Source: Gordonia pseudamarae | GTDB taxonomy: Bacteria > Actinomycetota > Actinomycetes > Mycobacteriales > Mycobacteriaceae | DNA length: 64,000 bases | Reading direction: 5' to 3' | Assembly: GCF_025273675.1 (NCBI RefSeq) | Contig: NZ_CP045809.1 | Span: 2,356,001 to 2,420,000, forward strand | In this document: piece by piece, positions 1 to 64,000 of the stretch | Position numbering within the stretch: the stretch's first letter is position 1 | Layout of the letters: every line of letters starts with the position of its first letter | Program-made: the position numbers and the translations under genes | The notes under the pieces: model-generated | The model's database searches: none | Seen by the model: the letters and a program-made list of their open reading frames with translations, nothing else | Told to the model about the DNA's origin: nothing

Positions 1-1175
1 GCGTCCGGGGCGCGTCCGAGGGACAGCGCGGCCGCCAGCGAACCGACCGCCACCACCAGACATGCGATCACGTAGGGGAGGCTGCCGACGGGTGTGCCGT
101 CGTCGGTGATGCCGTCGGCGGCACCGAAGTAGGCCGGGAGTGCGGCGATCCACAGCCCGATGTGTACCCCGAGGAACATCAACGGGAACACGAGCAGGAA
201 CGGCCGGGCCGAACGTGCGGGCCGCGCCGCCGACCCCGAGGCCCGCACCCTGCGCCACTGGGTGGCGAGCAGGTACAGACCGATCAGCCACAGCGCGAGG
301 ATCTCGATGCCCAGCACGATCGCCTGCCCGGTGAGGTTCGCGTCGTCGCCGCGACCGAACACCGACGCCGGGATGCCCATGAGCGGCATCGAGATCACGG
401 CCACCACACCCGAGGCCACGATCCGCCACGCCAGCGACAGCCCTCGGGGCGCCGCCCCGGCCAGGGTGGGCCTGGCGACGAGCCGGGCGCACATGTAGGT
501 GAGTACACCGAACGACACGGAGGCGAACAGCCACACACTGTTGAGCGGCACCGACGCCAGCAACGGCGCCGCGGCCGGGTTGCCGAGATCGGCGGCACCG
601 CTGCCGTTGCCGTAGAATGGCTCGTCGACGTTCCACGCCCACCATTTCAGCTGCGGCCCCAGCTGATCGAAGATTTCGTAGAACACCTGGTACACCAGTG
701 CCACACACACCGCTCCCCTGAGTTCCGAATATCTGCTGCCGTCGAAGAATCCGAACGACCGCACGATCTCGTAGGCGACCTGACTGAGCGCCGGATAGAA
801 GCACACGATGTACAGCGGCAATCTGTCGTACATGAAGTCGACGGTGAACACGTTGTGCGCGAACATGAATCCCATCGCGTCCTGCATTCCGAACCACTCC
901 GGGAAGTACAGGGGCGGTTCGATGACGAACAGGTACACCAGCGAACCGAGCCACAGTGCGAGGTTGGTGGGATCGCCGTCGCGGCGCAGTCGGCCGATCG
1001 CGTGCACGAGCGCGAGGATCGCGCCGACGATGATGGTCAGCTCCAGGATCGGCAGGGTCCAGTTCTCCAGGCCGAACGGATTGCGCAGCGCGGCGACGGG
1101 ATTGGCGTCCTCGCAGATGAAGCCCAGGTAGCGAGTGATGACGTATGCCGGGGTGTCCGGATCGCATACGGCCAT
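1..1175 (-). CDS. Multi-pass integral membrane protein, 3' end outside the window
   Basis: The minus strand is open without a stop from an ATG at 1175 to the left edge, giving about 391 codons. The protein starts MAVCDPDTPAYVITRYLGF and has many hydrophobic segments, for example ENWTLPILELTIIVGAILAL, LWLGSLVYLFVIEPPLYF and a late PFLLVFPLMFLGVHIGLWIA segment. I see no catalytic motif and do not recognise the family. It lies 39 bp downstream of the FAD monooxygenase gene on the same strand, so the two are probably co-transcribed and the protein may be the membrane partner of that pathway. Codon use is normal for the region. The 3' end is outside the window. Confidence 0.75.
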   Translation of the reverse strand, partial: MAVCDPDTPAYVITRYLGFICEDANPVAALRNPFGLENWTLPILELTIIVGAILALVHAIGRLRRDGDPTNLALWLGSLVYLFVIEPPLYFPEWFGMQDAMGFMFAHNVFTVDFMYDRLPLYIVCFYPALSQVAYEIVRSFGFFDGSRYSELRGAVCVALVYQVFYEIFDQLGPQLKWWAWNVDEPFYGNGSGAADLGNPAAAPLLASVPLNSVWLFASVSFGVLTYMCARLVARPTLAGAAPRGLSLAWRIVASGVVAVISMPLMGIPASVFGRGDDANLTGQAIVLGIEILALWLIGLYLLATQWRRVRASGSAARPARSARPFLLVFPLMFLGVHIGLWIAALPAYFGAADGITDDGTPVGSLPYVIACLVVAVGSLAAALSLGRAPD

Positions 1176-1214
1176 GAAGGGTGCTCCTCGATGCTGGCGA
1201 CGGGGGTCGGCCGC

Positions 1215-2765
1215 TCAGGCGACCGGGCTGGTCTCGGATGCCGGCGGGGCCGTCGCGGGGCGTTCGATCACCGTCGCCGGACCACCGGGGTGGGCCGTGA
1301 AATCGCGGTAGATCTGCGACGGCGGATCGAGTTCCTGGTCGAACCCGATCGGCAGCCTGTTGCGTTTGAGTGCCTTCTTGACGGCGAATCTGGCCATGCC
1401 CGTCAGGAATCTGCGGTCGCGCACCATGTCGGTGACCGACTCGTCGAGGTTGAACACGGCGGTGAAGTGCGCTTCCAGGTGCGGGTCTTCGCGGGTGGCC
1501 GCCGACAGCAGGTTGAACAGCGGCCAGCTCAGCCGCTGGGTGAGGCGTTGCTGCCAGCGCGGGGCCGTGTCGGTGCCGGTGGCATTGGCGTAGCCGCGAT
1601 CGCGGGCGAGGGCAAGGGTCCAGATGTCGTCGAGGAGCTTGGACTGTTCGGCGAAATATGCCTTGTAGAAGCCGGGTTCGATGGCGGAGTCCCGCTCGCG
1701 CAGCATCTGGCCGAGCAGTACCGAGCACTTGCCCGCCGAGCTCATGCCCTGGGCGTAGAACGGGTTGAAGCCGCAGATGGCGTCGCCGATGACGAGCAGC
1801 CCGATGGGCGGGTTGTCGAGCTTGTCGTAGCGTTTGCGCATGTTGCCGGTCGACTTGGTGACGAACACCTTTGACAGTGGGGTGCAGCGTTCGACGGCCT
1901 TGGCGAACGCCGGTGCCCGCAGGCGCCGGGTGGTCTGGATGAAGTCGTCTTCGGTGCGCGGCATGGGGTGCCCCCACGAGCCCATCGTCACCAGCACACG
2001 GTCGCCTTCGATGGGGAAGATCTGGCTGATGAAATCGTGTTCGACCGGATGCGGCGCCCATTCCTGGGTGGGCATGATCGACATGTGATGCCACCACCAG
2101 TCGTCGGGTCGCTCGGTGGGTTTCTGGAACCACTGGGTGGTGTAGGTGCAGCCGGCGTCGAGTGACTGGACCGGTGGGGCGGGCCAGCCGGCTTTCTCCA
2201 GCCACGCCGACACGGCCGATCCACGACCGAGGGTATCGATGACCAGATCGGCCTCGATGAGCCGTTTGGCCGGTCCCTTGTCGCCACCGGTGAGCCACAC
2301 ACCGGTGACCGCGCCGCCCGGCAGGCCGCCGTCGACGGTTTCCAGACCGGTGACGTTGACGCCTTCGAGGACGGTGATGCCGGTGACCTCGGCGAGTTTG
2401 TTGCGCAGGACCCGTTCGATGAGCAGCCGTGAGGCGTAGACCATGCTCATCGTCGATTCGGCCCGGGGAATCCAGCCGGCGCCTTCGCAGTGTGCCGCCG
2501 ACACCGACGGCATCAGATGCATTCCGCCCGCGGCGATGAGGTCGTCCTCGTAGCCGGGGAAGAGCGTGTCCATGGCGCGGCGGCCCGAGTTGAGCAGAAA
2601 GTGCGGATGTTTGCTCTGCGGTACTCCGCGTCGGTGCTCCATGTTGTCGGCGATGACATCGCGTTCGAGGATGATCACCTCGTCGAAGTGGGGCGCGACG
2701 GCTCCGGCCGCGCACATGCCGGCGATGCTCCCGCCGAGGATTACCGCCGTCTTGCCCAAGCTCAT
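1215..2765 (-). CDS. FAD-dependent monooxygenase/oxidoreductase
   Basis: A 516-residue flavoprotein of the p-hydroxybenzoate hydroxylase/geranylgeranyl reductase-like fold. The N-terminal Rossmann dinucleotide site is AVILGGSIAGMCAAG (about residues 8-22), followed by the acidic end of strand 2 (IILERD). The second FAD motif is LLVIGDAICGFNPFYAQGMS (about 325-345), the usual GD motif that contacts the ribityl chain. The middle carries the substrate domain. The substrate is not evident; the family includes monooxygenases and epoxidases of lipid or polyketide metabolism. It is the first gene of a probable two-gene operon with the membrane protein at 1-1175. The upstream gap 2770-2822 contains repeated CATAC/GTATG elements that look like a repressor site. 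Confidence 0.85.
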   Translation of the reverse strand: MSLGKTAVILGGSIAGMCAAGAVAPHFDEVIILERDVIADNMEHRRGVPQSKHPHFLLNSGRRAMDTLFPGYEDDLIAAGGMHLMPSVSAAHCEGAGWIPRAESTMSMVYASRLLIERVLRNKLAEVTGITVLEGVNVTGLETVDGGLPGGAVTGVWLTGGDKGPAKRLIEADLVIDTLGRGSAVSAWLEKAGWPAPPVQSLDAGCTYTTQWFQKPTERPDDWWWHHMSIMPTQEWAPHPVEHDFISQIFPIEGDRVLVTMGSWGHPMPRTEDDFIQTTRRLRAPAFAKAVERCTPLSKVFVTKSTGNMRKRYDKLDNPPIGLLVIGDAICGFNPFYAQGMSSAGKCSVLLGQMLRERDSAIEPGFYKAYFAEQSKLLDDIWTLALARDRGYANATGTDTAPRWQQRLTQRLSWPLFNLLSAATREDPHLEAHFTAVFNLDESVTDMVRDRRFLTGMARFAVKKALKRNRLPIGFDQELDPPSQIYRDFTAHPGGPATVIERPATAPPASETSPVA

Positions 2766-2770
2766 CTGCC

Positions 2771-2822
2771 CGCCTCCCGATCATACGATCATACGTTTAC
2801 TGAATGATGTATGACCGTAGGG
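2771..2822. promoter_or_regulatory. Putative operator/promoter upstream of the FAD monooxygenase gene
   Basis: Just upstream of the start at 2765 an AT-richer stretch contains a tandem GATCATAC repeat followed 14 bases later by GTATG, so CATAC...GTATG forms an inverted pair. This resembles a TetR-type operator over a promoter. No regulator gene lies beside it, so the assignment is an inference from base pattern alone. Confidence 0.35.
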
Positions 2823-2862
2823 TGTGAACGGGGTCACGTCAAGGGGTGGTGGTAAACGAGAA

Positions 2863-2892
2863 TCGGCCGGTCCCTGGAGTAGGACCGGCCGA
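2863..2892 (-). terminator. Terminator hairpin after the PPOX-fold gene
   Basis: Perfect 11-bp arms TCGGCCGGTCC (2863-2873) and GGACCGGCCGA (2882-2892) enclose an 8-base loop. It sits 34 bp downstream of the stop of the minus-strand PPOX gene and is followed in that direction by TTCTCGTTT. Confidence 0.6.
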
Positions 2893-2925
2893 GCTGGGGC
2901 CGGATGCCCGGCCGAGAGAAGTGGT

Positions 2926-3381
2926 TCAGGTGAGCTTGCGGTGATCCCACGAACGGATGCGCCGTGGTTCGACGACGATGACCACCCGCTTGTTCATCAT
3001 GAACTCGACGGCGGGTTTCATCTCGTCGGTGTAGGGGGCCTGATAGCGCTCGAACACGCTGATCGCGGCCGGCCAATACTCGGACTCGTCGGGGTGCACG
3101 ATGCGCGCCGTCCCGTCGATCGCCACCCCACGCAACTGGTCGTAGCTCTCGCCGTCCTCGACGCTGACGCTCAGCCGCGGATCACGCAGCAGGTTCACCG
3201 CCTTCTGTGATTTGATCTTGGTTTCGAAGCAGACCTTGCCGTCGACGAATCCGTACCACATGGCGACCTGGTGCGGATACCCGCCGGGGCCGTTCGTCGC
3301 CAGGGTCGCGGTCCTTCCGTCGTTCAGGAACTGGGTGACTTCGTCGTCGGTCATGACGATCTGGGCTCGCTGATTGGCCAT
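2926..3381 (-). CDS. PPOX-class (F420/FMN-binding split-barrel) oxidoreductase
   Basis: A 151-residue single-domain protein of the pyridoxamine-5'-phosphate oxidase fold. The N-terminal half shows the family pattern: MTDDEVTQFLNDGRTATLAT, then GYPHQVAMWYGFVDGKVCFE and the cofactor-phosphate region KSQKAVNLLRDPRLSVSVED. In actinobacteria such small split-barrel proteins usually bind F420 or FMN and reduce small molecules. Substrate unknown. ATG at 3381 is preceded by GGGAGGGGCC, a usable ribosome-binding site. A terminator hairpin lies downstream at 2863-2892, so it is probably monocistronic. Confidence 0.85.
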   Translation of the reverse strand: MANQRAQIVMTDDEVTQFLNDGRTATLATNGPGGYPHQVAMWYGFVDGKVCFETKIKSQKAVNLLRDPRLSVSVEDGESYDQLRGVAIDGTARIVHPDESEYWPAAISVFERYQAPYTDEMKPAVEFMMNKRVVIVVEPRRIRSWDHRKLT

Positions 3382-3595
3382 CGATGGCCCCTCCCTCGGG
3401 TGCTGTCAGGTGTATCCACCCTATGACGCGGTGGACAGGTGTCCGCGGGCGATTCGCGGAATTGCCTCCGATCGCCGAATCTGTTGACTCCCAGTAACTC
3501 CTACGCGCGGGCAATCGGATCATGGGTTGCGTCACGTTCCCGTGGTCGATGCGCTCCGGCCCTGAAGGACCGGGCTTGCGCGCTCCGTTTCCCGG

Positions 3596-4408
3596 TCAGA
3601 TCAGATAGTGCAGGTTCGAGACCACGCTCTGACCCAGCTCCACATCGCCGTCGATGGTGACCGACGCCGTATCGGCGGTCGTGCGGGCACCGATCAGCCG
3701 CGCGTAGTCGACGACGTCCACGTGCAGCACGACATCGGCGGCGCCGTCGATGGTTGGCACCACGGTGGCACGTTCGCCCACCGACACATGCACCGCCGCG
3801 GGTGCGATGCCGGTGAAGTCGACGGTCACCGTGCTGCCGATGGGCGCCCGGGCGCGTTTACCGATCAGGAAGGGTAGCGACGCGGCCATCTCCGCACGGG
3901 TCACCGCGGCGGGTGCCGGATCACCGGGGACACCCAGCCCCAGCGAATCTCGGACATCGACCTCGTGGATCCAGCAGTCGAACACCCGGATCCGCATGAA
4001 CCGGCCGTGTGAGTCCTTCCCGGCAGGGGTGAATCCTTCCGCATTCCAGTCTGATTCGCTGATCGTCCGCAACGCCTGGCCGCGTAGGTCGGTCACTTCG
4101 CGAAGATCCGCGATCACTTCGGCGCGGCTGTGGGTCCGGTAGTGGTCGAGCCAGTTCTCGTTGAGCTCGCCGATCGGGTTACGCACGTGGTCCAGGTCCG
4201 CGACCGCCCGGATGGGTTCGACGGTCCGTCCCGTCAATGACCATTCCGTGCCCGCGATATGCGCGAACAGATCGGCCACCGACCACCCGGCCAGGATCGA
4301 CGGCGCACCCCACTGGTCGTCGTTGAGACTGTCGGCGAGGTCGATGAGTGTCGCCCACTGCGCACCCAGCGCGTCGACGGTCTGCTCATGGGGGACTTGT
4401 GTAACCAC
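3596..4408 (-). CDS. Mycothiol-dependent maleylpyruvate isomerase family enzyme
   Basis: 270 residues. The N-terminal half is the DinB-like four-helix metal-binding domain of the mycothiol maleylpyruvate isomerase family (typical early stretch SILAGWSVADLFAHIAGTEW, with the metal-binding His in LFAHIAG; a further FDCWIHEVDVRDSLG near residue 150 supplies another His). The C-terminal 80 residues (TVTVDFTGIAPAAVHVSV onward) match the accessory domain of the family. Members use mycothiol, the low-molecular-weight thiol of actinobacteria, in isomerisation or detoxification. Actual substrate cannot be read from sequence. No operon partner. Confidence 0.8.
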   Translation of the reverse strand: MVTQVPHEQTVDALGAQWATLIDLADSLNDDQWGAPSILAGWSVADLFAHIAGTEWSLTGRTVEPIRAVADLDHVRNPIGELNENWLDHYRTHSRAEVIADLREVTDLRGQALRTISESDWNAEGFTPAGKDSHGRFMRIRVFDCWIHEVDVRDSLGLGVPGDPAPAAVTRAEMAASLPFLIGKRARAPIGSTVTVDFTGIAPAAVHVSVGERATVVPTIDGAADVVLHVDVVDYARLIGARTTADTASVTIDGDVELGQSVVSNLHYLI

Positions 4409-4813
4409 GTGTTCTCCTCGGGGCTGGTCGGGAGCGGCCCGCGACGGGGTCGTCGTCGTACCTCAGGCGAGAGTATCCACCACGGCCCAACTTTGATGCT
4501 GAGGCTGCTGGGTCGTCGAACCGGGAACCATCAGCTGACCCTCGACCGCGAGCAAGGTCACCGACCCGAAGGCGGCCGAGCGGCTCAAGCGGTATTCCTT
4601 CGACGATGATGCCGACAAACACACCGGAACCGACTTCGTGTGGGAGTTGCTGCTGGTGTGCGGCGATCGGGCTGCCGCCGACACTTGGTCCTGGTCGGTC
4701 CGAGCTGCCCCTGCGGACGATATGCCCCTGCGTTGATTTTGCGCTGAGGTGCCGTGATCGGCAGCCATACTGAGCTTACGCGTTTCACCCGCAACCGATC
4801 GTCAGGAGTGGTC
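4409..4813. other. Intergenic stretch with a possible decayed gene fragment
   Basis: 405 bp between a minus-strand and a plus-strand gene. On the plus strand, following an in-frame stop near 4530, about 65 codons are open to a TGA at 4733, with coding-like composition (KAAERLKRYSFDDDADKHTG, then TDFVWELLLVCGDRAAADTW). There is no start codon or ribosome-binding site in frame, so it looks like the tail of a lost gene. I do not recognise the family. The last 80 bp should hold the promoter of the Ddn-like gene. Confidence 0.3.
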
Positions 4814-5245
4814 ATGGCTGAGAAGAACGACTGGAATTCGCAAATCATCGATGAGTTCAGGGCCAACGAGGGCCGGGTCGGCGGTGGGTTCGCGGGGGCG
4901 CCGATGGTGCTCGTGCACCATGTCGGCCGCAAATCGGGCAAGCAGTCCGTCACACCGATGATGTATCTGCCCGACGACACTGATCCCGACACCGTGTACG
5001 TGTTCGCGTCCAAGGCGGGCGCCCCGACCAATCCCGCCTGGTACTTCAACCTGACCACCGCGGGCCGCGGCCACGTCGAGATCGGCACCGAGGAGTTCGA
5101 CGTCACCGTCACCGAGATCACCGGCACCGACCGTGACCGCATCTATGCCGAACAGGCCCGCCGCTATCCGGGATTCGCCGAGTACGCCGAAAAGACCGCC
5201 GGAATCCGCGTCATTCCGGTCCTCGCGTTTCATCGGGTCCGGTAG
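4814..5245 (+). CDS. Deazaflavin (F420)-dependent nitroreductase family protein (Ddn-like)
   Basis: 143 residues. The pattern VLVHHVGRKSGKQSVTPMMY followed by VFASKAGAPTNPAWYFNLT is the diagnostic core of the F420H2-dependent quinone reductase/Ddn family, where the Lys and Ser/Gly loops bind the deazaflavin phosphate. Mycobacterial relatives reduce menaquinone and activate nitroimidazole drugs. The ATG at 4814 has AGGAG 7 bases upstream and is preferred over the longer in-frame start at 4754. It converges on the dienelactone hydrolase gene. Confidence 0.88.
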   Translation: MAEKNDWNSQIIDEFRANEGRVGGGFAGAPMVLVHHVGRKSGKQSVTPMMYLPDDTDPDTVYVFASKAGAPTNPAWYFNLTTAGRGHVEIGTEEFDVTVTEITGTDRDRIYAEQARRYPGFAEYAEKTAGIRVIPVLAFHRVR

Positions 5246-5363
5246 CGTTCGGCCCGCGTGCGGCAAGGTGGATCGCCCCCACGCGGATCGCCTCCGAATC
5301 CCAGGTCAGGGCCTACGGCGCTGGTAGTCATTCGCCATAGGTGGAACATGGTGGACGCGGTGA

Positions 5364-6176
5364 CTATGGCGTTGTCCGGCCCGCGCCGCCGAGTTTGTCG
5401 TGGAAGAAGGCGAGAACCTGGTCCAGGGTGTCGCGGGTGGGTTGGCCGGGTTCGTCGATCAGGTGGTCGGTGAGCACTGAGTGCGGCATTCCCTGACCGT
5501 CGGGGTTGGCCGACGAATCGGGGAGTTCCACACCGATGAAGCCGTCGCCGAGTTGCTCGCGAAGGAAACGGAATCTGTCGGGCGGCGACAACTTGTCCCC
5601 GTCGAAACGCGCCCCGAGTATCTGAAGTCCGGCGGCGCATCGTGCCTTGACCACAGTGAGGTCGGCGGCGCTGATATCGATGTTGTTCCGACGGCCCGGT
5701 GTGATGGCCAGCGGTAGCGACGGCTGGGACAGGACGGGCGCGAGCATCCGGTCGTCGACGGCCATCGCGAGCGCGAACCCGCCGGTCACGCACATCCCGA
5801 CCGCACCCACGCCGGGACCTCCGCAGTCGTCGTGGGCCTTGGCGGACAGGGCCCGCAGCCAGCGCACCACCGGCGACGACTTACCGGTCGCGAAGATGGT
5901 GAACTCGCGTGACACGCAGACCTCTGCGAGGGACCGCAGCAACACTGACGGCCCGTGAGTGGTGCTGCCGGCGCCGTCGATGCCGAACAGTGACGGCAGA
6001 TAGACGGTGTACCCGGCGCCTACGACCCGGCGTGCGAAGTCGACCACTGCGGGAGTGATGCCCGGAATCTCCGCGATCACCACCACCGCAGGACCCGACC
6101 CCAGCCGGTAGTAGCGATGGATCATGTCGTCGTGGCAGAACGTGTCGGTGGCGAAGTCCGCGAGCGGGTCTGTCAT
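5364..6176 (-). CDS. Dienelactone hydrolase family protein
   Basis: An alpha/beta hydrolase of about 270 residues. Visible features are the beta-strand/oxyanion region VVVIAEIPGITPAVVDFARR, the nucleophile elbow GAVGMCVTGGFALAMA (Cys in the G-x-C-x-G elbow as in dienelactone hydrolases) and a late Asp/His-containing tail. Members open enol lactones in aromatic catabolism or act as carboxylesterases; the natural substrate here is unknown. The ATG at 6176 gives the usual N-terminus (MTDPLADFATDTF). A longer start at 6230 adds 18 Arg-rich residues and is less likely, but neither has a strong ribosome-binding site. Confidence 0.82.
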   Translation of the reverse strand: MTDPLADFATDTFCHDDMIHRYYRLGSGPAVVVIAEIPGITPAVVDFARRVVGAGYTVYLPSLFGIDGAGSTTHGPSVLLRSLAEVCVSREFTIFATGKSSPVVRWLRALSAKAHDDCGGPGVGAVGMCVTGGFALAMAVDDRMLAPVLSQPSLPLAITPGRRNNIDISAADLTVVKARCAAGLQILGARFDGDKLSPPDRFRFLREQLGDGFIGVELPDSSANPDGQGMPHSVLTDHLIDEPGQPTRDTLDQVLAFFHDKLGGAGRTTP

Positions 6177-6301
6177 CAGCACAGTGTGCCGCAGATGTGC
6201 CTGGATCGCCGCGCGTCGCAGGTCTCGCATTGTCCGCCGATTCTGTGTTGTACATCACATCAGGGCGTACCATGAGAAGCCTCATCGGATAGGAGTCGGC
6301 C

Positions 6302-6658
6302 ATGCCCGCACAATCGCGTTCCGCAGTAGTCCGGACCGCCCTGATCGCGGTCTGCGTCAGTGTCGCCGCTCTTCTGGGGACGGCCGGACCGGCGTCCGCG
6401 GACGTCCCGCCCGGCGCCTATACCTCCACCACCTGGTCCGGTGGAACGATCCTGTTGCAACGCGACGGCTACGTGCAGGGACGCGACCTGGTCCTCATCG
6501 GTCGCTATCGGATCCACCCCCGCAGCGGCGGCTACTACGTGGACTTCTTCCCAGGGCACCGGGTGATCATGAACAGCGATGGCCACGGCGGCTATCGAGG
6601 CCCGGCGCTGCTCGGCGGTGTACGGGTCGGCACCTTCACGCTGACGCCTCGCGGTTGA
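6302..6658 (+). CDS. Small secreted protein with signal peptide
   Basis: 118 residues. The N-terminus is a classic Sec signal: positively charged start, hydrophobic core TALIAVCVSVAALLGTAG and cleavage after AGPASA (about residue 34). The mature part of about 84 residues is rich in Gly, Tyr and Arg and probably forms a small beta-rich domain (GGTILLQRDGYVQGRDLVLI). No known motif; function unknown. A strong ribosome-binding site (ATAGGAG) lies 6 bases before the ATG. It is divergent from the dienelactone hydrolase gene. Confidence 0.75.
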   Translation: MPAQSRSAVVRTALIAVCVSVAALLGTAGPASADVPPGAYTSTTWSGGTILLQRDGYVQGRDLVLIGRYRIHPRSGGYYVDFFPGHRVIMNSDGHGGYRGPALLGGVRVGTFTLTPRG

Positions 6659-6684
6659 CCAGTCTGCCTGATCCGTCCGGGGTC

Positions 6685-6712
6685 GGCACGGCCGCGGGCC
6701 GATCGCCGTGCC
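6685..6712 (+). terminator. Possible terminator hairpin after the secreted-protein gene
   Basis: GGCACGGC (6685-6692) and GCCGTGCC (6705-6712) pair across a 12-base loop, 27 bp after the stop. There is no T-run, so it is a weak candidate. Confidence 0.35.
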
Positions 6713-6878
6713 AGGGTGCGCGGTCGGAATAGTGCAGCGCGGGCGGGAGACTACCGCCGAGGTGTGTCTGATTCAGTGATGTGTGACACACCCTAGGTGG
6801 GACATTCGACCCGTGTTGGGTGAGGACCGCAGTCGTAGCGTGGGATTACCACTGGTCAACGACGATCAAGGAGCGGTC

Positions 6879-7172
6879 ATGACATATGTCAGCATCACGG
6901 CACTGGCTTTCCCCAAAGGAATCGAAGCTGAGATCGAAAAGCGCTTCGCCGAGCGCAAGAAGGCGGTCGACGCGGCCCCGGGCTTCGAAAGTTTCGAACT
7001 GCTACGCCCGGTTGAGGGGGCGGACCGATACCTTGTCGTGACCCGGTGGGATTCACGGGAAAACTATGAAAAGTGGGATGCCACACGCAATCCCGACGCC
7101 CACGCCGAGGATTCCAAGCGCGGTATGAGCGTCGAGGTGTCGGGTTTCGAACTCGTCCAGCACGACGAGTAG
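6879..7172 (+). CDS. mhuD: MhuD-like haem-degrading antibiotic-biosynthesis-monooxygenase-fold protein
   Basis: 97-residue ferredoxin-like ABM protein. It aligns end to end, without gaps over the first 66 residues, with the mycobacterial haem oxygenase MhuD as I remember it: IEKRFAERKKAVDAAPGFES, FELLRPVEG, RYLVVTRWDS. MhuD/IsdG enzymes cleave haem to release iron in the cytosol. The haem-ligand His (His75) and the conserved Trp66 are present at the same positions, but the catalytic Asn7 is Thr7. AAGGAGCGGTC precedes the ATG at 6879, which is preferred over a start at 6783. No IdeR box is visible upstream. Activity is uncertain because of the residue 7 change. Confidence 0.72.
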   Translation: MTYVSITALAFPKGIEAEIEKRFAERKKAVDAAPGFESFELLRPVEGADRYLVVTRWDSRENYEKWDATRNPDAHAEDSKRGMSVEVSGFELVQHDE

Positions 7173-7491
7173 CACCGTCCGGTGATCGGCCGGTCGAGAT
7201 GGATCTGTCACGCCAGTGCTCGATGGAGTGGCTTTCAGGTGGCGGTTACGGTGCGGTCAGAACGCCGTAGCCGGGGACGGTCGCCGGGATCGTGCCCGGT
7301 ACCACCAGGGCGAGCACGACCTGTCCGGGCCCGGTGACAGCCTTCTTGGACAGGCCCGGACACGTTGATTGCTGGACGCGTAGACGATGACGTCAAGTGA
7401 CATACCCGATCAGGGCTTCATCTGACTTCAGTTGCATGAAGTGAGGCCGATGGCTAACTTTAGATAAATAAAGTTAGGCGGAGGTGGACCG
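7173..7491. other. Intergenic region before the HxlR cluster
   Basis: 319 bp. On the minus strand about 45 codons ending in TAA at 7246-7248 read as coding-like sequence (CPGLSKKAVTGPGQVVLALV) without a start codon, so a gene tail may survive here. GTCCGGGCC and GGCCCGGAC around 7326-7364 form a hairpin. The right end holds the HxlR operator described separately. Confidence 0.3.
7454..7477. promoter_or_regulatory. HxlR-type operator
   Basis: A perfect inverted repeat with 9-bp arms, CTAACTTTA (7454-7462) and TAAAGTTAG (7469-7477), and a 6-base AT centre. It is strikingly AT-rich against the surrounding DNA and ends 14 bp before the HxlR start codon, so it probably binds that regulator. Confidence 0.7.
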
Positions 7492-7977
7492 ATGCGATTC
7501 GAGGAGCGACTGGCCGACCGGTCGTCATGGAGTACGGCCGGGCGCTGCCCGATCGAGCAGACGATGAAGGTGGTCGGCTCACGTAACGCGATGCTGATCA
7601 TGCGGGAGGCGTTCTACGGGACGAGACGTTTCGAGGACTTCATGGATCGGGTCGTCATGTCGTCGGCGACCGCGGCCTCGAATCTGAAAGCGCTGACCGG
7701 TGCGGGACTGCTCGAGCGGCGCCCCTATCGAGAAGAAGGGGAGAGGTCCCGCCAGGAGTACATCCTCACCGACGCGGGCAACGACCTCATGCCTGTGATC
7801 ATCGGTCTGTTCGAGTGGGGGATCAAGCATGGTCGGATTCGTACCCGAATCGAAACCGTCCACGCGGGATGCGGGGAGCCGGCCGGGGTGCAGGTGCGTT
7901 GCCGTGCCGGGCACCCGCTGTCGTCCGAAGACCTCGAACTGCGGTTGCGCTCCACCTATCCGGAGGAACCCCGATGA
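7492..7977 (+). CDS. HxlR family transcriptional regulator
   Basis: 161 residues with the HxlR winged-helix signature: CPIEQTMKVVGSRNAMLIMR (conserved N-terminal Cys and the first helix), RRFEDFMDRVVMSSATAASN (recognition helix) and LKALTGAGLLERRPYREEG leading into the wing (EYILTDAGNDL). HxlR proteins often sense electrophiles or redox state and act locally. It heads a cluster with a small ORF, a broken short-chain dehydrogenase and a thioesterase, and has a perfect operator just upstream. GGAGG lies 9 bases before the ATG. Its stop overlaps the next start by 4 bp. Confidence 0.9.
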   Translation: MRFEERLADRSSWSTAGRCPIEQTMKVVGSRNAMLIMREAFYGTRRFEDFMDRVVMSSATAASNLKALTGAGLLERRPYREEGERSRQEYILTDAGNDLMPVIIGLFEWGIKHGRIRTRIETVHAGCGEPAGVQVRCRAGHPLSSEDLELRLRSTYPEEPR

Positions 7978-8141
7978 GCACGACCGGGGCCGCTTCTCTG
8001 GCCGAGGTTTCCGCCGTGTCCCGGACTGCTCCGGGACACTACCGTGCCGACATCGATACGGCGATTCTGCTCCTTGCCGCCGTCTTCACCGACTGTCCGA
8101 CCCCGACTATCGTGGCGCCCGGCGCCGGACCGGAGAACTGA
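7974..8141 (+). CDS. Small ORF, possible remnant of a thioesterase-like gene
   Basis: 55 residues, starting on an ATGA overlap with the HxlR stop and ending 3 bp before the next gene. The stretch APGHYRADID resembles the N-terminus of TesB-like acyl-CoA thioesterases, but the rest (AILLLAAVFTDC) does not continue the family, so it may be a gene shortened by internal deletion. Its tight coupling shows the junctions of the cluster are intact. Function not assignable. Confidence 0.4.
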   Translation: MSTTGAASLAEVSAVSRTAPGHYRADIDTAILLLAAVFTDCPTPTIVAPGAGPEN

Positions 8142-8144
8142 ACA

Positions 8145-8870
8145 ATGACCTCACTCAACGGCGCCGTCGTCCTCGTCACCGGTGCGAACGGGGGAATCGG
8201 AACGCATGTCGTCCACGAGGCACTGGCCCGTGGTGCCGCGAAAGTGTACGCCTCCGCACGTAGACCACAGGAGTGGGACGACAGCCGTATCGTCCCGCTG
8301 CCGCTCGATGTCACCTCCGCCGCGTCAATCCGCACTGCGGCGGAGGTGGCCACGGACGTATCGGTGCTGGTCAACAACGCAGGCATTGCGCCGTCGACCA
8401 CCAGCCTCGTCGACATCGACGATGATGAGCTTCGTGCGGTCATGGAGACGAACTTCTTCGGTCCGCTGGGGGTGGCCCGCGCGTTCGTGCCGGCACTATC
8501 CGCCCGGGCCGAGGCCGCTCTCATCAACATTCATTCGCTACTGTCCTGGTACGCGAGCATGGGCGTGTACAGCGTATCGAAGGCCGCGCTGTAGTCGGCG
8601 ACGAATGCGCTGCGGCTCGAACTCGCTCCGTCGGGTGTGCACGTCGTCGGGGTCCACGTTGGCTATGTCGATACGGCCATGGCAGTCCACGCCACGGCAT
8701 CGAAGGTCGATCCGGCTGATCTGGTCCGGCACATCTTCGACGCCACCGAGGCAGGACAGTTCGAGGTTCTCGGTGACGAACTGACCGTTCAGGTCAAAGC
8801 GGGCCTGAGCCAGCCGGTGGAGGCGCTCTACCCGCAACTACTGAACCCGGTCACCCACCAAGAAAGGTAA
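8145..8870 (+). pseudogene. Short-chain dehydrogenase interrupted by an in-frame stop
   Basis: One reading frame encodes a complete SDR of about 240 residues, but codon 150 is TAG (8592-8594). Before it: the NAD(P) site LVTGANGGIGTHV, the VLVNNAG motif and the catalytic YSVSK. After it, still in frame: SATNALRLELAPSGVHVVGV and a normal C-terminus to 8870. SDRs often carry Trp where the stop is, and TGG to TAG is one base change. The truncated 149-residue product keeps Tyr and Lys but lacks the C-terminal substrate lobe. It belongs to the HxlR cluster. A sequencing error would also explain it. Confidence 0.8.
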
Positions 8871-8876
8871 GGCACA

Positions 8877-9293
8877 ATGTCTGCCCCTGATCTCTCAATT
8901 GACGCCGCCAGCGATTTCCTCAAGGCGGCCGGACTTCACATCGACGAAGCCACACCCGACCGGGTGACCGGCCACATCGACCTCGGACCCCAGCACCACA
9001 CGCCTTGGGGAGTCGTCCACGGAGGCGTGTATCTCACCGCGGTCGAGTCGGCTGCCAGTATCGGCGCCAGCCTGGCCGTCGCGGACAGGGGGCTGATCGC
9101 CGTCGGTGTGCACAACGGAACCGACTTTCTCCGTGGCGCCTACGACGGCCGCGCCGATGTCGTCGCCGTCCCGCTATACCAGGGCAACACCCAGCAATTG
9201 TGGGAAGTGACAATCACCCGGGCAAGCGATGGCAAGGCGCTCTCGCAGGGAAAGCTCCGGCTCCAGAATGTTGCGCCTCGGGCAAAGGTATGA
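8877..9293 (+). CDS. PaaI family hotdog-fold thioesterase
   Basis: 138 residues. The HHTPWGVVHGGVYLTAVESA segment is the PaaI/YdiI family active-site region (HGG loop plus the helix carrying the acidic residue), followed by LIAVGVHNGTDFLRGAYDGR. Such enzymes hydrolyse aryl- or acyl-CoA thioesters in the cytoplasm. It follows the broken SDR by 6 bp (AAGAAAGGTAAGGC precedes ATG) and is the last gene of the HxlR cluster. Confidence 0.88.
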   Translation: MSAPDLSIDAASDFLKAAGLHIDEATPDRVTGHIDLGPQHHTPWGVVHGGVYLTAVESAASIGASLAVADRGLIAVGVHNGTDFLRGAYDGRADVVAVPLYQGNTQQLWEVTITRASDGKALSQGKLRLQNVAPRAKV

Positions 9294-9360
9294 GTGGAGG
9301 TCGGCCGGGCCGACGATCCTGATGTAGGAGGCGCGGTGCATTGGGTGTGATGCAAATGCC

Positions 9361-9399
9361 ACTGGTACCCAGCGTATTCGATTCCCGCACAATCCTCGG
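9361..9399 (-). repeat. Duplicated motif, copy 1
   Basis: The core TCGATTCCCGCACAATCCTC (plus strand) matches TCGATTCCTGCATAATCCTC of copy 2 with two mismatches; the flank ACTGGTACCC matches ACCGGTAACC. On the minus strand both copies would encode similar peptides (EDCAGIEYAG and EDYAGIDYSG). Whether it is a coding relic or a DNA site is unresolved. Confidence 0.5.
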
Positions 9400-9582
9400 G
9401 TGTCGGCGGATATGAGAAACTGCCCATATACGGTCACGAAAGTGTCCGCTGACGCTCTATACGTACAACCTTGCCAACTTCGCCGGAATCCCGCGACTGG
9501 AACTACGCTCAGTCACACACCCGCATCAGTAGTAGGGCAATGCTGAAAGGTGTTGGAGGGTATGGCAGCATACAGCACTGTT

Positions 9583-9621
9583 ACCGGTAACCCCGAATAG
9601 TCGATTCCTGCATAATCCTCG
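9583..9621 (-). repeat. Duplicated motif, copy 2
   Basis: Second, diverged copy of the motif at 9361-9399, same orientation, about 222 bp away. Confidence 0.5.
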
Positions 9622-9651
9622 CGGGGGCTGTGCACCGCCGGCTGGTCCACA

Positions 9652-9667
9652 ACGTTACACGTAACGT
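9652..9667. promoter_or_regulatory. Antitoxin operator palindrome
   Basis: ACGTTAC-AC-GTAACGT is a perfect 7+7 inverted repeat ending 6 bp before the MazE-like start codon; the symmetry nearly extends to CCACA/TGTGG with one inserted base. Antitoxins of this type usually autoregulate through such sites. Confidence 0.55.
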
Positions 9668-9673
9668 GTGGGC

Positions 9674-9898
9674 ATGGTGGTGAAGGACAGGGTCGGAGAG
9701 TGCCGGCGCCGGATGCGTGAGCGCGGTTTGCGACCGTTGCAGGTCTGGGTTCCTGACGTACGAACGCCAGAGTTTGCCGCGCAAGCCCACAATCAGTCAG
9801 TTGTCGTGGCGGAGGCCGACGGGGATGAGCAGGATTTCGTCGAGGCTGTCGCCGCGCCTTGGGACGACGAGGCTGCATCGTGCTGGCAACGCAGTTAG
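9674..9898 (+). CDS. Orphan MazE-like (DUF3018) antitoxin
   Basis: 74 residues. RVGECRRRMRERGLRPLQVW followed by VPDVRTPEFAAQAHNQS is the DUF3018/MazE-type antitoxin pattern, and the acidic EAVAAPWDDE tail is the toxin-binding end. These antitoxins normally overlap a MazF/PemK toxin gene. Here the end diverges after WDDEAAS to CWQRS and no toxin follows; nine bases later a VapB gene begins. The partner therefore seems to have been lost at the exact junction. It may still bind the operator at 9652-9667. Confidence 0.72.
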   Translation: MVVKDRVGECRRRMRERGLRPLQVWVPDVRTPEFAAQAHNQSVVVAEADGDEQDFVEAVAAPWDDEAASCWQRS

Positions 9899-9907
9899 TA
9901 TGACTGC

Positions 9908-10144
9908 ATGGGTGTGGTAATTACAGTTCGCGATGTACCGGACGCGGTGCGCGATGAGCTCGCAGGGCGGGCCGCGCGAGCGGGCAAATCGTTGCAGGAG
10001 TACTTGCGCGGCCTGCTGACGGAGTCTGCGTCACGTCCTCAGGTCGATGACGTGATTGCACGGGCGCGGGCGCGAGTCGGCGCAACCGGAGTTCGGGTCG
10101 ATGCCGCTGCGATCCTTGATGCACGAGATGCCGACCGACGGTGA
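9908..10144 (+). CDS. vapB: VapB-type antitoxin (ribbon-helix-helix, FitA-like)
   Basis: 78 residues. The N-terminal VVITVRDVPDAVRDELAGRA and GKSLQEYLRGLLTESA form the ribbon-helix-helix DNA-binding domain that also dimerises. The C-terminal part (VDDVIARARARVGATGVRVD) is the toxin-wrapping tail. It overlaps vapC by 4 bp (GTGA), as usual for co-translated toxin-antitoxin pairs. Cytoplasmic, autoregulatory by analogy. Confidence 0.88.
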   Translation: MGVVITVRDVPDAVRDELAGRAARAGKSLQEYLRGLLTESASRPQVDDVIARARARVGATGVRVDAAAILDARDADRR

Positions 10145-10539
10145 CGGTGGACGCCGTCTGTGACGCCTCGGCCCTCGTGGCCCTGTTGCTCGACGACGGT
10201 CCGGACGGTCGCTGGGCGGTCGGGCAACTGTCCGGCACTCGCTTACTCGCACCGCAACTGGTGATGTTTGAAGTAAGCAATATCATTCGCAGACAAGAAC
10301 TGGCCGGAGTCGTCAGTGCCGACCAGGCGGTGCAGGCCCATAGTGATCTACTCGACTTGTCGATCGAGCAGTGGCCGTACGAGCTTCTCGGTGCGCGGGT
10401 GTGGGAACTCCGCAGCAATCTATCTGGATACGACGCCAGTTACGTCGCGGTCGCCGAATTGGCAGATGCACCGCTCATCACGCTTGACCGTCGCATAGGT
10501 AGGGCACCGGGTCTACGGTGTGAGGTGAAGGTTCCATGA
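10141..10539 (+). CDS. vapC: VapC-type PIN-domain toxin ribonuclease
   Basis: 132 residues starting with GTG. PIN-domain acidic residues are visible: VDAVCDASALVALLL (first Asp), the conserved Glu in QLVMFEVSNIIRR, YDASYVAVAE (Asp) and PLITLDRRIGR (Asp). These coordinate Mg for RNA cleavage, typically of tRNA or rRNA. All catalytic positions look intact, so the toxin should be active and neutralised by VapB. The region is less GC-rich than its surroundings, consistent with transfer. Confidence 0.9.
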   Translation: MTVDAVCDASALVALLLDDGPDGRWAVGQLSGTRLLAPQLVMFEVSNIIRRQELAGVVSADQAVQAHSDLLDLSIEQWPYELLGARVWELRSNLSGYDASYVAVAELADAPLITLDRRIGRAPGLRCEVKVP

Positions 10540-10663
10540 GCGTGTCGTCACACGTGAATGATGTTGCGTGGCAGGAAATATGCAGCGGCTTACTGAACAC
10601 CCTGCGTATTGACTTCGTGCGTATAGCTGCCAGATCGGAGCGCGCCAGGGACTCTTCGGGCGT

Positions 10664-11080
10664 CTATTTGGATGATCGTTTATGAAGTAGTTCAGCGGCG
10701 AGCTTGTGTGCGCGGGTGGTGATGTCGTCGCGGACGAGGCGCATTCGGTCGATACCGTCGATGTCGCGTTCGGAGGGCTCGTCAGTGTCCCAGTTGATGA
10801 CGGTGACGCCGGGGACATTGACGACGGCTTCCCGACCCAAGGTGATGACCTTGTCGACGCGGGCGAGCAAGATAGGGTCGATTCCGACCGGGCTATGGCC
10901 GGTGATGTCGACGCCGACTTCCGCGAGTGCCTGTGCGGAGAGGGGGTTGACGGAGGTGCCGGGGCGCGTGCCAGCGGAGTGAACCTCGATCGCGTCGCCT
11001 GCGGCCTGGCGCAGGAGTCCTTCGGCCATTACGGATTTGCCGCCGTTTTTGACGCAGACGAACAACACGGACGGTGTCAT
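10664..11080 (-). CDS. arsC: Arsenate reductase, LMW-phosphatase type
   Basis: 138 residues with the low-molecular-weight phosphatase fold. The P-loop is VLFVCVKNGGKSVMAEGLLR: Cys and Ser are in place, but the usual C-x5-R Arg is Lys, a variant I associate with actinobacterial ArsC homologues. Later PGTSVNPLSAQALAEVGVDI and DTDEPSERDIDGIDRMRLVR are typical, the latter bearing the general-acid Asp. It reduces arsenate to arsenite, probably with mycothiol or thioredoxin. Its ATG overlaps the acr3 stop by 4 bp; it is last in arsR-acr3-arsC. Confidence 0.87.
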   Translation of the reverse strand: MTPSVLFVCVKNGGKSVMAEGLLRQAAGDAIEVHSAGTRPGTSVNPLSAQALAEVGVDITGHSPVGIDPILLARVDKVITLGREAVVNVPGVTVINWDTDEPSERDIDGIDRMRLVRDDITTRAHKLAAELLHKRSSK

Positions 11081-12168
11081 GGCAGGTTCCTTTCGGTGGG
11101 TCGAGAAGCGTTGGGGGTCAAGCGGTCTCGGAGGGCGAGGGAGACGTAGACCAATGCGACTAGGACGGGGACTTCGATGAGTGGCCCGACGACGCCGGCC
11201 AAGGCTTGGCCGGAGGTGGCGCCGTAGGTGCCGATCGCGACGGCGATCGCCAGCTCGAAGTTGTTGCCTGCTGCGGTGAACGCGAGGGTGGTGGTGCGCT
11301 CGTAGCCCAGGTGCAGGATCATGCCGAGGAGGTATCCGCCGCCCCACATGATCGCGAAGTACGCCAGCAGTGGCAGCGCGATGCGGGCGACGCCACCGGG
11401 GCGGGAGGTGATCTGGTCGCCCTGCAGGCTGAACAGCAGCACGATCGTGAACAGCAGCCCGTAGAGGGCCCACGGTCCGACCCGAGGAAGGAAAGTCTCC
11501 TCGTACCAGCCGCGGCCGCGTCGGCGTTCCCCGATTCGGCGGCTCAGGTATCCGAGGAGCAGAGGGATGCCGAGAAATATCAACACCGATTTCGCGATCT
11601 GCCACGGCGAGGCGTCGATAGTGGTCTGCTCCAAACCCAGCCAGCCGGGCAGTACCGACAGGTAGAACCAGCCCAGCACAGCGAACATCACGACCTGGAA
11701 CACAGAGTTGATCGCCACCAGCACTGCGGCGGCCTCCCGGTCGCCGCAGGCGAGGTCGTTCCAGATGATTACCATCGCGATGCAGCGCGCCAGGCCGACG
11801 ATGATCAGACCGGTGCGGTATTCGGGCAGGTCCGGCAACATCAGCCACGCCAGGGCGAACATGAGCGCCGGGCCGACGACCCAGTTCAGGACGAGTGATC
11901 CGATCAGCAGGCGTCGATCGCTGGTGACGGTGTCGAGGCGGTCGTAGCGTACCTTCGCCAGCACCGGGTACATCATGATCAGCAACCCGAGTGCGATCGG
12001 TAGCGAGATCCCGTCGACCTGGATCTTGTCGATAGCGGTGTTCAGGCCCGGAACAAGGCGGCCGAGAAGCAGCCCGGCAACCATCGACAACCCGATCCAC
12101 ACCGGAAGGAACCGATCGAGCGTCGACAACTTTCCGGCAACGCTGCGGCTGGACGTCTGGACGCTCAC
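11077..12168 (-). CDS. acr3: Acr3 family arsenite efflux transporter
   Basis: 363 residues with about ten membrane helices. LSTLDRFLPVWIGLSMVAGL and the segment MMYPVLAKVRYDRL are standard for Acr3, as is RCIAMVIIWNDLACGDREAA, which contains the conserved Cys of the translocation path. It exports arsenite from the cytoplasm by secondary transport. Start is GTG at 12168, on a 4-bp overlap with arsR; a longer in-frame extension to 12357 only reads through arsR. Middle gene of the arsR-acr3-arsC operon. Confidence 0.92.
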   Translation of the reverse strand: MSVQTSSRSVAGKLSTLDRFLPVWIGLSMVAGLLLGRLVPGLNTAIDKIQVDGISLPIALGLLIMMYPVLAKVRYDRLDTVTSDRRLLIGSLVLNWVVGPALMFALAWLMLPDLPEYRTGLIIVGLARCIAMVIIWNDLACGDREAAAVLVAINSVFQVVMFAVLGWFYLSVLPGWLGLEQTTIDASPWQIAKSVLIFLGIPLLLGYLSRRIGERRRGRGWYEETFLPRVGPWALYGLLFTIVLLFSLQGDQITSRPGGVARIALPLLAYFAIMWGGGYLLGMILHLGYERTTTLAFTAAGNNFELAIAVAIGTYGATSGQALAGVVGPLIEVPVLVALVYVSLALRDRLTPNASRPTERNLP

Positions 12169-12527
12169 GCCGTGGCCTGCGCAGTCAGAGGCGCCACGAT
12201 GGCGGCGACTGCGTCGAGGGCGGCCGGAACCACCCGGTAGTGCACCCACGATCCTCGGCGCTCGGACTCGAGGAGCCCGGCGGTTCGCAGGACTTTCAAG
12301 TGATGCGAGACCGTCGGCTGAGAGACATCGACCGCTGGCGAGATGTCGCACACGCACGCCTGGCCGCCGTCGTGACTGGCGATCAGACTGAATAGCTGCA
12401 ACCGCACCGGATCGGCGAGTGCCTTGAACACCGCGGCCGCGTGTACCGACTGATCAGGTGTCAACGGCTCACGCACTAGCGGCGAGCACCGTACTGGTGA
12501 GGCCTCAATCTCCAGTGACTTAGACAT
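12165..12527 (-). CDS. arsR: ArsR/SmtB family arsenic-responsive repressor
   Basis: 120-residue winged-helix repressor. AAVFKALADPVRLQLFSLIA opens the domain; GQACVCDISPAV carries the C-V-C As(III)-binding pair at the start of the recognition region, followed by SQPTVSHHLKVLRTAGLLES. It should release the ars promoter when Cys residues bind arsenite. First gene of the operon; two short palindromes lie directly upstream (12531-12553). Confidence 0.92.
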   Translation of the reverse strand: MSKSLEIEASPVRCSPLVREPLTPDQSVHAAAVFKALADPVRLQLFSLIASHDGGQACVCDISPAVDVSQPTVSHHLKVLRTAGLLESERRGSWVHYRVVPAALDAVAAIVAPLTAQATA

Positions 12528-12530
12528 GTA

Positions 12531-12553
12531 TCAATATTGACGTATATCGATAT
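12531..12553. promoter_or_regulatory. Operator region of the arsR-acr3-arsC operon
   Basis: Two adjacent perfect 10-bp palindromes, TCAATATTGA (12531-12540) and ATATCGATAT (12544-12553), lie 4-26 bp upstream of the arsR start. ArsR-type repressors bind such AT-rich palindromes. Confidence 0.6.
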
Positions 12554-12568
12554 CGTCCGCAACACGAA

Positions 12569-12594
12569 GGGCGCCACCCAGCTGGGCGGCGCCC
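12569..12594 (-). terminator. Terminator hairpin after arsI
   Basis: GGGCGCC (12569-12575) and GGCGCCC (12588-12594), with further internal pairing of CCCAGCTGGG, form a stable stem 23 bp downstream of the arsI stop. Confidence 0.55.
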
Positions 12595-12616
12595 CCCGAT
12601 CGGGATCAACCCGGTG

Positions 12617-13090
12617 TCAACAGCATGAGGAGGCCGGTGTGCAGCACGCCGACGAGCCTTGCGAAGCTTGCGTCAGGCCCAGGTCGGAGCTTTCCGCGGT
12701 GAAGGCGGGGGCTTCGCCGAAGGTGTTCGAGTCGGCCAGGACGGTGTAGACCTCCCAGCGTTCGCCGTCGGGGGCGCCGACCCACACCTTATCCTGGGTG
12801 GCGAAGCAGCAGGTGGTGTTGATCTGCTCCTCGGTGAACAGTCCTTCGCTGGCGAGGCGGGCGATCTCGCCGTGCACGGTCTCGCTGGAGTCGACTTCAA
12901 CGCCGAGGTGGTTGATGGTGCCGCCCTCGCCGCGATTCTCCAGCAGGACCAGCTTCAGTGCGGGTTCGGCGATCGCGAAGTTCGCGTACCCGGGCTTGAC
13001 CTTCGCGGGGACGGTGTTGAACAGCTTGCTGTAGAACGCGATCGACGCTTGCAGATCGTCAACATTGAGAGCGAGTTGGACGCGAGACAT
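12617..13090 (-). CDS. arsI: ArsI/CadI family dioxygenase (C-As lyase type)
   Basis: 157 residues of the vicinal-oxygen-chelate fold. The metal triad of ArsI is recognisable as Gln5 (VQLALNV), His61 (GTINHLGVEV) and Glu113 (ERWEVYTV), and the vicinal pair Cys94-Cys95 (NTTCCFA) is the arsenical-binding site of C-As lyases. A Cys-rich tail (SACCTPASSCC) may add thiols. It would cleave the C-As bond of trivalent organoarsenicals with Fe and O2; the mycobacterial homologue is called CadI. ATG at 13090 has GGAGG 5 bases upstream; the start at 13102 would lie before that site. Divergent from the second arsR. Confidence 0.88.
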   Translation of the reverse strand: MSRVQLALNVDDLQASIAFYSKLFNTVPAKVKPGYANFAIAEPALKLVLLENRGEGGTINHLGVEVDSSETVHGEIARLASEGLFTEEQINTTCCFATQDKVWVGAPDGERWEVYTVLADSNTFGEAPAFTAESSDLGLTQASQGSSACCTPASSCC

Positions 13091-13144
13091 GAGAACCTCC
13101 AAGGCTTTGATGAATGTCGAAGTTTCCGACCATCCCGTTGTATC

Positions 13145-13174
13145 CCACCCCTTTGATATATGTCAAAGGGGTGG
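13145..13174. promoter_or_regulatory. Operator between arsI and arsR2
   Basis: Perfect 12-bp arms, CCACCCCTTTGA (13145-13156) and TCAAAGGGGTGG (13163-13174), with a 6-base TATATG centre. It lies in the divergent promoter region, 13 bp before the arsR2 start, and is the probable binding site of ArsR2. Confidence 0.75.
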
Positions 13175-13187
13175 TAGGTTGGGCCCT

Positions 13188-13541
13188 ATGCCCAAGGCAC
13201 TGCCAGTAATCGATGTCAGCGCTCCGATCTGCTGCGCCCCGTTGGCGGCTGGGCCGATGTCGACTGACACTGCCGTGGAACTCGCGCTGCGGCTCAAGGC
13301 TCTCGCCGACCCGATCCGCATCCAGATGATGTCGTTACTCATGGCCGATCCGACCCATGAGATGACCGCCACCGATCTCGCCTCTGCTGTCAGCGTTTCC
13401 GGCGGCACCGCGACGCATCACCTCAACCAACTTCGCAGCGCCGGACTGGTCGCGTCACAACGGCGTGGTGTAAACAATCTTTACCGCGCCGAACCTGCCA
13501 ACCTCGAAGCGCTCCGCGGGGTTCTCGACACCTGCTGCTAG
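13188..13541 (+). CDS. Second ArsR/SmtB family metalloregulator
   Basis: 117 residues. The core ALRLKALADPIRIQMMSLLM and SGGTATHHLNQLRSAGLVAS is a normal ArsR winged helix, but it lacks the CVC motif. Instead it has N-terminal Cys-Cys (APICCAPL) and a C-terminal Cys-Cys (LDTCC), as in Corynebacterium/CadI-linked ArsR repressors that bind As(III) or Cd between termini. It is divergent from arsI with a perfect palindrome between them and probably regulates arsI and itself. Confidence 0.88.
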   Translation: MPKALPVIDVSAPICCAPLAAGPMSTDTAVELALRLKALADPIRIQMMSLLMADPTHEMTATDLASAVSVSGGTATHHLNQLRSAGLVASQRRGVNNLYRAEPANLEALRGVLDTCC

Positions 13542-13563
13542 ATAGTCGCCTCACGGGCCATTG

Positions 13564-14985
13564 TCATCGGATCCGGCGACCGGTGTACCGTGCCCAGGTT
13601 TTGGCCGAGCGTTCGGCATGGTGGAACGCGACCTGGTGGCTGTAACCCAGGGCGTCGGCGACCACTGGTGGCGGGCATTCGACGACGAGGTCGTCAAGAG
13701 CTCTGTTGCGTGCGCCGAGATTGCTGAGTCCGATCCGGCGTAGGCGATGCATGATCGTGTCGGGGTGCAGATGGTCGCCCGTGTGAGTTCCTGGGAACAG
13801 CCAGGGGTTGTCATTGTTGCTGGTGCGGAGGTTCGTTCTGCTGTGGACGAGTTCGCGTATCAGCGTGGCGAATGGCTCGGGAACGTCGACGGGGTGTTTG
13901 CCGAAGGTGATGGCCATCGGATCTTCGTCGACTATGTCGGTCATTCGGGTTCGCACGATGCTTTTGAGTGGCTGAGCGTAGAGCAGGATCAGGACGCCGG
14001 CGACTCGATAGGGAAGTGTCTCACTGCCGCCGGTGACCAATTCCCCGATCCACGCGATGCGCTGTTCCTGGGTGAGCGCGGGACACGTCTGTGCGTATCG
14101 GTGGTCAAGGGTGACCGTGGTGAGCCTGTCGCGCTTGCTGACTACCAGGAACGTCCGGATGGCGTGCCGAGTCGTTGGTCCGGCAGCGATCCATTGGTCG
14201 ACGTCGTTTTGCGTGCAGGTCTGGATGGTGCGGCCGTGGGTCTCATGGAGCCAGCACAGGAACTTCACCGTTTCGGTGATCTCCTGTTTCGCTGATCGCA
14301 CCGCTGGCTGAGTCTCGTGTCCTGCATCGGCTATCTCACGGATACGTCGTAGGTGGTGCCACGTCGCGAAATGCCGTGATGCTTGGGCGACGTCGACCGG
14401 TAGCCCGTCGATCTTGTCCTCGATCCATTGCTCGAACCGGGGGAGCCACGGGTCCCGCGGCGGGAGGAGCCCGTGGTGTTGCATGAGCGCCCGCAGGTGC
14501 TCGGTGGCCTTGCCTGGACGCTCGTCGAGACCTTCGTGCGTTGCAGGGATCGACCCGTCGCCAAGGCCCACAAGGAGAGCCTGTACTCGTGGTGAGCGTT
14601 TCCAGACGAGCGTCGATTCCGGGCGTTTCGCTGAGCAGAGGGCATTGACGAGGCCGATCAGTGTCGGATCTGTGGGTTTGCCGCCGAGGAGTTCGTAGAG
14701 GTCATCGCGGACCGCGCAACGGGCACAGATATTGCGGCGGTGGTGGCCGTTCTCTTCTCCGCACCGCTGGCAGTGAAAGTCGTCAGTGATTCCCGCGCAC
14801 GGCGCGCACAACGGGACTCCTGATGATGTCGTGGGGCCGGGGAGCAGCCGTTCGACGCCGCAAGAGGGGCACACTCCGTGGATGTGGATTGCGGTGAACC
14901 AGCAGGTGAAACACACGCGCCCTTCAGGCCAGTGCTTGGATGCGGGTGGTGGACCGTCCACATCGGTCACAGACCCACCATCCAT
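13564..14985 (-). CDS. Degenerate tyrosine-recombinase-like protein with N-terminal zinc ribbons
   Basis: 473 residues. The first 100 contain at least four C-x2-C motifs (CFTC, CPSC, CAPC, CQRC, CARC), implying two or three zinc ribbons. The C-terminal 180 resemble a tyrosine recombinase catalytic domain, but the box-I Arg is replaced (LLYAQPLKSIVRTRM) and the H-x-x-R box reads ARNRAL; an LGYS and a terminal WARYTG remain in place of LGH and the nucleophile Tyr. I infer a mobile-element-derived protein that may bind DNA without full strand exchange. Such genes border accessory islands in actinobacteria. The neighbour is the ars cassette. Start at 14985 is chosen because a stop lies 15 codons upstream. 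Confidence 0.65.
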   Translation of the reverse strand: MDGGSVTDVDGPPPASKHWPEGRVCFTCWFTAIHIHGVCPSCGVERLLPGPTTSSGVPLCAPCAGITDDFHCQRCGEENGHHRRNICARCAVRDDLYELLGGKPTDPTLIGLVNALCSAKRPESTLVWKRSPRVQALLVGLGDGSIPATHEGLDERPGKATEHLRALMQHHGLLPPRDPWLPRFEQWIEDKIDGLPVDVAQASRHFATWHHLRRIREIADAGHETQPAVRSAKQEITETVKFLCWLHETHGRTIQTCTQNDVDQWIAAGPTTRHAIRTFLVVSKRDRLTTVTLDHRYAQTCPALTQEQRIAWIGELVTGGSETLPYRVAGVLILLYAQPLKSIVRTRMTDIVDEDPMAITFGKHPVDVPEPFATLIRELVHSRTNLRTSNNDNPWLFPGTHTGDHLHPDTIMHRLRRIGLSNLGARNRALDDLVVECPPPVVADALGYSHQVAFHHAERSAKTWARYTGRRIR

Positions 14986-15831
14986 CAGCCAGGCGCGGTC
15001 GGCCGCGGGTCGGTGTGTGCGGTTTCAATCCGTCCGGTCGCATCGCATTCACCTCATGCTGACGCTATTCATCGAGGATGTTGGCGCGCCGCGGGCGCGT
15101 CGTGCGGTCGAGTGGCACGACGTTCGGGCCGCTCCCGTCCACGGCGGTGATCCGTGGCATCCCGCCCGCGTTCTCGTCGTATTCTCGCTGGTCCAGCGGG
15201 TGTAGCGTTGACACTGAGGTGCCGGTGGGTGAGTCGCACCGATGATTCATCTGGTGCAATACGCAGAGCTTTAGTTTACATAATGTATATTATCGGCTCG
15301 ATAGCGCATGGTCACAGCGCGCGGGCGCGAAGCGTGTCACCGGAATGGGCCGGCTGCACGCGGCGAGCTGTACGCACGGCCACGCGGTCCGAGGCATGGT
15401 TGTCTGACAGCGCTTGTCCGGTGGCGGTCGTCGGGGTCGGCGGCTTGGCCGATTGGTCGCGAGGCCGGATCGGTGTCTCTGTTGTGTGCGCTGACCGGAC
15501 GGACTGCGATGTCGGGATGCTGCGGCGGTCGGGACGCCGGTGTGGGGTTCGGGCACAACCCGATGGATGGCACCTTGAGGCGCCTGCGGCAGCCGGACAC
15601 AAGGCGTCGATCCCCGGCCACTGGTGGTCGGCACCGAAATCCGCCGAGGCTCGGCGGCGGCGGAGAACTGTCACTGTGACGTTTATCGGTGGGGTGGCCG
15701 CGGACGGCAGGGTGGATGGGAACTCATACCACACCCTAAAGTATGGATAATCTGAAATATCCATGAAAAGGGGAACGGCGCCGAAGTTACCGTCTGGACG
15801 CGGCGCCGTTCCCTGAGTCTGCTGCCGGCCG
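14986..15831. other. Gene-poor right flank of the arsenic island
   Basis: 846 bp. A minus-strand open stretch of 64 codons at 15065-15259 (MHQMNHRCDSPTGTSVST) is possible but unsupported. Around 15276-15297 is an AT-rich patch (ATAATGTATATTAT). ATGGATA (15743-15749) and TATCCAT (15758-15764) form an inverted repeat. Other open frames have low-complexity Arg/Pro/Gly composition typical of shadows. The right end holds a terminator. Confidence 0.45.
15771..15813 (-). terminator. Intrinsic terminator of the LGFP lipoprotein gene
   Basis: GGGAACGGCGCCG (15771-15783) pairs perfectly with CGGCGCCGTTCCC (15801-15813), 13-bp stem, 17-base loop, followed on the minus strand by CTTTTC. It lies 19 bp after the lipoprotein stop. 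Confidence 0.8.
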
Positions 15832-16488
15832 CTACAGCCCGGACGGCACGACCTTGTCGTTGACGGTCACCTCGACCTCGCCGGTCTTGGTATTGAACGT
15901 GACCTTGCCGTGCTCGAAGGTCGACATCTTCAGATTTCCCTCGGTCTTTTCGTCGCTGGTCGCGGTACCCAACGGTCCGGCCGATCCATTGGTTCCGGTG
16001 ACCTCGGGTGTGCCGTCGGCGGCTCGCGGAACATTCCAGGCGTCACGGATCTTGCCCCACGTGATGAACGCGGGTGTCCCGGGATTCCCGTTCTTGGCGG
16101 TGATCGCGCCGCCGCTGAACTGTTGATACACGACGCCGCTGTCACGGGTGCCCGCGTTGCGGGAACCGTCGAGCGGCCTGCCGAGAGCGCGCTTCTCTGC
16201 GGCCGTCGCGGCCAGGTACCGGACCGCGATCGGACCGGTCAATGTCACGTCACTGCCCTGCTCCCCCGTGATCGTCACCGTGTCGGAGGTCGCATCGGAC
16301 AATTGTTCGCTCGATGTCCGCGCCGACGAGGTCTGATCGGCGGAACCACCCCCCGTGGTTTCAGAGACCGCCACCGATGTGGCGGAGGCAGACGTGTCGT
16401 CGCCGTCGTCGCCGCAGGCGGCCGCGATCAGGATGACTGCGGCCAGGCAGGCAACGGCCGCCATGCGGCGATGAGCGAGCTTGGTCAT
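15832..16488 (-). CDS. Secreted lipoprotein with LGFP-type repeat
   Basis: 218 residues. Signal peptide with a lipobox: AAVACLAAVILIAAAC, lipidated Cys at about residue 25, followed by a Ser/Thr/Asp-rich linker to residue 75. The body contains LGFP-repeat-like segments (AAEKRALGRPLDGSRNAG, then VVYQQFSGGAITAKNGN), found in mycolata cell-envelope proteins and thought to anchor or bind at the arabinogalactan-mycolate layer. Outer face of the membrane. Role unknown. Single gene with its own terminator. Confidence 0.82.
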   Translation of the reverse strand: MTKLAHRRMAAVACLAAVILIAAACGDDGDDTSASATSVAVSETTGGGSADQTSSARTSSEQLSDATSDTVTITGEQGSDVTLTGPIAVRYLAATAAEKRALGRPLDGSRNAGTRDSGVVYQQFSGGAITAKNGNPGTPAFITWGKIRDAWNVPRAADGTPEVTGTNGSAGPLGTATSDEKTEGNLKMSTFEHGKVTFNTKTGEVEVTVNDKVVPSGL

Positions 16489-16588
16489 AAGGGTCCTCTC
16501 GGCTGTGGGCGTCGTGACGTTATCGTTGGTCGGCGGTCACCGAACCGCCCCGACCGGACCGACTCTAACGGCTACAAGGGCCACGCGG

Positions 16589-18184
16589 CTATGGCGTGTC
16601 GCGCCGGCGGAATGCGGTGAATCCGACCACCAGTAGCACCGCCGCGACGACGCCGACCCACATCAGTCCCGACCATTGCCGTTCTGCCGCCGACATGTCG
16701 GGAACGTGATGGAACGGGCTGATCCCCAGTGCCCAATCGGGCAATGTGAAGCTCGGACCGAGGAGGGTCAGCCCGAACGAGGCGATCACGCCCGCCCACG
16801 AGGCGATCTGAACCTGTGGCCGGGCACCGATCACCGCCACCGCGACGGCGATCACCGCCCACATCGCGGGAACGGTGGCGGCGGCCTGCAGGAGTGCATC
16901 AGTGAAGTCGATGGGTATCTGGGCCGAATCGGCGAAGATTCCGACCACCGTCCCGGCGATCATCAATGACACCGCCGGTGACACGACGGCGAGAAGAACG
17001 CCCGCGGCCAGGTACCGGTGGCGCGTGACTGCGGTGGCGAGCACGGGTTCGGCACGGTCGGTGAGTTCTTCGGTGCGTATACGGTTGATGATCTGTACCC
17101 CCGACACCGACGCGATGATGCCCGCGAGCGACATCAGGGTGGTGACGAACGCGCCGATCAGGTCCGCCGGGGATGCGGCTCCCGCGGCGAAGATGTCGGC
17201 CATCGCCGGATTGTCGGTGAGCATGTCGTCGGCGGAGCGGGTGAAGTATCCGAGGATGACACCGAGACCGATGAACGCGCACGCCCACGAGATGATCGCC
17301 GCCCGGTTCAGGCGCAACGCCAAACCGAATGGCGTGCCGATGGTGCCCCGTGCCGGGCCCGCCCCCGGGGCGATGAATCCCTGACCGAAGTCGCGGGCGG
17401 CCTGCAGGCGGAAGGCGGCGACGGTGACGAGGCAGGCGAACAGCACGCCCAACAGCAAAGGCCACCAATGATTTCCGCTGGCCGGTCGGGTTTCGGAGAT
17501 CCAGCCCAGCGGATTGATCCAGGTGGTCCAGCCCGGTGCGTCGACGGAGTACAGAAAGCCTCTCAGCACGAAGAACGCGCCGAGCACCGACACGGCGACG
17601 GTGTTCGCGGTCCGGGCCTCGGAGCTGATCTGCGCCGACAGCGCGGCCACCGAGGCGAACATCAGGCCGGTGACGGTGAAGCCCGCCGACAGCACGAGCG
17701 TGTCCGCCCAGCCCCCTCCGCAGGCCAGGGTGAGCGCTGCCGACATCACTCCGACGGCCACCGACCCGACCGCCGCGAGGGCGACGGCGCTGAGCAGCCG
17801 GGCCTGCCTGCCGAGAACGCCGGAGGCCAGGAGTTCGGCCTGACCGGAATCCTCCTGTCCCCTGCTCGCCTTGGTAACGGTGAAGATCATCCCGAGCGCG
17901 GTGACGAAACCGCCGAGTGCGAGGCTTCGCCAGGCATTGAACCCGTCGACCGACGACAGGTCGTGGGCGGGACCGAAGATCAGGCCGAGGGCGGGGTTGC
18001 CGCCGACCGTCGTCGCGAAGGTCTTGCGATCGACGGCGTCGGGAAACAGCCACGGATACACGATCACCGACGACACCGTCAGCACGGTCACTATCGCGAT
18101 CCACGGTGCCAACGATCTTGCCTCGTGTTTGAGCGAGGCGCGCAGCAGGGTCGGGGTCCCGGTGAGTGCGATGAGCGTCGGCAT
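16589..18184 (-). CDS. ABC transporter permease, antibiotic-exporter type
   Basis: 531 residues with about 12 membrane segments in two halves, resembling the large ABC-2-type permeases of polyketide/tetronasin exporters. Examples: LGGFVTALGMIFTVTKASRG with the RGQEDSGQAELLASGVLG loop that is typical of this family, and a C-terminal LMWVGVVAAVLLVVGFTAFR. Its ATG shares one base with the stop of the ATPase gene (TGATG), so both are co-translated. It probably exports a hydrophobic compound; substrate unknown. Confidence 0.88.
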   Translation of the reverse strand: MPTLIALTGTPTLLRASLKHEARSLAPWIAIVTVLTVSSVIVYPWLFPDAVDRKTFATTVGGNPALGLIFGPAHDLSSVDGFNAWRSLALGGFVTALGMIFTVTKASRGQEDSGQAELLASGVLGRQARLLSAVALAAVGSVAVGVMSAALTLACGGGWADTLVLSAGFTVTGLMFASVAALSAQISSEARTANTVAVSVLGAFFVLRGFLYSVDAPGWTTWINPLGWISETRPASGNHWWPLLLGVLFACLVTVAAFRLQAARDFGQGFIAPGAGPARGTIGTPFGLALRLNRAAIISWACAFIGLGVILGYFTRSADDMLTDNPAMADIFAAGAASPADLIGAFVTTLMSLAGIIASVSGVQIINRIRTEELTDRAEPVLATAVTRHRYLAAGVLLAVVSPAVSLMIAGTVVGIFADSAQIPIDFTDALLQAAATVPAMWAVIAVAVAVIGARPQVQIASWAGVIASFGLTLLGPSFTLPDWALGISPFHHVPDMSAAERQWSGLMWVGVVAAVLLVVGFTAFRRRDTP

Positions 18185-19113
18185 CAGGATCGACCGGCCG
18201 TCTCGTCGTCCGAATACAGTTCGAGGAACAGGCTTTCCAGCGATGGAGGCTCCATGGTCAACGACCGCAATCCGACCGCGGACAGTGACCGCATGGCCTC
18301 GGTGAGCTGCTCTGGGTCGACGGTGGCGGTCAGCCGGGCGCCGTCGAGGGTGACATCGTGCAAGGAACGCAGGTCGGTGTCGCGCGGGACGGTGGTGAGC
18401 TCGGCGCGCACGGTGGTTCTGGTGTGACTGCGCAGTTCGGCCAGGCTGCCGGTCCGAACGATCGTGCCGTTGCGGATGATGCTCAGCCGGTCGGTCAGCG
18501 CTTCCACCTCCGACATGATGTGGCTGCTCAGCAGGACGCTGGTGCCACGTTCGGCGGCTTCGGCGACGACCTGCTGGAAGACGTTCTCCATCAAAGGATC
18601 AAGACCCGAGGTGGGTTCGTCGAGGATCAGGAGTTCGACATCGGAGGCGAGAGCGGCGACGATGGCGACCTTCTGCCGGTTTCCCTTGGAGTACTGTCGC
18701 CCGCGTTTGGTGGGATCGAGCTCGAACCGGTCGATCAGATCGGCCCGGCGCTGTTCGTTGAGTCCACCGCGCAGTGATCCGAGCAGGTCGATGGCCTCCC
18801 CGCCCGACATCGACGGCCACAGCGACACGTCGCCGGGTACGTACGCCAGCCGGCGATGCAGGTCGACCACGTCGCGCCACGGGTCGCCGCCGAGGAGTCG
18901 GACGGTTCCCGAGTCCGGCCGCAGGAGTCCGAGCAGCACCCGGATCGTGGTGGACTTTCCCGCGCCGTTCGGTCCGAGGAATCCGTGCACCTGCCCGCGT
19001 TCGGCGGTGAGGTTCAGGTCGGTGAGTGCCCGGAAAGTGCCGAATGACTTGTTGAGACCGACGATGTCGATGGCGAGGTCGCCGCGGCCGGCTTGTTCCT
19101 GCGAGGTGGTCAC
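18184..19113 (-). CDS. ABC transporter ATP-binding protein
   Basis: 309 residues. Walker A GFLGPNGAGKSTTIRVLLGL, signature YSKGNRQKVAIVAALASD, Walker B ELLILDEPTSGLDPL and the switch SSHIMSEVEALTDR are intact. The C-terminal 80 residues form a DrrA-type accessory region. It pairs with the permease directly downstream. The GTG at 19113 is chosen because the homology begins there; upstream in-frame sequence runs back through the TetR relic. No ribosome-binding site is seen, and a -10-like AATAGT lies 6 bases upstream, so the transcript may be leaderless. Confidence 0.9.
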   Translation of the reverse strand: MTTSQEQAGRGDLAIDIVGLNKSFGTFRALTDLNLTAERGQVHGFLGPNGAGKSTTIRVLLGLLRPDSGTVRLLGGDPWRDVVDLHRRLAYVPGDVSLWPSMSGGEAIDLLGSLRGGLNEQRRADLIDRFELDPTKRGRQYSKGNRQKVAIVAALASDVELLILDEPTSGLDPLMENVFQQVVAEAAERGTSVLLSSHIMSEVEALTDRLSIIRNGTIVRTGSLAELRSHTRTTVRAELTTVPRDTDLRSLHDVTLDGARLTATVDPEQLTEAMRSLSAVGLRSLTMEPPSLESLFLELYSDDETAGRS

Positions 19114-19121
19114 CCGGCCAC

Positions 19122-19141
19122 TATTCCACGATCGAGGAATA
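19122..19141. promoter_or_regulatory. TetR-type operator over the ABC exporter promoter
   Basis: TATTCCACGATCGAGGAATA is a 20-bp palindrome with 18 of 20 symmetric positions, 9 bp upstream of the ATPase start and abutting the TetR relic. It is the expected place for the regulator of the exporter. Confidence 0.65.
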
Positions 19142-19560
19142 AATTCGCCGCCACCATCGCCGACCGCAGCATGATTCCGCGCAGGCTGGTGGCCGCGTTC
19201 GACGGCGACCGCGATCGGCTCGGCGAACGCATCGCGACCACCTACCTGGAGCTGTGGGACGACCCCGAGACCGGCCGGATATTGCAGTCGATGGTCCGGA
19301 CCGCGATGACGTCCGAACGCTCGGCGTCGTTGCTGCGTGAGGTGTTGGCCGGACGAATTCTCGCCAACCTTCCCGACGATGTGCGCGTAGGCGACGAGGT
19401 GTCCTTGCGGGTGTTGTTGTGCGGGACGCACCTGCTCGGGATCGCCATCGCCCGCAATATCGTCGGAATCGAACCGGTCGCCGGGATGGACAGGGAACAC
19501 ATCGTCGAACTGGTGGCGCCCACCATTCAGCGGTATCTGACCGGGCTTGCGCCCCGGTAG
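19140..19560 (+). pseudogene. TetR family regulator lacking its DNA-binding domain
   Basis: About 139 codons encode the C-terminal ligand domain of a TetR regulator: KFAATIADRSMIPRRLVAAF, RIATTYLELWDDPETGRILQ, SERSASLLREVLAGRILANL and a normal end at 19560. The family needs about 50 further N-terminal residues forming the helix-turn-helix; these are absent, and the space upstream is occupied by the divergent ATPase gene. The fragment starts at the residue following the family's FxxKxxLF region, directly next to the operator, so a deletion probably removed the HTH. The exporter may therefore be derepressed. Confidence 0.7.
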
Positions 19561-19664
19561 CGACCCGACGCGCCGTCGGGGCAACCCACGTGCAACTGTG
19601 AACCCGTAGGGTGTGCGTCACATCACAATGTCTTCACGGCGAATGGCTTCAAGGAGGATCCACC

Positions 19665-20255
19665 ATGGGACAGACGACGTTGCGTGACTTGATGGCGTTG
19701 CCGACATCACCGGCACCGCTGAGTGATTCGGCACTGATCATGATCGACTGCCAGAACACCTACACGCGGGGTGTGATGGAACTCGAAGGCGTTCAGGATG
19801 CGCTCGAGGTGGGCGCCGAACTCCTGGACCGGGCCCGCGGCCTCGGCGTACCCGTGCTGCACATCATGCACGACGCGGGCGAGGGCAGCCCGTACGACGT
19901 GAACGCCGAGATCGGGCAGATCGCGGGCAAAGTGGCGCCACGCGACGGCGAGTCGGTGATCGTCAAGAACTACCCCAACTCCTTCGTCGGCACCGATCTC
20001 GACGAGCAGTTGAAGGCGCTCGGAAAGACCAACCTGGTTGTCGCCGGCTTCATGACGCACATGTGCGTCAACTCCACGACGCGTGGTGCCTTCAACCTCG
20101 GCTACTCCCCCACGGTGGTCGCCTCGGCGACCGCGACCCGCAGCCTGCCCGGTGCCGGTGGTGTGGCGGCGGCCGCGTTGCAGGCGGCGAGCCTGGCCGC
20201 TATCGGTGACCTGTTCGGCCTCGTCGTCGCTGACGTCGCCGCGATCCCCGAGTAG
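19665..20255 (+). CDS. Isochorismatase-like cysteine hydrolase
   Basis: 196 residues. The family triad is visible: Asp in ALIMIDCQNTY, Lys in VIVKNYPNSF and Cys in FMTHMCVNSTTRGAFNLG. Such enzymes hydrolyse amides or vinyl ethers (isochorismate, nicotinamide, carbamoyl compounds). Trp/Phe around the pocket does not identify the substrate. AAGGAGG lies 7 bases before the ATG at 19665, so this start is preferred over 19611. Monocistronic; it converges with ribokinase at a shared hairpin. Confidence 0.88.
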   Translation: MGQTTLRDLMALPTSPAPLSDSALIMIDCQNTYTRGVMELEGVQDALEVGAELLDRARGLGVPVLHIMHDAGEGSPYDVNAEIGQIAGKVAPRDGESVIVKNYPNSFVGTDLDEQLKALGKTNLVVAGFMTHMCVNSTTRGAFNLGYSPTVVASATATRSLPGAGGVAAAALQAASLAAIGDLFGLVVADVAAIPE

Positions 20256-20323
20256 CGGACGGTCCGTACCTGGCCGACCACCGTGACGTGTGGCGCATCG
20301 GCCGGGTGCCGTCCGCGCACGAA

Positions 20324-20358
20324 CTCGCCGAATGAGTCAATGAGACTCAGTCGGCGAG
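20324..20358. terminator. Bidirectional hairpin between isochorismatase-like and ribokinase genes
   Basis: CTCGCCGAATGAGTC and AGACTCAGTCGGCGAG pair with one mismatch over about 15 bp and a 4-5 base loop. It overlaps the end of the ribokinase gene, so it could terminate both convergent transcripts. Confidence 0.55.
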
Positions 20359-21201
20359 GCGGTGGCGGTTCGCGATGTACGCGGTCGCCGAATCGGCCGC
20401 TTGTGCGGCGGCGTCGTGCAGATCGGCGCCCGATGCGATCCGTGCCGCCAGGATTCCGGCGAAATGGTCTCCGGCACCGGTGGTTTCGACGCCTTCGGCG
20501 GCCGGGGTCACAGCGATCGCTGAGCGTCGTCCGGGAGTGGCGACGATGCAGCCGCGGGCGCCGAGGGTGATCACCGCCGATGTCGTGCGCCGGAGCAGTG
20601 CCTCGGCGAGGTCGGTGTCGGAGTCGGCGTATGCGCGGGCCTCGTGTTCGTTGACCACCAGCGGGTCGGCCGCGGTCAGTATGCGTTCGGGCAGGGGTGC
20701 GACCGGGCTGGGGTTGAGGATGAACCGTGTGCACCGGTCCGTGCACCAGGTGGCTACCGATTCGGTGACGGCCGGGGGGCATTCGAGTTGGGTGAGTACC
20801 ACCCTGGGGTCGAGTGCGTCGAGTGCCGAGCGCACCGCATCGGGCGAGAGCAACGAGTTCGCTCCCGGCACGACCACGATCCGATTGTCGCCGGAGGTAT
20901 CGACCTCGATGAACGCGCGTCCGCTGGTGTCGCCCTTGACGCCGACGTGCGTGACATCGACCCCCGCGGCGCGGGCGTTGGCGAGCATCGCCGCACCGGC
21001 GTCGTCATCGCCGACCGTTCCGATGAGAGCCACCCCGGACGCGCCGGCCGCGGCGGCGATCGCCTGGTTGGCGCCCTTGCCGCCGCATCGTTCGCGTACC
21101 GAGGTACCCAGGACCGTCTCCCCCACCCCCGGCCGGACCGCGACGGTGACGACCGTGTCCATGTTGAGGGTGCCGACGACCGCGACCGGAGTTGACGTCA
21201 T
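20347..21201 (-). CDS. rbsK: Ribokinase (PfkB family sugar kinase)
   Basis: 284 residues. Substrate motif VVGTLNMDTVV and ERCGGKGANQAIAAA near the N-terminus, catalytic TTGAGDHFAGILAA (Asp base, anion hole) near residue 245. It phosphorylates ribose or a related sugar with ATP. No sugar transporter gene is adjacent, so the natural substrate might be another pentose or nucleoside. The start at 21201 is supported by a -10-like TAGCGT 7 bases upstream (leaderless type); a longer frame begins at 21234. Confidence 0.85.
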   Translation of the reverse strand: MTSTPVAVVGTLNMDTVVTVAVRPGVGETVLGTSVRERCGGKGANQAIAAAAGASGVALIGTVGDDDAGAAMLANARAAGVDVTHVGVKGDTSGRAFIEVDTSGDNRIVVVPGANSLLSPDAVRSALDALDPRVVLTQLECPPAVTESVATWCTDRCTRFILNPSPVAPLPERILTAADPLVVNEHEARAYADSDTDLAEALLRRTTSAVITLGARGCIVATPGRRSAIAVTPAAEGVETTGAGDHFAGILAARIASGADLHDAAAQAADSATAYIANRHRLAD

Positions 21202-21390
21202 CTCGCGGACGCTACCACCGGACGATCCCGTCATGGTCCCCGTGCGGTCTCACCCACCCGCCCGTTCGGTGTACCCGCTATCGGCAACGCGGGCCACCCG
21301 GACCGGCCACGCCGTCAGCACACGCAACGAGTCGGGCAAGGTCGGCGTGAAGGTGACACTCGACGGCCGGTGACCAACCGGTCCTGCCCG

Positions 21391-22929
21391 CTACATCATC
21401 GTGCCGGTCCGCAGGTAACGCTGGTGGAATGAGAACGCCTCGTCGAGCAGGTGCGGTGTTTGTCCGGCGCCGGTCGCCGCCTGTGCACGCAGGAAGTAGT
21501 CGTCGAGTATCGGCCGGTAGTCCGGGTGCGCACACTTGTCGATGATGATCCGGGCGCGTTTGCGCGGCGACAGACTGCGCAGGTCCGCGAGCCCGTGTTC
21601 GGTGACGACGACCTGGACGTCGTGTTCGGTGTGGTCGACGTGCGGCACCATCGGGACGATCGCCGAGATGGTCCCCTTGCGGGTGGTCGACGGGCTCAGG
21701 AACATCGACACGTAGCCGTTGCGGGCGAAATCGCCGGAACCGCCGATCCCGTTCATGATCTTGGTGCCCATCACATGGGTGGAGTTCACGTTTCCGTATA
21801 TGTCGGCCTCGAGCATGCCGTTCATCGCGATGATGCCGAGCCGGCGGACCACCTCGGGATGATTGCTGATCTCCTGCGGCCGCAGGATGATGCGGTCGTG
21901 GTAGAAGTCGATGTTGGCCTGCAGGTCCTCGAAGCCGGCGTCGCTCAAGGCGAGTGCCGTCGTCGAGGCATGGGTGACGATGCCCTCTTTGATGAGGTGC
22001 AGCATGCCGTCCTGGATCACCTCGGTGTAGCAGGTCAGTCCCCGGTAGCCGCCCTTATCGAGGCCGCCGAGCACCGCGTTGGCCACGTTGCCGATGCCGG
22101 CTTGCAGCGGCAGCAGACTGTCGGCGGGCAGCCGTCCGGCCCTCACCTCGTGGGCGAAGAAGTCCAGGACATGATCGGCGATGGCCTGGCTCACCGCGTC
22201 CGGTGCGGTGACCGGGCTGCCGGAGTCGGGTGCGTGGGTGCGCACGACGGCAACGACCTTGTCGGGATCGACCCGGAAGGTGGGCTGCCCGATGCGGTCG
22301 TCGACCTGTGTGATCTGGATAGGTTTGCGATTCGGCGGCAGCGCCGTGCCGTAGTAGATGTCGTGCATACCCTCGATGTGTGAGGGAATCCCGGAGTTGA
22401 CCTCAAGGATGACCTTCTCGGCGACGTCGAGCCATGTCTTGTTGTTGCCGACCGACGCGGACGGGATCAGCTCCCCGGTCTCGGTGATCCCGGAGACCTC
22501 GACGATCGCGATGTCGACGTTGCCGTAGTAGCCGAGCCACACTTGCTGCGCCACATGGGACAGGTGGATGTCGACGTAGTCCATGCTGCCGGAGTTGATG
22601 CGGCTCCGGGCGGTGGGTTCGGACTGGTAAGGCATGCGCAGCGCGATTCCGTCGACCTCGGCCAGTAACCGTTCGGTCGAGGTCGACACCGAGGCACCTG
22701 TGAGCAGGTTGATCGCGAAGTCGGTACCGGCGGTGCGGGCCTGGCCGATGCGCGTGGCGAGGGCCGGGATCGTGTCCTTGGGTGTGCCCGCGCTGGCGAA
22801 CCCGCTGATCGCGACCGTGTCGCCGGGGTGGATGAACTTGACTGCGTCTTCAGCGGAGACCACCCGCTGACGGAAGGCGGCGGACCGGATGCGGTCGGTG
22901 GATCCGGTCTGGGCTGTTGACGTGCTCAC
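21391..22929 (-). CDS. Acetyl-CoA hydrolase / succinyl-CoA:acetate CoA-transferase
   Basis: 512 residues of the class I CoA-transferase family (Cat1/SCACT). FIHPGDTVAISGFASAGTPK opens the N-terminal domain; the catalytic Glu is in TCYTEVIQDGMLHLIKEG; the oxyanion loop is KIMNGIGGSGDFARNGYVSM; VTEHGLADLRSLSPRKRA ends the C-domain. It interconverts acetate and acetyl-CoA using succinyl-CoA, or hydrolyses acyl-CoA. GTG at 22929 fits the family N-terminus; a 19-residue extension to 22986 is possible. Confidence 0.9.
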   Translation of the reverse strand: MSTSTAQTGSTDRIRSAAFRQRVVSAEDAVKFIHPGDTVAISGFASAGTPKDTIPALATRIGQARTAGTDFAINLLTGASVSTSTERLLAEVDGIALRMPYQSEPTARSRINSGSMDYVDIHLSHVAQQVWLGYYGNVDIAIVEVSGITETGELIPSASVGNNKTWLDVAEKVILEVNSGIPSHIEGMHDIYYGTALPPNRKPIQITQVDDRIGQPTFRVDPDKVVAVVRTHAPDSGSPVTAPDAVSQAIADHVLDFFAHEVRAGRLPADSLLPLQAGIGNVANAVLGGLDKGGYRGLTCYTEVIQDGMLHLIKEGIVTHASTTALALSDAGFEDLQANIDFYHDRIILRPQEISNHPEVVRRLGIIAMNGMLEADIYGNVNSTHVMGTKIMNGIGGSGDFARNGYVSMFLSPSTTRKGTISAIVPMVPHVDHTEHDVQVVVTEHGLADLRSLSPRKRARIIIDKCAHPDYRPILDDYFLRAQAATGAGQTPHLLDEAFSFHQRYLRTGTMM

Positions 22930-23063
22930 ACTGAAGAAAATACGCCGTCGATGAATCGCCGCAATTCGGTTAGCCGGATAACGCACCTATCGGTATGTGA
23001 TATGGGCGACCGGCCGGTTCGGGCCGATCCCCGTGGGTCTATCTCCGTGGGGTCGATCGCCTC

Positions 23064-23849
23064 TCAGCCGAACACCGCGACGGTTTGCGTGCCGATCAGG
23101 ACGGGTGCTCCCCCGGCATCCCACATCGTCATCTGCTGGGCCGAGTAGCCGCTGTGGGCGACGACGCTGACCGAGCGCAGCAGGAACCAGCCGTTGGGGT
23201 CGACGGGTTTGTCGGCGCAGATGTTGACCGTCCACGACATGGTGCTGACCGGCGCCCAGTCGGCGAAGGCCGCCATCGCCGCGGGCGGCAGCGCATCGCC
23301 GAGCGCGATCACGGCGACATCCGGATCGACGCCGGTCGCATCGAGATGGCGGACCCAGCACAGCAACTCGGGATACTCGGCGCGGCTGATCGGCGCCGCC
23401 CCGCCGGCCACCCGGACTTCGAAGTTGGTGAAGAAGGCCGGGGTGAGGGCGTTGTCCCGCCGGGAGGCCGGGCACTCGTGCGGAGCGGCGACCTCCGGTG
23501 CGGCGAGCACCGAATGGGCGACCGCGGATTCGCGTGTCCCGGAGAAGATCAGTGATGCGGTGGCGGCGACCTGGCCACCGCTGATGCCTTCGACGGCGAA
23601 ACTGGTGGCCGAGCGTCCCCGGCGCAGGCTGTGCGGGTGCATCGAGATCGCTTCGGCAGCCGGGGCGGTGAAGGCGAACTGTGCCGAACGCAGGGGTGGC
23701 AGTTCGTCGTCGGCGGATGCCTGGGCGGCGGCCACCGCGAGCGCCGCGGTCAGTCCCCCGTAGGCGGTCCGGCCCTGGGTCCAGGTGTCGGGGATGGCGA
23801 AGTCCTCACCGACGGTGAAGCCGCCGATGGTGTCGTTCAGTGCGCCCAT
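23064..23849 (-). CDS. Acyl-CoA thioesterase (TesB-like double hotdog)
   Basis: 261 residues. DTWTQGRTAYGGLTAALAVA matches the GG-containing N-terminal hotdog of TesB-like thioesterases; SMHPHSLRRGRSATSFAVEG and the second hotdog (PVDPNGWFLLRSVSVVAHSG) follow. It hydrolyses medium or long acyl-CoA. ATG at 23849 is preceded by AAAGGAACG; upstream starts are unlikely. It is divergent from a TetR gene, with two inverted repeats between. Confidence 0.85.
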   Translation of the reverse strand: MGALNDTIGGFTVGEDFAIPDTWTQGRTAYGGLTAALAVAAAQASADDELPPLRSAQFAFTAPAAEAISMHPHSLRRGRSATSFAVEGISGGQVAATASLIFSGTRESAVAHSVLAAPEVAAPHECPASRRDNALTPAFFTNFEVRVAGGAAPISRAEYPELLCWVRHLDATGVDPDVAVIALGDALPPAAMAAFADWAPVSTMSWTVNICADKPVDPNGWFLLRSVSVVAHSGYSAQQMTMWDAGGAPVLIGTQTVAVFG

Positions 23850-23882
23850 GTGTCGGCGTTCCTTTCGTGGTCGGGTCCGTGG

Positions 23883-23916
23883 TATATGACAGCTGTGGCA
23901 TATAACAGTCGTTATA
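23883..23916. promoter_or_regulatory. Overlapping operator palindromes in the thioesterase/TetR divergent promoter
   Basis: TATATG (23883-23888)/CATATA (23899-23904) and TATAAC (23901-23906)/GTTATA (23911-23916) are two overlapping perfect inverted repeats in the 121-bp divergent gap. Likely binding sites of the adjacent TetR protein. Confidence 0.6.
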
Positions 23917-23970
23917 GTGCCGCACACGCTACGCTAAGACGGTCGTCATAGGCAAGAGGAAAGGGCGAAC

Positions 23971-24555
23971 ATGGCCACACCCACACCCCGTGATCGGCTG
24001 ATCGCCGGTGCCGCAGGCCTGCTGGCCCGGCGTGGGCTGCGCGCCTCCAGTGTGCGTGAGCTGGCCAAGTACTCCGGGGCGCCGTTGGGTTCGACCTACC
24101 ACTACTTCCCCGGCGGCAAATCCGAACTCGCGGTCGCGGCCGTCGAGCACGTCAACGCCGTCATCTCGCGTGCCCTTCGCCGGGAATTGGCCGCGACCGG
24201 CCCGGTCGACGGGCTGCGCGAGTTCCTGGCCCTGTGGCGACAGATTGTCGTCGACAGCGACTTTCGTGCCGGATGTCCGGTGCTGGCGGTGGCCGTCGAA
24301 GAGCCCGACGAGGACGACGACGCTCCGCTGCGGGCGGCTGCTCGTGCGTTCGATGACTGGACGGGCATCCTGGCCTCCTCGCTGCGCGAGCACGGCGCCG
24401 ATGAGCTCACCGCGCGGCAGACCGCGACGCTGGTCGTCGCGACTATCGAGGGCACTGTCGCCATCTGCCGCGCCCAGCGGTCCACCACGGCACTCGACGA
24501 TATCGACGCGGCGCTCGTCCCGGTTCTCCTGCGGGCGATCGGCGAGGCCGGCTGA
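23971..24555 (+). CDS. TetR/AcrR family transcriptional regulator
   Basis: 194 residues. The HTH is complete: RDRLIAGAAGLLARRGLRAS, SVRELAKYSGAPLGSTYHYF and PGGKSELAVAAVEHV. The C-terminal domain is of the LmrA/YxaF type (FRAGCPVLAVAVE). It is divergent from the thioesterase gene and probably represses it in response to a lipophilic ligand or acyl-CoA. Confidence 0.9.
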   Translation: MATPTPRDRLIAGAAGLLARRGLRASSVRELAKYSGAPLGSTYHYFPGGKSELAVAAVEHVNAVISRALRRELAATGPVDGLREFLALWRQIVVDSDFRAGCPVLAVAVEEPDEDDDAPLRAAARAFDDWTGILASSLREHGADELTARQTATLVVATIEGTVAICRAQRSTTALDDIDAALVPVLLRAIGEAG

Positions 24556-24593
24556 CCGGTCGGCATGTCGTAGGCGCCGACTACCCTCTGGCC

Positions 24594-25613
24594 ATGACCA
24601 CTCCAGGGCGTATGGCCTCGACCGAGCGCCGGGACACCGACCGTCCGGGATGGTTCGAGGATTTCATGCAATCGCGTACGCGGATGGGGCGTTCCCCGCA
24701 TACGCTGCGCGCGCTGCGCCAGGACTTCGACGCGATCGCGACGTTGATCCTGGGCGGCTCCGGGGATCTGTCGGTACTCGAAATACGCCAAGTGACAAAG
24801 CGTTCGATCCAGCGGGCGTTCAGCGATTACGCCGACAGTCATCGGTCCAACAGCTACCTGCGTTGTTGGTCGACGTGGAATCAGTTGTGCGACTGGTTGA
24901 TCGACAATGACCACCTGCACCGGATCAACCCGATGCGCACCGTCGAACGGCGCAGACCCGAACGACACCACCCCAAATCGCTCACCGCAGAGGAGGTCGG
25001 CAAGCTGATCGATGCGGCGTGGCAGCAGAACAATCCGCCGCGCAGCTGGCCCGAGCTCGAACACGCCGTTGTCGCCGTCGGGGTGCTCACCGGTGTCCGG
25101 GAGGCCGAACTGATCAGTTTGAACATCAACAGCATCCGGCACACCGAGCAGGGGCCGGTGCTGCATGTGCGGGGCAAGGGCAGCAAGGACCGGTCGATCC
25201 CGTTCGAGCCGGAACTACTCGGGATCATCGAGACGTATCTGCATTCGCGGACCCAGGTGTTCCGGCCGCGCTCGTCGGCGCGACGCGACACCTTTGACAG
25301 GTTCGCCCCCGACGACCCGCTGTTCGTGGGTGCCGACGGCGAACGCATCACCGTGGGCACCCTCCAATCGCGGGTCGGTCGACTGTTCACTCGCGCCGGC
25401 GTGCCGACCAAGCCGGGCGCGCTGCTGCATTCGCTGCGGCACACCTACGCCACCGTGCTCGCCGACACCGGCATCAACCCGTATCAGCTGCGCACCCTCC
25501 TCGGGCACGAATCCGCCGAGACCTCGCAGCGCTACATCGCGGCCGCCGGGCAGGAGAACCGGGGAGCGGCCGCCCGCAATCCGCTGTATGCCCAGCTGGG
25601 CCGATCGCAGTGA
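24594..25613 (+). CDS. Tyrosine-type site-specific recombinase (XerC/D-like)
   Basis: 339 residues with an intact catalytic set: Arg in GVLTGVREAELISL, Lys in VRGKGSKDRSIPFE, H-x-x-R in LHSLRHTYATVLAD, His in RTLLGHESAETSQ and the nucleophile Tyr in QRYIAAAG. The N-terminal SAM-like domain (SPHTLRALRQDFDAIATLIL) binds the core site. It stands alone, with no phage or integron genes nearby, so it may be a domesticated or chromosome-maintenance recombinase. A -10-like TACCCT ends 6 bases before the ATG (leaderless type). Confidence 0.88.
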   Translation: MTTPGRMASTERRDTDRPGWFEDFMQSRTRMGRSPHTLRALRQDFDAIATLILGGSGDLSVLEIRQVTKRSIQRAFSDYADSHRSNSYLRCWSTWNQLCDWLIDNDHLHRINPMRTVERRRPERHHPKSLTAEEVGKLIDAAWQQNNPPRSWPELEHAVVAVGVLTGVREAELISLNINSIRHTEQGPVLHVRGKGSKDRSIPFEPELLGIIETYLHSRTQVFRPRSSARRDTFDRFAPDDPLFVGADGERITVGTLQSRVGRLFTRAGVPTKPGALLHSLRHTYATVLADTGINPYQLRTLLGHESAETSQRYIAAAGQENRGAAARNPLYAQLGRSQ

Positions 25614-25645
25614 CCCGCCGACACGGCCGGCGCCGATGACGGCCC

Positions 25646-26557
25646 TCAGATGTTCTCCTCCAGGCGCCACTGCTCGTAGGCGCGTGGATCGCCGATCGGT
25701 TCGACGTGGATCGTCGGGATCAGATCGTCGACGACCGCCTCGAGCCGTGCCTCGACCTGTTCGGCCAGATCGTGCGCCCGCTGCACGGTCCAGTCGCCGG
25801 GTACGAGCATGTGCATCTGCACAAACCGGACATGTCCCGATTCGCGGGTGCGGACGTCGTGAAAGGTCACCTCGGGTGTGCCGAACTCGTCCAGGACGGC
25901 GTCGATCGCGGCGCGTTGTTCGTCGGGGAGCGCCGAATCCATCAATCCGGCGGCGGCCCGGCCGACCAGTCCTCCGCCGACGAACAGGATGTTGACGGCC
26001 ACGGCGATCGCCACGATCGGGTCGAGGATGTTCCAGCCGGTGATCGCTACCAGCGCGATCGCCACCAGGATTCCGGCGGTGGTCCACACGTCGGTTGCCA
26101 GGTGTTTGCCGTCGGCCTCCAGAGTGACCGATCGATGTCTGCGGCCGGCCCGGATCAGCGCCCAGGCGGCGGCGCCGTTGATCAGTGCGGCGACCACCGA
26201 GATCAGCAGACCGATGCCGGCCGATTCGATGTCCTTCGGGTTCATCAGGCGTTCGGCGGCGCTGACGATGATGACGACGGCGGCGATCGCGATGCAGGTG
26301 CCCTCGATGATCGCCGAGAAGTACTCGCTCTTCTGATGGCCGAAATTGTGGTTGGCGTCGGCCGGCCGGGCGGCTACCTTCAGCGCGATGAACGCCACCA
26401 CCGCGGCGACGAGGTTGACCACCGATTCGGCCGCGTCCGAGAGCAGCCCAACCGAGCCGGTGACCAGCCAGGCGGTCATCTTCAATGCGATGGTGACCGC
26501 GGCGGCTGCGATGCTCAGCAGCGCCCAGCGGCTCAGATCCTGCGTCGTGTGGGCCAT
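25646..26557 (-). CDS. Cation diffusion facilitator family metal efflux transporter
   Basis: 303 residues: about six membrane helices followed by a cytoplasmic ferredoxin-like domain. Metal-site motifs are SVGLLSDAAESVVNLVA in helix 2, ADANHNFGHQKSEYFSA after it, and ADGKHLATDVWTT (H-x3-D) in helix 5. It exports Zn, Fe, Co or similar divalent cations by proton antiport from the cytoplasm. No regulator adjacent. Confidence 0.92.
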   Translation of the reverse strand: MAHTTQDLSRWALLSIAAAAVTIALKMTAWLVTGSVGLLSDAAESVVNLVAAVVAFIALKVAARPADANHNFGHQKSEYFSAIIEGTCIAIAAVVIIVSAAERLMNPKDIESAGIGLLISVVAALINGAAAWALIRAGRRHRSVTLEADGKHLATDVWTTAGILVAIALVAITGWNILDPIVAIAVAVNILFVGGGLVGRAAAGLMDSALPDEQRAAIDAVLDEFGTPEVTFHDVRTRESGHVRFVQMHMLVPGDWTVQRAHDLAEQVEARLEAVVDDLIPTIHVEPIGDPRAYEQWRLEENI

Positions 26558-26882
26558 CGGTTCATCATCGCGCGCGGCCGGTGATCGCGTGCGCGAACCA
26601 CGCCGGGCGATGGCTTCGGTGTGAGCTCAGCGCACCAGGGTCTGCCGGTGGTCCTGTGCCTTCAGGAGCTGATGGGCCTGTGGGTTGACCCGGACACGGA
26701 GACGGCGACGGTGGCCCGGAGAGCACTACGATCGTGTGGAGACTCGTTCACCCGCGCTTGTCGCCCGCATGTGGGCGGATCGGCCGCGCGGGTACCCGGC
26801 GCCACCGGCGTGGATCGGCCGAGCCACGCGATCGATCCCGTGTTCGCCTTCTGCGGGACCCGACGGAGAAAGGACCACAATC
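26558..26882. other. Divergent intergenic region
   Basis: 325 bp between the cation transporter and the aldehyde dehydrogenase gene. An open frame continues upstream of the dehydrogenase start but reads as Arg-rich shadow sequence. I see no hairpin or clear operator; promoters for both genes should lie here. Confidence 0.4.
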
Positions 26883-28403
26883 ATGACCGCCACCGTATCC
26901 CCCGATCGTGTTCCGGCAGTGATCGCCGCCGTACACACCGGCCTGTTCATCGACGGCCGGTGGGGGCCCGCGACATCGGGCGCCACGTTCGGGGTGAGCG
27001 ACCCGGCCACCGGAGATCTGCTGACCGACGTCGCCGACGGCGGCGTCGATGACGCGCGCCGTGCGCTCGAGTGTGCGGGTGCCCATCAGGCTGCGTGGGC
27101 GGCGACATCGCCGCGTATGCGCAGTGAGATCCTTTATCGCGCCTACGAATTGCTCGTGGAGCGGGCGGATGATGTCGCCGCGGTGATGACCGCGGAGATG
27201 GGCAAGCCGCTGGCCGAGGCGCGTGGTGAGGTGGCCTACGGCGCCGAATTCTTCCGCTGGTTCGCCGAGGAGGCGGTGCGGATCGGCGGCGACCACATCA
27301 TCACCGGTGACGGCGCCGGCCGGATCGTTGTCTCCAAACAGCCGGTGGGTCCGTGCATTCTGGTGACGCCGTGGAACTTTCCGCTCGCCATGGGTACCCG
27401 CAAGATCGGTCCGGCGATCGCCGCGGGTTGCACCATGGTGTTCAAGCCTGCCGAGTTGACCCCGCTCACGGCGCTGATGCTGGCCGGGATTCTGGCCGAG
27501 GCGGGTCTGCCCGACGGTGTCCTGAACGTGGTGACCACCTCCGATCCCGGTGCGGTGGTGGGTGAATGGATGAGTTCGCCGATCGCCCGCAAGGTGAGTT
27601 TCACCGGCTCCACCGAGGTCGGCAAGACGCTGCTCGGTCAGGCTGCGGGAACGGTGATGCGCACGTCGATGGAACTGGGCGGGAATGCCCCGTTCATCGT
27701 GTGCGCCGACGCCGACATCGATCGCGCCGTCGATGGTCTCATAGTGGCCAAGATGCGCAACATGGGGCAGGCGTGTACCGCCGCGAACCGCATCTTCGTG
27801 CACCGGGCGGTGATCGAGGAGTTCACCGCCCGGCTCACCGCACGGATGGATGCCCTGGTGATGGGCCCGGGCAGCGCCACCGGAACACAGGTGGGGCCGC
27901 TCGTGGAGGCCAAGGCCGTGGACAAGGTGAGCGCGCTGGTCGAGGACGCACTCGACCGGGGTGCGCGTGTGGTGACCGGAGGTACGCGACCTCCCGGCCC
28001 GGGCAACTTCTATCCCCCGACGGTGCTCACCGATGTGCATCCGGAGTCGGCGCTGATGCAGACGGAGATCTTCGGGCCGGTCGCCGCGCTGATCCCGTTC
28101 GGAAGCGACGATCCCGGCGACCCCGACGGCGACGGGATCGACGAGGTACTGGCGGCGGCGAACGACACCCCGTGGGGATTGGTGGGCTACGTCTACACCC
28201 AGGACATCGATCGCGCCGATCGGTTCTCGGACGGCCTGCAGGTGGGCATGGTCGGCATCAACACCGGGCTGGTCTCCAATCCGGCCGCCCCGTTCGGCGG
28301 GGTGAAGGAATCCGGGCTGGGCCGCGAAGGTGGACGGGTGGGCATCGAGGAGTTCCTCAACGTCAAATATGTGGCCCGGCCCATTCGCGGTGCCACCGGC
28401 TGA
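26883..28403 (+). CDS. gabD: NAD(P)-dependent succinate-semialdehyde dehydrogenase
   Basis: 506 residues of the aldehyde dehydrogenase superfamily. VTPWNFPLAMGTRKIGPAIA is the cofactor/oxyanion segment, SMELGGNAPFIVCADADID holds the general-base Glu and RNMGQACTAANRIFVH the catalytic Cys; PFGGVKESGLGREGG closes the fold. It oxidises succinate semialdehyde (GABA route or 4-hydroxybutyrate) to succinate; other aldehydes are possible. AAAGGAC lies 8 bases before the ATG at 26883. Confidence 0.88.
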   Translation: MTATVSPDRVPAVIAAVHTGLFIDGRWGPATSGATFGVSDPATGDLLTDVADGGVDDARRALECAGAHQAAWAATSPRMRSEILYRAYELLVERADDVAAVMTAEMGKPLAEARGEVAYGAEFFRWFAEEAVRIGGDHIITGDGAGRIVVSKQPVGPCILVTPWNFPLAMGTRKIGPAIAAGCTMVFKPAELTPLTALMLAGILAEAGLPDGVLNVVTTSDPGAVVGEWMSSPIARKVSFTGSTEVGKTLLGQAAGTVMRTSMELGGNAPFIVCADADIDRAVDGLIVAKMRNMGQACTAANRIFVHRAVIEEFTARLTARMDALVMGPGSATGTQVGPLVEAKAVDKVSALVEDALDRGARVVTGGTRPPGPGNFYPPTVLTDVHPESALMQTEIFGPVAALIPFGSDDPGDPDGDGIDEVLAAANDTPWGLVGYVYTQDIDRADRFSDGLQVGMVGINTGLVSNPAAPFGGVKESGLGREGGRVGIEEFLNVKYVARPIRGATG

Positions 28404-28475
28404 GATCCGGCCGGGGCGGGGGCGCGTCGCGGTCTGCGGTCTCTCCTGTCACTGGTGCCGCCCTATCCTGGCAGG

Positions 28476-29384
28476 GTGCACACCCGCCTGCAGCTCGGCC
28501 GGACACCGGCCGACCCGACACCGCTCGATCACGACATCGATGCGCGGATCGAACGCCTGCGGAACATGGTGCGCGGGGCGCGGATCACCGCACTGACCGG
28601 TGCCGGGCTGTCCACCGATTCGGGTATTCCCGACTACCGCAGTCCGAACGCGCCGGTCCGGACACCGATGACGGTGCAGATGTTTCTGTCGTCGCACGAG
28701 TTCCGGCGGCACTACTGGGCGCGAAACCATCTGGGCTGGCGACATATGGACGCGGCCAGACCCAACGACGGCCACCTCGCGCTGACCCGGTTGCAGCGGC
28801 AGGGACGGCTGACCGGGGTGATCACCCAGAACGTCGACATGTTGCACCTGAAGGCCGGTACGCGGCGCGTCGTCGAACTCCACGGCTGTTATGGGCGGGT
28901 TCGTTGCCTGGGCTGTGGGGCGGTGCTCTCCAGGCAGGCGCTGGCCGGTCGGTTGGAGGCGCTCAATCCCGGTTTCGCCGACCGGGTGGCCGGGCGAGGT
29001 GCGATCGAGGTGGCCCCCGACGCCGACACCACGTTGTCCGACACCGGCGATTTCGTGGTGGTCGACTGTGCGCGGTGCGGTGGAATCCTCAAACCCGACA
29101 TCGTGTACTTCGGCGAAAACGCGTCCAAAGATGTTGTCGATCAGTCATTCTCGCTCGTAGATGACGGCGATGTGCTGGTGGTGGCCGGGTCGTCACTGAC
29201 GGTGATGAGCGGGCTCCGGTTCGCCCGCCACGCTCACCGCACCGGAAAGCCGGTGGTCATCGTCAATCGCGGTGCTACCCGGGCAGACCCGATCGCCGAC
29301 CTCAAGATCGATCACTATTGTTCGGCGGTGCTGTCCGCGCTCGCCGGCACCCACGCGGGCCCGGCGGCCGACATCGCGGTGTGA
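28476..29384 (+). CDS. NAD-dependent protein deacetylase, Sir2 family
   Basis: 302 residues. NAD motif ITALTGAGLSTDSGIPDYRS, TGVITQNVDMLH, catalytic His in VVELHGCYGRVRC, and zinc-binding C-x2-C pairs CLGC and CARC; GSSLTVMSG binds the nicotinamide ribose. This arrangement is the SIRT4-like class II sirtuin. It removes acyl groups from lysines, releasing nicotinamide. GTG at 28476 is chosen because a -10-like TATCCT ends 6 bases upstream; GTG at 28455 is a longer alternative. Confidence 0.9.
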   Translation: MHTRLQLGRTPADPTPLDHDIDARIERLRNMVRGARITALTGAGLSTDSGIPDYRSPNAPVRTPMTVQMFLSSHEFRRHYWARNHLGWRHMDAARPNDGHLALTRLQRQGRLTGVITQNVDMLHLKAGTRRVVELHGCYGRVRCLGCGAVLSRQALAGRLEALNPGFADRVAGRGAIEVAPDADTTLSDTGDFVVVDCARCGGILKPDIVYFGENASKDVVDQSFSLVDDGDVLVVAGSSLTVMSGLRFARHAHRTGKPVVIVNRGATRADPIADLKIDHYCSAVLSALAGTHAGPAADIAV

Positions 29385-29545
29385 GAAGGTAGCAGGCGGT
29401 GCTCTCGACGGTGCCGCGGCGGTGGGGCTCGCCGCACCCAACCTCGGAACGCGCCCGACCTCGGATCACACCGACTTCGGCCGACCTCCGACAACAGTCC
29501 CTACCCGAACGGCGCACCCGTGCGCCCACACGGTAGGAGACATAT

Positions 29546-30070
29546 ATGAACGGTGACCCCGAAGCGACCCCCGGCGGCCCCGGAGATCACGCACATCGGG
29601 AGCTTCCACTCGATCCCGACGTCGCCGGCATCACCGCAGGAGCCGCGCGTCCGGCGCACCTGCGACCCGACTGCATCGGTGCGGTGTTCGTCGGCGGTTG
29701 TTGCGGCGTCGCGGCCCGCGCGGCACTGGTCGAGGCGTTCTCGGCCGGCGACGCGATCCCGTGGGCGGTGTTCGTGATCAACATCGTCGGCGCGTTCGCA
29801 CTCGGGGTCCTGCTCGAGGCGCTGGTGCGGCGCGGCCCCGACATCGGCGGCAGGCGGTTGCTTCGCATGCTGCTGGGAACCGGGTTCATGGGCGGTTTCA
29901 CCACCTACAGCGCGTTGGCCACCGACACCGCTGATCTGCTGTCGTCCGGGGCGGTGGGTGGCGGCGTCGGCTACGCGCTCGGCACGGTGATCGTCGGTGC
30001 CGCGTTCACATGGGCCGGGATCGTCGTCGGAGCGATGGTCCCCCGCCGTGGCCGGGGAGACCAGCGGTGA
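29546..30070 (+). CDS. crcB: Fluoride channel CrcB/Fluc, subunit 1
   Basis: 174 residues: a 45-residue hydrophilic N-terminal extension, then four membrane helices. GGCCGVAARAALVEAF, FVINIVGAFALGVLLEAL (polar Asn of the pore) and GTGFMGGFTTYSALATDT (the TM3 break with Phe/Thr/Ser) are the Fluc signature. It lets fluoride leave the cell. AGGAG lies before the ATG at 29546. A fluoride riboswitch is not apparent in the 161-bp leader. The stop overlaps the second crcB gene by 4 bp. Confidence 0.92.
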   Translation: MNGDPEATPGGPGDHAHRELPLDPDVAGITAGAARPAHLRPDCIGAVFVGGCCGVAARAALVEAFSAGDAIPWAVFVINIVGAFALGVLLEALVRRGPDIGGRRLLRMLLGTGFMGGFTTYSALATDTADLLSSGAVGGGVGYALGTVIVGAAFTWAGIVVGAMVPRRGRGDQR

Positions 30071-30471
30071 GCGCGGGACTGTTCCTCGCGGTGGCGGTGG
30101 CGGGTGGATTCGGATCGGTGTGCCGGTTCGTTCTCGACGGACTGATCCGCTCCCGAACCGGCGACGACCTGCCGTGGGGTACGGTCACCCTCAATCTCAC
30201 CGGGTCGTTCGCGCTCGGCCTGATCACCGGTTTGGCCGTGGATCACGTGGTCTCGGACGCGGCCCGGATGGTCATCGGCACCGGATTTCTCGGCGGCTAC
30301 ACCACCTTCTCCACCGCATCGTTCGAGACGGTACGGCTGCTGCAACAACGCGCCACACCCGGGGCGGCGGGAGATCGCCGGTGGGCCGTGGGTCTGCTCA
30401 ACGCCTTCGGGGTACTCGTCGTGGCGACCGGCGCGGCCGGACTGGGCCTGTGGGCCGGGGGTCTGACCTGA
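30067..30471 (+). CDS. crcB: Fluoride channel CrcB/Fluc, subunit 2
   Basis: 134 residues with GTG start at a GTGA overlap. GGFGSVCRFVLDGLIRSR, TLNLTGSFALGLITGLA and GTGFLGGYTTFSTASFET are present. Actinobacterial CrcB pairs form antiparallel dual-topology or heterodimeric channels, so both genes probably make one channel. No long N-terminal extension, unlike the first. Confidence 0.92.
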   Translation: MSAGLFLAVAVAGGFGSVCRFVLDGLIRSRTGDDLPWGTVTLNLTGSFALGLITGLAVDHVVSDAARMVIGTGFLGGYTTFSTASFETVRLLQQRATPGAAGDRRWAVGLLNAFGVLVVATGAAGLGLWAGGLT

Positions 30472-30501
30472 TCGGCGACCCCCGTCGGCCCCGAAAGAAC
30501 C

Positions 30502-30520
30502 CTAGGTTAGCCTTATCTAA
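30502..30520 (+). promoter_or_regulatory. IdeR/DtxR iron box
   Basis: CTAGGTTAGCCTTATCTAA matches the 19-bp IdeR consensus TTAGGTTAGGCTAACCTAA at 15 positions, and the degenerate form TWAGGTWAGSCTWACCTWA at 17. It lies at the head of the flippase operon. Iron-loaded IdeR would repress from here, so the operon should be induced by iron limitation. Confidence 0.75.
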
Positions 30521-31857
30521 TGCTTGGGGGAACGAAGGCTTCGGTCGGTGTCAGGGTGGGCCGCTTCGAACTTGATGCCGGTGCTCTGATGTCGTCGTCG
30601 ATCATGACCGGGGCCTTGGGGTTTGGGTTCTGGGCGCTGTCGGCGCGCACAGCGTCTGCCGACGACGTGGGCCGGGCGGCCGCGGTCATCTCCACCGCCA
30701 CGATGCTCGCCACGGTGGCCAACCTCAGTGTGGGCAACCTCTATGTGCGATTTCTTCCGGTGGCCGGCCGCGATGCCCGTAGGTTGGTCGCCGCGGGGAT
30801 GATCGTGACTGTGTCGCTGGCCGGTGTGCTCGGCCTCGGCCTGCTCGTCGTCGGGCCCCGCGACCGGCTGTTCGACTCCGACCTGGGCGTGGTCCTATTC
30901 CCGGTGTGCACGATGGTGCTGGCCGCTTTCGCGCTACAGGACCCGATCCTGGTCGGCCTGCGCCGGGCCCGGCTGGTGGCGCTCAAGAACACCGTCCAAT
31001 CGGTGCTCAAACTTGTGTTGCTCGGCGGTGCCGCACTGCTGGTGGCCTCGTCCACGACGATCGTCGCGGCGTGGATGGTGCCCGCCGCCGTCGTCACCGC
31101 GGTGGTGGCCTGGTTCGGGGTGCGCCCGGCGGTCGCGGCCAAGACCGAGCCGTCGAATCTGCCGTCGCGGCGTCAACTCATGGGATTCTTCGGTGGAACC
31201 TACGCGATGACCCTGGCCGGTGTCGCCGTCCCGCTGACCGTGCCGCTGCTCATCGTGGCCTCCCTCGGTACGGCCGCCAACGCCTACTTCAACGTCTGCT
31301 GGCTGATGGCCTCGACGCTGGGCATCCTCATCGCCACCTCCCGCGAGCCCTATATCGCGGAGGCGGCCACCGCAGGTACGGACCTGCGGGACACCACCAC
31401 CCGCTACATCCGGTTGTGCCTGGGTGCGGGGGTGGCCGGCGGACTGATCCTGGCCACCGCAGGGCCGGTGGCCCTGCTGATCATGGGCCGTGACTACGCC
31501 GACGCCGCGACCCGGCTGGTGTGGTTGATGGCGCTCACGATGCCGCTGCTGGCGGTGATCACCCTCTATGGCGCCCTGGCCCAGCATTTCCGGAGGTTGC
31601 GGCTGGCCGGTTCGGTCCAGTTCATCACCGCCGCGCTCATCATCGCAGGCATAGCGCTGACGGCCCCGCGCTGGGGCCTGACGTCGGTCGGGTTCGTCTA
31701 TCTCACCGTCGATCTGTTGGCCGTGACGATCATCTCGGTTCCGCTCTACCGGTTCCTGCGCAGCATCTACCATCGCGCATCGGTACCCGGCCGCGCTGTC
31801 GGAGAACCCCGCGCCGGTGTCGGACAACTCTCCGACGGTGTCGGTGCCCAACCATGA
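30520..31857 (+). CDS. Wzx/MATE-like polysaccharide or glycoconjugate flippase
   Basis: Up to 445 residues with about 12 hydrophobic helices, e.g. IMTGALGFGFWALSARTASA, LGVVLFPVCTMVLAAFALQD and MALTMPLLAVITLYGALAQH. The layout is that of MOP-superfamily oligosaccharide flippases, which turn lipid-linked or amphipathic glycans across the inner membrane. The ATG at 30520 overlaps the last base of the iron box, so translation may really begin at GTG 30556 or ATG 30589, both still before the first helix. The stop overlaps the glycosyltransferase ATG by 4 bp. First gene of the iron-boxed operon. Confidence 0.82.
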   Translation: MLGGTKASVGVRVGRFELDAGALMSSSIMTGALGFGFWALSARTASADDVGRAAAVISTATMLATVANLSVGNLYVRFLPVAGRDARRLVAAGMIVTVSLAGVLGLGLLVVGPRDRLFDSDLGVVLFPVCTMVLAAFALQDPILVGLRRARLVALKNTVQSVLKLVLLGGAALLVASSTTIVAAWMVPAAVVTAVVAWFGVRPAVAAKTEPSNLPSRRQLMGFFGGTYAMTLAGVAVPLTVPLLIVASLGTAANAYFNVCWLMASTLGILIATSREPYIAEAATAGTDLRDTTTRYIRLCLGAGVAGGLILATAGPVALLIMGRDYADAATRLVWLMALTMPLLAVITLYGALAQHFRRLRLAGSVQFITAALIIAGIALTAPRWGLTSVGFVYLTVDLLAVTIISVPLYRFLRSIYHRASVPGRAVGEPRAGVGQLSDGVGAQP

Positions 31858-33026
31858 CCCATCTGATGATCGGCATGGACGCACTCGACAGCCTCGGCGG
31901 CGTCCAGTCCGTGATCCGGATCCTGGCGGGGGCCTTCGACGACGACGGTGATCGGGTCGAACTGGTGGAGATCGAACCGGCGAACCCGCGGTTTGACCTG
32001 CTCACCGTCCCGCCGTTGCCCCGGTACACGCTGTCGCCGGTGCCCACGGCGTTGCCGTACGAGCCGACGACCGCGGTGCGCACCGCCAAATTGGTTGTGC
32101 GCGGGTACCGCGACGGCCTGCGGATCCGGAAGGCGGGCGTACGTGCGCTCACCGGACTGGCCACCGCCCACCCCGAGGCGGTGTGGCTGCTGATGCAGTG
32201 GCGGCTGGTGGAGATGGCGGTGGACGCCGGACTCGGGCGCCGGGTGATCGGTCAATACCACGACTGTGTGACCACCGCCGCCGCCAACGGCGACCTGGCC
32301 AGAATCATCCGCACCGGACCACATCTGGCCGCCACCTGCGCCCTGACCGAGGCCGATGCGGCGAGACTCCGCGAACACGGGGTGCCCCGCGTGTACGCGG
32401 TCACCAACCCGGTGCCCCGGCCCCCGGCCGCGCCGGACGCTGCCGTGCGCACCGACACCGTGGTCGCGGCGGGCCGTTTCGTGCCGCAGAAGAATTTTGT
32501 GTCACTGGTGCGGGCGTGGGGCCTGCTCGGTGGCGCCCGTACCGGGTGGCGGCTGCGGATCATCGGGGCCGGGCCACAGGAACGGGAGATTCGCGAGGCC
32601 GTCACCCGGGTCGGCGTGGCCGATTCGGTCACTGTCGAACCGCCCCGAACCGATCTGCCCGACGTGCTGCGGTCCGCGTCGCTGTACGCGATGTCCTCGC
32701 GGCACGAAGGGCTGCCGATGGTGCTTACCGAGGCGATGGCCCTCGGGGTTCCGTTCGTGTCCACACCGTGCTCGGCCGGCGTGGCCGAACTGGCCGACGG
32801 TGCCCGCGCGGGTCTGCTGGCCCGCACACACGCCCCCGCGGACCTGGCCGCAACCATCGCCCGGGCACTCACCGACCCCTCGCTGCGCGCCGAGTTGGGT
32901 GCGCACGGCAGACAACTGATCGGTGGCCGGGAACCCGGTGCGGTCATCGGGCACTGGCGCACGCTGTTCGTCGAACTGGGCATGACCGACGATTCCACAA
33001 CCGACACGAAGACCGCACCGCTATGA
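31854..33026 (+). CDS. GT4 family glycosyltransferase
   Basis: 390 residues, GT-B fold. The N-terminal MTHLMIGMDALDSLGGVQSV is the acceptor-domain glycine loop; the donor domain shows AAGRFVPQKNFVSLVRAWGL and the GT4 E-x7-E motif SSRHEGLPMVLTEAMALGVP near residue 280. It transfers a sugar from an NDP-sugar at the cytoplasmic face of the membrane. ATGA overlaps on both sides make it strictly coupled to the flippase and the NRPS-like gene. The sugar cannot be inferred. Confidence 0.87.
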   Translation: MTHLMIGMDALDSLGGVQSVIRILAGAFDDDGDRVELVEIEPANPRFDLLTVPPLPRYTLSPVPTALPYEPTTAVRTAKLVVRGYRDGLRIRKAGVRALTGLATAHPEAVWLLMQWRLVEMAVDAGLGRRVIGQYHDCVTTAAANGDLARIIRTGPHLAATCALTEADAARLREHGVPRVYAVTNPVPRPPAAPDAAVRTDTVVAAGRFVPQKNFVSLVRAWGLLGGARTGWRLRIIGAGPQEREIREAVTRVGVADSVTVEPPRTDLPDVLRSASLYAMSSRHEGLPMVLTEAMALGVPFVSTPCSAGVAELADGARAGLLARTHAPADLAATIARALTDPSLRAELGAHGRQLIGGREPGAVIGHWRTLFVELGMTDDSTTDTKTAPL

Positions 33027-35590
33027 CGCCTTCACTGACCGCCCTGACACCGCTGACGCTCGACACCTCGGGCACACACGTCGCGGACTACACCGTCGCC
33101 CGGCGGGTGCTCGATGCGCTCGACACTCTGGGTGCGCTGCCGGCGTTGTGCACACCCGCCGAGACGATCACCTACGGCGAGCTGGGGCGCGCGGTGGCCG
33201 GATGGCGCGAGCACCTGCGGGCCGGTGACATCGGCGAGGGTCCGCTCGCCTTCGTGATCGACGTGACGGCGGGCTCGCTCGCCGCGCTGCTGGGCGCGAT
33301 CACCGAACGGATACCGGTGGTGCTCATCGACCCGAACCTCACCGCGGACCGGGCGCGGGTGATCTGTTCGACGGCCGAGGTCACCGCGGTGGTGTGCGAC
33401 CGCACCCATGCGGGCACGGCGGGTGCCCTCACCGAAACCCCGGTGATCATCGAAACCCCGGTGATCACCGACGCTCCGCCCGAACGTGCCGCGATCACCC
33501 CGCCGCAGGCGTCCACGCCGCCCGGTCTGGTCAGCTACCAGTTCACGTCGGGATCGACCGGTACCCCCAAAGCGGTGTTGCACACCGACCGGATGTGGCT
33601 CGGGGACGCGCTGATGCTGCAGGAGCGGTTCGGTTTCGGTCCCGGACACCGGGTCGGTTCTGTACTGCCGGCCGGTTTCGGGGCCGGACTCAACGTGCTG
33701 CTGGCATCGTTGATGACCGGGTCGACCCTGCTGCACGCCGACGCCCGCACCACCGCGCCCGAGGTGCTGCTCAACTGGATCGAGGTCCACTCAGTGCAGG
33801 TTCTGGTGGCGACTCCGTCGCTGTTGCGGGCGCTGGTCGTGGCTGACGCAGGTGCCCGGGTGGACTCATTGATTCGAGTGGTTACCACCGGAGAACCTGT
33901 GCATGGCAAAGACTTTCAGAAGGCTCGTGCGATTGCACCGCAGGCGGTGTTCACCAACTGGGTGGGGTCGAGCGAAACGGGCGGACTCGCCCACCGCGAC
34001 TACCACCCCGGCGAGGCGATTCCGCAGACCCTGCTGCCGGCGGGGCGGCCGGCACCGGGCAAGGCGATCGGGGTCGGACCTGACGGCACGATCACCGTAC
34101 GTTCGGCGTACCTCAGCGGCGGTTACCTGGACCAGGAGGCGACTGCGGCGGTATTCACCACCCATGGTGACGGCACCCGCAGTTTCACCACCGGCGACCG
34201 TGGCCGATGGGATTCCGTCGACGGGCTGGTGCTGCTCGGCCGCCGCGACCAGGCGGTGAAAATCCGGGGATACCTTGTCGACCCGTCGGAAATCGTCACC
34301 GCACTGACCGCTGCCCCCGACATCATCGAGGCGTACGTCCTGGTCTCCGGTAGGGATACCTCCTCTCCGGTGCTGACGGCGTTCGCGGTGCCCGACGGTG
34401 CCCAGCGCAGTCCGGTGGCCGCCGAACTGAGACAACGGCTCTCGGCGGCGCTGCCGTCGTGGATGCTGCCCACCCACATCGTCGTCCTCGCCGAGTTGCC
34501 GCGCACCGAACGAGGAAAGGTCGACCCGTCGGCGCTGTCGGTGCCCACCCGCGTCATCGGTGTCCCACCGCTCGGCGGTATCGAGTCCGAGGTCGCCGGA
34601 ATCTGGCGGCAGGCGCTGCACCTGGACGAGATCGGCCGGACCGAGAACTATCACGAGCTCGGCGGGGACTCGCTGACCCTGCACAGCATCCTCAGCGAGA
34701 TCACCCGCCGGTACGGGTTGAGCCTGACCACCGCAGATCTGGCCGCCGCACCGACGGTGGCCGAGTTCAGCACGCGAATCGGCGACGCGCGCCGGAGCCG
34801 CGGACGTACGGGCCCGGCCGGCCGCCGGACCGCGAGCACCACCGTCGCCCTGCGGGCACCGTCGGATACGGCGAAGACGCCGCTGTGGTGCTATGCGGGG
34901 GCGGGTGCATCGGCGGTGTCGTTCCTGCCACTGGCCACCCTGCTGCCCGATGACCAGCCGGTGTTCGCGTTCCAGCCGTTCGGGCTGGAGGAACGCGGAA
35001 TCCCGGACTGGACGGTGGGCCGGGCCGCGCGCCGCCACCTGCGAGATCTGCAGGCGATCAGCCCGCGGGGGCCGCACGTGCTGGTCGGTCACTCGCTCGG
35101 CGGTTTGATCGCGATCGACACCGCGCGCCGACTCGACGCGCTCGGTCAGCGGGTTCGGCTCGTGGTCATCCTCGACACGTTTCTGCCGCCGTCGGTGACC
35201 GGCGGGCACGGTGTCACGATGGCCGCGCCCACCGAGGTCAACGCCGGCGAGGAGGCACTGAGCACCGCCGAGCTCTGGCGGCGCAGACTGGCGTTGCCGC
35301 TGGCCGGGATCATCCGGCGGCCACCGGAGGAACAGATCGGTGCACTCGAGGAGGTCGGTCGCCGGGTCGGCATGTTGCACCGGCCCAAGTTGTGGTCGGG
35401 TGATGCCCTGGTCTATCGGTCCCGGTTCAACGACGACACCGACGAACAGTGGCGGTCGGTGCTGACCGGCCGGGTCGAATTCCGGTCCCTGGACTGCGAC
35501 CATCCGTCCGTGGTGCGCGCACCGTCGATCAACATGATCGCCGGCGAGGTCGCCGCCCGGATCACGGACCAGGGCGGCGAGCGCCGCTGA
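33023..35590 (+). CDS. One-module NRPS-like enzyme, A-T-TE
   Basis: 855 residues. Adenylation domain 1 to about 510: A3 YQFTSGSTGTPKAV (about 171), A5-like NWVGSSETGG (about 311), A7 FTTGDRGRW (about 388), A8 LLGRRDQAVKIRG (about 404), A10 LPRTERGKVD (about 491). Carrier domain with phosphopantetheine Ser in LGGDSLTLHS (about 549). Thioesterase from about 610: VGHSLGG nucleophile (about 688), ILDTFLP Asp, DCDHPS His. No condensation domain. The A4 region reads PAGFGAGLN, lacking the Asp that holds an alpha-amino group, so a keto, hydroxy or carboxylic acid may be loaded. The TE could transfer it to the sugar or lipid made by the neighbours. Coupled by ATGA to the GT gene. Confidence 0.88.
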   Translation: MTPSLTALTPLTLDTSGTHVADYTVARRVLDALDTLGALPALCTPAETITYGELGRAVAGWREHLRAGDIGEGPLAFVIDVTAGSLAALLGAITERIPVVLIDPNLTADRARVICSTAEVTAVVCDRTHAGTAGALTETPVIIETPVITDAPPERAAITPPQASTPPGLVSYQFTSGSTGTPKAVLHTDRMWLGDALMLQERFGFGPGHRVGSVLPAGFGAGLNVLLASLMTGSTLLHADARTTAPEVLLNWIEVHSVQVLVATPSLLRALVVADAGARVDSLIRVVTTGEPVHGKDFQKARAIAPQAVFTNWVGSSETGGLAHRDYHPGEAIPQTLLPAGRPAPGKAIGVGPDGTITVRSAYLSGGYLDQEATAAVFTTHGDGTRSFTTGDRGRWDSVDGLVLLGRRDQAVKIRGYLVDPSEIVTALTAAPDIIEAYVLVSGRDTSSPVLTAFAVPDGAQRSPVAAELRQRLSAALPSWMLPTHIVVLAELPRTERGKVDPSALSVPTRVIGVPPLGGIESEVAGIWRQALHLDEIGRTENYHELGGDSLTLHSILSEITRRYGLSLTTADLAAAPTVAEFSTRIGDARRSRGRTGPAGRRTASTTVALRAPSDTAKTPLWCYAGAGASAVSFLPLATLLPDDQPVFAFQPFGLEERGIPDWTVGRAARRHLRDLQAISPRGPHVLVGHSLGGLIAIDTARRLDALGQRVRLVVILDTFLPPSVTGGHGVTMAAPTEVNAGEEALSTAELWRRRLALPLAGIIRRPPEEQIGALEEVGRRVGMLHRPKLWSGDALVYRSRFNDDTDEQWRSVLTGRVEFRSLDCDHPSVVRAPSINMIAGEVAARITDQGGERR

Positions 35591-35606
35591 CCGCGGCAGG
35601 GCACGA

Positions 35607-36383
35607 CTAGCGGGGTGCCATCCGGATCGCGCCGTCGAGGCGAATCGTTTCGCCGTTGAGCATCGGGTTGTCGACGATGTGCAGGGCCAGGGCCGCGTAT
35701 TCGGCGGGTTTGCCCAGTCGCGACGGGTGCGGAACCTGCTCCCCGAGGGATCGTTGCGCCTCCTCGGGCAGCCCCGCCATCATCGGCGTCTCGAAGATGC
35801 CCGGTGCGATGGTCACCACCCGGATCAGGTGGTCGGCGAGTTCCCGGGCCACCGGCAAGGTCAGCGCCGCCACCCCACCCTTGGACGCGCCGTAGGCGGC
35901 CTGGCCGATCTGCCCGTCGAACGCGGCAACCGAGGCGGTGTTGATGATCACGCCCCGCTCACCGGTCAGATCGCCGGGTACGGGTTCGGTCTGTGACATC
36001 TTCTCCGCGCCGAGCCGGATCACGTTGAACGTTCCGATCAGATTGATGCGCACGACCCGCTCGAAGGCATCGAGTGCGAGAACGCCCTTGCGGCCGAGGA
36101 CCTTGCCGGGGGTGGCCACGCCGGCGCAGTTGACCACGACGCGCACCGGGCCCAGGGTGGCCGCGAAGTCCATCGCGGCGGCCACATCGTCGGCCGAGGT
36201 GACGTCGGCGGCGGCGAAGTGTGCGGTGGGGCCGATCGCGGCGGCCGCGGCGTGTCCGTCCGAGGACGGCAGGTCCAGGAGCACGACCTGTGCTCCCCGC
36301 TCGTGCAACGCGCGGGCGGTGGCGTTGCCCAGGCCGGAGGCTCCGCCGGAGATGACGGCGACGGATGAACTGTCGATCTTCAT
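35607..36383 (-). CDS. 3-hydroxyacyl-CoA dehydrogenase type II (SDR)
   Basis: 258 residues. NAD site [19 protein letters not shown], acidic DLPSSDG after strand 2 (NAD preference), [15 protein letters not shown], catalytic Ser in [14 protein letters not shown] and YGASK. The FxxGQxGQ-like pattern and the [17 protein letters not shown] end are typical of HSD17B10-like enzymes that oxidise 3-hydroxyacyl-CoA. It lies 32 bp downstream of the acyl-CoA dehydrogenase gene, forming a beta-oxidation operon. It converges with the NRPS-like gene. Confidence 0.9.
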
Positions 36384-36415
36384 GGCAATTCTTTCTGTAG
36401 TCGAATAGATGTGGG

Positions 36416-37567
36416 CTAGGCGCCCGAACTCAGGTTTCGGCTGATCACCAGGCGCTGGATCTGGTTGGTGCCCTCGAAGATCTGGGTGATCTTCGCCTCG
36501 CGCATGAGGCGTTCGACACGGAAGTCGCGGGTGTAGCCGTAGCCGCCGAATACCTGCACGGCATCGGTGGTGACCTTCATCGCGGCGTCGGTGGCGACGA
36601 GTTTGGCGACCGATGCGTTGCGCGAGTACGGCAGGCCCACGTCGCGGCGGCGGGCGGCGTCGACGTAGGTGGCTCGGGCCGAGTCGACGGCGGCGGCCAT
36701 GTCGGCCAGCAGGAAGCCCAGGCCCTGATGGTCAATGATCTTGCGGCCGAACGTGGTTCGTTCCTGCGCGTAGGCGACGGCGTCGTCGAGCGCGGCCTGT
36801 GCGATGCCCACGGCGACCGCGGCGATGCCCAGTCGGCCCGAGTCGAGTGCGCTGAATGCGATCTGCAGGCCCTGGCCCTGGGCGCCGATGCGTCGTTCGG
36901 TGGGGACGACCGCGTTGTCGTAGTGGGCGGCGGTGGTCGGGACCGCGTGCAGGCCCATCTTCTCCTCGGGCTTGCCGAAGCTGAGCCCGTCGGTGTCCTT
37001 GGGGACCAGGAAGCACGAGATTCCCTTGGAACCTTCACCGGTGCGCGCGAACAGGTTGTAGAAGTCGGCGATTCCGCCGTGGGTGATCCACGCCTTGCTG
37101 CCGTTGACCACATAGCTGTTGCCATCGTCGGCGGCGGTCGCGGTGCAGGTCAGGGCCGCCGCATCGGAACCGGCCTGCGGTTCGGACAGGCTGTAGGCGC
37201 CGATGGTGGAACCGCCGAGCATCTCCGGCAGCCACCGCTGCTTCTGTTCGTCGGTGCCGAACACCATGAGCGGATGGCAGGCGAGGCTGTGCACGCTGAC
37301 CGCGACGGCGACCGCCGCCCAGCGGGCGGCCAATTCCTCCAGGGCCTGCAGGTACACCTCGTAGGGTTGTGCTCCTCCGCCCCACTCCTCCGGATACGGC
37401 AGGCTCAACAACCCCGCCTGGCCCAGGGTGGCGAACACCCCGTCGGGGTAGGTTTCGGACTTCTCGTGGCCGTCCGCGATCGGTGCCAGCACCTTGTCGG
37501 CGATGTCGCGGGTCAGCGCGATCAGGTCGCGCGCCTCGTCGTTGGGTAGGAGCCGGTCGACGGCCAT
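36416..37567 (-). CDS. Acyl-CoA dehydrogenase
   Basis: 383 residues. FAD/substrate segments [20 protein letters not shown] and [20 protein letters not shown], the [20 protein letters not shown] helix, [20 protein letters not shown] and the catalytic Glu in [18 protein letters not shown], the position used by short/medium-chain enzymes. It introduces the alpha,beta double bond in acyl-CoA. ATG at 37567 has GAGAGG upstream. First gene of the operon with the SDR; its promoter carries AGTACTG half-sites and is cut off from the TetR gene by an IS element. Confidence 0.92.
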
Positions 37568-37590
37568 GGCACACCTCTCGAACGTTGTGG

Positions 37591-37617
37591 AGTACTGAAT
37601 TACTGTGCACAGTACTG
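37591..37617. promoter_or_regulatory. TetR operator of the acyl-CoA dehydrogenase operon
   Basis: TACTGTGCACAGTA (37601-37614) is a perfect 14-bp palindrome, and AGTACTG half-sites start at 37591 and 37611. It lies 34 bp upstream of the acyl-CoA dehydrogenase start. The same half-site recurs on the other side of the inserted IS (39264-39289). Confidence 0.65.
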
Positions 37618-37656
37618 ATCGCGAACTAGTGGTCATCTCCGTTAGTTCGTCGGGGG

Positions 37657-38808
37657 TCACGCCGCTTGGCGGAGGGTGCCGTCGTTGTTGAGTCGGTTGA
37701 GGTGGCGGTTGAGGTGGTCGCGGGTGTATTTCCAGCCGAAGGGTTCAGCGTTCTGGTTGTAGCGGTCCTCGAAGGCGAGGATTCGTTGCGCGAGGTCATC
37801 GAGGTCGGTGAAGTCGCCGGTGGTGATGGCTTTGCGTTGCAGGATCGAGAAGTAGATCTCGACTTGGTTGAGCCACGAAGCGTGTACGGGCAGGTGCACC
37901 AGGACCGCGCTGGGGAACGCCTCACGCATCCGGTCGATCGATGCCTGCCCGGCGTGGGAGGAACCGTTGTCGACGATCCAGAACACCCGCTTCGCTGAGG
38001 CATACGGTTCCTGGGTCATCACTTGTTTCACGAGGTGGGTGAACGGCACGATCCCGGTCTTCGGTGCTGTCATTCCATGCACCTGGGCGTGGTGGACGTC
38101 GTAGGCAGCGAAGTAGGCCAGCGTGCCACCGCGGCGGTACTCGAACTCGACTCTGCGTGGTTGCCCTGGTGCCGCGGGTGTTTCGGGGTGACGCCGCCTG
38201 AGGGCTTGCAGCTGGGACTTCTCATCGGCGCTGATCACGTATTCATCAGCGCCGAGCTCGACACCGTTGTACTGCCGTTGGTACAGGTCCAGCACCGGAC
38301 TTGCTTTGACCGCGAAGTCGGGGTCGCGGGGAAAGATCCAGGACCGATGCTGCCACGGCTTGATCGCATCGGCGGCCAACCACCGGCCGATCGTGGACGG
38401 CGAGACTGGCCGCACCAGCCCGGCCGCAACCGCGTGTGTGCTGAGTTCGGCGGTCGACCACCTCGTTAACGGCAGATCGTGGTCGGCCGGTCGCGTGCAC
38501 GCGAGTGCTTTGACCTCGGCAACCTCGACCGGGGTGAACACCGGTGGCCGCCCTGATCGGGGCCGGTCCTTAAGCCCGTCAAGACGCTGCACGCAGAAGC
38601 GATGTCGCCAGCGGCGGGCGGTGTCCTCGCAGACCCCCACGTCGCGGGCAATCTGGGCGTTCGCGACACCGTCAGCAGCAGCGAGCACGATCCGGGCACG
38701 CAGCAGATCGCGATGGGGGCATTTCGCGGCGTTCGCGCGGCGTGTCAGGACATGTCGTTCTTCATCGGTGAGGACCACGACGTCAGCACTGGTGAGAGTC
38801 ACATCCAT
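37657..38808 (-). CDS. IS630 family transposase (copy 1)
   Basis: 383 residues. N-terminal helix-turn-helix (GVANAQIARDVGVCEDTARR) and a linker with the GLKDRPRSGRPPVFTP motif typical of IS630/Tc1. The DDE catalytic core is complete: Asp in YVISADEKSQLQAL, Asp in VFWIVDNGSSHAG and Glu in ASWLNQVEIYFSIL. ATG at 38808 has GGAGC 8 bases upstream; the long N-terminal extension to 38994 is antisense to the passenger gene and unlikely. The protein is identical to that of copy 2, so both are probably active or recent. Confidence 0.93.
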   Translation of the reverse strand: MDVTLTSADVVVLTDEERHVLTRRANAAKCPHRDLLRARIVLAAADGVANAQIARDVGVCEDTARRWRHRFCVQRLDGLKDRPRSGRPPVFTPVEVAEVKALACTRPADHDLPLTRWSTAELSTHAVAAGLVRPVSPSTIGRWLAADAIKPWQHRSWIFPRDPDFAVKASPVLDLYQRQYNGVELGADEYVISADEKSQLQALRRRHPETPAAPGQPRRVEFEYRRGGTLAYFAAYDVHHAQVHGMTAPKTGIVPFTHLVKQVMTQEPYASAKRVFWIVDNGSSHAGQASIDRMREAFPSAVLVHLPVHASWLNQVEIYFSILQRKAITTGDFTDLDDLAQRILAFEDRYNQNAEPFGWKYTRDHLNRHLNRLNNDGTLRQAA

Positions 38809-38887
38809 TTCTGACGCTCCGAGCCGCCGGAGGCCAAGACGCCACGCCGACACCGAACAGATCAAGGCAGCACATGACGATGCCACG

Positions 38888-39265
38888 ATGATGAGAATCA
38901 TGGCGAAGATCCCCGACTCGACCCAGACCTCGCTACGGCAAAAGCTCCTGGCCCGCGCCGCCGAACGCTGGCCCCAGATCCAGACCCTGCACACCCGCTA
39001 CCGTGCGGGGTTCGCCTACATCGACGCCACCCTCACCGACGGCGAGGAGGTGAAGCTATGCCGGCTGCGCTACGCCGGATCGGCCAACCAATGGGGCTTC
39101 GCGATCTACCGCGCCAGCCACAACGACTACGAACAAGCCGTCCTCCCCACCGGCTGGCCCTCAGGCACCCCCGAGCAAGCCCTCGACACCGCCTGCGGCC
39201 TCTACCTCAACGACCCCACCACCTGGCTCCCAGACCCCCGACGAACTAACGGCGATACCCACTAG
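38888..39265 (+). CDS. IS630 passenger protein of unknown function (copy 1)
   Basis: 125 residues, divergent from the transposase and ending at the TAG formed by the terminal CTAG of the element. MMRIMAKIPDSTQTSLRQKL, ERWPQIQTLHTRYRAGFAYI, then LCRLRYAGSANQWGFAIYRA: charged, soluble, no membrane segment. Coding composition is good and the same protein occurs in copy 2. It might assist or regulate transposition, or be cargo; no family recognised. Confidence 0.7.
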   Translation: MMRIMAKIPDSTQTSLRQKLLARAAERWPQIQTLHTRYRAGFAYIDATLTDGEEVKLCRLRYAGSANQWGFAIYRASHNDYEQAVLPTGWPSGTPEQALDTACGLYLNDPTTWLPDPRRTNGDTH

Positions 39266-39289
39266 TACTGCAAGATGTTCCTCAGTACT
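39264..39289. promoter_or_regulatory. TetR operator next to the TetR gene
   Basis: AGTACTG (39264-39270) and CAGTACT (39283-39289) form an inverted repeat with a 12-base centre, 9 bp before the TetR start. The first two bases come from the CTAG target of the IS. Confidence 0.6.
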
Positions 39290-39298
39290 ATTTCGGGC

Positions 39299-39874
39299 AT
39301 GACCGAGCCACGATTCGCGACGCGCAGACGTACCGAACTCTTCGACGCGCTCGTTCGGCTGCTTCTCGCCGAGGGGTTTGCGCACCTGACGCTCGATGAC
39401 ATCGCGGCATCCCTCAAATGCTCCAAATCGACGCTGTACACCCTCGCCGGAAGCAAGGAACAGCTCGTGCGGGCCGCCACTATCCACTTCTTCCGCCGCG
39501 CCACCGACGATGTGGAGGCCCAGGTGGCCCGCACCGAGGGGGCCCGTGATCGGATCATCGCCTACGTGTCGGCCGTAGGAAGAGCACTCGGCACCGCATC
39601 CGCTCAGTTCATGGCCGACCTCGACGGCTTCGCGCCGGCACGCGAGGTCTACGAGCAGAACACCAGGATCGCGGCCGCGCGGGTTGCCGAACTCATCGCC
39701 GACGGTGTGCGCGGCGGCGAATTCCGGGACGTACACGCCGCCTTCGCCGCCGACGTCGCGGCGGTGACGATGGCCCGTATCCAGCAGGGGCGGATCCGCG
39801 AGGCCACCGGACTCGACGACGCCCACGCCTACCGTGAACTGGCCGTGTTGCTCACCGCTGGTCTCACCGTCTGA
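39299..39874 (+). CDS. TetR family transcriptional regulator
   Basis: 191 residues. HTH: TELFDALVRLLLAEGFAHLT, LDDIAASLKCSKSTLYTLAG, SKEQLVRAATIHF. C-terminal domain of unknown ligand. The operator half-sites on both sides of IS copy 1 suggest that it repressed itself and the divergent acyl-CoA dehydrogenase/SDR operon before the IS insertion. ATG at 39299; TACTAT 7 bases upstream suggests a leaderless transcript overlapping the operator. Confidence 0.9.
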   Translation: MTEPRFATRRRTELFDALVRLLLAEGFAHLTLDDIAASLKCSKSTLYTLAGSKEQLVRAATIHFFRRATDDVEAQVARTEGARDRIIAYVSAVGRALGTASAQFMADLDGFAPAREVYEQNTRIAAARVAELIADGVRGGEFRDVHAAFAADVAAVTMARIQQGRIREATGLDDAHAYRELAVLLTAGLTV

Positions 39875-39898
39875 CGCCTCAGTGCCTGACCACCGGGC

Positions 39899-39927
39899 CC
39901 GCCGACACCCCCGGTGGGTGTCGGCGG
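39899..39927. terminator. First of two terminator hairpins between TetR and amidohydrolase genes
   Basis: CCGCCGACACCC and GGGTGTCGGCGG form a 12-bp stem around CCGGT. Located between convergent genes. Confidence 0.65.
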
Positions 39928-39930
39928 ACA

Positions 39931-39972
39931 CGACGATGCCCCACCCGCGCAGGTGCGGGTGGGGCATCGTCG
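39931..39972. terminator. Second terminator hairpin, 18-bp perfect stem
   Basis: CGACGATGCCCCACCCGC (39931-39948) pairs perfectly with GCGGGTGGGGCATCGTCG (39955-39972), 6-base loop. It ends 18 bp from the amidohydrolase stop and can serve either direction. Confidence 0.75.
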
Positions 39973-39989
39973 GCGACTGCCGGGGCGGA

Positions 39990-41204
39990 CTACGTCGCGG
40001 CTGCCGCCACGTTCAGGCCGACCAGGTCAAGGGCGTTCTCGCGCATGACCTTGCGGGTGTCCTCGTAGCTGAACTCGGGGAACTGCGGGATGTCGGCGGT
40101 GAAGCTCGTCGGATCGGCCAGGCCCTCACCGTGCGGCCAGTCCGAGCCGAACAGGATGCGGTCGACACCGATCGTGGCCGCCAGCAGCTTCACGTCGTCC
40201 TCGTAGTACGGGGCGATCCACACGTTGTTCTTGAGCTGCTCGACCGGGTCTTCCTTGTAGTGGTACGGCGCGTTGTTGGCCGACTTCTTGAGCCGCTTGA
40301 TGAGTCGGTACACGAAGTACGAGCCGTTCTCGATGCTGCACACCTTGAGCTTGGGATGGCGGGTAAACACCTGGTGCACGATCATCGACGCCATCGTGTC
40401 GTGGATGGCGCGGTCGTCGGAGAGCACGTTGTCGAGCGGGTCGCGTCGGCCGAAGCCCTCGAACCGGTCCTTGCCGCCCCACATCGCGTTGATCGCCAGG
40501 TAGCCGCTGTCGCTGAGGTGGAAGCCCACCGGAACGCCCGCCTCGGCCAGCCGCGCCCACACCGGGTCGTGCAGCGGGTCGCCCAGCGAACGCGGCTTGA
40601 CCACGCCGGGCACCGGCGCCGGGCGCACCAGCACCAGCTTGGCGCCGCGGGACAGCACGAAGTCGACCTCCTTGGCCGCCTCATCGGGATCGGCCAGCGA
40701 GATCATCGGTGCGGTCAGGAACCGGCCGTCGGGACGGTTGAATCCCCAGTCCTCGTCGAGCCACAGGTTGAACGCGTGCAGCGACGCCATGGTGGCCGGG
40801 ATGTCGTGTTTGAGCGCCTCCTCCACGCCGCACGCGAACGTCGGCAGCATGAACACCGTTTCCAGGTTCTGCCTGTCGAGGATCTTCACCCGCGCCTCGC
40901 GGCTCTGGTACTCGGGGTGGTCGGTGAGGCTGTCGAGCTTCATCAGGCTGGCCGGGTCGACGCCCTCGGGAACCTCACCGCGGAAGAGCAGGTCCAGGCA
41001 GCCGGGTTCGACGATGGGGTCGAAGGTCGGGTTGGGGATGAAGTGGTTGACCCGATCCCCGATCACGGTCATCGTGCGCTTGCCGTTGCGCACCATCTGC
41101 ACCCCGCGCGACCGGAACTCCTTGGGCAGGTGCCGAGTGAACGCGTCCAGCGGCTCGTAGTAGTGATTGTCGACGTCGACCGCCATGTAATCCAGCTTCG
41201 TCAT
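39990..41204 (-). CDS. Amidohydrolase family protein (ACMSD-like)
   Basis: 404 residues of the metal-dependent TIM-barrel amidohydrolase-2 family. DYMAVDVDNHYYEPLDAF is the first metal-binding strand (D-x-N-H variant of H-x-H), GVPVGFHLSDSGYLAINAMW gives a further His, and RILFGSDWPHGEGLADPT holds the Asp-Trp-Pro-His end typical of ACMSD-like decarboxylases/hydrolases. Substrate unknown; homologues are common in actinobacterial aromatic or steroid catabolic regions. GGGAGAA precedes the ATG. Confidence 0.85.
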   Translation of the reverse strand: MTKLDYMAVDVDNHYYEPLDAFTRHLPKEFRSRGVQMVRNGKRTMTVIGDRVNHFIPNPTFDPIVEPGCLDLLFRGEVPEGVDPASLMKLDSLTDHPEYQSREARVKILDRQNLETVFMLPTFACGVEEALKHDIPATMASLHAFNLWLDEDWGFNRPDGRFLTAPMISLADPDEAAKEVDFVLSRGAKLVLVRPAPVPGVVKPRSLGDPLHDPVWARLAEAGVPVGFHLSDSGYLAINAMWGGKDRFEGFGRRDPLDNVLSDDRAIHDTMASMIVHQVFTRHPKLKVCSIENGSYFVYRLIKRLKKSANNAPYHYKEDPVEQLKNNVWIAPYYEDDVKLLAATIGVDRILFGSDWPHGEGLADPTSFTADIPQFPEFSYEDTRKVMRENALDLVGLNVAAAAT

Positions 41205-41480
41205 CGCTTGCGTTCTCCCTATCGTGTTGCCTGTGAATAACTCTCACGTCGGCGGTTGAGTCCGCCGGGTCCGCCCGCCACCGTGCGGTACACCTGCGTT
41301 CCTATACCGTATATCCAACGGTAGCACTTTCCGTATTCCCTGCGCCATGGTGGCGTAGGGCCCACATCGGCAAGCGCTCCGTTCGCGGCGCCCGGGCGTT
41401 GTACCTTTTTGCGAAAGTGGCCTCACGATCGGGCGTAGTGCCAGGTCGGACCGGCCGTCCACCGATGAGGAGGTGACGCC

Positions 41481-42608
41481 ATGACCGACCGGGCCGACGT
41501 GGTCGTCGTCGGCGCCGGGGTGATCGGGCTGGCCATCGCCCGGCACCTCGCCGCGGCCGGCCGCGACGTGATGATCCTGGAGAGCGCCGACACCATCGGT
41601 ACCGGGATCAGTTCACGCAACTCCGAGGTCATCCACGCCGGCATCTACTACCCCACCGGCAGCCTGAAGGCGCGCCTGTGTGTACGCGGGCGGGAACTGC
41701 TCTACCGATACTGTGCCGAGCGGGCCGTGCCACACGGCAGGATCGGCAAACTGATCGTGGCCACCGCAGAGAACCAGCGCGAGCGCCTGGGTGCCCTCGC
41801 CGTGGCCGCAACCGCCAACGGCGTGACCGATATCCGCGAGGTCGACGCGGCCCAGGCCCACGCACTCGAACCGGAGATCACCGCCGTTGCCGGGCTGCTC
41901 TCACCGTCGACCGGCATCGTCGATACCGCCGCCCTGATGCGTTCGCTGCTCGCCGACGCGCTCGATGCCGGCGCCGACATCGCCTACCGCAGCACCGTGA
42001 CCGGCGCCCGCCCCGGCACCGGCGGTCTCATCGTGGACGTCGACGGCGCCGGGACACTGGCCTGTGGGCTGATGATCAATGCCGCGGGCCTGGGCGCCTG
42101 GGACGTGGCCCGGGCCGTCGTCGGCCTCGCCCCGCACGCGGTCCCCCACCGGCACCTGGCCAAAGGCAACTACTTTCGGCTCGCCGCCGGTCCGGCGCCG
42201 TGTTCGCGCCTGGTCTACCCGCTTCCCGTCGACGGCGGTCTGGGTGTGCACCTGACCCTCGATCTGGCCGGCCAGGCCCGGTTCGGGCCCGACGTGCAGT
42301 GGCTCGACGCCGGCGGGTCCGGAAGCCTCGATTACACCGTGGACCCCGAGCGCGCGCGGGACTTCGCCGCGGCCGTCGGGCGGTACTGGCCCGCGGTGGC
42401 CGGCCGTGAGCTCGTCGCCGACTACGCGGGCATCCGGCCCAAGATCAGCGGCCCCGGTGCGCCCGCCGCCGACTTCCTGATCTCGGGTCCGGCCGATCAC
42501 GGCGTCGCCGGCGTGATCAACTTGTTCGGTATCGAATCACCCGGTCTCACATCGAGTCTGGCGATCGCAGAACTGATCTGTGCCCGTCCAGATCTGGGCC
42601 CGTCCTGA
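41481..42608 (+). CDS. FAD-dependent L-2-hydroxyglutarate oxidase/dehydrogenase-like enzyme
   Basis: 375 residues. FAD site VVVVGAGVIGLAIARHLAAA, then the family hallmark SSRNSEVIHAGIYYPTGSLK (His near the flavin) found in LhgO/L2HGDH. LMINAAGLGAWDVAR and YAGIRPKISGP complete the DAO-type fold. It oxidises L-2-hydroxyglutarate to 2-oxoglutarate with electrons passed to oxygen or quinone. GAGGAGG lies 7 bases before the ATG. Confidence 0.87.
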   Translation: MTDRADVVVVGAGVIGLAIARHLAAAGRDVMILESADTIGTGISSRNSEVIHAGIYYPTGSLKARLCVRGRELLYRYCAERAVPHGRIGKLIVATAENQRERLGALAVAATANGVTDIREVDAAQAHALEPEITAVAGLLSPSTGIVDTAALMRSLLADALDAGADIAYRSTVTGARPGTGGLIVDVDGAGTLACGLMINAAGLGAWDVARAVVGLAPHAVPHRHLAKGNYFRLAAGPAPCSRLVYPLPVDGGLGVHLTLDLAGQARFGPDVQWLDAGGSGSLDYTVDPERARDFAAAVGRYWPAVAGRELVADYAGIRPKISGPGAPAADFLISGPADHGVAGVINLFGIESPGLTSSLAIAELICARPDLGPS

Positions 42609-42690
42609 TCTGGGCCCGACCGCCCGGTCATGACGGTAGTAGGTAGTGGCCGACGGCACCGATCATCGCGACCGACGACACCGAGGCGAC

Positions 42691-44166
42691 TCAGGAGGTG
42701 GATGTGGTGGGCGTGATCTGTACCGCGTTGATCGCCGACTCGATCTCGGCGTAGGTCCGGGTGTCCCCGATCCCCGCCGTCGCGACGGCGAACACCTTCG
42801 GGGTGGTGGCCGCGATCAGCACGATCACGTCGTCGCCGGTGACGCCTTCCGGTGAACTCGCGGTGCGGATGGTCGCCTTGACGATCGCACCGGGAATCCC
42901 GTCGAAGTCGCGTTCGGTGACCTCGGTGATCTCCGGGGTCGCCGGACCGGTATTGGAATATCCGTTGCTCTTGGGCAGGCAGCCGATCACCGACCGGGCC
43001 ACGGTCACCGGGCTGCCCGTGGCCAGGCGGTTCAGTTCCCCGATGGTGATCCCGGCCATCCAGTTGTCGGTGGGCCTGCCCGACACCCCGACGGCGATGG
43101 ACCGCGACGAGTACGGCGGCTGGAACGTCGACATCCCCTGCCAGCCCGTCGACGAGGGCAGGTTCGCCGCGGGAATGCTGATCTGTCCCTGCCGCAGGTC
43201 ACCTGTGCGGTTGGCCGCCGCCTGGTCGTCGTAGGTGCAGTCGGCCGGTTCCTCGGCCAGGGTGATGCTCGGCGTTGTCGGGGTCGGTGAGGTGCTGTCG
43301 TCGCCGTCCCACGGTGTGACCACGGCCAGCACCGCCGCGACCACAACCACCGCCAGCACGATCGCCGCCAGCGACACCCACAGCGCGGTCCTGGATGTGC
43401 CGGGTTGCTGCCGGCCGCCGGTGGGCCCACCGGCGTAACCGCCGGGCCCGTACGGATTCTGCTGATTGCCGCCGAGATACTGAGGGCCCGACATCGGCGC
43501 GGTTCCCGGCGCGCACCGGGGGTCGGAACCCTGCTGGTGTTGAGGGGCCGACTGGTACGGCGATGCCCCGAACTGCGGACCGGACTCCCCGAACTGGGCG
43601 GGCGGACCGGATTGGGCGGGAGGACCAGATTGGGTGGGAGGACCGACCGACGGATCCGGTGGTCCCCACGACGCGCCCACCACCGGGACGCCGCCCGTAC
43701 CCGCCGGCGGCATCTGATGGGTCTGCGTCGCCGGATGCAGCGCCGTGATGACCGCGTGCGAGAACTCGCCGCAAGTGCCGAACCGGGTCACCGGATCGGG
43801 TGCCTGGGCCCGGTCGATGAGCCGATCGACCTCCGGTGACAGATCGGGTCGGCTCTGCACGATGCGGCCGTGTACCGAACCGGTGAAGATCTCCCGGGCC
43901 AGCGCGCCGAAGGCCTGCTGGTCGTCGATCCCCTGCGCGGCGAACGCGCCCGAACCGCCGGGCCCGGTGATACGTACCGACGGCATCGCTGCACGGCCGT
44001 CGACGATCTGCACCGAGCCCGCGTCCAACTGCCCGTGCGCGATGCCCCGGGCGTGTGCGGCGTCGAGTTCGGCCGCGATGCCGGCGAGCACCGCCGACGC
44101 CGCCGCGACGGGCACCGGTGAGTTCTGGTGAATCCACGTGCGCAGATCCAGCCCGTAGTCCTGCAT
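42691..44166 (-). CDS. Membrane-anchored truncated pseudokinase with extracellular domain
   Basis: 491 residues. Residues 1-150 resemble only the C-lobe of a Ser/Thr kinase: [20 protein letters not shown] aligns with the catalytic loop, but HRDxKPxN has become HGQLDAGSV, so the catalytic Asp and Asn are gone, and the N-lobe with its ATP-binding Lys is absent. Then a Pro/Gln/Gly-rich linker to about 300, one membrane helix [20 protein letters not shown] and a 170-residue exterior domain with two or more Cys. It is probably a scaffold or sensor rather than an enzyme. A -10-like TACGCT 6 bases before the ATG at 44166 indicates a leaderless start. Confidence 0.75.
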
Positions 44167-44411
44167 GCAGTCAGCGTATCGGCACGCCGTCCGGTCCGTG
44201 GGGCACGCGGGTGATCCACACGACACCGCCGCGCCCCGGTTCGGCCGTACCTCGACCGCCGGGCTCGATAAGGTCAAGGGGAGGGTGTGCCGGGCCACTG
44301 ACACAAGGGTGCGCTTGGGCACGACCACCCTCGACAAGTGATACTGGTAACGCTCAACGGTTCGGGCCACTGATCGTGACCGAACCGGACAACAGGAGAC
44401 GAAAGCGGGAC

Positions 44412-46649
<2,238 letters not shown>

Positions 46650-46687
46650 TTCACCTCCGATGGCTCCGAGCAGGTGCCGCCCATCCG

Positions 46688-46793
46688 CCGGTTGAGGTGC
46701 GACGAGCGTTAGCGACGAGCCTCGAAACCCCGTGAGATGACATTGTTCGCTCACCGGGTTTCGAGGCTCACACGCTCACACCTCAACTACCGG
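46688..46793. repeat. REP-like compound palindrome between icd and jetC
   Basis: Nested inverted repeats: outer CCGGTTGAGGTG (46688-46699) against CACCTCAACTACCGG (46779-46793), inner GAGCCTCGAAACCCCGTGAG against CTCACCGGGTTTCGAGGCTC with one mismatch over 20 bp. The sequence style (GTTGAGGTGCGA...GAGCCTCGAAACC) resembles dispersed intergenic repeats I associate with Gordonia-type genomes. It can also terminate both convergent transcripts. Confidence 0.7.
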
Positions 46794-46804
46794 GTTGAAG
46801 GTGT

Positions 46805-49800
46805 TCAGACCGGAAGCCGGTTCGCGGTGGTGCGGCGGACCTCGGTGAATCCCTGGATCGATGTCGACAGCGCCGATGCGGTGGGCCGACCGTCGACGTC
46901 CTCGGTTTTCGACACCATCACCACATTGTCGATGTAGGGCTGGATGGTGCTGGTGTTCTGTACGGTCGCCACGATGACGAGCTGGAAACCGAACTTGCGG
47001 AACGCCGACAGCGCCTGCTGGGCGAACTGCGGATCGGATTTGGAGAATGCCTCGTCGAGCATCAGCTGTGCGAACAGTGGCCGGTTGTCGTCGCTGTCGG
47101 GGGCGGCGAGGTTGAAGCTGAGCGCACCGGCGAGGCAGAACGCCATCAGTTTTTCCTGCTCGCCGCCGGAGTTGTCGCCGGCGTTGGAGTAGGTGCGGAT
47201 GATGTCGCCGCTGGCCGAGTCGCGTTCCTCGCAGTAGAAGTCGAACCGGTTACGCACATCGAGTGCGTCCCGGGTCCACGCCCGATCCTCCGGGGTGTCC
47301 CCGGCCAGCCGTTGACGCAGCAGCAGGATGTCGGAGTACTGCTCCAGGATCGCCTGTTCGTCGCCGAAGCTGACGGCGGTGGTGCGGGCGGAGATCTGCC
47401 GCGCCTTCTCGTTGAGTTCGGCCACCGCGGGCAGGGTTTTGCTGCCCGGTTGCAACCGCAGCCGGGTGCCACGGTTGAACGCCACCGAACCCAGACCGGA
47501 GTTGACGCGCTCGATCTGGTCGACGATGCGCCGTTCCTCGGCGTCGGCGGCCATGTGCAGGTTGAGGATCGCGCCGGGGGCCTGTTCTGTGATGAGTCGG
47601 CGCATCCGCTCGTAGGCGGTCGGCAGTTCCCGGTCATCGATGCGCCGGCACACCGACACGTAGTCGTGGACGCGTTCGTCGAAGTCGTCGCTGTCGTTGG
47701 GGATGGCGTCGGGGAACTCCTCGTCGTAGGAGGCCACGATGCGGGCCAACTCGTCGCGGGAGCGGCGGGCGTCGGCGCGCATCCGGTCCCGGTCGCGGTT
47801 GACCGCTTTCATCAGTTCGCGCCGATACGGCTCGGGGGCGAGCACATCGAGCACCGCCGGTGATTCCTCGCGGAACCCGTCGAGGGTGGCCGCGGCCTGA
47901 TCGGTGATGTCTTCCCGGGTCAGCCGGTCGGTGAGATCGAGCAGCTGGGTGCGCCGTCGGTCGTGGGTGGCGATCTTGTCACGTACCAGCGCGGCCTGCG
48001 AGATGGCGCCGCGTACCTGTTCCCAGATGTCCTCGGCCTTGCGTTGCAGTGCCTCCACGTCCGGGTTGGCATCCATCAGCAGTTCGTACTGGTCGGTGAG
48101 GGCGTCGACGCGTTCGTCGGCGGTGTCGGTGTCGATCTCGCTCCATGCGGTGAACTGTTCGCACACCCGGCGGTAGGCGTCGCGCCGCTGCTGCAGTTCG
48201 GTGCGGTCGCGGTCGATGGCGGCGCTGGCCTGGTGCGCCGCGTCGTAGAGGCCCTGCTCGTGTTCGAGTTCCTCACGCAGCGCGGCGATCTTGGCGTCGA
48301 CGTTGCCGACGAAGATGTACTGCGAGGGCCGCAGTGCCTGCCTGTCGTCCTTGACCGCCAGTTTCGCCGAGTCCTTGCGCAACCCCTGGTCGGTGACCGC
48401 TGTGGAGTGGTTTCGGAACTCGGCCGGATCATCCACGCACACATGGCTTCCCATTCGCATCAGGATGGTGAGTGCTTCTGCGGCGCACGGATGGTCGGGG
48501 TCGACCGCTCGCAGGGTGGCGCCGAGGGTGCCCGGTTCGGGGGTGGGCATCGTGTGCCGTTCGGCATGGTGGAGTTGGATCCGTCCGCGCATGTCGTGGC
48601 TGTTCACATAGCGCAGCGCGGCACGGAAATGGTCGTCGGGCACCAGTAGTCGCAGGCCGGCCCCGCGCAGCACCTTTTCCACCGCCAGCCGCCAGCGGCC
48701 GGCGTCGGGACGTAGCTCCACCAGTTCGGCGACATAGCGTAGTTCGGACTCGTCGACCTGCAGATGGTTGGCGAGCATGCGGCGCATCTCGTGCTCGGCG
48801 CGCGGCAGCGTCGACCCGGCCTGCACCACCCGGTCGAGTTCGGTGGCCACCGCGTCGCGCTGCCCGCGTACCGCCACCTCGTGGGCGAGGGTTTCGGCGA
48901 ACTGCGCCTTGCCCGCTTCGAGTTGGCTGTCGATGCGGGTGGCATCGTCCATCAGCTGATCGCGCAGTTCCCAGAACTGTTCGCCGTTATCGGGCAGCTC
49001 GAAACCCATTGCGGCGATTCGATGTTCGTAGTTGGTGCGTCTGATCGCGACCTCGCCGGCGAATTTCTGCGCCGCCGCCAGCTGTTCTTGCAGCGGCGCG
49101 AGGTCGCCGGTGGAGGTGGAGATTCTGGAGAGAAGGTTGCTGTGATCGGCGCGCAGCTGGTCGTGCTGGGCGGTCAGTGACGTGAGATCGCCGTCGAGGC
49201 GGGCGATCTGATCGTCGAGGTCGGCGATCTCGGGCCCGGCGGTGCGCAGTCGCAGATTGTTGAGGTAGGTGCGCACCGTGGCGGTGTCGATGGTGTCGAG
49301 CACGTTGAATGTGGCCGATTCGGCCGCGTACCGTTCTTGGACTTCCTCGATGTTGCCGAGGATGTTGCGTTTGCGGCGGGCCACGTCGAGCAGTTCGCGG
49401 GCGTGTACCAGCGGGTCGATCTGGTCGAGCGCATCTTTGACGCCGACGAGGCTGCGGGGTTCGTCGAGCATGAACTCGCGCACGAACTGGGCGAGGCCGC
49501 CGACGCTCTTGAGTGATTTCGCCTTGCCGAGCAGTTGCTGGGCGGCGTCGGACCCGCGGATCCCGATCAGCGAGTACAGGGTGGCCAGGTATTTGCCCTC
49601 CCCCGGCCCGCCGCGCCAGCCGTGTTCACGGAACCGTGCGGTGTTGTAGCCGCCGGAGGCCCATTCGTTGCACACGGCCGCGATGTCCGTGTCGCCGTCG
49701 TGGATGAAGTAGGAGCTGTGCGCGTCGGTCAGTTTGCCCGCGGTCAGCCATTTGAGGACCAGGCCGGTGATGGACGAACCCGAGGTGGAGGTGTAGGTGA

Positions 49801-50146
49801 CGGCGATCGCCGCCCACGCCGGTCCGGTACCGCGCAGGTACATGATTTCGCGGGTGGCGCCCGAGCCGCTGCGCCGCTCTCCCCACGCGCCGCGCACATA
49901 CTTGCCGACGGTGCGTTTGCCGCTGGAGGAGCCGGCGGCGGTCGCGTCGCCGGAGGCGTTGAAGTTGCGGCGGTGGTCGGGCAGGAAAGCCAGCGAAATC
50001 GCATCCAGCAGAGACGATTTGCCGCTGCCGGACGAGCCGGTGATGAGAGATCCGTTGGTGCTGAACGGGATCGAATGATAGCCGTCGAACACGCCCCAGT
50101 TGATCAGTTGCAGTCGCGACAGGTGGTAGTGGTCGACATCGCTCAC
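46805..50146 (-). CDS. jetC: JetC/MksB-type SMC ATPase (Wadjet type I / MksBEF condensin)
   Basis: 1,113 residues. Walker [21 protein letters not shown] (about 32-51), long coiled coils around a central hinge-like domain ([20 protein letters not shown] near 475), signature [16 protein letters not shown] near 990 and Walker [17 protein letters not shown] near 1025. It is the SMC subunit that extrudes DNA loops; in Wadjet it detects small circular plasmids. GTG start overlaps the jetB stop by 4 bp. All ATPase motifs are intact. No jetD/mksG gene follows: the next gene is convergent icd. Confidence 0.9.
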
Positions 50147-50958
50147 CAGTGCGCTCCTTGCGTCGTGTTCAGGCGGTCCTGCGGCAGGTCGCCAGCACCG
50201 TCGGTGTCGGTCGTCCGGGCCCCGGTGGTGTCGATGTCGGTGGTGTCGCCCTCTGCGGCGTCGCCCTCTGCGGTGTCGGCGTCGGCGCCGGAGGAGATGA
50301 ATTGCTCGAATTGCCGTTGCAAGTCGGTGATCACCGAGGCGGTCATCACCGCGGTGATCACCGGGCTCAGGACAAAGGTATCGGGGTCGTCGCGCTGGGC
50401 CCGCAGGAACTCCATCTCCTCCATCTTGTCGACGGCGCGGTCGATGCGTTTGTCGAAGGCGGCCAGGTCGCGGTCGATGGTGTTGGTGACGCCGGCGAAC
50501 ATCTCGTGGATGTCCTCGCGGGTGACCAGTACGTTCTCCTCATGCGAGGCGCGCATGTACTTGGCCAGGTGCAGCGCCAGAATCGCGTCGTAGGTGTTGA
50601 TCGTTTCGCGTTTGAGCAGTCTTTTGCCCCACCGGGAGTCGTAGCCGACCTGTTCGACGAACGCGATCTGCAACTCGTCGACGATTCGCAGCCGCAGATC
50701 CAGTTCGGACAGGCGCACGCGCAGGACGTCGGCGAACTCGGCCACCCACGACCACAACTGCGGCTGGCGTTCACCGCTGATGTGGCGGCGGGTCAGCAGG
50801 TTCTGCAGCGCCCAGCACGCACGGTCGGGCAGCTCGCTCACGTCGCCGTCGAACCTGGGCACCGTGGGTCCGTGGTCGGCCGAGGTCAGCGGTACCGCGG
50901 GCAGGTCGTCGTAGCCGGCGAACTCGTCGGGAACGTCTGTGGTGGTGGTGTCGGTCAT
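50143..50958 (-). CDS. jetB: JetB/MksE-like subunit (DUF4194)
   Basis: 271 residues. The central winged-helix part ([20 protein letters not shown], then [20 protein letters not shown] and [20 protein letters not shown]) is the DUF4194/MksE fold that links the kleisin to the SMC head. The C-terminal 45 residues are Asp/Thr/Ala-rich with a short AEGD repeat. ATG at 50958 overlaps the jetA stop by 4 bp. Part of jetA-jetB-jetC. Confidence 0.88.
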
Positions 50959-52445
50959 GGGTACCTCAGACCTCGTCGATCTTCGATGTCGGCGGTCGGG
51001 ATGTCGGCGGTCGGGATGGGTTCGGAGAACACCAGGGCGGGGATCTCGATGACGCGGTCGTCGCCTTCGAGTGAGCGGAAACGCACCAGTTCGGTCGTGG
51101 TCGGCGCGGAGCCGGGCTGTGTGAGGGCCAGTGACCACAGCACGATGACGTGCGCGAGATAGGCCTCGTCGAGGCGCTCGAGCACATCGGGCAGCGCGAT
51201 GGGACCGGCGGAGACGGCCCGGTTGACCAGGTCGGTGAGTTCGACGGTGTCGACCTGCCCGGCGAGGGAGGCGAACGAACTCAGATCACCGCCGCAGTCG
51301 CCCGGCAGTGCCGGTGGCGGCGGTGCGGGGTCGCGGATCTCGAAGACCACCCGGCCGATGGAGGTGAGGTCGGGGGTGGCCAGTGGCATCTCGTAGCCCA
51401 GGCGCCGATCGGCCAGTGAGGTCTTGAGCAGATCGTTGGCGGTGGCGAGTGCGTCGCCGAGCTGGCGGGCGATGCCGCGGCTCTGCTCGAGGGTTCCGGC
51501 GGCGACGAACCGGCGGATCCGGCGGGCACAGCGTCGGCGGGTGCGGCCCACCTCGGCCATCTGTTCGCTGATCAGCGGAAAGAAGTCGGTCATCACCGCG
51601 CGCAGCCCCGGCTCCATGTCGGGCAGGCTGCGGGTGACGGTCTCGATGTCGCCGGTCAGCCGGGCCCGTTGCTCCGGGTCCTGGATCATCCGGGTGAACG
51701 CGTGGTACGACGCGCTCTGCGCCGATCCGAGCAGGATCTCGTAGTCGTCGAACAGTTGCCGTTGCCGGTCGCGGTAGACGAGGTCGGAGTCGCTGGGATC
51801 GTCGAGCAGGGCGGTGGTGATGCGGTCGAGCATGGTGCCGTACTGGGCGATGTCGGAGATCACCTGCTCCATCTGGTAGGCGATGGCGCGAGCCTCGTCG
51901 GTGGCGATCTGCAGATCCGGTTCGGGGCGCACACCGGCGTCCAGATCCGCCAGTTCGGCGTCGAGGTCGGCTAGTTGGCTGTGCAGGTCCTCACGGATCT
52001 GGTCGGGGTCACCGGTCACCTGCCCGGCCACCCGGTGCAGCCCGGCGGCGATGCCGCTGATGGAGCCGCCGGTGGCCACACTGTCCTCGCGGCGCCGGCG
52101 CCGCATGAAGTCGAGCACCGAACGTGCGTCCGCGGTCAGATAGCAGATGTTGGGTGCCACCGCGTCGGAGGTGTCGCTGACCCGGTGCAGCCACCCGTTG
52201 CGCGCCCACAGTTTGATCAGGTCCAGGCCCGTCGCCGTGTCCTCGACGTCGAGTTCGGTCATGTCACTGTCGAGGCGGGCGGTGAGTTCGGGTTCGGTGA
52301 GCCGCGAGCCGAAATCCAGGTGCCGTTCCATCAGCGTGACGTACAGGGCCGAGTTGGTGGCCGCGAACAGTCGCACCGCCGCCGACTTCTGGATCGACAG
52401 GTTCTCCTGCCACGCCGCGAGCACCGCCGGTTGTTGCTCGCTCAT
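50955..52445 (-). CDS. jetA: JetA/MksF-like kleisin (DUF3375)
   Basis: 496 residues. N-terminal winged helix ([40 protein letters not shown]), a long alpha-helical middle ([20 protein letters not shown] and on) and a C-terminal domain as in DUF3375 kleisins that bridge SMC heads. The tail contains a 15-bp direct repeat coding PTADI twice. ATG at 52445 has GAGG upstream; 52475 is a less likely start. First gene of the jetABC operon. Confidence 0.88.
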
Positions 52446-52612
52446 CCTCACCGCCTCTCGCTGCCGTAGGGTCACCGGGCCGACGGGAATTCGGCCCCGG
52501 GTAGTCTCCCACGCCTTACCGACACCGCGTTCGGTGGCGTTGAACCACGCGTGTCGGATCGGGCACTAGTCGGTTGGTGGCTCTGTCGCCGCCCCCAACC
52601 GATGCCTAAGCG

Positions 52613-52623
52613 GTAAGCGTTAC
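52613..52623. promoter_or_regulatory. Small operator-like inverted repeat before the SDR gene
   Basis: GTAA-GCG-TTAC lies about 60 bp upstream of the SDR start and could be a TetR half-site pair. Weak. Confidence 0.3.
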
Positions 52624-52684
52624 TGTTGTACTGTCGAGCAAGGCGATCCCTTGCGGGGATCGATCACAATTCCGGGAGGACGAT

Positions 52685-53545
52685 ATGAGGCCCATCGCCG
52701 GCAGGACCATTGCCATCACGGGTGCCGCGCGGGGCATCGGGCTGGCCACCGCGCAGGCACTGCTCGATGCCGGTGCGCGGGTGGTGATCGGCGATCGTGA
52801 CCTCGCCCAGCTCGGCGTCGCCGTCAGCGAACTGTCGGCTCGGGGCCAGGTCAGCGGCCACCCTCTGGATGTCACCGACGCCGAATCGTTCGCCGCGTTC
52901 CTCGACCATGCTCGTACCTTCGGCGACGGCAGGCTCGACGTCCTGATCAACAATGCCGGGATCATGCCGATCGGCGCCTTCCTCGGTCAGCCCGACCAGA
53001 CCATCCGCGCCGCGGTCGAGGTCAATCTGTGCGGCGTGCTCCACGGATGCCGGTTGGCGCTGCCGGCGATGATCGAGCAGCGCAGCGGCCACATCGTCAA
53101 TATCTCGTCGAGCGCCGGACTGGTGGCCGTCCCCGGGCAGGTGGTGTACGCGGCCACCAAACACGCCGTCGTCGGCCTGACCACCGCCCTTGCCGACGAG
53201 GTCGCGCCGCATGGCGTGGACGTCAGCGTCGTCATGCCGCCGTTCACCGCCACCCGGCTCATCGCCGGTACCGATCCCGGCGCCGCAGGCAAGCCCGTCC
53301 CCCCGTCCGATATCGCCGCGGCGATCGTGAAACTGCTCCACAAGCCCAAGACGCACGTCACCGTGCCCGGCTTCACCCGCTTCTTCGCCCCGTTCCTCAC
53401 GATGCTGTCCCCGCGCGGGCGTCGCTGGTTCAACAAGCGTCTTGGCACCGATCGTGTCTTCCTCGATTTCGACACCGATGCCCGCCGCGACTACGAGGAC
53501 CGTGCCAGCACCGCGACCGGGGTCGACGGCCGCCCGCCGCAGTGA
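52685..53545 (+). CDS. Short-chain dehydrogenase/reductase
   Basis: 286 residues. NAD(P) site IAITGAARGIGLATAQALLD, VLINNAGIMPIGAF, catalytic Ser in NISSSAGLVAVPGQ and YAATK. The C-terminal 70 residues (FTRFFAPFLTMLSPRGRRWF) are an extension seen in mycobacterial SDRs acting on lipids or sterols. GGGAGGACG lies before the ATG. No partner on the same strand. Confidence 0.88.
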   Translation: MRPIAGRTIAITGAARGIGLATAQALLDAGARVVIGDRDLAQLGVAVSELSARGQVSGHPLDVTDAESFAAFLDHARTFGDGRLDVLINNAGIMPIGAFLGQPDQTIRAAVEVNLCGVLHGCRLALPAMIEQRSGHIVNISSSAGLVAVPGQVVYAATKHAVVGLTTALADEVAPHGVDVSVVMPPFTATRLIAGTDPGAAGKPVPPSDIAAAIVKLLHKPKTHVTVPGFTRFFAPFLTMLSPRGRRWFNKRLGTDRVFLDFDTDARRDYEDRASTATGVDGRPPQ

Positions 53546-53564
53546 GGCACCGGGTGGGTTCGGT

Positions 53565-53768
53565 CTAGGCCAGCCGGATGTCCACCGGGACCGCGTTTCC
53601 GATGGTGTGTCCGACAGGTGAACTGGCGAGCACCTTGGTGTGCAGTCCCTCCAGTTGTTCCCGTGAGGCCGGGGAGTCGATGGTGACCTTCGCGGTGACG
53701 GCCTCCACCAGGCCGCCGACGGCTTCGCGATCGACACCGTTGAGTGCGGTCGTGGCTGACTGGGTCAT
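53565..53768 (-). pseudogene. OsmC family gene with internal deletion
   Basis: 67 residues. The start (TTALNGVDREAVGGLVEAV) matches the N-terminus of OsmC-like peroxiredoxins, and the rest (DSPASREQLEGLHTKVLASS, then PVGHTI) matches their C-terminus. About 100 residues between, including both redox Cys, are missing, in frame. AAGGAG precedes the ATG at 53768, so the stub may be translated, but it cannot be an active hydroperoxide reductase. It lies 100 bp from IS copy 2. Confidence 0.6.
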
Positions 53769-53898
53769 GGCGTGCTCCTTGGTTTTGATTGGAATCGAGT
53801 TGGCTGGAATCGAGTGGGACCTCATCGGGGCGGCCAGGGCGGTGCCCGGCGCGGATCGCCGCCGACGCTAGTGGTCATCTCCGTTAGTTCGTCGGGGG

Positions 53899-55050
53899 TC
53901 ACGCCGCTTGGCGGAGGGTGCCGTCGTTGTTGAGTCGGTTGAGGTGGCGGTTGAGGTGGTCGCGGGTGTATTTCCAGCCGAAGGGTTCAGCGTTCTGGTT
54001 GTAGCGGTCCTCGAAGGCGAGGATTCGTTGCGCGAGGTCATCGAGGTCGGTGAAGTCGCCGGTGGTGATGGCTTTGCGTTGCAGGATCGAGAAGTAGATC
54101 TCGACTTGGTTGAGCCACGAAGCGTGTACGGGCAGGTGCACCAGGACCGCGCTGGGGAACGCCTCACGCATCCGGTCGATCGATGCCTGCCCGGCGTGGG
54201 AGGAACCGTTGTCGACGATCCAGAACACCCGCTTCGCTGAGGCATACGGTTCCTGGGTCATCACTTGTTTCACGAGGTGGGTGAACGGCACGATCCCGGT
54301 CTTCGGTGCTGTCATTCCATGCACCTGGGCGTGGTGGACGTCGTAGGCAGCGAAGTAGGCCAGCGTGCCACCGCGGCGGTACTCGAACTCGACTCTGCGT
54401 GGTTGCCCTGGTGCCGCGGGTGTTTCGGGGTGACGCCGCCTGAGGGCTTGCAGCTGGGACTTCTCATCGGCGCTGATCACGTATTCATCAGCGCCGAGCT
54501 CGACACCGTTGTACTGCCGTTGGTACAGGTCCAGCACCGGACTTGCTTTGACCGCGAAGTCGGGGTCGCGGGGAAAGATCCAGGACCGATGCTGCCACGG
54601 CTTGATCGCATCGGCGGCCAACCACCGGCCGATCGTGGACGGCGAGACTGGCCGCACCAGCCCGGCCGCAACCGCGTGTGTGCTGAGTTCGGCGGTCGAC
54701 CACCTCGTTAACGGCAGATCGTGGTCGGCCGGTCGCGTGCACGCGAGTGCTTTGACCTCGGCAACCTCGACCGGGGTGAACACCGGTGGCCGCCCTGATC
54801 GGGGCCGGTCCTTAAGCCCGTCAAGACGCTGCACGCAGAAGCGATGTCGCCAGCGGCGGGCGGTGTCCTCGCAGACCCCCACGTCGCGGGCAATCTGGGC
54901 GTTCGCGACACCGTCAGCAGCAGCGAGCACGATCCGGGCACGCAGCAGATCGCGATGGGGGCATTTCGCGGCGTTCGCGCGGCGTGTCAGGACATGTCGT
55001 TCTTCATCGGTGAGGACCACGACGTCAGCACTGGTGAGAGTCACATCCAT
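53899..55050 (-). CDS. IS630 family transposase (copy 2)
   Basis: 383 residues, identical in sequence to the transposase of copy 1: intact HTH, linker and DDE residues (SADEK, VDNGSSH, NQVEIYF). Confidence 0.93.
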   Translation of the reverse strand: MDVTLTSADVVVLTDEERHVLTRRANAAKCPHRDLLRARIVLAAADGVANAQIARDVGVCEDTARRWRHRFCVQRLDGLKDRPRSGRPPVFTPVEVAEVKALACTRPADHDLPLTRWSTAELSTHAVAAGLVRPVSPSTIGRWLAADAIKPWQHRSWIFPRDPDFAVKASPVLDLYQRQYNGVELGADEYVISADEKSQLQALRRRHPETPAAPGQPRRVEFEYRRGGTLAYFAAYDVHHAQVHGMTAPKTGIVPFTHLVKQVMTQEPYASAKRVFWIVDNGSSHAGQASIDRMREAFPSAVLVHLPVHASWLNQVEIYFSILQRKAITTGDFTDLDDLAQRILAFEDRYNQNAEPFGWKYTRDHLNRHLNRLNNDGTLRQAA

Positions 55051-55129
55051 TTCTGACGCTCCGAGCCGCCGGAGGCCAAGACGCCACGCCGACACCGAAC
55101 AGATCAAGGCAGCACATGACGATGCCACG

Positions 55130-55507
55130 ATGATGAGAATCATGGCGAAGATCCCCGACTCGACCCAGACCTCGCTACGGCAAAAGCTCCTGGCCCGCGC
55201 CGCCGAACGCTGGCCCCAGATCCAGACCCTGCACACCCGCTACCGTGCGGGGTTCGCCTACATCGACGCCACCCTCACCGACGGCGAGGAGGTGAAGCTA
55301 TGCCGGCTGCGCTACGCCGGATCGGCCAACCAATGGGGCTTCGCGATCTACCGCGCCAGCCACAACGACTACGAACAAGCCGTCCTCCCCACCGGCTGGC
55401 CCTCAGGCACCCCCGAGCAAGCCCTCGACACCGCCTGCGGCCTCTACCTCAACGACCCCACCACCTGGCTCCCAGACCCCCGACGAACTAACGGCGATAC
55501 CCACTAG
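55130..55507 (+). CDS. IS630 passenger protein of unknown function (copy 2)
   Basis: 125 residues, identical to the passenger protein of copy 1; its stop codon is again formed at the terminal CTAG. Confidence 0.7.
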   Translation: MMRIMAKIPDSTQTSLRQKLLARAAERWPQIQTLHTRYRAGFAYIDATLTDGEEVKLCRLRYAGSANQWGFAIYRASHNDYEQAVLPTGWPSGTPEQALDTACGLYLNDPTTWLPDPRRTNGDTH

Positions 55508-55607
55508 CGGTCTCGCCGCGGGCGGCCCACACTTTGAACCTCACTCGGTGCAGCATTGACCGGCGCGACCGGATCTGTCCTCGGTCACGTTCTCGGAACA
55601 AGCTGAC

Positions 55608-55624
55608 GTCAACCAAGGGTTGAC
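55608..55624. promoter_or_regulatory. Operator palindrome 1 before the Clp-N remnant
   Basis: GTCAACC-AAG-GGTTGAC, perfect 7+7 inverted repeat. Confidence 0.7.
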
Positions 55625-55635
55625 GGTCGTTGGTT

Positions 55636-55652
55636 GTCAACCTATGGTTGAC
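55636..55652. promoter_or_regulatory. Operator palindrome 2 before the Clp-N remnant
   Basis: GTCAACC-TAT-GGTTGAC, same arms as the palindrome 28 bp upstream. Confidence 0.7.
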
Positions 55653-55663
55653 GGCCGCCCGCA

Positions 55664-55849
55664 CTGGTACCGTTCAGCGCCGACGCCAAGAAGGTTCTGG
55701 AACAGAGCTTCCGGGAGGCGTTGCGGCTCGGCCACAACTACGTCGGCACCGAACACATTCTGCTGGCGCTCCTGGAGGCCGAGAACGGCGCGGGTCCCCT
55801 GCACGCGGCCGGCGCCACCAAGGCCGCCACCGAGGCGTTCGTGGTGTAG
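55664..55849 (+). pseudogene. Clp N-terminal-domain protein remnant (ClpC2-like)
   Basis: 61 codons from CTG 55664 to TAG 55849 encode one Clp_N repeat: VPFSADAKKVLEQSFREALR, LGHNYVGTEHILLALLEAEN, GAGPLHAAGA. No ATG or GTG is in frame (a TGA lies seven codons before the VPFSA segment), and the usual second repeat is gone, so it is a remnant. The intact family includes ClpC2, an adaptor-like decoy of the ClpC1 N-domain. Two identical-arm palindromes upstream look like its old operator. Confidence 0.65.
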
Positions 55850-55928
55850 ATCCTGTCGGTGTAGCTTCGCGCCGTCCCCGGCCGGCCCCCCGACCGGCCC
55901 ACGTCCGGACCGGCACGCACCGCGGCGG

Positions 55929-57608
55929 TCAGTCGGCGCGCAGGAGTATCACCCCGCTGGGGGTCAGACCCCCGCTGGAGACCACACCGACCTTGGCGCC
56001 GGACACCTGCCGCTCCCCCGCGTCACCGCGCAGCTGGACGATCGCCTCACGCAACAGACCCATCCCGTGGGTGCGGCCGTGAGAAAGCTGACCGCCGTGC
56101 GTGTTCAGCGGCAGGATGCCGTCGCGGGCGATGTTGTGGCCGCCGTCGAGGAAGTCCTTGGCCTCACCGATTCCGCAGAAGCCGAGCGCCTCGATCCACG
56201 ACAGGCAGTTGAAACTGAAACCGTCGTAGAGCTGGGCGATGTCGACGTCGGCGGGTGTGAGGTCGGTTCGTGTCCACAGATGCGAGGCCGGCCCGAGGAC
56301 CTGCGGCTCGTGGGTGGACGTGGACTGATCCCACGGCAGCGGTTCCATGATCTGGGTGCCCACGGCCTCCACCCGGATCGGCGTGACCGCCAGATCGCCG
56401 GCGGTGTCGGCGGCCGAGACGATAACCGCGACCGACGCGTCGCACGGCACATCACAGTCGAGCAGACCGAACGGGGTGGTGATGGACCGCGCCGCGAGGT
56501 ACTCGTCCATGGTCAGCGGGTCCCGGTAGATCGCCTCGGGGTTGAGCGCGGCGTTGGCGCGCTGGTTCAGCGCGATCCAGCCCAGGGTCTCCTTGGTGGT
56601 GCCGTACTTGTGGAAATGACGGTGCGCGGTCTGGGCGAGCGTGTGGGCCGCGGAGATGGCACCGAACGGCATCGACCAGCCCATCAGCCCCGACGCGCGG
56701 CCCATCGCCGGCCGCGGCAGCCGGCCCTGTTTGACCCAGTCGTCGTTGGTGGCCTGCCACACGGTGCGAAAACACAACACATGCCGGGCCAGGCCGGTGG
56801 CCACCGCCATCATCGCCGCGATCACCGAGCCGCCCGGCCCGAAGGTCTCGCCGCCGCCGTTGTACCAGGTCGGGTTGATCCGCAAGGCCGATTCGAGCGC
56901 GGTGACCCCGCCTTCGCTGTAGCCGCCGTCGGCGGTGCCCGCCGGATAGGTGGACAGGCCGTCGATGTCGTCGAAGGTCAGTCCGGCATCGGCGACGGCG
57001 CGCTCACACGCCTCTATGGTCAGCGCCAGCGGCGGCCTGCCCAGGCGCCGGCCGATGCCGGAGGCACCCACGCCGCTGATGATGGCCTTGTCCTCGAACT
57101 TGGTGCTCGACGCGCGGGGCCGCACCCGTGCCGGGTAGTCCTGCGGTGCGATCTCGTCGTCGGGGATCTCCCGGATCACGGTGTCGTCGGTGCGTGGTCG
57201 GAACAGCGGGAACCACACGTCGCCCGAGGCGTCGCCCTGCTGGTCGAACACCACCTCGACCGGCTGCCCGAGGTGCACCTGATCGGGCTCGCAGCCGGTG
57301 ATGCGGGTGGTCAGCCGCACCCGTGGGTCCTCGTCGAGGGCCACCTCCGCGATCACGTACGGCGGGGGGATGCCGGGCAGGCCGAACCGTTCGTTGACGG
57401 TGTAGCCGAACACGATTCCGTTGCCGGAGAGCTCCTGCGCGTGCTGCTCCCAGGACCGGCAGCGCGGGCAGATCGGCTTCGGCGGATGGATCAGTGCCGT
57501 ACACGAATCACACTGGAGGACCCGCAGCACCCCGTCCTTGCCCGAGGTCCAGAAGAACTCGGTCTCCGGGGTCACCAGCGGCAGAACGGGGGGCGGGGCG
57601 TCACTCAT
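55929..57608 (-). CDS. DUF35 OB-fold / thiolase-like fusion (Ltp2-type lyase)
   Basis: 559 residues. Residues 1-130: DUF35 with zinc ribbon C-x2-C...C-x2-C (LQCDSCTALIHPPKPICPRC) and OB fold (FGYTVNERFGLP). From about 185: thiolase-like domain (SGVGASGIGRRLGRPPLALT) ending in NTHGGQLSHGRTHGMG. Where thiolases carry the nucleophile Cys this protein has FGPGGSVIAAMMAVATG, so Claisen chemistry is unlikely; the best analogy is the Ltp2-DUF35 aldolase pair of steroid side-chain degradation, here fused. ATG at 57608; the start at 57626 is less likely. Confidence 0.82.
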   Translation of the reverse strand: MSDAPPPVLPLVTPETEFFWTSGKDGVLRVLQCDSCTALIHPPKPICPRCRSWEQHAQELSGNGIVFGYTVNERFGLPGIPPPYVIAEVALDEDPRVRLTTRITGCEPDQVHLGQPVEVVFDQQGDASGDVWFPLFRPRTDDTVIREIPDDEIAPQDYPARVRPRASSTKFEDKAIISGVGASGIGRRLGRPPLALTIEACERAVADAGLTFDDIDGLSTYPAGTADGGYSEGGVTALESALRINPTWYNGGGETFGPGGSVIAAMMAVATGLARHVLCFRTVWQATNDDWVKQGRLPRPAMGRASGLMGWSMPFGAISAAHTLAQTAHRHFHKYGTTKETLGWIALNQRANAALNPEAIYRDPLTMDEYLAARSITTPFGLLDCDVPCDASVAVIVSAADTAGDLAVTPIRVEAVGTQIMEPLPWDQSTSTHEPQVLGPASHLWTRTDLTPADVDIAQLYDGFSFNCLSWIEALGFCGIGEAKDFLDGGHNIARDGILPLNTHGGQLSHGRTHGMGLLREAIVQLRGDAGERQVSGAKVGVVSSGGLTPSGVILLRAD

Positions 57609-57638
57609 CGGGATCCTCTCGGGCACACGATCGGCATT

Positions 57639-57657
57639 TACGGTAAGGCTAACAGTT
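57639..57657 (-). promoter_or_regulatory. Weak IdeR-box-like site
   Basis: TACGGTAAGGCTAACAGTT matches TWAGGTWAGSCTWACCTWA at 15 of 19 positions, with a good left half and a poor right half, 31 bp upstream of the DUF35-thiolase start. Confidence 0.25.
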
Positions 57658-57735
57658 GCCTGTCGTGCCCTGTTTCCGATCGTCCCGGACAGCGATACGC
57701 CCCACCCCCGGGGGCCCGCACCAGGGATCTGAGGG

Positions 57736-59190
57736 TCAGCCGATCGAACGGGCCCGCACCAGGCCCCCGTCGGCGGGAATCATGGTGACATTGCGGTGCT
57801 GCGGACGTTCGGCGGGCCGATCGGTGGTCTCCAGGTCGACGCGGCGCAGGATTTCGGTCACCACGGTGTTGAGCTCGGCCATCGCCAGCGGCGCGCCGAG
57901 GCATCGGCGGATACCGCCGCCGAACGGCATGAAGGTGTGCGCGGTGGGCCGGATGTCGAAGAACCGGGTGGGATCGAACGCGAACGGCCGCGGGTACAGA
58001 TCATCGCGGTGATGCAGCAGCAGAATGCTGACCCCCGCGAACACCCCGGCCTCCACCCGCTGTGACCCGAACTGCCACGGCACCATCAGCGTCCGCGCCA
58101 CCAGCGGCACCACCGGGCGCGCGCGCATCGACTCGTTGAGCAGGGCGTCGATGTAGTTGTCATTGCCGGCGAGCGCGGCTTCGCGGGCGTGGGCATACAC
58201 CTCCGGATGCCGGGTCAGCCGCTCGAAGGTCCACGCCACGGCGTTGGTCGTCGTCTCGTGCCCGGCCAGTAGCAGGGTGACGAGCTCGTCGCGGATTTCG
58301 CTGTCCGGCAGGGGGTTTCCGTCCTCGTCCCGGGTGTCGAGCAGTAGCTGAGCGATATCACTGCGATCGGGGTCCGGCTGGGCGCGGCGTTCATCGAGCA
58401 CCCGGTAGAGCGCTCGGTCCATCGGCCGCAGCACCACCTTGGTGAGACCGACCGGACTCGCCGAACGCGAGTTGAGCAGCTGGGCGAGTGTGGCCACAGG
58501 CCTGGCCGACCACCTCAGCAGGCGCAGCGTCGTGGCCCGCAGGTCGCGTTCGGCCGATGTTGTGGGGATGCCGTCGGGAAGGCCGAACACCGCCGACAAA
58601 ATCACGTCGAGCGTGATCTGCTGGGCGATGTCGGCGACCGGCACGAGTTCGCCGACCGGCCAGGCGTCGATGTGTTTGGCGGTGGCGGTGTCGATACCGT
58701 CGCGGTAGGCGGCCACCGCCTTCCCGTGAAAGCGCGGTAGCAACATCGAACGCTGCCGACGGTGCCGGGCGCCGACCGAGGTCAGCACCGACTCACTCCC
58801 GACGATCGGGGCCAGCGGTGACATCCGGGTGGCCGACGGCGCCAGCCGGGGGTCGGCGGTCATCAACGATTTGATGTGTGCCGGATGGGACAGGATCGCG
58901 ATCCGGCCCGGCCCGCCCGCGACCTCGTAGCGCAGTACGCCCGAATTCTCGGCGGCATCGGCGAAGAACATGTCCGCCGGCCGCCGGACGAGGCGGATGG
59001 ACCGGGCCAGCACACCCGGTGAGGTGGATGGGCGGGTGAGTACCGATCGCACGTCGTCGGGTGCCGATGTCTCCAGCGGAGCCGCGCGTTCGTCGCCGCC
59101 GGTGATCCCGGACCTGACGTCGGCTCCGCGATGATGCCAGAGCCGGGTGGCGCCGGGCATGGAGATCGAGGGGGCGGTGAGGAGATTCAT
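57736..59190 (-). CDS. Cytochrome P450
   Basis: 484 residues. I-helix TLLLAGHETTTNAVAWTFER (acid-alcohol pair replaced by Glu-Thr-Thr, normal), ExxR in LLNESMRARPVVPLVA and the haem loop FMPFGGGIRRCLGAPLAMAE with the axial Cys. Soluble, no membrane anchor; the first 40 residues are non-conserved. It belongs to the mycobacterial-type unspecific-substrate P450s. No ferredoxin gene is adjacent. 127 bp upstream of the DUF35-thiolase gene on the same strand, so a lipid or sterol route is possible. Confidence 0.93.
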   Translation of the reverse strand: MNLLTAPSISMPGATRLWHHRGADVRSGITGGDERAAPLETSAPDDVRSVLTRPSTSPGVLARSIRLVRRPADMFFADAAENSGVLRYEVAGGPGRIAILSHPAHIKSLMTADPRLAPSATRMSPLAPIVGSESVLTSVGARHRRQRSMLLPRFHGKAVAAYRDGIDTATAKHIDAWPVGELVPVADIAQQITLDVILSAVFGLPDGIPTTSAERDLRATTLRLLRWSARPVATLAQLLNSRSASPVGLTKVVLRPMDRALYRVLDERRAQPDPDRSDIAQLLLDTRDEDGNPLPDSEIRDELVTLLLAGHETTTNAVAWTFERLTRHPEVYAHAREAALAGNDNYIDALLNESMRARPVVPLVARTLMVPWQFGSQRVEAGVFAGVSILLLHHRDDLYPRPFAFDPTRFFDIRPTAHTFMPFGGGIRRCLGAPLAMAELNTVVTEILRRVDLETTDRPAERPQHRNVTMIPADGGLVRARSIG

Positions 59191-59221
59191 GTCTCGGAGC
59201 TCCTAGATCGTCGCGGTGTGT

Positions 59222-59467
59222 TCAACGATAGATCGTTGCCGGGCCCATCAGTGGCAGGTGGCGCGGCCGCACCCGGGTGGCCGATGGCTGCGGCCGCTTC
59301 TCGGCGGCGGCCTCGCGTCGGGCACGTCGGGCGCGCTGTTCGTCCTGCCGGTGCCGTTGGTCGATCGTGGCGTCGATCTCACGTTGACCGTAGTCGAGGC
59401 TCCCCGAGTTGTGCGCGAGCCCGGCAATGACGAGGATCGCGGCAATACTGATCAGTACCCACCACAT
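59222..59467 (-). CDS. Small single-pass membrane protein
   Basis: 81 residues: N-terminal helix MWWVLISIAAILVIAGLAHN, then a highly charged, probably helical cytoplasmic tail (REIDATIDQRHRQDEQRARR). AAGGAGAA lies 6 bases before the ATG. No recognised family. Located between the P450 and two-component genes. Confidence 0.65.
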   Translation of the reverse strand: MWWVLISIAAILVIAGLAHNSGSLDYGQREIDATIDQRHRQDEQRARRARREAAAEKRPQPSATRVRPRHLPLMGPATIYR

Positions 59468-59648
59468 CGGATTCTCCTTCTCGTCGGTAGGGAGACACGG
59501 GTTGCGTTTCCCTCTGCACACCACGGTATGAGGATCGTTTCCGCAGTTCAGCCGCCCTTGGGTGGAACTGGGTACTCGACCGTGGGCGGAGGACGAATCC
59601 ACCCCTGGGTGGAGGTAACCGGGCCGGTGGAGGCGATACACTCGACCG

Positions 59649-60875
59649 ATGCGCTGGCTGCTCAGGCGAAGTGAGATCTTGTTCTGCCGGCTGGGGTACG
59701 ACTATCCGCCGGTCTATTTGCTGATCGCCGACGCCGGCCTGATCCTGTTCTGCGCGATCGCCACGATCCAGCGGTACGCCTCGGGTGTCTCGGGCAGCGA
59801 CTGGGTGTATCTGGGTGTGGTGTGGGCACTGGCGGCGTGGCTGACCGTCGGCGAGCTGCTGATCTGCACGTTCGACGCGGTCGGCGGGCCGATCGACACC
59901 CTCATTCCGTTCATGATGATCGCGCTGGTGTCGGTGTTCTGGTGTGTGCCACTGGACCCCGGTGCCGCGCATGGCGACGTGGCACCACTGCTGCTGGCGC
60001 TCGGCGCGGCGATGTGCGCGGCTGTCGCACCGAACAAGCGAGGGGTACTACACCTCTCGATGTACCTGGCGGCCGTCGTCGTGGGGGTGGCGGTGGGTGC
60101 GACCGACCTGGGCTGGATGATCTCGAGCATGGTCGTTCTGGGCTGGGCCACCGGATTCCTGCTGCAGAAGCAACTGTTGCTGATGCAGGCCGAACGACGT
60201 GAACGCGCCAGGCAGTACGCACTCGACCGTGCCGGGATCGCCGCCGAGGTACACGATGTGGTCGCACATTCGTTGAGCATCGTGCTGCTCAACGTCACCG
60301 CCGCCAGGCGGGCCATCGAGTCGGGTCAGTGTCCGGAGAACGACAGCGATATCGCCGAGGCGCTCGATGCCTTGCGCGATGCCGAAGGCCAGGGGCGGGC
60401 GGCGATGAACGACGTGCGGCGCACGATCGAACTGCTGCGCGACGAGTCCGCACCCGAGCAGCCGCAGCCTGGCCTGTCCGACATCGAGGCACTGATCGAC
60501 GGTTTCCGGCGGGCGGGATCGCCGGTGACGGCGCGGATGGAGCCGCCCGCCGTTGCGCTGAGCAGTGCGACCGAACTCGCGGTGTATCGGGTGGTGCAGG
60601 AATCGTTGTCGAATGCGTCCAAACACGCGGCCGGCGCACCGGTGAATATCTCGCTGGGCCCCGCTGAGCGGGCGGAGTTCGTGGTGCGCGTGTCCAATCC
60701 GGTCCCCGACGGCCACCCGGCCGGGACCCGCGGTTACGGACTTCCCGGCATGGTGTCGCGGGTGGAGAACCTCGACGGATCGCTGCGGGCCGGGGTCGAG
60801 CAGGGTCAATGGTGTGTGGAGGCGGTCTTCGGTGCCGTCGGGGCGGCCGAGGACGGCGTGGGGGTGAACAGGTGA
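59649..60875 (+). CDS. Sensor histidine kinase, NarL/DesK type
   Basis: 408 residues. Five or six membrane helices to about 175 (DAGLILFCAIATIQRYASG, MYLAAVVVGVAVGATDLGWM), then the HisKA_3 dimerisation helix with phospho-acceptor His in IAAEVHDVVAHSLSIVLLN and a HATPase with N-box VYRVVQESLSNASKHAAG and G-box GYGLPGMVSRVE. The signal is unknown. TACACT 6 bases before the ATG suggests a leaderless message. Overlaps the regulator gene by 4 bp. Confidence 0.92.
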   Translation: MRWLLRRSEILFCRLGYDYPPVYLLIADAGLILFCAIATIQRYASGVSGSDWVYLGVVWALAAWLTVGELLICTFDAVGGPIDTLIPFMMIALVSVFWCVPLDPGAAHGDVAPLLLALGAAMCAAVAPNKRGVLHLSMYLAAVVVGVAVGATDLGWMISSMVVLGWATGFLLQKQLLLMQAERRERARQYALDRAGIAAEVHDVVAHSLSIVLLNVTAARRAIESGQCPENDSDIAEALDALRDAEGQGRAAMNDVRRTIELLRDESAPEQPQPGLSDIEALIDGFRRAGSPVTARMEPPAVALSSATELAVYRVVQESLSNASKHAAGAPVNISLGPAERAEFVVRVSNPVPDGHPAGTRGYGLPGMVSRVENLDGSLRAGVEQGQWCVEAVFGAVGAAEDGVGVNR

Positions 60876-61552
60876 CGGTCGAGGATATCCGGGTACTGCT
60901 CGTCGACGATCAGGAACTGGTGCGATCGGGGCTGCGCCGAATTCTGCGCCGCAAGGACGGGTTCGACGTGGTGGCCGAATGCGCCGACGGCGATGAGGTG
61001 CCCGCCGCGGTCGCGGCCTGCTCCCCCGACGTCGTCGTGATGGATCTGCGGATGAAACGGGTCAGTGGGATGGAGGCCACCCGGCGGCTGGTGGCGTCGG
61101 CGAACGATCAGCACCGGGCGCCGCCGGTGCTGGTGCTCACCACCTTCAGCGACGAGGAGTTGCTCTCGGAGGCATTGCGGGCGGGGGCGGCGGGGTTCGT
61201 GCTCAAGGAGTCCTCGGCCGAGGAACTGATCCGTGCGGTCCGGTTGGTGGCGGCCGGTGAGTCGGTGCTCGACCCGGCGATCACCGCGTCGGTGCTGCAC
61301 ACCTATCGCAATGCGGGTGGTCCGCCGAAGTCGGATGCGGCCGCGCTGGACCGGTTGACCGCCCGGGAACGGACCGTGCTGGAACTGATCGCACGTGGTA
61401 TGACCAACGATGAGATCGCCGCCGAACTGGTGATTTCGGTGGTGACGGTCAAGAGTCATGTGGGTGCCGTCTTCCGGGCGCTCGGCGTACGTGATCGCGC
61501 GGCGGCGGTGGTGTTCGCCTTCGATCACGGGGTGGTCGCCCCTCGCCGATGA
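60872..61552 (+). CDS. NarL/LuxR family response regulator
   Basis: 226 residues. Receiver: acidic pocket VLLVDDQELVRSG, phospho-Asp in DVVVMDLRMKRVSGM, Thr and Lys in VLVLTTFSDE and GFVLKESSAEEL. Output LuxR HTH: LTARERTVLELIARGMTNDE and VVTVKSHVGAVFRALGVRDR. GTG start on a GTGA overlap with the kinase. Targets unknown. Confidence 0.93.
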   Translation: MTVEDIRVLLVDDQELVRSGLRRILRRKDGFDVVAECADGDEVPAAVAACSPDVVVMDLRMKRVSGMEATRRLVASANDQHRAPPVLVLTTFSDEELLSEALRAGAAGFVLKESSAEELIRAVRLVAAGESVLDPAITASVLHTYRNAGGPPKSDAAALDRLTARERTVLELIARGMTNDEIAAELVISVVTVKSHVGAVFRALGVRDRAAAVVFAFDHGVVAPRR

Positions 61553-61625
61553 TCGGGTGCGGCCACCCCGACCCCGGCGGCAGGTTGTCCCGGCCGCAAC
61601 CCGTGTGCCGGGCTAGGGTGACGGC

Positions 61626-62741
61626 ATGGTTATGGCAGATCGCGCCGAGGTGCGCACGGCGTCGGCACCGATCACCGCGCTGGCGGTGGCCGGGCTCGCC
61701 GGCAACCTGCTCACCGGTCTCGCGCAGGTTCCGCTGCGGCGGCCCTGGCACGGACCGTCGGGGCTGCTCGACAATGTGGGGCAGGCGGTCACCCGGCAGG
61801 TGGTGCGGTCGTTGATGGGCTATTCGATGGGGTTGCCCATCGAGGAGTTGAGGTCGATGGAGAAGGTGCTCGACGGCATCTGCCGGTTGGTGATGCCGCC
61901 GTTCGTCGAATTGTCCGACGACGTCGAGATCACCGCCGACGTGGTCGGCGGTGTTCCCGGGCTGTGGTGTCGCGCCAGGGCCAGCACCGACGCCTACGTC
62001 GGTGAGGGCGAGCAGAAGGATCCGATCGGTGCCACCATCCTGTATCTGCACGGCGGCGGATACATCGGCACCTCGCCCATGATGTATTCGGCGTTCGCAT
62101 CGTCGCTGGTACAGGCGACCGGCGCCGAGATCTTCATCGCCGACTACCGGATGGCGCCGGAATTTCCGTTCCCGGCCGGTGTTCTCGATGCCGCCGCGGT
62201 GTACCGCGACCTGATGGACCGTGGCGTCGATCCCGAGCACCTCGTCGTCGCCGGGGATTCGGGCGGTGGTGGGCTCGCGGCGTCGTTGCTGATCTATCTG
62301 CACGAGAAGTTGATGCCCGCGCCGGCCGCCCTGGTGCTGTTCTCCCCCGAGATCGACCTCGACCTCGACCATCCGTCGATGGTCGACAACGCGTCGAAGG
62401 ACATTCTGCCGTGGAGTATTCCGGTCGCCCCCTATCTGCACGGCGTGCAGCCCAACGACCGGAGGGTCTCGATCGCGCATGCCGACCCGGACCCGGCGTG
62501 GTTTCCGTACACCTTCGTGTGCTGGGGCGCCGACGAGATGCTGCGCGACGGCATCCGCGAGTTCGTGCAACGACTGCGGGACAACGGGATCGAGGTGTGG
62601 GCTATGGAAGAGTACGGAATGTTCCATGTCTTCCCGATCCTGATGCCGTGGGCGGAGGCCTCCAAGCGGGTGTTCCGGTCCCTCGACCGGCTCGCCCGCC
62701 GGCACGTGCGACCGGACCCGGAGGCCAGCGCGACGCACTGA
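61626..62741 (+). CDS. HSL-type alpha/beta hydrolase (esterase/lipase)
   Basis: 371 residues. Oxyanion motif ILYLHGGGYIGTSPMMYSAF, nucleophile Ser in LVVAGDSGGGGLAASLLIYL, catalytic Asp in CWGADEMLRDG and His in EYGMFHVFPILMP. The hormone-sensitive-lipase family hydrolyses short to medium acyl esters. A 110-residue N-terminal region precedes the core. -10-like TAGGGT 6 bases before the ATG (leaderless type). Convergent with the LLM gene. Confidence 0.9.
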   Translation: MVMADRAEVRTASAPITALAVAGLAGNLLTGLAQVPLRRPWHGPSGLLDNVGQAVTRQVVRSLMGYSMGLPIEELRSMEKVLDGICRLVMPPFVELSDDVEITADVVGGVPGLWCRARASTDAYVGEGEQKDPIGATILYLHGGGYIGTSPMMYSAFASSLVQATGAEIFIADYRMAPEFPFPAGVLDAAAVYRDLMDRGVDPEHLVVAGDSGGGGLAASLLIYLHEKLMPAPAALVLFSPEIDLDLDHPSMVDNASKDILPWSIPVAPYLHGVQPNDRRVSIAHADPDPAWFPYTFVCWGADEMLRDGIREFVQRLRDNGIEVWAMEEYGMFHVFPILMPWAEASKRVFRSLDRLARRHVRPDPEASATH

Positions 62742-62773
62742 GTCGACGCACCGGGCCCTCGCCGGTGCCGGGC

Positions 62774-63844
62774 TCAGTCGCCGGTGCTGTCCTGGCGCCG
62801 GTAGGCGGCGATGATCGGGGCGAGTTCGTCGGGGGTGGCGCCGTGCAGGATCACCCGGTCGGCGCCGTGGCCGAGTTCCTCGCGTATGCGTCGGGCACAC
62901 CGTTCGGCGCTTCCGGTGGCGGCGTGCTGTGTCCATTCGGCAGGCAGCAGCTTGTCCTGGATGTAGCGCAACTGCTCGTCGGTCGCGACGCGGTCGATGG
63001 CGCCGGGGATCGACTGCACCACCTCGTCCTCCCGGAACCGTTGCAGCACGGCCGGATCCCAGTCGTTCGTGGACACCATCAGGTCGCCGTAGCCCTGTAG
63101 GTAGGTGGCCAGCCGACCGATCAGCTTGCTGCGCCGATCCTCTTCGGGCAGGTGATCGCCCACGGTCGCCAGACAGGACCACACCCGCACGTCGTCGGGG
63201 TCGCGGCCGGCACGTTCGGCCGACTCCTTCACCGTGGCCACGCACCGTTGCAGGGTTTCGGGGGCGAAGTAGGTGTGCAGGACGACATCATCGAAGGCGC
63301 GGCCGCCGAGTTCGAGGGTGTTGGGCCCGAACGCCATGATCGCCAGCGGGATGTCCTCGTCGAAGTCGCCGTCCAGGTAGAGCGTCTGGTATTTGCCGAG
63401 CGGTCCGTCGTAGTCGACGTAGGAGCCACCGTGCCACAGGCTGCGCATCACGGTGGCGAACTCCTCCATCTGCGCGGTGGTGATCGGCGGGATACCGAAC
63501 GCCGAGTAGAGCGCGGCGACACCCCGGCCGATCCCGAGGGTGAAGCGGCCACCGGACAGCCTGTGCAGGGTGGTGCCCCAGGACGCGGTGATCAGGGGAT
63601 GGCGGGTGTTGTGGTTGGTCGCGCCGGTGGCGATCTGCATCCGTGAGGTGACCGCACACGCGGCGGCGCTGATGGTGGTGGCCTCCTTGAGGTTCCAGCG
63701 TTCGGACACGAATGCGGTGCCCAGGCCCAGTTCCTCTCCCCTGCGGGCCTCGTCCATCACGCCGGCGGGTCCGGCCCCGCCCGCGCCGGGGAGCAGATAG
63801 TAGCCGAGCTCATCGAGGACGCGGTCGTCGGATTCTGTGGTCAT
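62774..63844 (-). CDS. LLM-class F420-dependent oxidoreductase
   Basis: 356 residues, luciferase-like TIM barrel. ARRGEELGLGTAFVSERWNL, TGATNHNTRHPLITASWGTT and LHRLSGGRFTLGIGRGVAAL are family segments; the Gly-rich loop binds the cofactor phosphate. In actinobacteria this subgroup generally uses F420. Substrate unknown. AAGGAG lies before the ATG, 14 bp after the stop of the upstream partial gene, so both are in one operon. Confidence 0.88.
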   Translation of the reverse strand: MTTESDDRVLDELGYYLLPGAGGAGPAGVMDEARRGEELGLGTAFVSERWNLKEATTISAAACAVTSRMQIATGATNHNTRHPLITASWGTTLHRLSGGRFTLGIGRGVAALYSAFGIPPITTAQMEEFATVMRSLWHGGSYVDYDGPLGKYQTLYLDGDFDEDIPLAIMAFGPNTLELGGRAFDDVVLHTYFAPETLQRCVATVKESAERAGRDPDDVRVWSCLATVGDHLPEEDRRSKLIGRLATYLQGYGDLMVSTNDWDPAVLQRFREDEVVQSIPGAIDRVATDEQLRYIQDKLLPAEWTQHAATGSAERCARRIREELGHGADRVILHGATPDELAPIIAAYRRQDSTGD

Positions 63845-63858
63845 CGGTGCGGTCTCCT

Positions 63859-64000
63859 TCAGATGGACGGTTCGCGGATCAGGTCGAAGGTGCCGAGCTC
63901 GCGGATGGCGCGTGATGAGCGAGTCAGCAGGGTTCGCATCATTTCTTGTGACCTGTGTGAGGGGGTGGCGATGTACACGTACCCTATCGTCGCGATCGGT
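63859..64000 (-). CDS. C-terminal end of an unidentified gene cut by the right edge
   Basis: The minus strand is open from the right edge to a TGA at 63859-63861: about 46 codons, ending RSSRAIRELGTFDLIREPSI. The composition is coding-like, and it directly precedes the LLM gene with 14 bp between. Too short to assign a family. Confidence 0.5.
   Translation of the reverse strand, partial: PIATIGYVYIATPSHRSQEMMRTLLTRSSRAIRELGTFDLIREPSI

Follow-up and report, generated by a model that had tools for sequence, protein, structure and literature searches.

An iron box and a three-gene operon

The window, by which we mean the whole analysed stretch of 64,000 nucleotides from Gordonia pseudamarae, contains a run of three genes on the forward strand. 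In brief, the first gene (30520..31857) encodes a Wzx-like polysaccharide flippase of 445 aa, the second (31854..33026) a GT4 glycosyltransferase of 390 aa, and the third (33023..35590) a one-module NRPS-like enzyme of 855 aa with adenylation, carrier and thioesterase domains (A-T-TE). The three open reading frames are joined by ATGA overlaps. The following gene (35607-36383) lies on the opposite strand, thus the gene run stops at 35590.

The sequence CTAGGTTAGCCTTATCTAA at 30502..30520 (forward strand) matches TTAGGTTAGSCTWACCTAA, which we take to be the IdeR/DtxR iron-box consensus, at 17 of 19 positions (two mismatches). The window scan and the open reading frame coordinates thus agree with the initial annotation, which had placed a 17/19 iron box before three genes with ATGA overlaps. 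No second site with three or fewer mismatches is present in the window, and 100 shuffles of its sequence yielded none. The whole genome (5.15 Mb, either strand) holds 15 such places, corresponding to 11 forward and 11 reverse matches; the consensus read backwards, used as a control, gave 0 and 1. The best score in the genome, two mismatches, is shared by the window box and one other place.

The box lies in the promoter region, as in an IdeR/DtxR regulon, and its last base is the A (30520) of the first ATG of the flippase gene. Within the box, TAGCCT (30508..30513, forward strand) is a possible -10 element of the TANNNT type. If it serves as such, +1 would be 30520 and the mRNA, starting on the ATG, would be leaderless. 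A sigma-70 scan of positions 30400-30650 found no promoter, and a codon-usage gene caller favoured a GTG at 30556 as the flippase start. The genome encodes three Fe_dep_repr_C proteins. One of them (L168:1216-1899) passes the IdeR/DtxR model NF053665 (331.5, above the cut-off of 290); the other two score too low for it, and the closest match of one is MntR.

Predicted products of the operon

For the flippase, counting hydropathy peaks in a simple way gives about 9 TM segments. The protein matches PF01943 with an E value of 1.6e-5 and 24.9 bits, below the curated cut-off of 28.2, and PF01943.23 is listed for it in the precomputed table of the protein database. Its assignment also rests on homology to the flippases of the clusters described below, with 43-48% identity to those of type-A clusters and 33-42% to most others. 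A search with the flippase profile found no solved relative at E ≤ 0.01.

The glycosyltransferase matches PF13692 and PF00534 above cut-off and carries an EX7E motif beginning at residue 285; the closest solved structure is a PimB-type mannosyltransferase (E 2.6e-9). At E ≤ 1e-30 the GT4 has no match in the other 58 of the 59 Gordonia genomes searched. Rhodococcus sp. 27YEA15 is the one named relative carrying homologues of both the GT4 and the A-T-TE enzyme; its genome was not found among those searched for homologues. A search with the Rhodococcus homologue P0006 covered three genera, with 18, 28 and 6 genomes (E ≤ 1e-150), and 400 relatives (E ≤ 1e-120), and did not recover the genome that encodes it. 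Homologue searches of genome contigs gave 3 remote loci (27-29%), and those of plasmids 20 records (25-28%). The flippase and the GT4 are the glycan genes of the operon, which encodes no importer and neither the initiating transferase nor the polymerase of a Wzx/Wzy polysaccharide locus; candidates for the latter two are found in sibling clusters.

In the A-T-TE enzyme the adenylation domain spans residues about 40-499 (33140..34519), the carrier domain residues 523-586 (34589..34780) and the thioesterase domain residues 620-831 (34880..35515), all on the forward strand. The Pfam matches above cut-off are AMP-binding, AMP-binding_C, PP-binding and Thioesterase, and the motifs A3, A8, the A10 Lys, GGDSL, GHSLGG and the C-terminal His are all found. 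The Pfam scan gave no match to a Condensation domain in the operon, which thus does not have the make-up of the known peptide siderophore clusters (mycobactin, nocobactin, heterobactin). Domains and active-site motifs together confirm the earlier description of a one-module NRPS-like enzyme without a condensation domain.

At position 235, in what we take to be the A-domain numbering (Asp235), the window enzyme has Gly, whereas amino-acid A domains have Asp. Among 69 aligned rows, 61 have Gly and 6 Ala at this position, 2 do not cover it and none has Asp. An A domain without Asp235 would fit the aryl-acid-activating class, but does not name the acid. Among proteins of solved structure, linear gramicidin synthetase is the closest (E 9.5e-63). 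In a tree from a short search, with fused proteins trimmed to their last 860 residues, the window enzyme pairs with a Rhodococcus homologue (57%) as the sister group of 18 A-T-TE enzymes from type-A and type-C clusters, with a support of 100 for the 20. The tree left out L143, L070, L061, L067, L118, L119 and L136, and its L069 enzyme stops at the edge of the stretch.

Related gene clusters

The initial annotation treated the three genes as a stand-alone oddity, a view that we abandon: the operon sits at the margin of a multi-locus family found in Gordonia, Rhodococcus and Mycobacterium, in which many clusters have iron boxes. In these clusters the genes for the same flippase and A-T-TE enzyme adjoin or are fused, and they are accompanied by genes for family-2 glycosyltransferases, 12-14-TM proteins and GH16 proteins; many also carry an aldolase/DHQS-II pair of the type used for 3-amino-4-hydroxybenzoate. 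The sibling GT2s are closest to polyprenyl-phosphate-type models, below cut-off. Six loci, 5 from a Mycobacterium genus and one from Gordonia, encode flippase and A-T-TE as a single fused protein, with N-terminal parts at 43-47% to the window flippase and C-terminal parts at 42-44% to the window A-T-TE.

We selected 73 loci of relatives by a match to the A-T-TE, the flippase or DHQS-II; many are close kin, which makes p-values computed over them too small, L143 overlaps L121, and L069 and L070 are halves of one cluster. A box is present in 52 of the 73 at four or fewer mismatches and in 20 at three or fewer, against 3 and 0 of 31 random stretches (at four or fewer, 2 of 20 from the same genus and 1 of 11 in a second set). 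Groups A, B, C and R, drawn after inspection of the locus maps, hold 67 sites in 45 loci, 37 of which have at least one box at four or fewer mismatches (A 9/13, C 6/7, R 15/15, B 7/10); the 20 same-genus random stretches hold 2 sites, and the reversed consensus gave 0. For 66 of the 67 boxes, the centre is not within any predicted gene and a predicted start follows downstream, with gene starts and gene lists from our own codon-usage caller rather than an annotation. By the same threshold, boxes occur in 7/7 loci of the g6 type and in 8 of 13 ungrouped loci (L071, L072, L077, L085, L123, L127, L129, L130, L136, L140, L141, L143, L144).

The boxes adjoin an aldolase gene 14 times and an aromatic hydroxylase gene 11 times. 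In type-A and type-C loci, which are homologous clusters and not strict orthologues of the window operon with its flanks, a box adjoins the flippase 3 times and the A-T-TE 5 times, and 15 of the 20 have some box. No box with four or fewer mismatches was found in 21 of the 73 loci, including the Gordonia fusion locus L054 and the type-A loci L056, L058 and L067. A related Gordonia A-T-TE clade (L066-like) has boxes in 0/8 loci. The same module in Geodermatophilaceae-like genomes (f16) has boxes in 0/7 loci and no recognised aryl-acid genes; in these genomes, a number of the GT2, membrane and GH16 families of the module are represented in L175, L176, L179 and L180.

The sister cluster and aryl-acid genes

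A sister cluster with 7 boxes at four or fewer mismatches lies elsewhere in this genome, at 2.57-2.60 Mb. It encodes GT2s, one 12-TM and one GH16 relative, two flippases, a hydroxylase, an A-T-TE enzyme and an importer (two FecCD proteins with an ATPase); one further FecCD protein is found in L077. A DhnA-type aldolase and DHQS-II adjoin each other (L069:15502-17593), as in a 3,4-AHBA pathway. Both pass NCBIfam subfamily cut-offs. The next best models are the curated 'exception' models BagB/FevI and BagC/FevH, whose cut-offs are not reached (243.7 against 500 and 406.8 against 750). Elsewhere in the genome, a boxed luciferase-type monooxygenase has 81% identity to that of an aryl-acid cassette, and the boxed type-B locus L068 combines a Condensation-domain NRPS with an ABC-2 exporter and an esterase of family PF00756.

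DHQS-II (PF01959) is present in 16 of 59 genomes of the genus. Each of the 16 belongs to the 30 genomes with an A-T-TE at E ≤ 1e-60, and the two are in one locus (up to 20 kb) in 12 of the 16. At E ≤ 1e-30, DHQS-II is absent from the genomes of 7 of the 13 type-A loci (G008, G020, G021, G022, G038, G055, G056), which leaves room for an acid other than aminohydroxybenzoate. The window A-T-TE has Asn239 and a TNWVGSSET-like stretch in common with the aryl-acid type-A clusters L055, L058-L060 and L062. The enzyme of the sister cluster has Asp239 and NRSGSSETGN, where the window enzyme has Asn239 and NWVGSSETGG; the two may therefore load different acids, and we lowered the probability of our preferred reading because of this difference.

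We also considered a four-gene ABC set near aryl-acid loci (by family in L057, L067, L127, L129 and L130) as an iron importer. This candidate was dropped, since in L130 Pfam matches a PBP_like_2 binding protein, a pair of BPD_transp_1 permeases and an ATPase, a set that we interpret as importing phosphate.

Proposed role in iron capture

We tentatively suggest, at slightly less than even chances, that IdeR represses the operon and that its products attach an acid, not an amino acid and probably aryl, to a lipid-linked sugar, which is then flipped outward for iron capture. The suggestion builds on the rare box, the gene order, the domains and the recurrence of boxes with flippase and A-T-TE genes, including the fusions. 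Many sibling clusters carry aryl-acid genes, and the genome encodes an IdeR-type regulator. What we infer from these is that IdeR binds the box, which acid and which acceptor are used, and that the product is exported and chelates iron. Iron-loaded IdeR would sit over the promoter and start codon and repress the operon, which iron shortage would turn on. The A-T-TE would activate a carboxylic acid other than an alpha-amino acid. The likeliest candidate is an aryl acid of the 3-amino-4-hydroxybenzoate type, which the boxed sister cluster is expected to produce. Kept on the carrier domain, the acid would then be moved to a sugar by the thioesterase, which we assume to transfer rather than hydrolyse, or by a partner acyltransferase. 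The GT4 would add a sugar to this lipid-linked acceptor, and the flippase would carry the acylated product, a glycolipid or an oligosaccharide, across to the outside. There it would become part of a glycan of the envelope, or of a glycoside that is released, able to bind iron. The earlier idea of an iron-regulated acylated glycoconjugate flipped outward, or of a glycosylated chelator, gains from the recurrent boxes, the fusions and the aminohydroxybenzoate-type genes, and loses its picture of a self-contained gene set.

A shift of the cell envelope without chelation, in which iron shortage leads to an acylated surface glycan for adhesion, barrier or stress protection and the acid does not bind iron, would suit the finding that large parts of the core glycan module exist without boxes or recognised aryl-acid genes in further families of this order (f16), as well as the type-A genomes that lack DHQS-II. 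We regard it as unlikely given how often boxes adjoin the aldolase and aromatic hydroxylase genes, and given the FecCD importer of the sister cluster. That importer also fits a soluble glycosylated siderophore, an aryl ester or oligomer made by the A-T-TE, glycosylated by the GT4 and exported by the flippase, with neither polymer nor lipid carrier. L068, with its Condensation-domain NRPS, exporter and boxed esterase, points the same way, and fungal A-T-TE enzymes presumably release small products, as one does according to an abstract. The sibling GT2s, the 12-14-TM proteins and GH16 are better matched by a lipid-linked glycan, and we consider the soluble product quite improbable.

Two further possibilities concern the box. 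It could be a chance match or a relic, leaving the operon without iron control: 21 of the 73 loci have no box, and no strict orthologue with its upstream DNA was found among the genomes searched. We think this very improbable for a site that is absent from the shuffles, joint best in the genome and placed at the start of a gene run, and whose counterparts in relatives adjoin flippase or A-T-TE genes. Another DtxR-type regulator, responding to manganese or another metal, might read the box, and the two Fe_dep_repr_C proteins under the IdeR/DtxR cut-off, one nearest MntR, would be at hand; the consensus is presumably that of IdeR/DtxR iron boxes, and a like site lies at the FecCD importer, which makes such a regulator a very slim prospect indeed.

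Beyond our preferred reading of the operon, the clusters could together define an undescribed class of iron scavengers of mycolic-acid bacteria, lipid-linked glycans with metal-binding acyl groups that are flipped, displayed or shed under IdeR control, with the window operon as one tailoring arm. The carrier-thioesterase enzymes would acylate in the cytosol with aryl acids from an AHBA-type pathway, and isonitrile acids would perhaps be loaded in a second boxed locus. We put this forward as speculation and hold it to be doubtful.

The iron-boxed family, whose clusters often adjoin genes for an acid of a type able to chelate iron, may represent a little-known way of iron capture. If so, iron shortage in Gordonia, Rhodococcus and relatives would lead to chelator-bearing glycans or glycosides, by a route coupling NRPS-like chemistry with lipid-linked sugar export. 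This would add a class of iron-capture molecule and explain many boxed clusters that are so far unassigned, and an iron box with flippase and A-T-TE would be a cheap handle for product discovery.

Comparison with known systems

As in the IdeR/DtxR regulons of Actinobacteria, a 19-bp palindromic box stands at the start of a gene run and the genome has an IdeR-type regulator; here, however, the box would govern a flippase, a glycosyltransferase and an A-T-TE rather than peptide siderophore assembly or an importer. Salmochelin is a glycosylated catecholate siderophore, made by an iron-controlled glycosyltransferase acting on an aryl-acid chelator. The window operon would share this pairing, but has no trilactone synthetase or C-glucosyltransferase, and its lipid-linked sugar route is predicted. 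Fungal quinone and furanone synthetases are single-module A-T-TE NRPS-like enzymes with a non-amino-acid substrate; the window enzyme, alike in domain order and predicted substrate type, belongs to a bacterial clade of its own and is partnered with a flippase. Wzx-type export of lipid-linked glycans likewise uses a PF01943-kind flippase with glycosyltransferases, to which the siblings add 12-14-TM proteins and GT2s near polyprenyl-phosphate models, whereas here an NRPS-like acylating enzyme adjoins the flippase or is fused to it.

Streptomyces 3,4-AHBA pathways are described for the grixazone, bagremycin/ferroverdin and ahbamycin clusters, ferroverdin being the iron complex of an AHBA-derived ester (PMC6692506, PMC10179220, in the portions available). 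The sibling clusters share the DhnA-type aldolase and DHQS-II pair, which is missing from the window; the Streptomyces clusters differ in their SARP regulators and CoA-ligase-type enzymes (same portions). The term 'iron box' does not occur in PMC6692506, nor 'thioesterase' or 'iron' in PMC10179220. By titles and abstract beginnings, none of the open-licence full texts among the matches listed names the composition of the window operon, and those on AHBA with iron or siderophore clusters, or with Rhodococcus, are Streptomyces papers only. For AHBA, siderophore and Gordonia combined, the matching text names AHBA only in its reference list.

The sibling clusters also encode a protein, F17, with no Pfam family (three members), no NCBIfam family (one member) and no solved relative at E ≤ 1; when 10 members were scanned, two matched AATase (best E 0.067) and one matched Metal_resist (0.007). 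All 10 of 10 members have an HGxG(D/E) stretch, which suggests, as a lead only, a condensation-type acyltransferase.

Iron box and gene organization of the operon

A 19-bp site for which the initial annotation had counted 17 of 19 positions in agreement with the IdeR consensus was recovered at 30502-30520, and it is the sole such site in the window. It was never met among 100 shuffles. The 5.15 Mb genome holds 15 places with at most three mismatches, and two mismatches at one place besides the window box; as a control, the consensus read backwards gave no site on the forward strand and one on the reverse strand. An IdeR/DtxR protein encoded in the same genome passes its cut-off. The box ends on the base that opens the flippase ORF. 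From the sequence, TAGCCT within the box could serve as a -10 element with the transcript starting on the flippase ATG; a sigma-70 promoter scan around the box found nothing.

The three genes are indeed joined by ATGA overlaps (ORFs 30520-31857, 31854-33026 and 33023-35590, forward strand). Pfam recognized the GT4 glycosyltransferase and the adenylation (A), carrier (T) and thioesterase (TE) domains of the A-T-TE protein, whereas the match of the proposed flippase stayed below the curated cut-off. The A, T and TE domains and the GT4 all carry their active-site motifs.

Relatives of the three proteins

A-T-TE matches were found in 30 of 59 genus genomes, own genome counted (E<=1e-60), and in 81 of 401 family genomes spread over 7 of 31 genera (E<=1e-90). 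Flippase matches at E<=1e-8 occur in 23 of the 59 genus genomes, and each of the best 10 beyond the own genome adjoins an A-T-TE or is fused with one. The GT4 was found in the own genome only among the 59 (E<=1e-30). In the protein database, Rhodococcus sp. 27YEA15 has relatives of both the GT4 (52%) and the A-T-TE (57%), located on contigs of equal length. A tree built from 61 A-T-TEs pairs the window protein with that of Rhodococcus sp. 27YEA15 (support 100), beside 18 proteins from type-A and type-C loci, all 20 rows again with support 100. A database copy of the window A-T-TE, P0005 (785 aa, on a 5 kb contig), is without a stretch inside the A domain, which is either a strain variant or an assembly fault.

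Flippase and A-T-TE form one protein of about 1260-1350 aa in L107-L111, loci of the Mycobacterium-like genus g29, and in the Gordonia locus L054. Identity to the corresponding window protein is 43-47% for the N-terminal (flippase) part and 42-44% for the C-terminal (A-T-TE) part. The two genes are adjacent in nine more type-A loci (L051-L053, L055, L056, L058-L060 and L062).

Iron boxes at homologous loci

Boxes with at most four mismatches were found at 52 of 73 mapped loci (20 with at most three), and 21 loci are without a box. Of 31 random stretches, 3 were boxed at the looser threshold and none at the stricter. Groups A, B, C and R, drawn after the maps had been inspected, hold 67 sites with at most four mismatches in 45 loci, 37 of them boxed. 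The random controls gave 2 sites in 20 genus stretches and 1 in 11 stretches of other genera; the reversed consensus gave none in the 45 loci or the genus controls. All but one of the 67 box centres (66/67) fall in no predicted gene and have a predicted start downstream of them. The adjoining genes encode GT2a (20), aldolase (14), A-T-TE (13), unlabelled proteins (13), aromatic hydroxylase (11), ABC ATPase (8), GT2d (5), flippase (4) and esterase (4), others being fewer.

No box with at most four mismatches was found in the fusion locus L054 or in type-A loci L056, L058 and L067. None of the eight loci of a Gordonia A-T-TE clade (L066, L132-L135, L137, L138 and L146) is boxed, and this clade is a separate pathway; each of its loci adjoins large proteins of one family, f14. 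The Geodermatophilaceae-like loci are also without a box (7/7), and four of these (L175, L176, L179 and L180) carry much of the same glycan module with an A-T-TE. L178 (Nakamurella-like) and L181, which like these four come from beyond the family, have this module, A-T-TE included, and two boxes each. A-T-TE loci of genus g6 (L121, L122, L124, L125, L139, L142 and L145) have one four-mismatch box each, close to a small gene (L121:16175-16798) that matches no Pfam family; in L121 the A-T-TE adjoins an FtsX/MacB-type permease and ATPase.

Other boxed loci of the genome

A large boxed cluster, L069/L070 (G000:C1:2568000-2605900, 2.57-2.60 Mb), encodes an aldolase, DHQS-II (PF01959), a hydroxylase, an A-T-TE, two flippases, GT2s, a flavin monooxygenase, relatives of GH16 and 12-TM proteins, and two FecCD permeases with an ATPase. 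It appears to be the core of the system. Its conserved protein F17 (L069:11322-12662 and kin) has no known family and a box on each side; an HGxG(D/E) stretch, common to the 10 members that were aligned, suggests that it is perhaps an acyltransferase.

The boxed type-B locus L068 (G000:C1:2905000-2924900, 2.91 Mb) encodes an A-T-TE, GT2s, a PF00756 esterase, an ABC-2 exporter and an NRPS. Parts are common to its kin (L064, L065, L086-L089, L115, L128 and L131), and 7 of 10 type-B loci are boxed. Type-B loci possibly encode a glycosylated peptide siderophore.

At about 3.82 Mb, locus L071 (L071:8471-14056) encodes a T-TE, TauD, FcoT, an acyl-CoA ligase and a flippase 40% identical to that of the window, with a two-mismatch box ahead of TauD, FcoT and the ligase. 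We take the latter three to resemble a mycobacterial isonitrile lipopeptide cassette, joined to the same flippase and TE families. L085 has a similar set, judged by family. Further boxed places have no evident link, e.g. prephenate dehydratase and short-chain dehydrogenase.

Aryl-acid genes and proposed function

Many type-A and R loci encode GT2 enzymes, GH16 proteins, 12-14-TM proteins, flippases, a DeoC/LacD aldolase, DHQS-II, a luciferase-type monooxygenase and an aromatic hydroxylase of the 4-hydroxybenzoate 3-monooxygenase subfamily (representatives scanned by domain, others labelled by BLAST). Two GT2 families are nearest to polyprenyl- or dolichyl-phosphate sugar enzymes, below cut-off. 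A boxed luciferase-type monooxygenase of the own genome is 81% identical to an aryl-acid cassette enzyme.

The A-domain pocket bears on the substrate. Position 235 (numbered, like 239, as in amino-acid A domains) is Gly in the window; over 69 rows it is Gly in 61, Ala in 6 and Asp in none (2 rows not covering), which points to a non-amino acid. In the aryl-acid type-A clusters L055, L058-L060 and L062, as in the window, residue 239 is Asn and a TNWVGSSET-like stretch occurs.

In Streptomyces, the aldolase and DHQS-II pair makes 3-amino-4-hydroxybenzoate (PMC6692506). DHQS-II occurs in 16 of the 59 genus genomes, all within the 30 having an A-T-TE; both lie in one fetched locus (up to 20 kb) in 12 of these, and apart in the remaining four (G018, G025, G051 and G054). 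Since the window operon is distant from the acid genes, these would have to act in trans; against such a supply, DHQS-II is missing from the genomes that hold 7 of the 13 type-A loci. The A-T-TE of the sister cluster L069/L070 has a different pocket (Asp239, NRSGSSETGN), which lowers the odds, so that an aminohydroxybenzoate kind of acid is a tentative candidate, with somewhat less than an even chance.

We suggest that the operon is probably part of an iron-regulated acylated-glycoconjugate system. In brief, iron-loaded IdeR would sit over the promoter and start codon, and on iron shortage the A-T-TE would activate the non-amino acid. The TE or a partner would move this acid to a sugar to which the GT4 contributes, and the flippase would export the product as a surface glycan or released glycoside.

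The operon would fall among iron-box-controlled metabolite operons, a known class. Searches of open-licence full-text literature, judged largely by titles and abstract starts, turned up no operon of such composition; they did yield iron chelates derived from 3-amino-4-hydroxybenzoate (ferroverdins). The new element, if true, would be a product that is both chelator and glycan, which we consider less likely than not.

Elsewhere in the window, two stretches of 1609 bases (37657-39265 and 53899-55507) are fully identical. Each has three predicted genes (294, 70 and 125 aa), and by their sequence they resemble an insertion element present twice.
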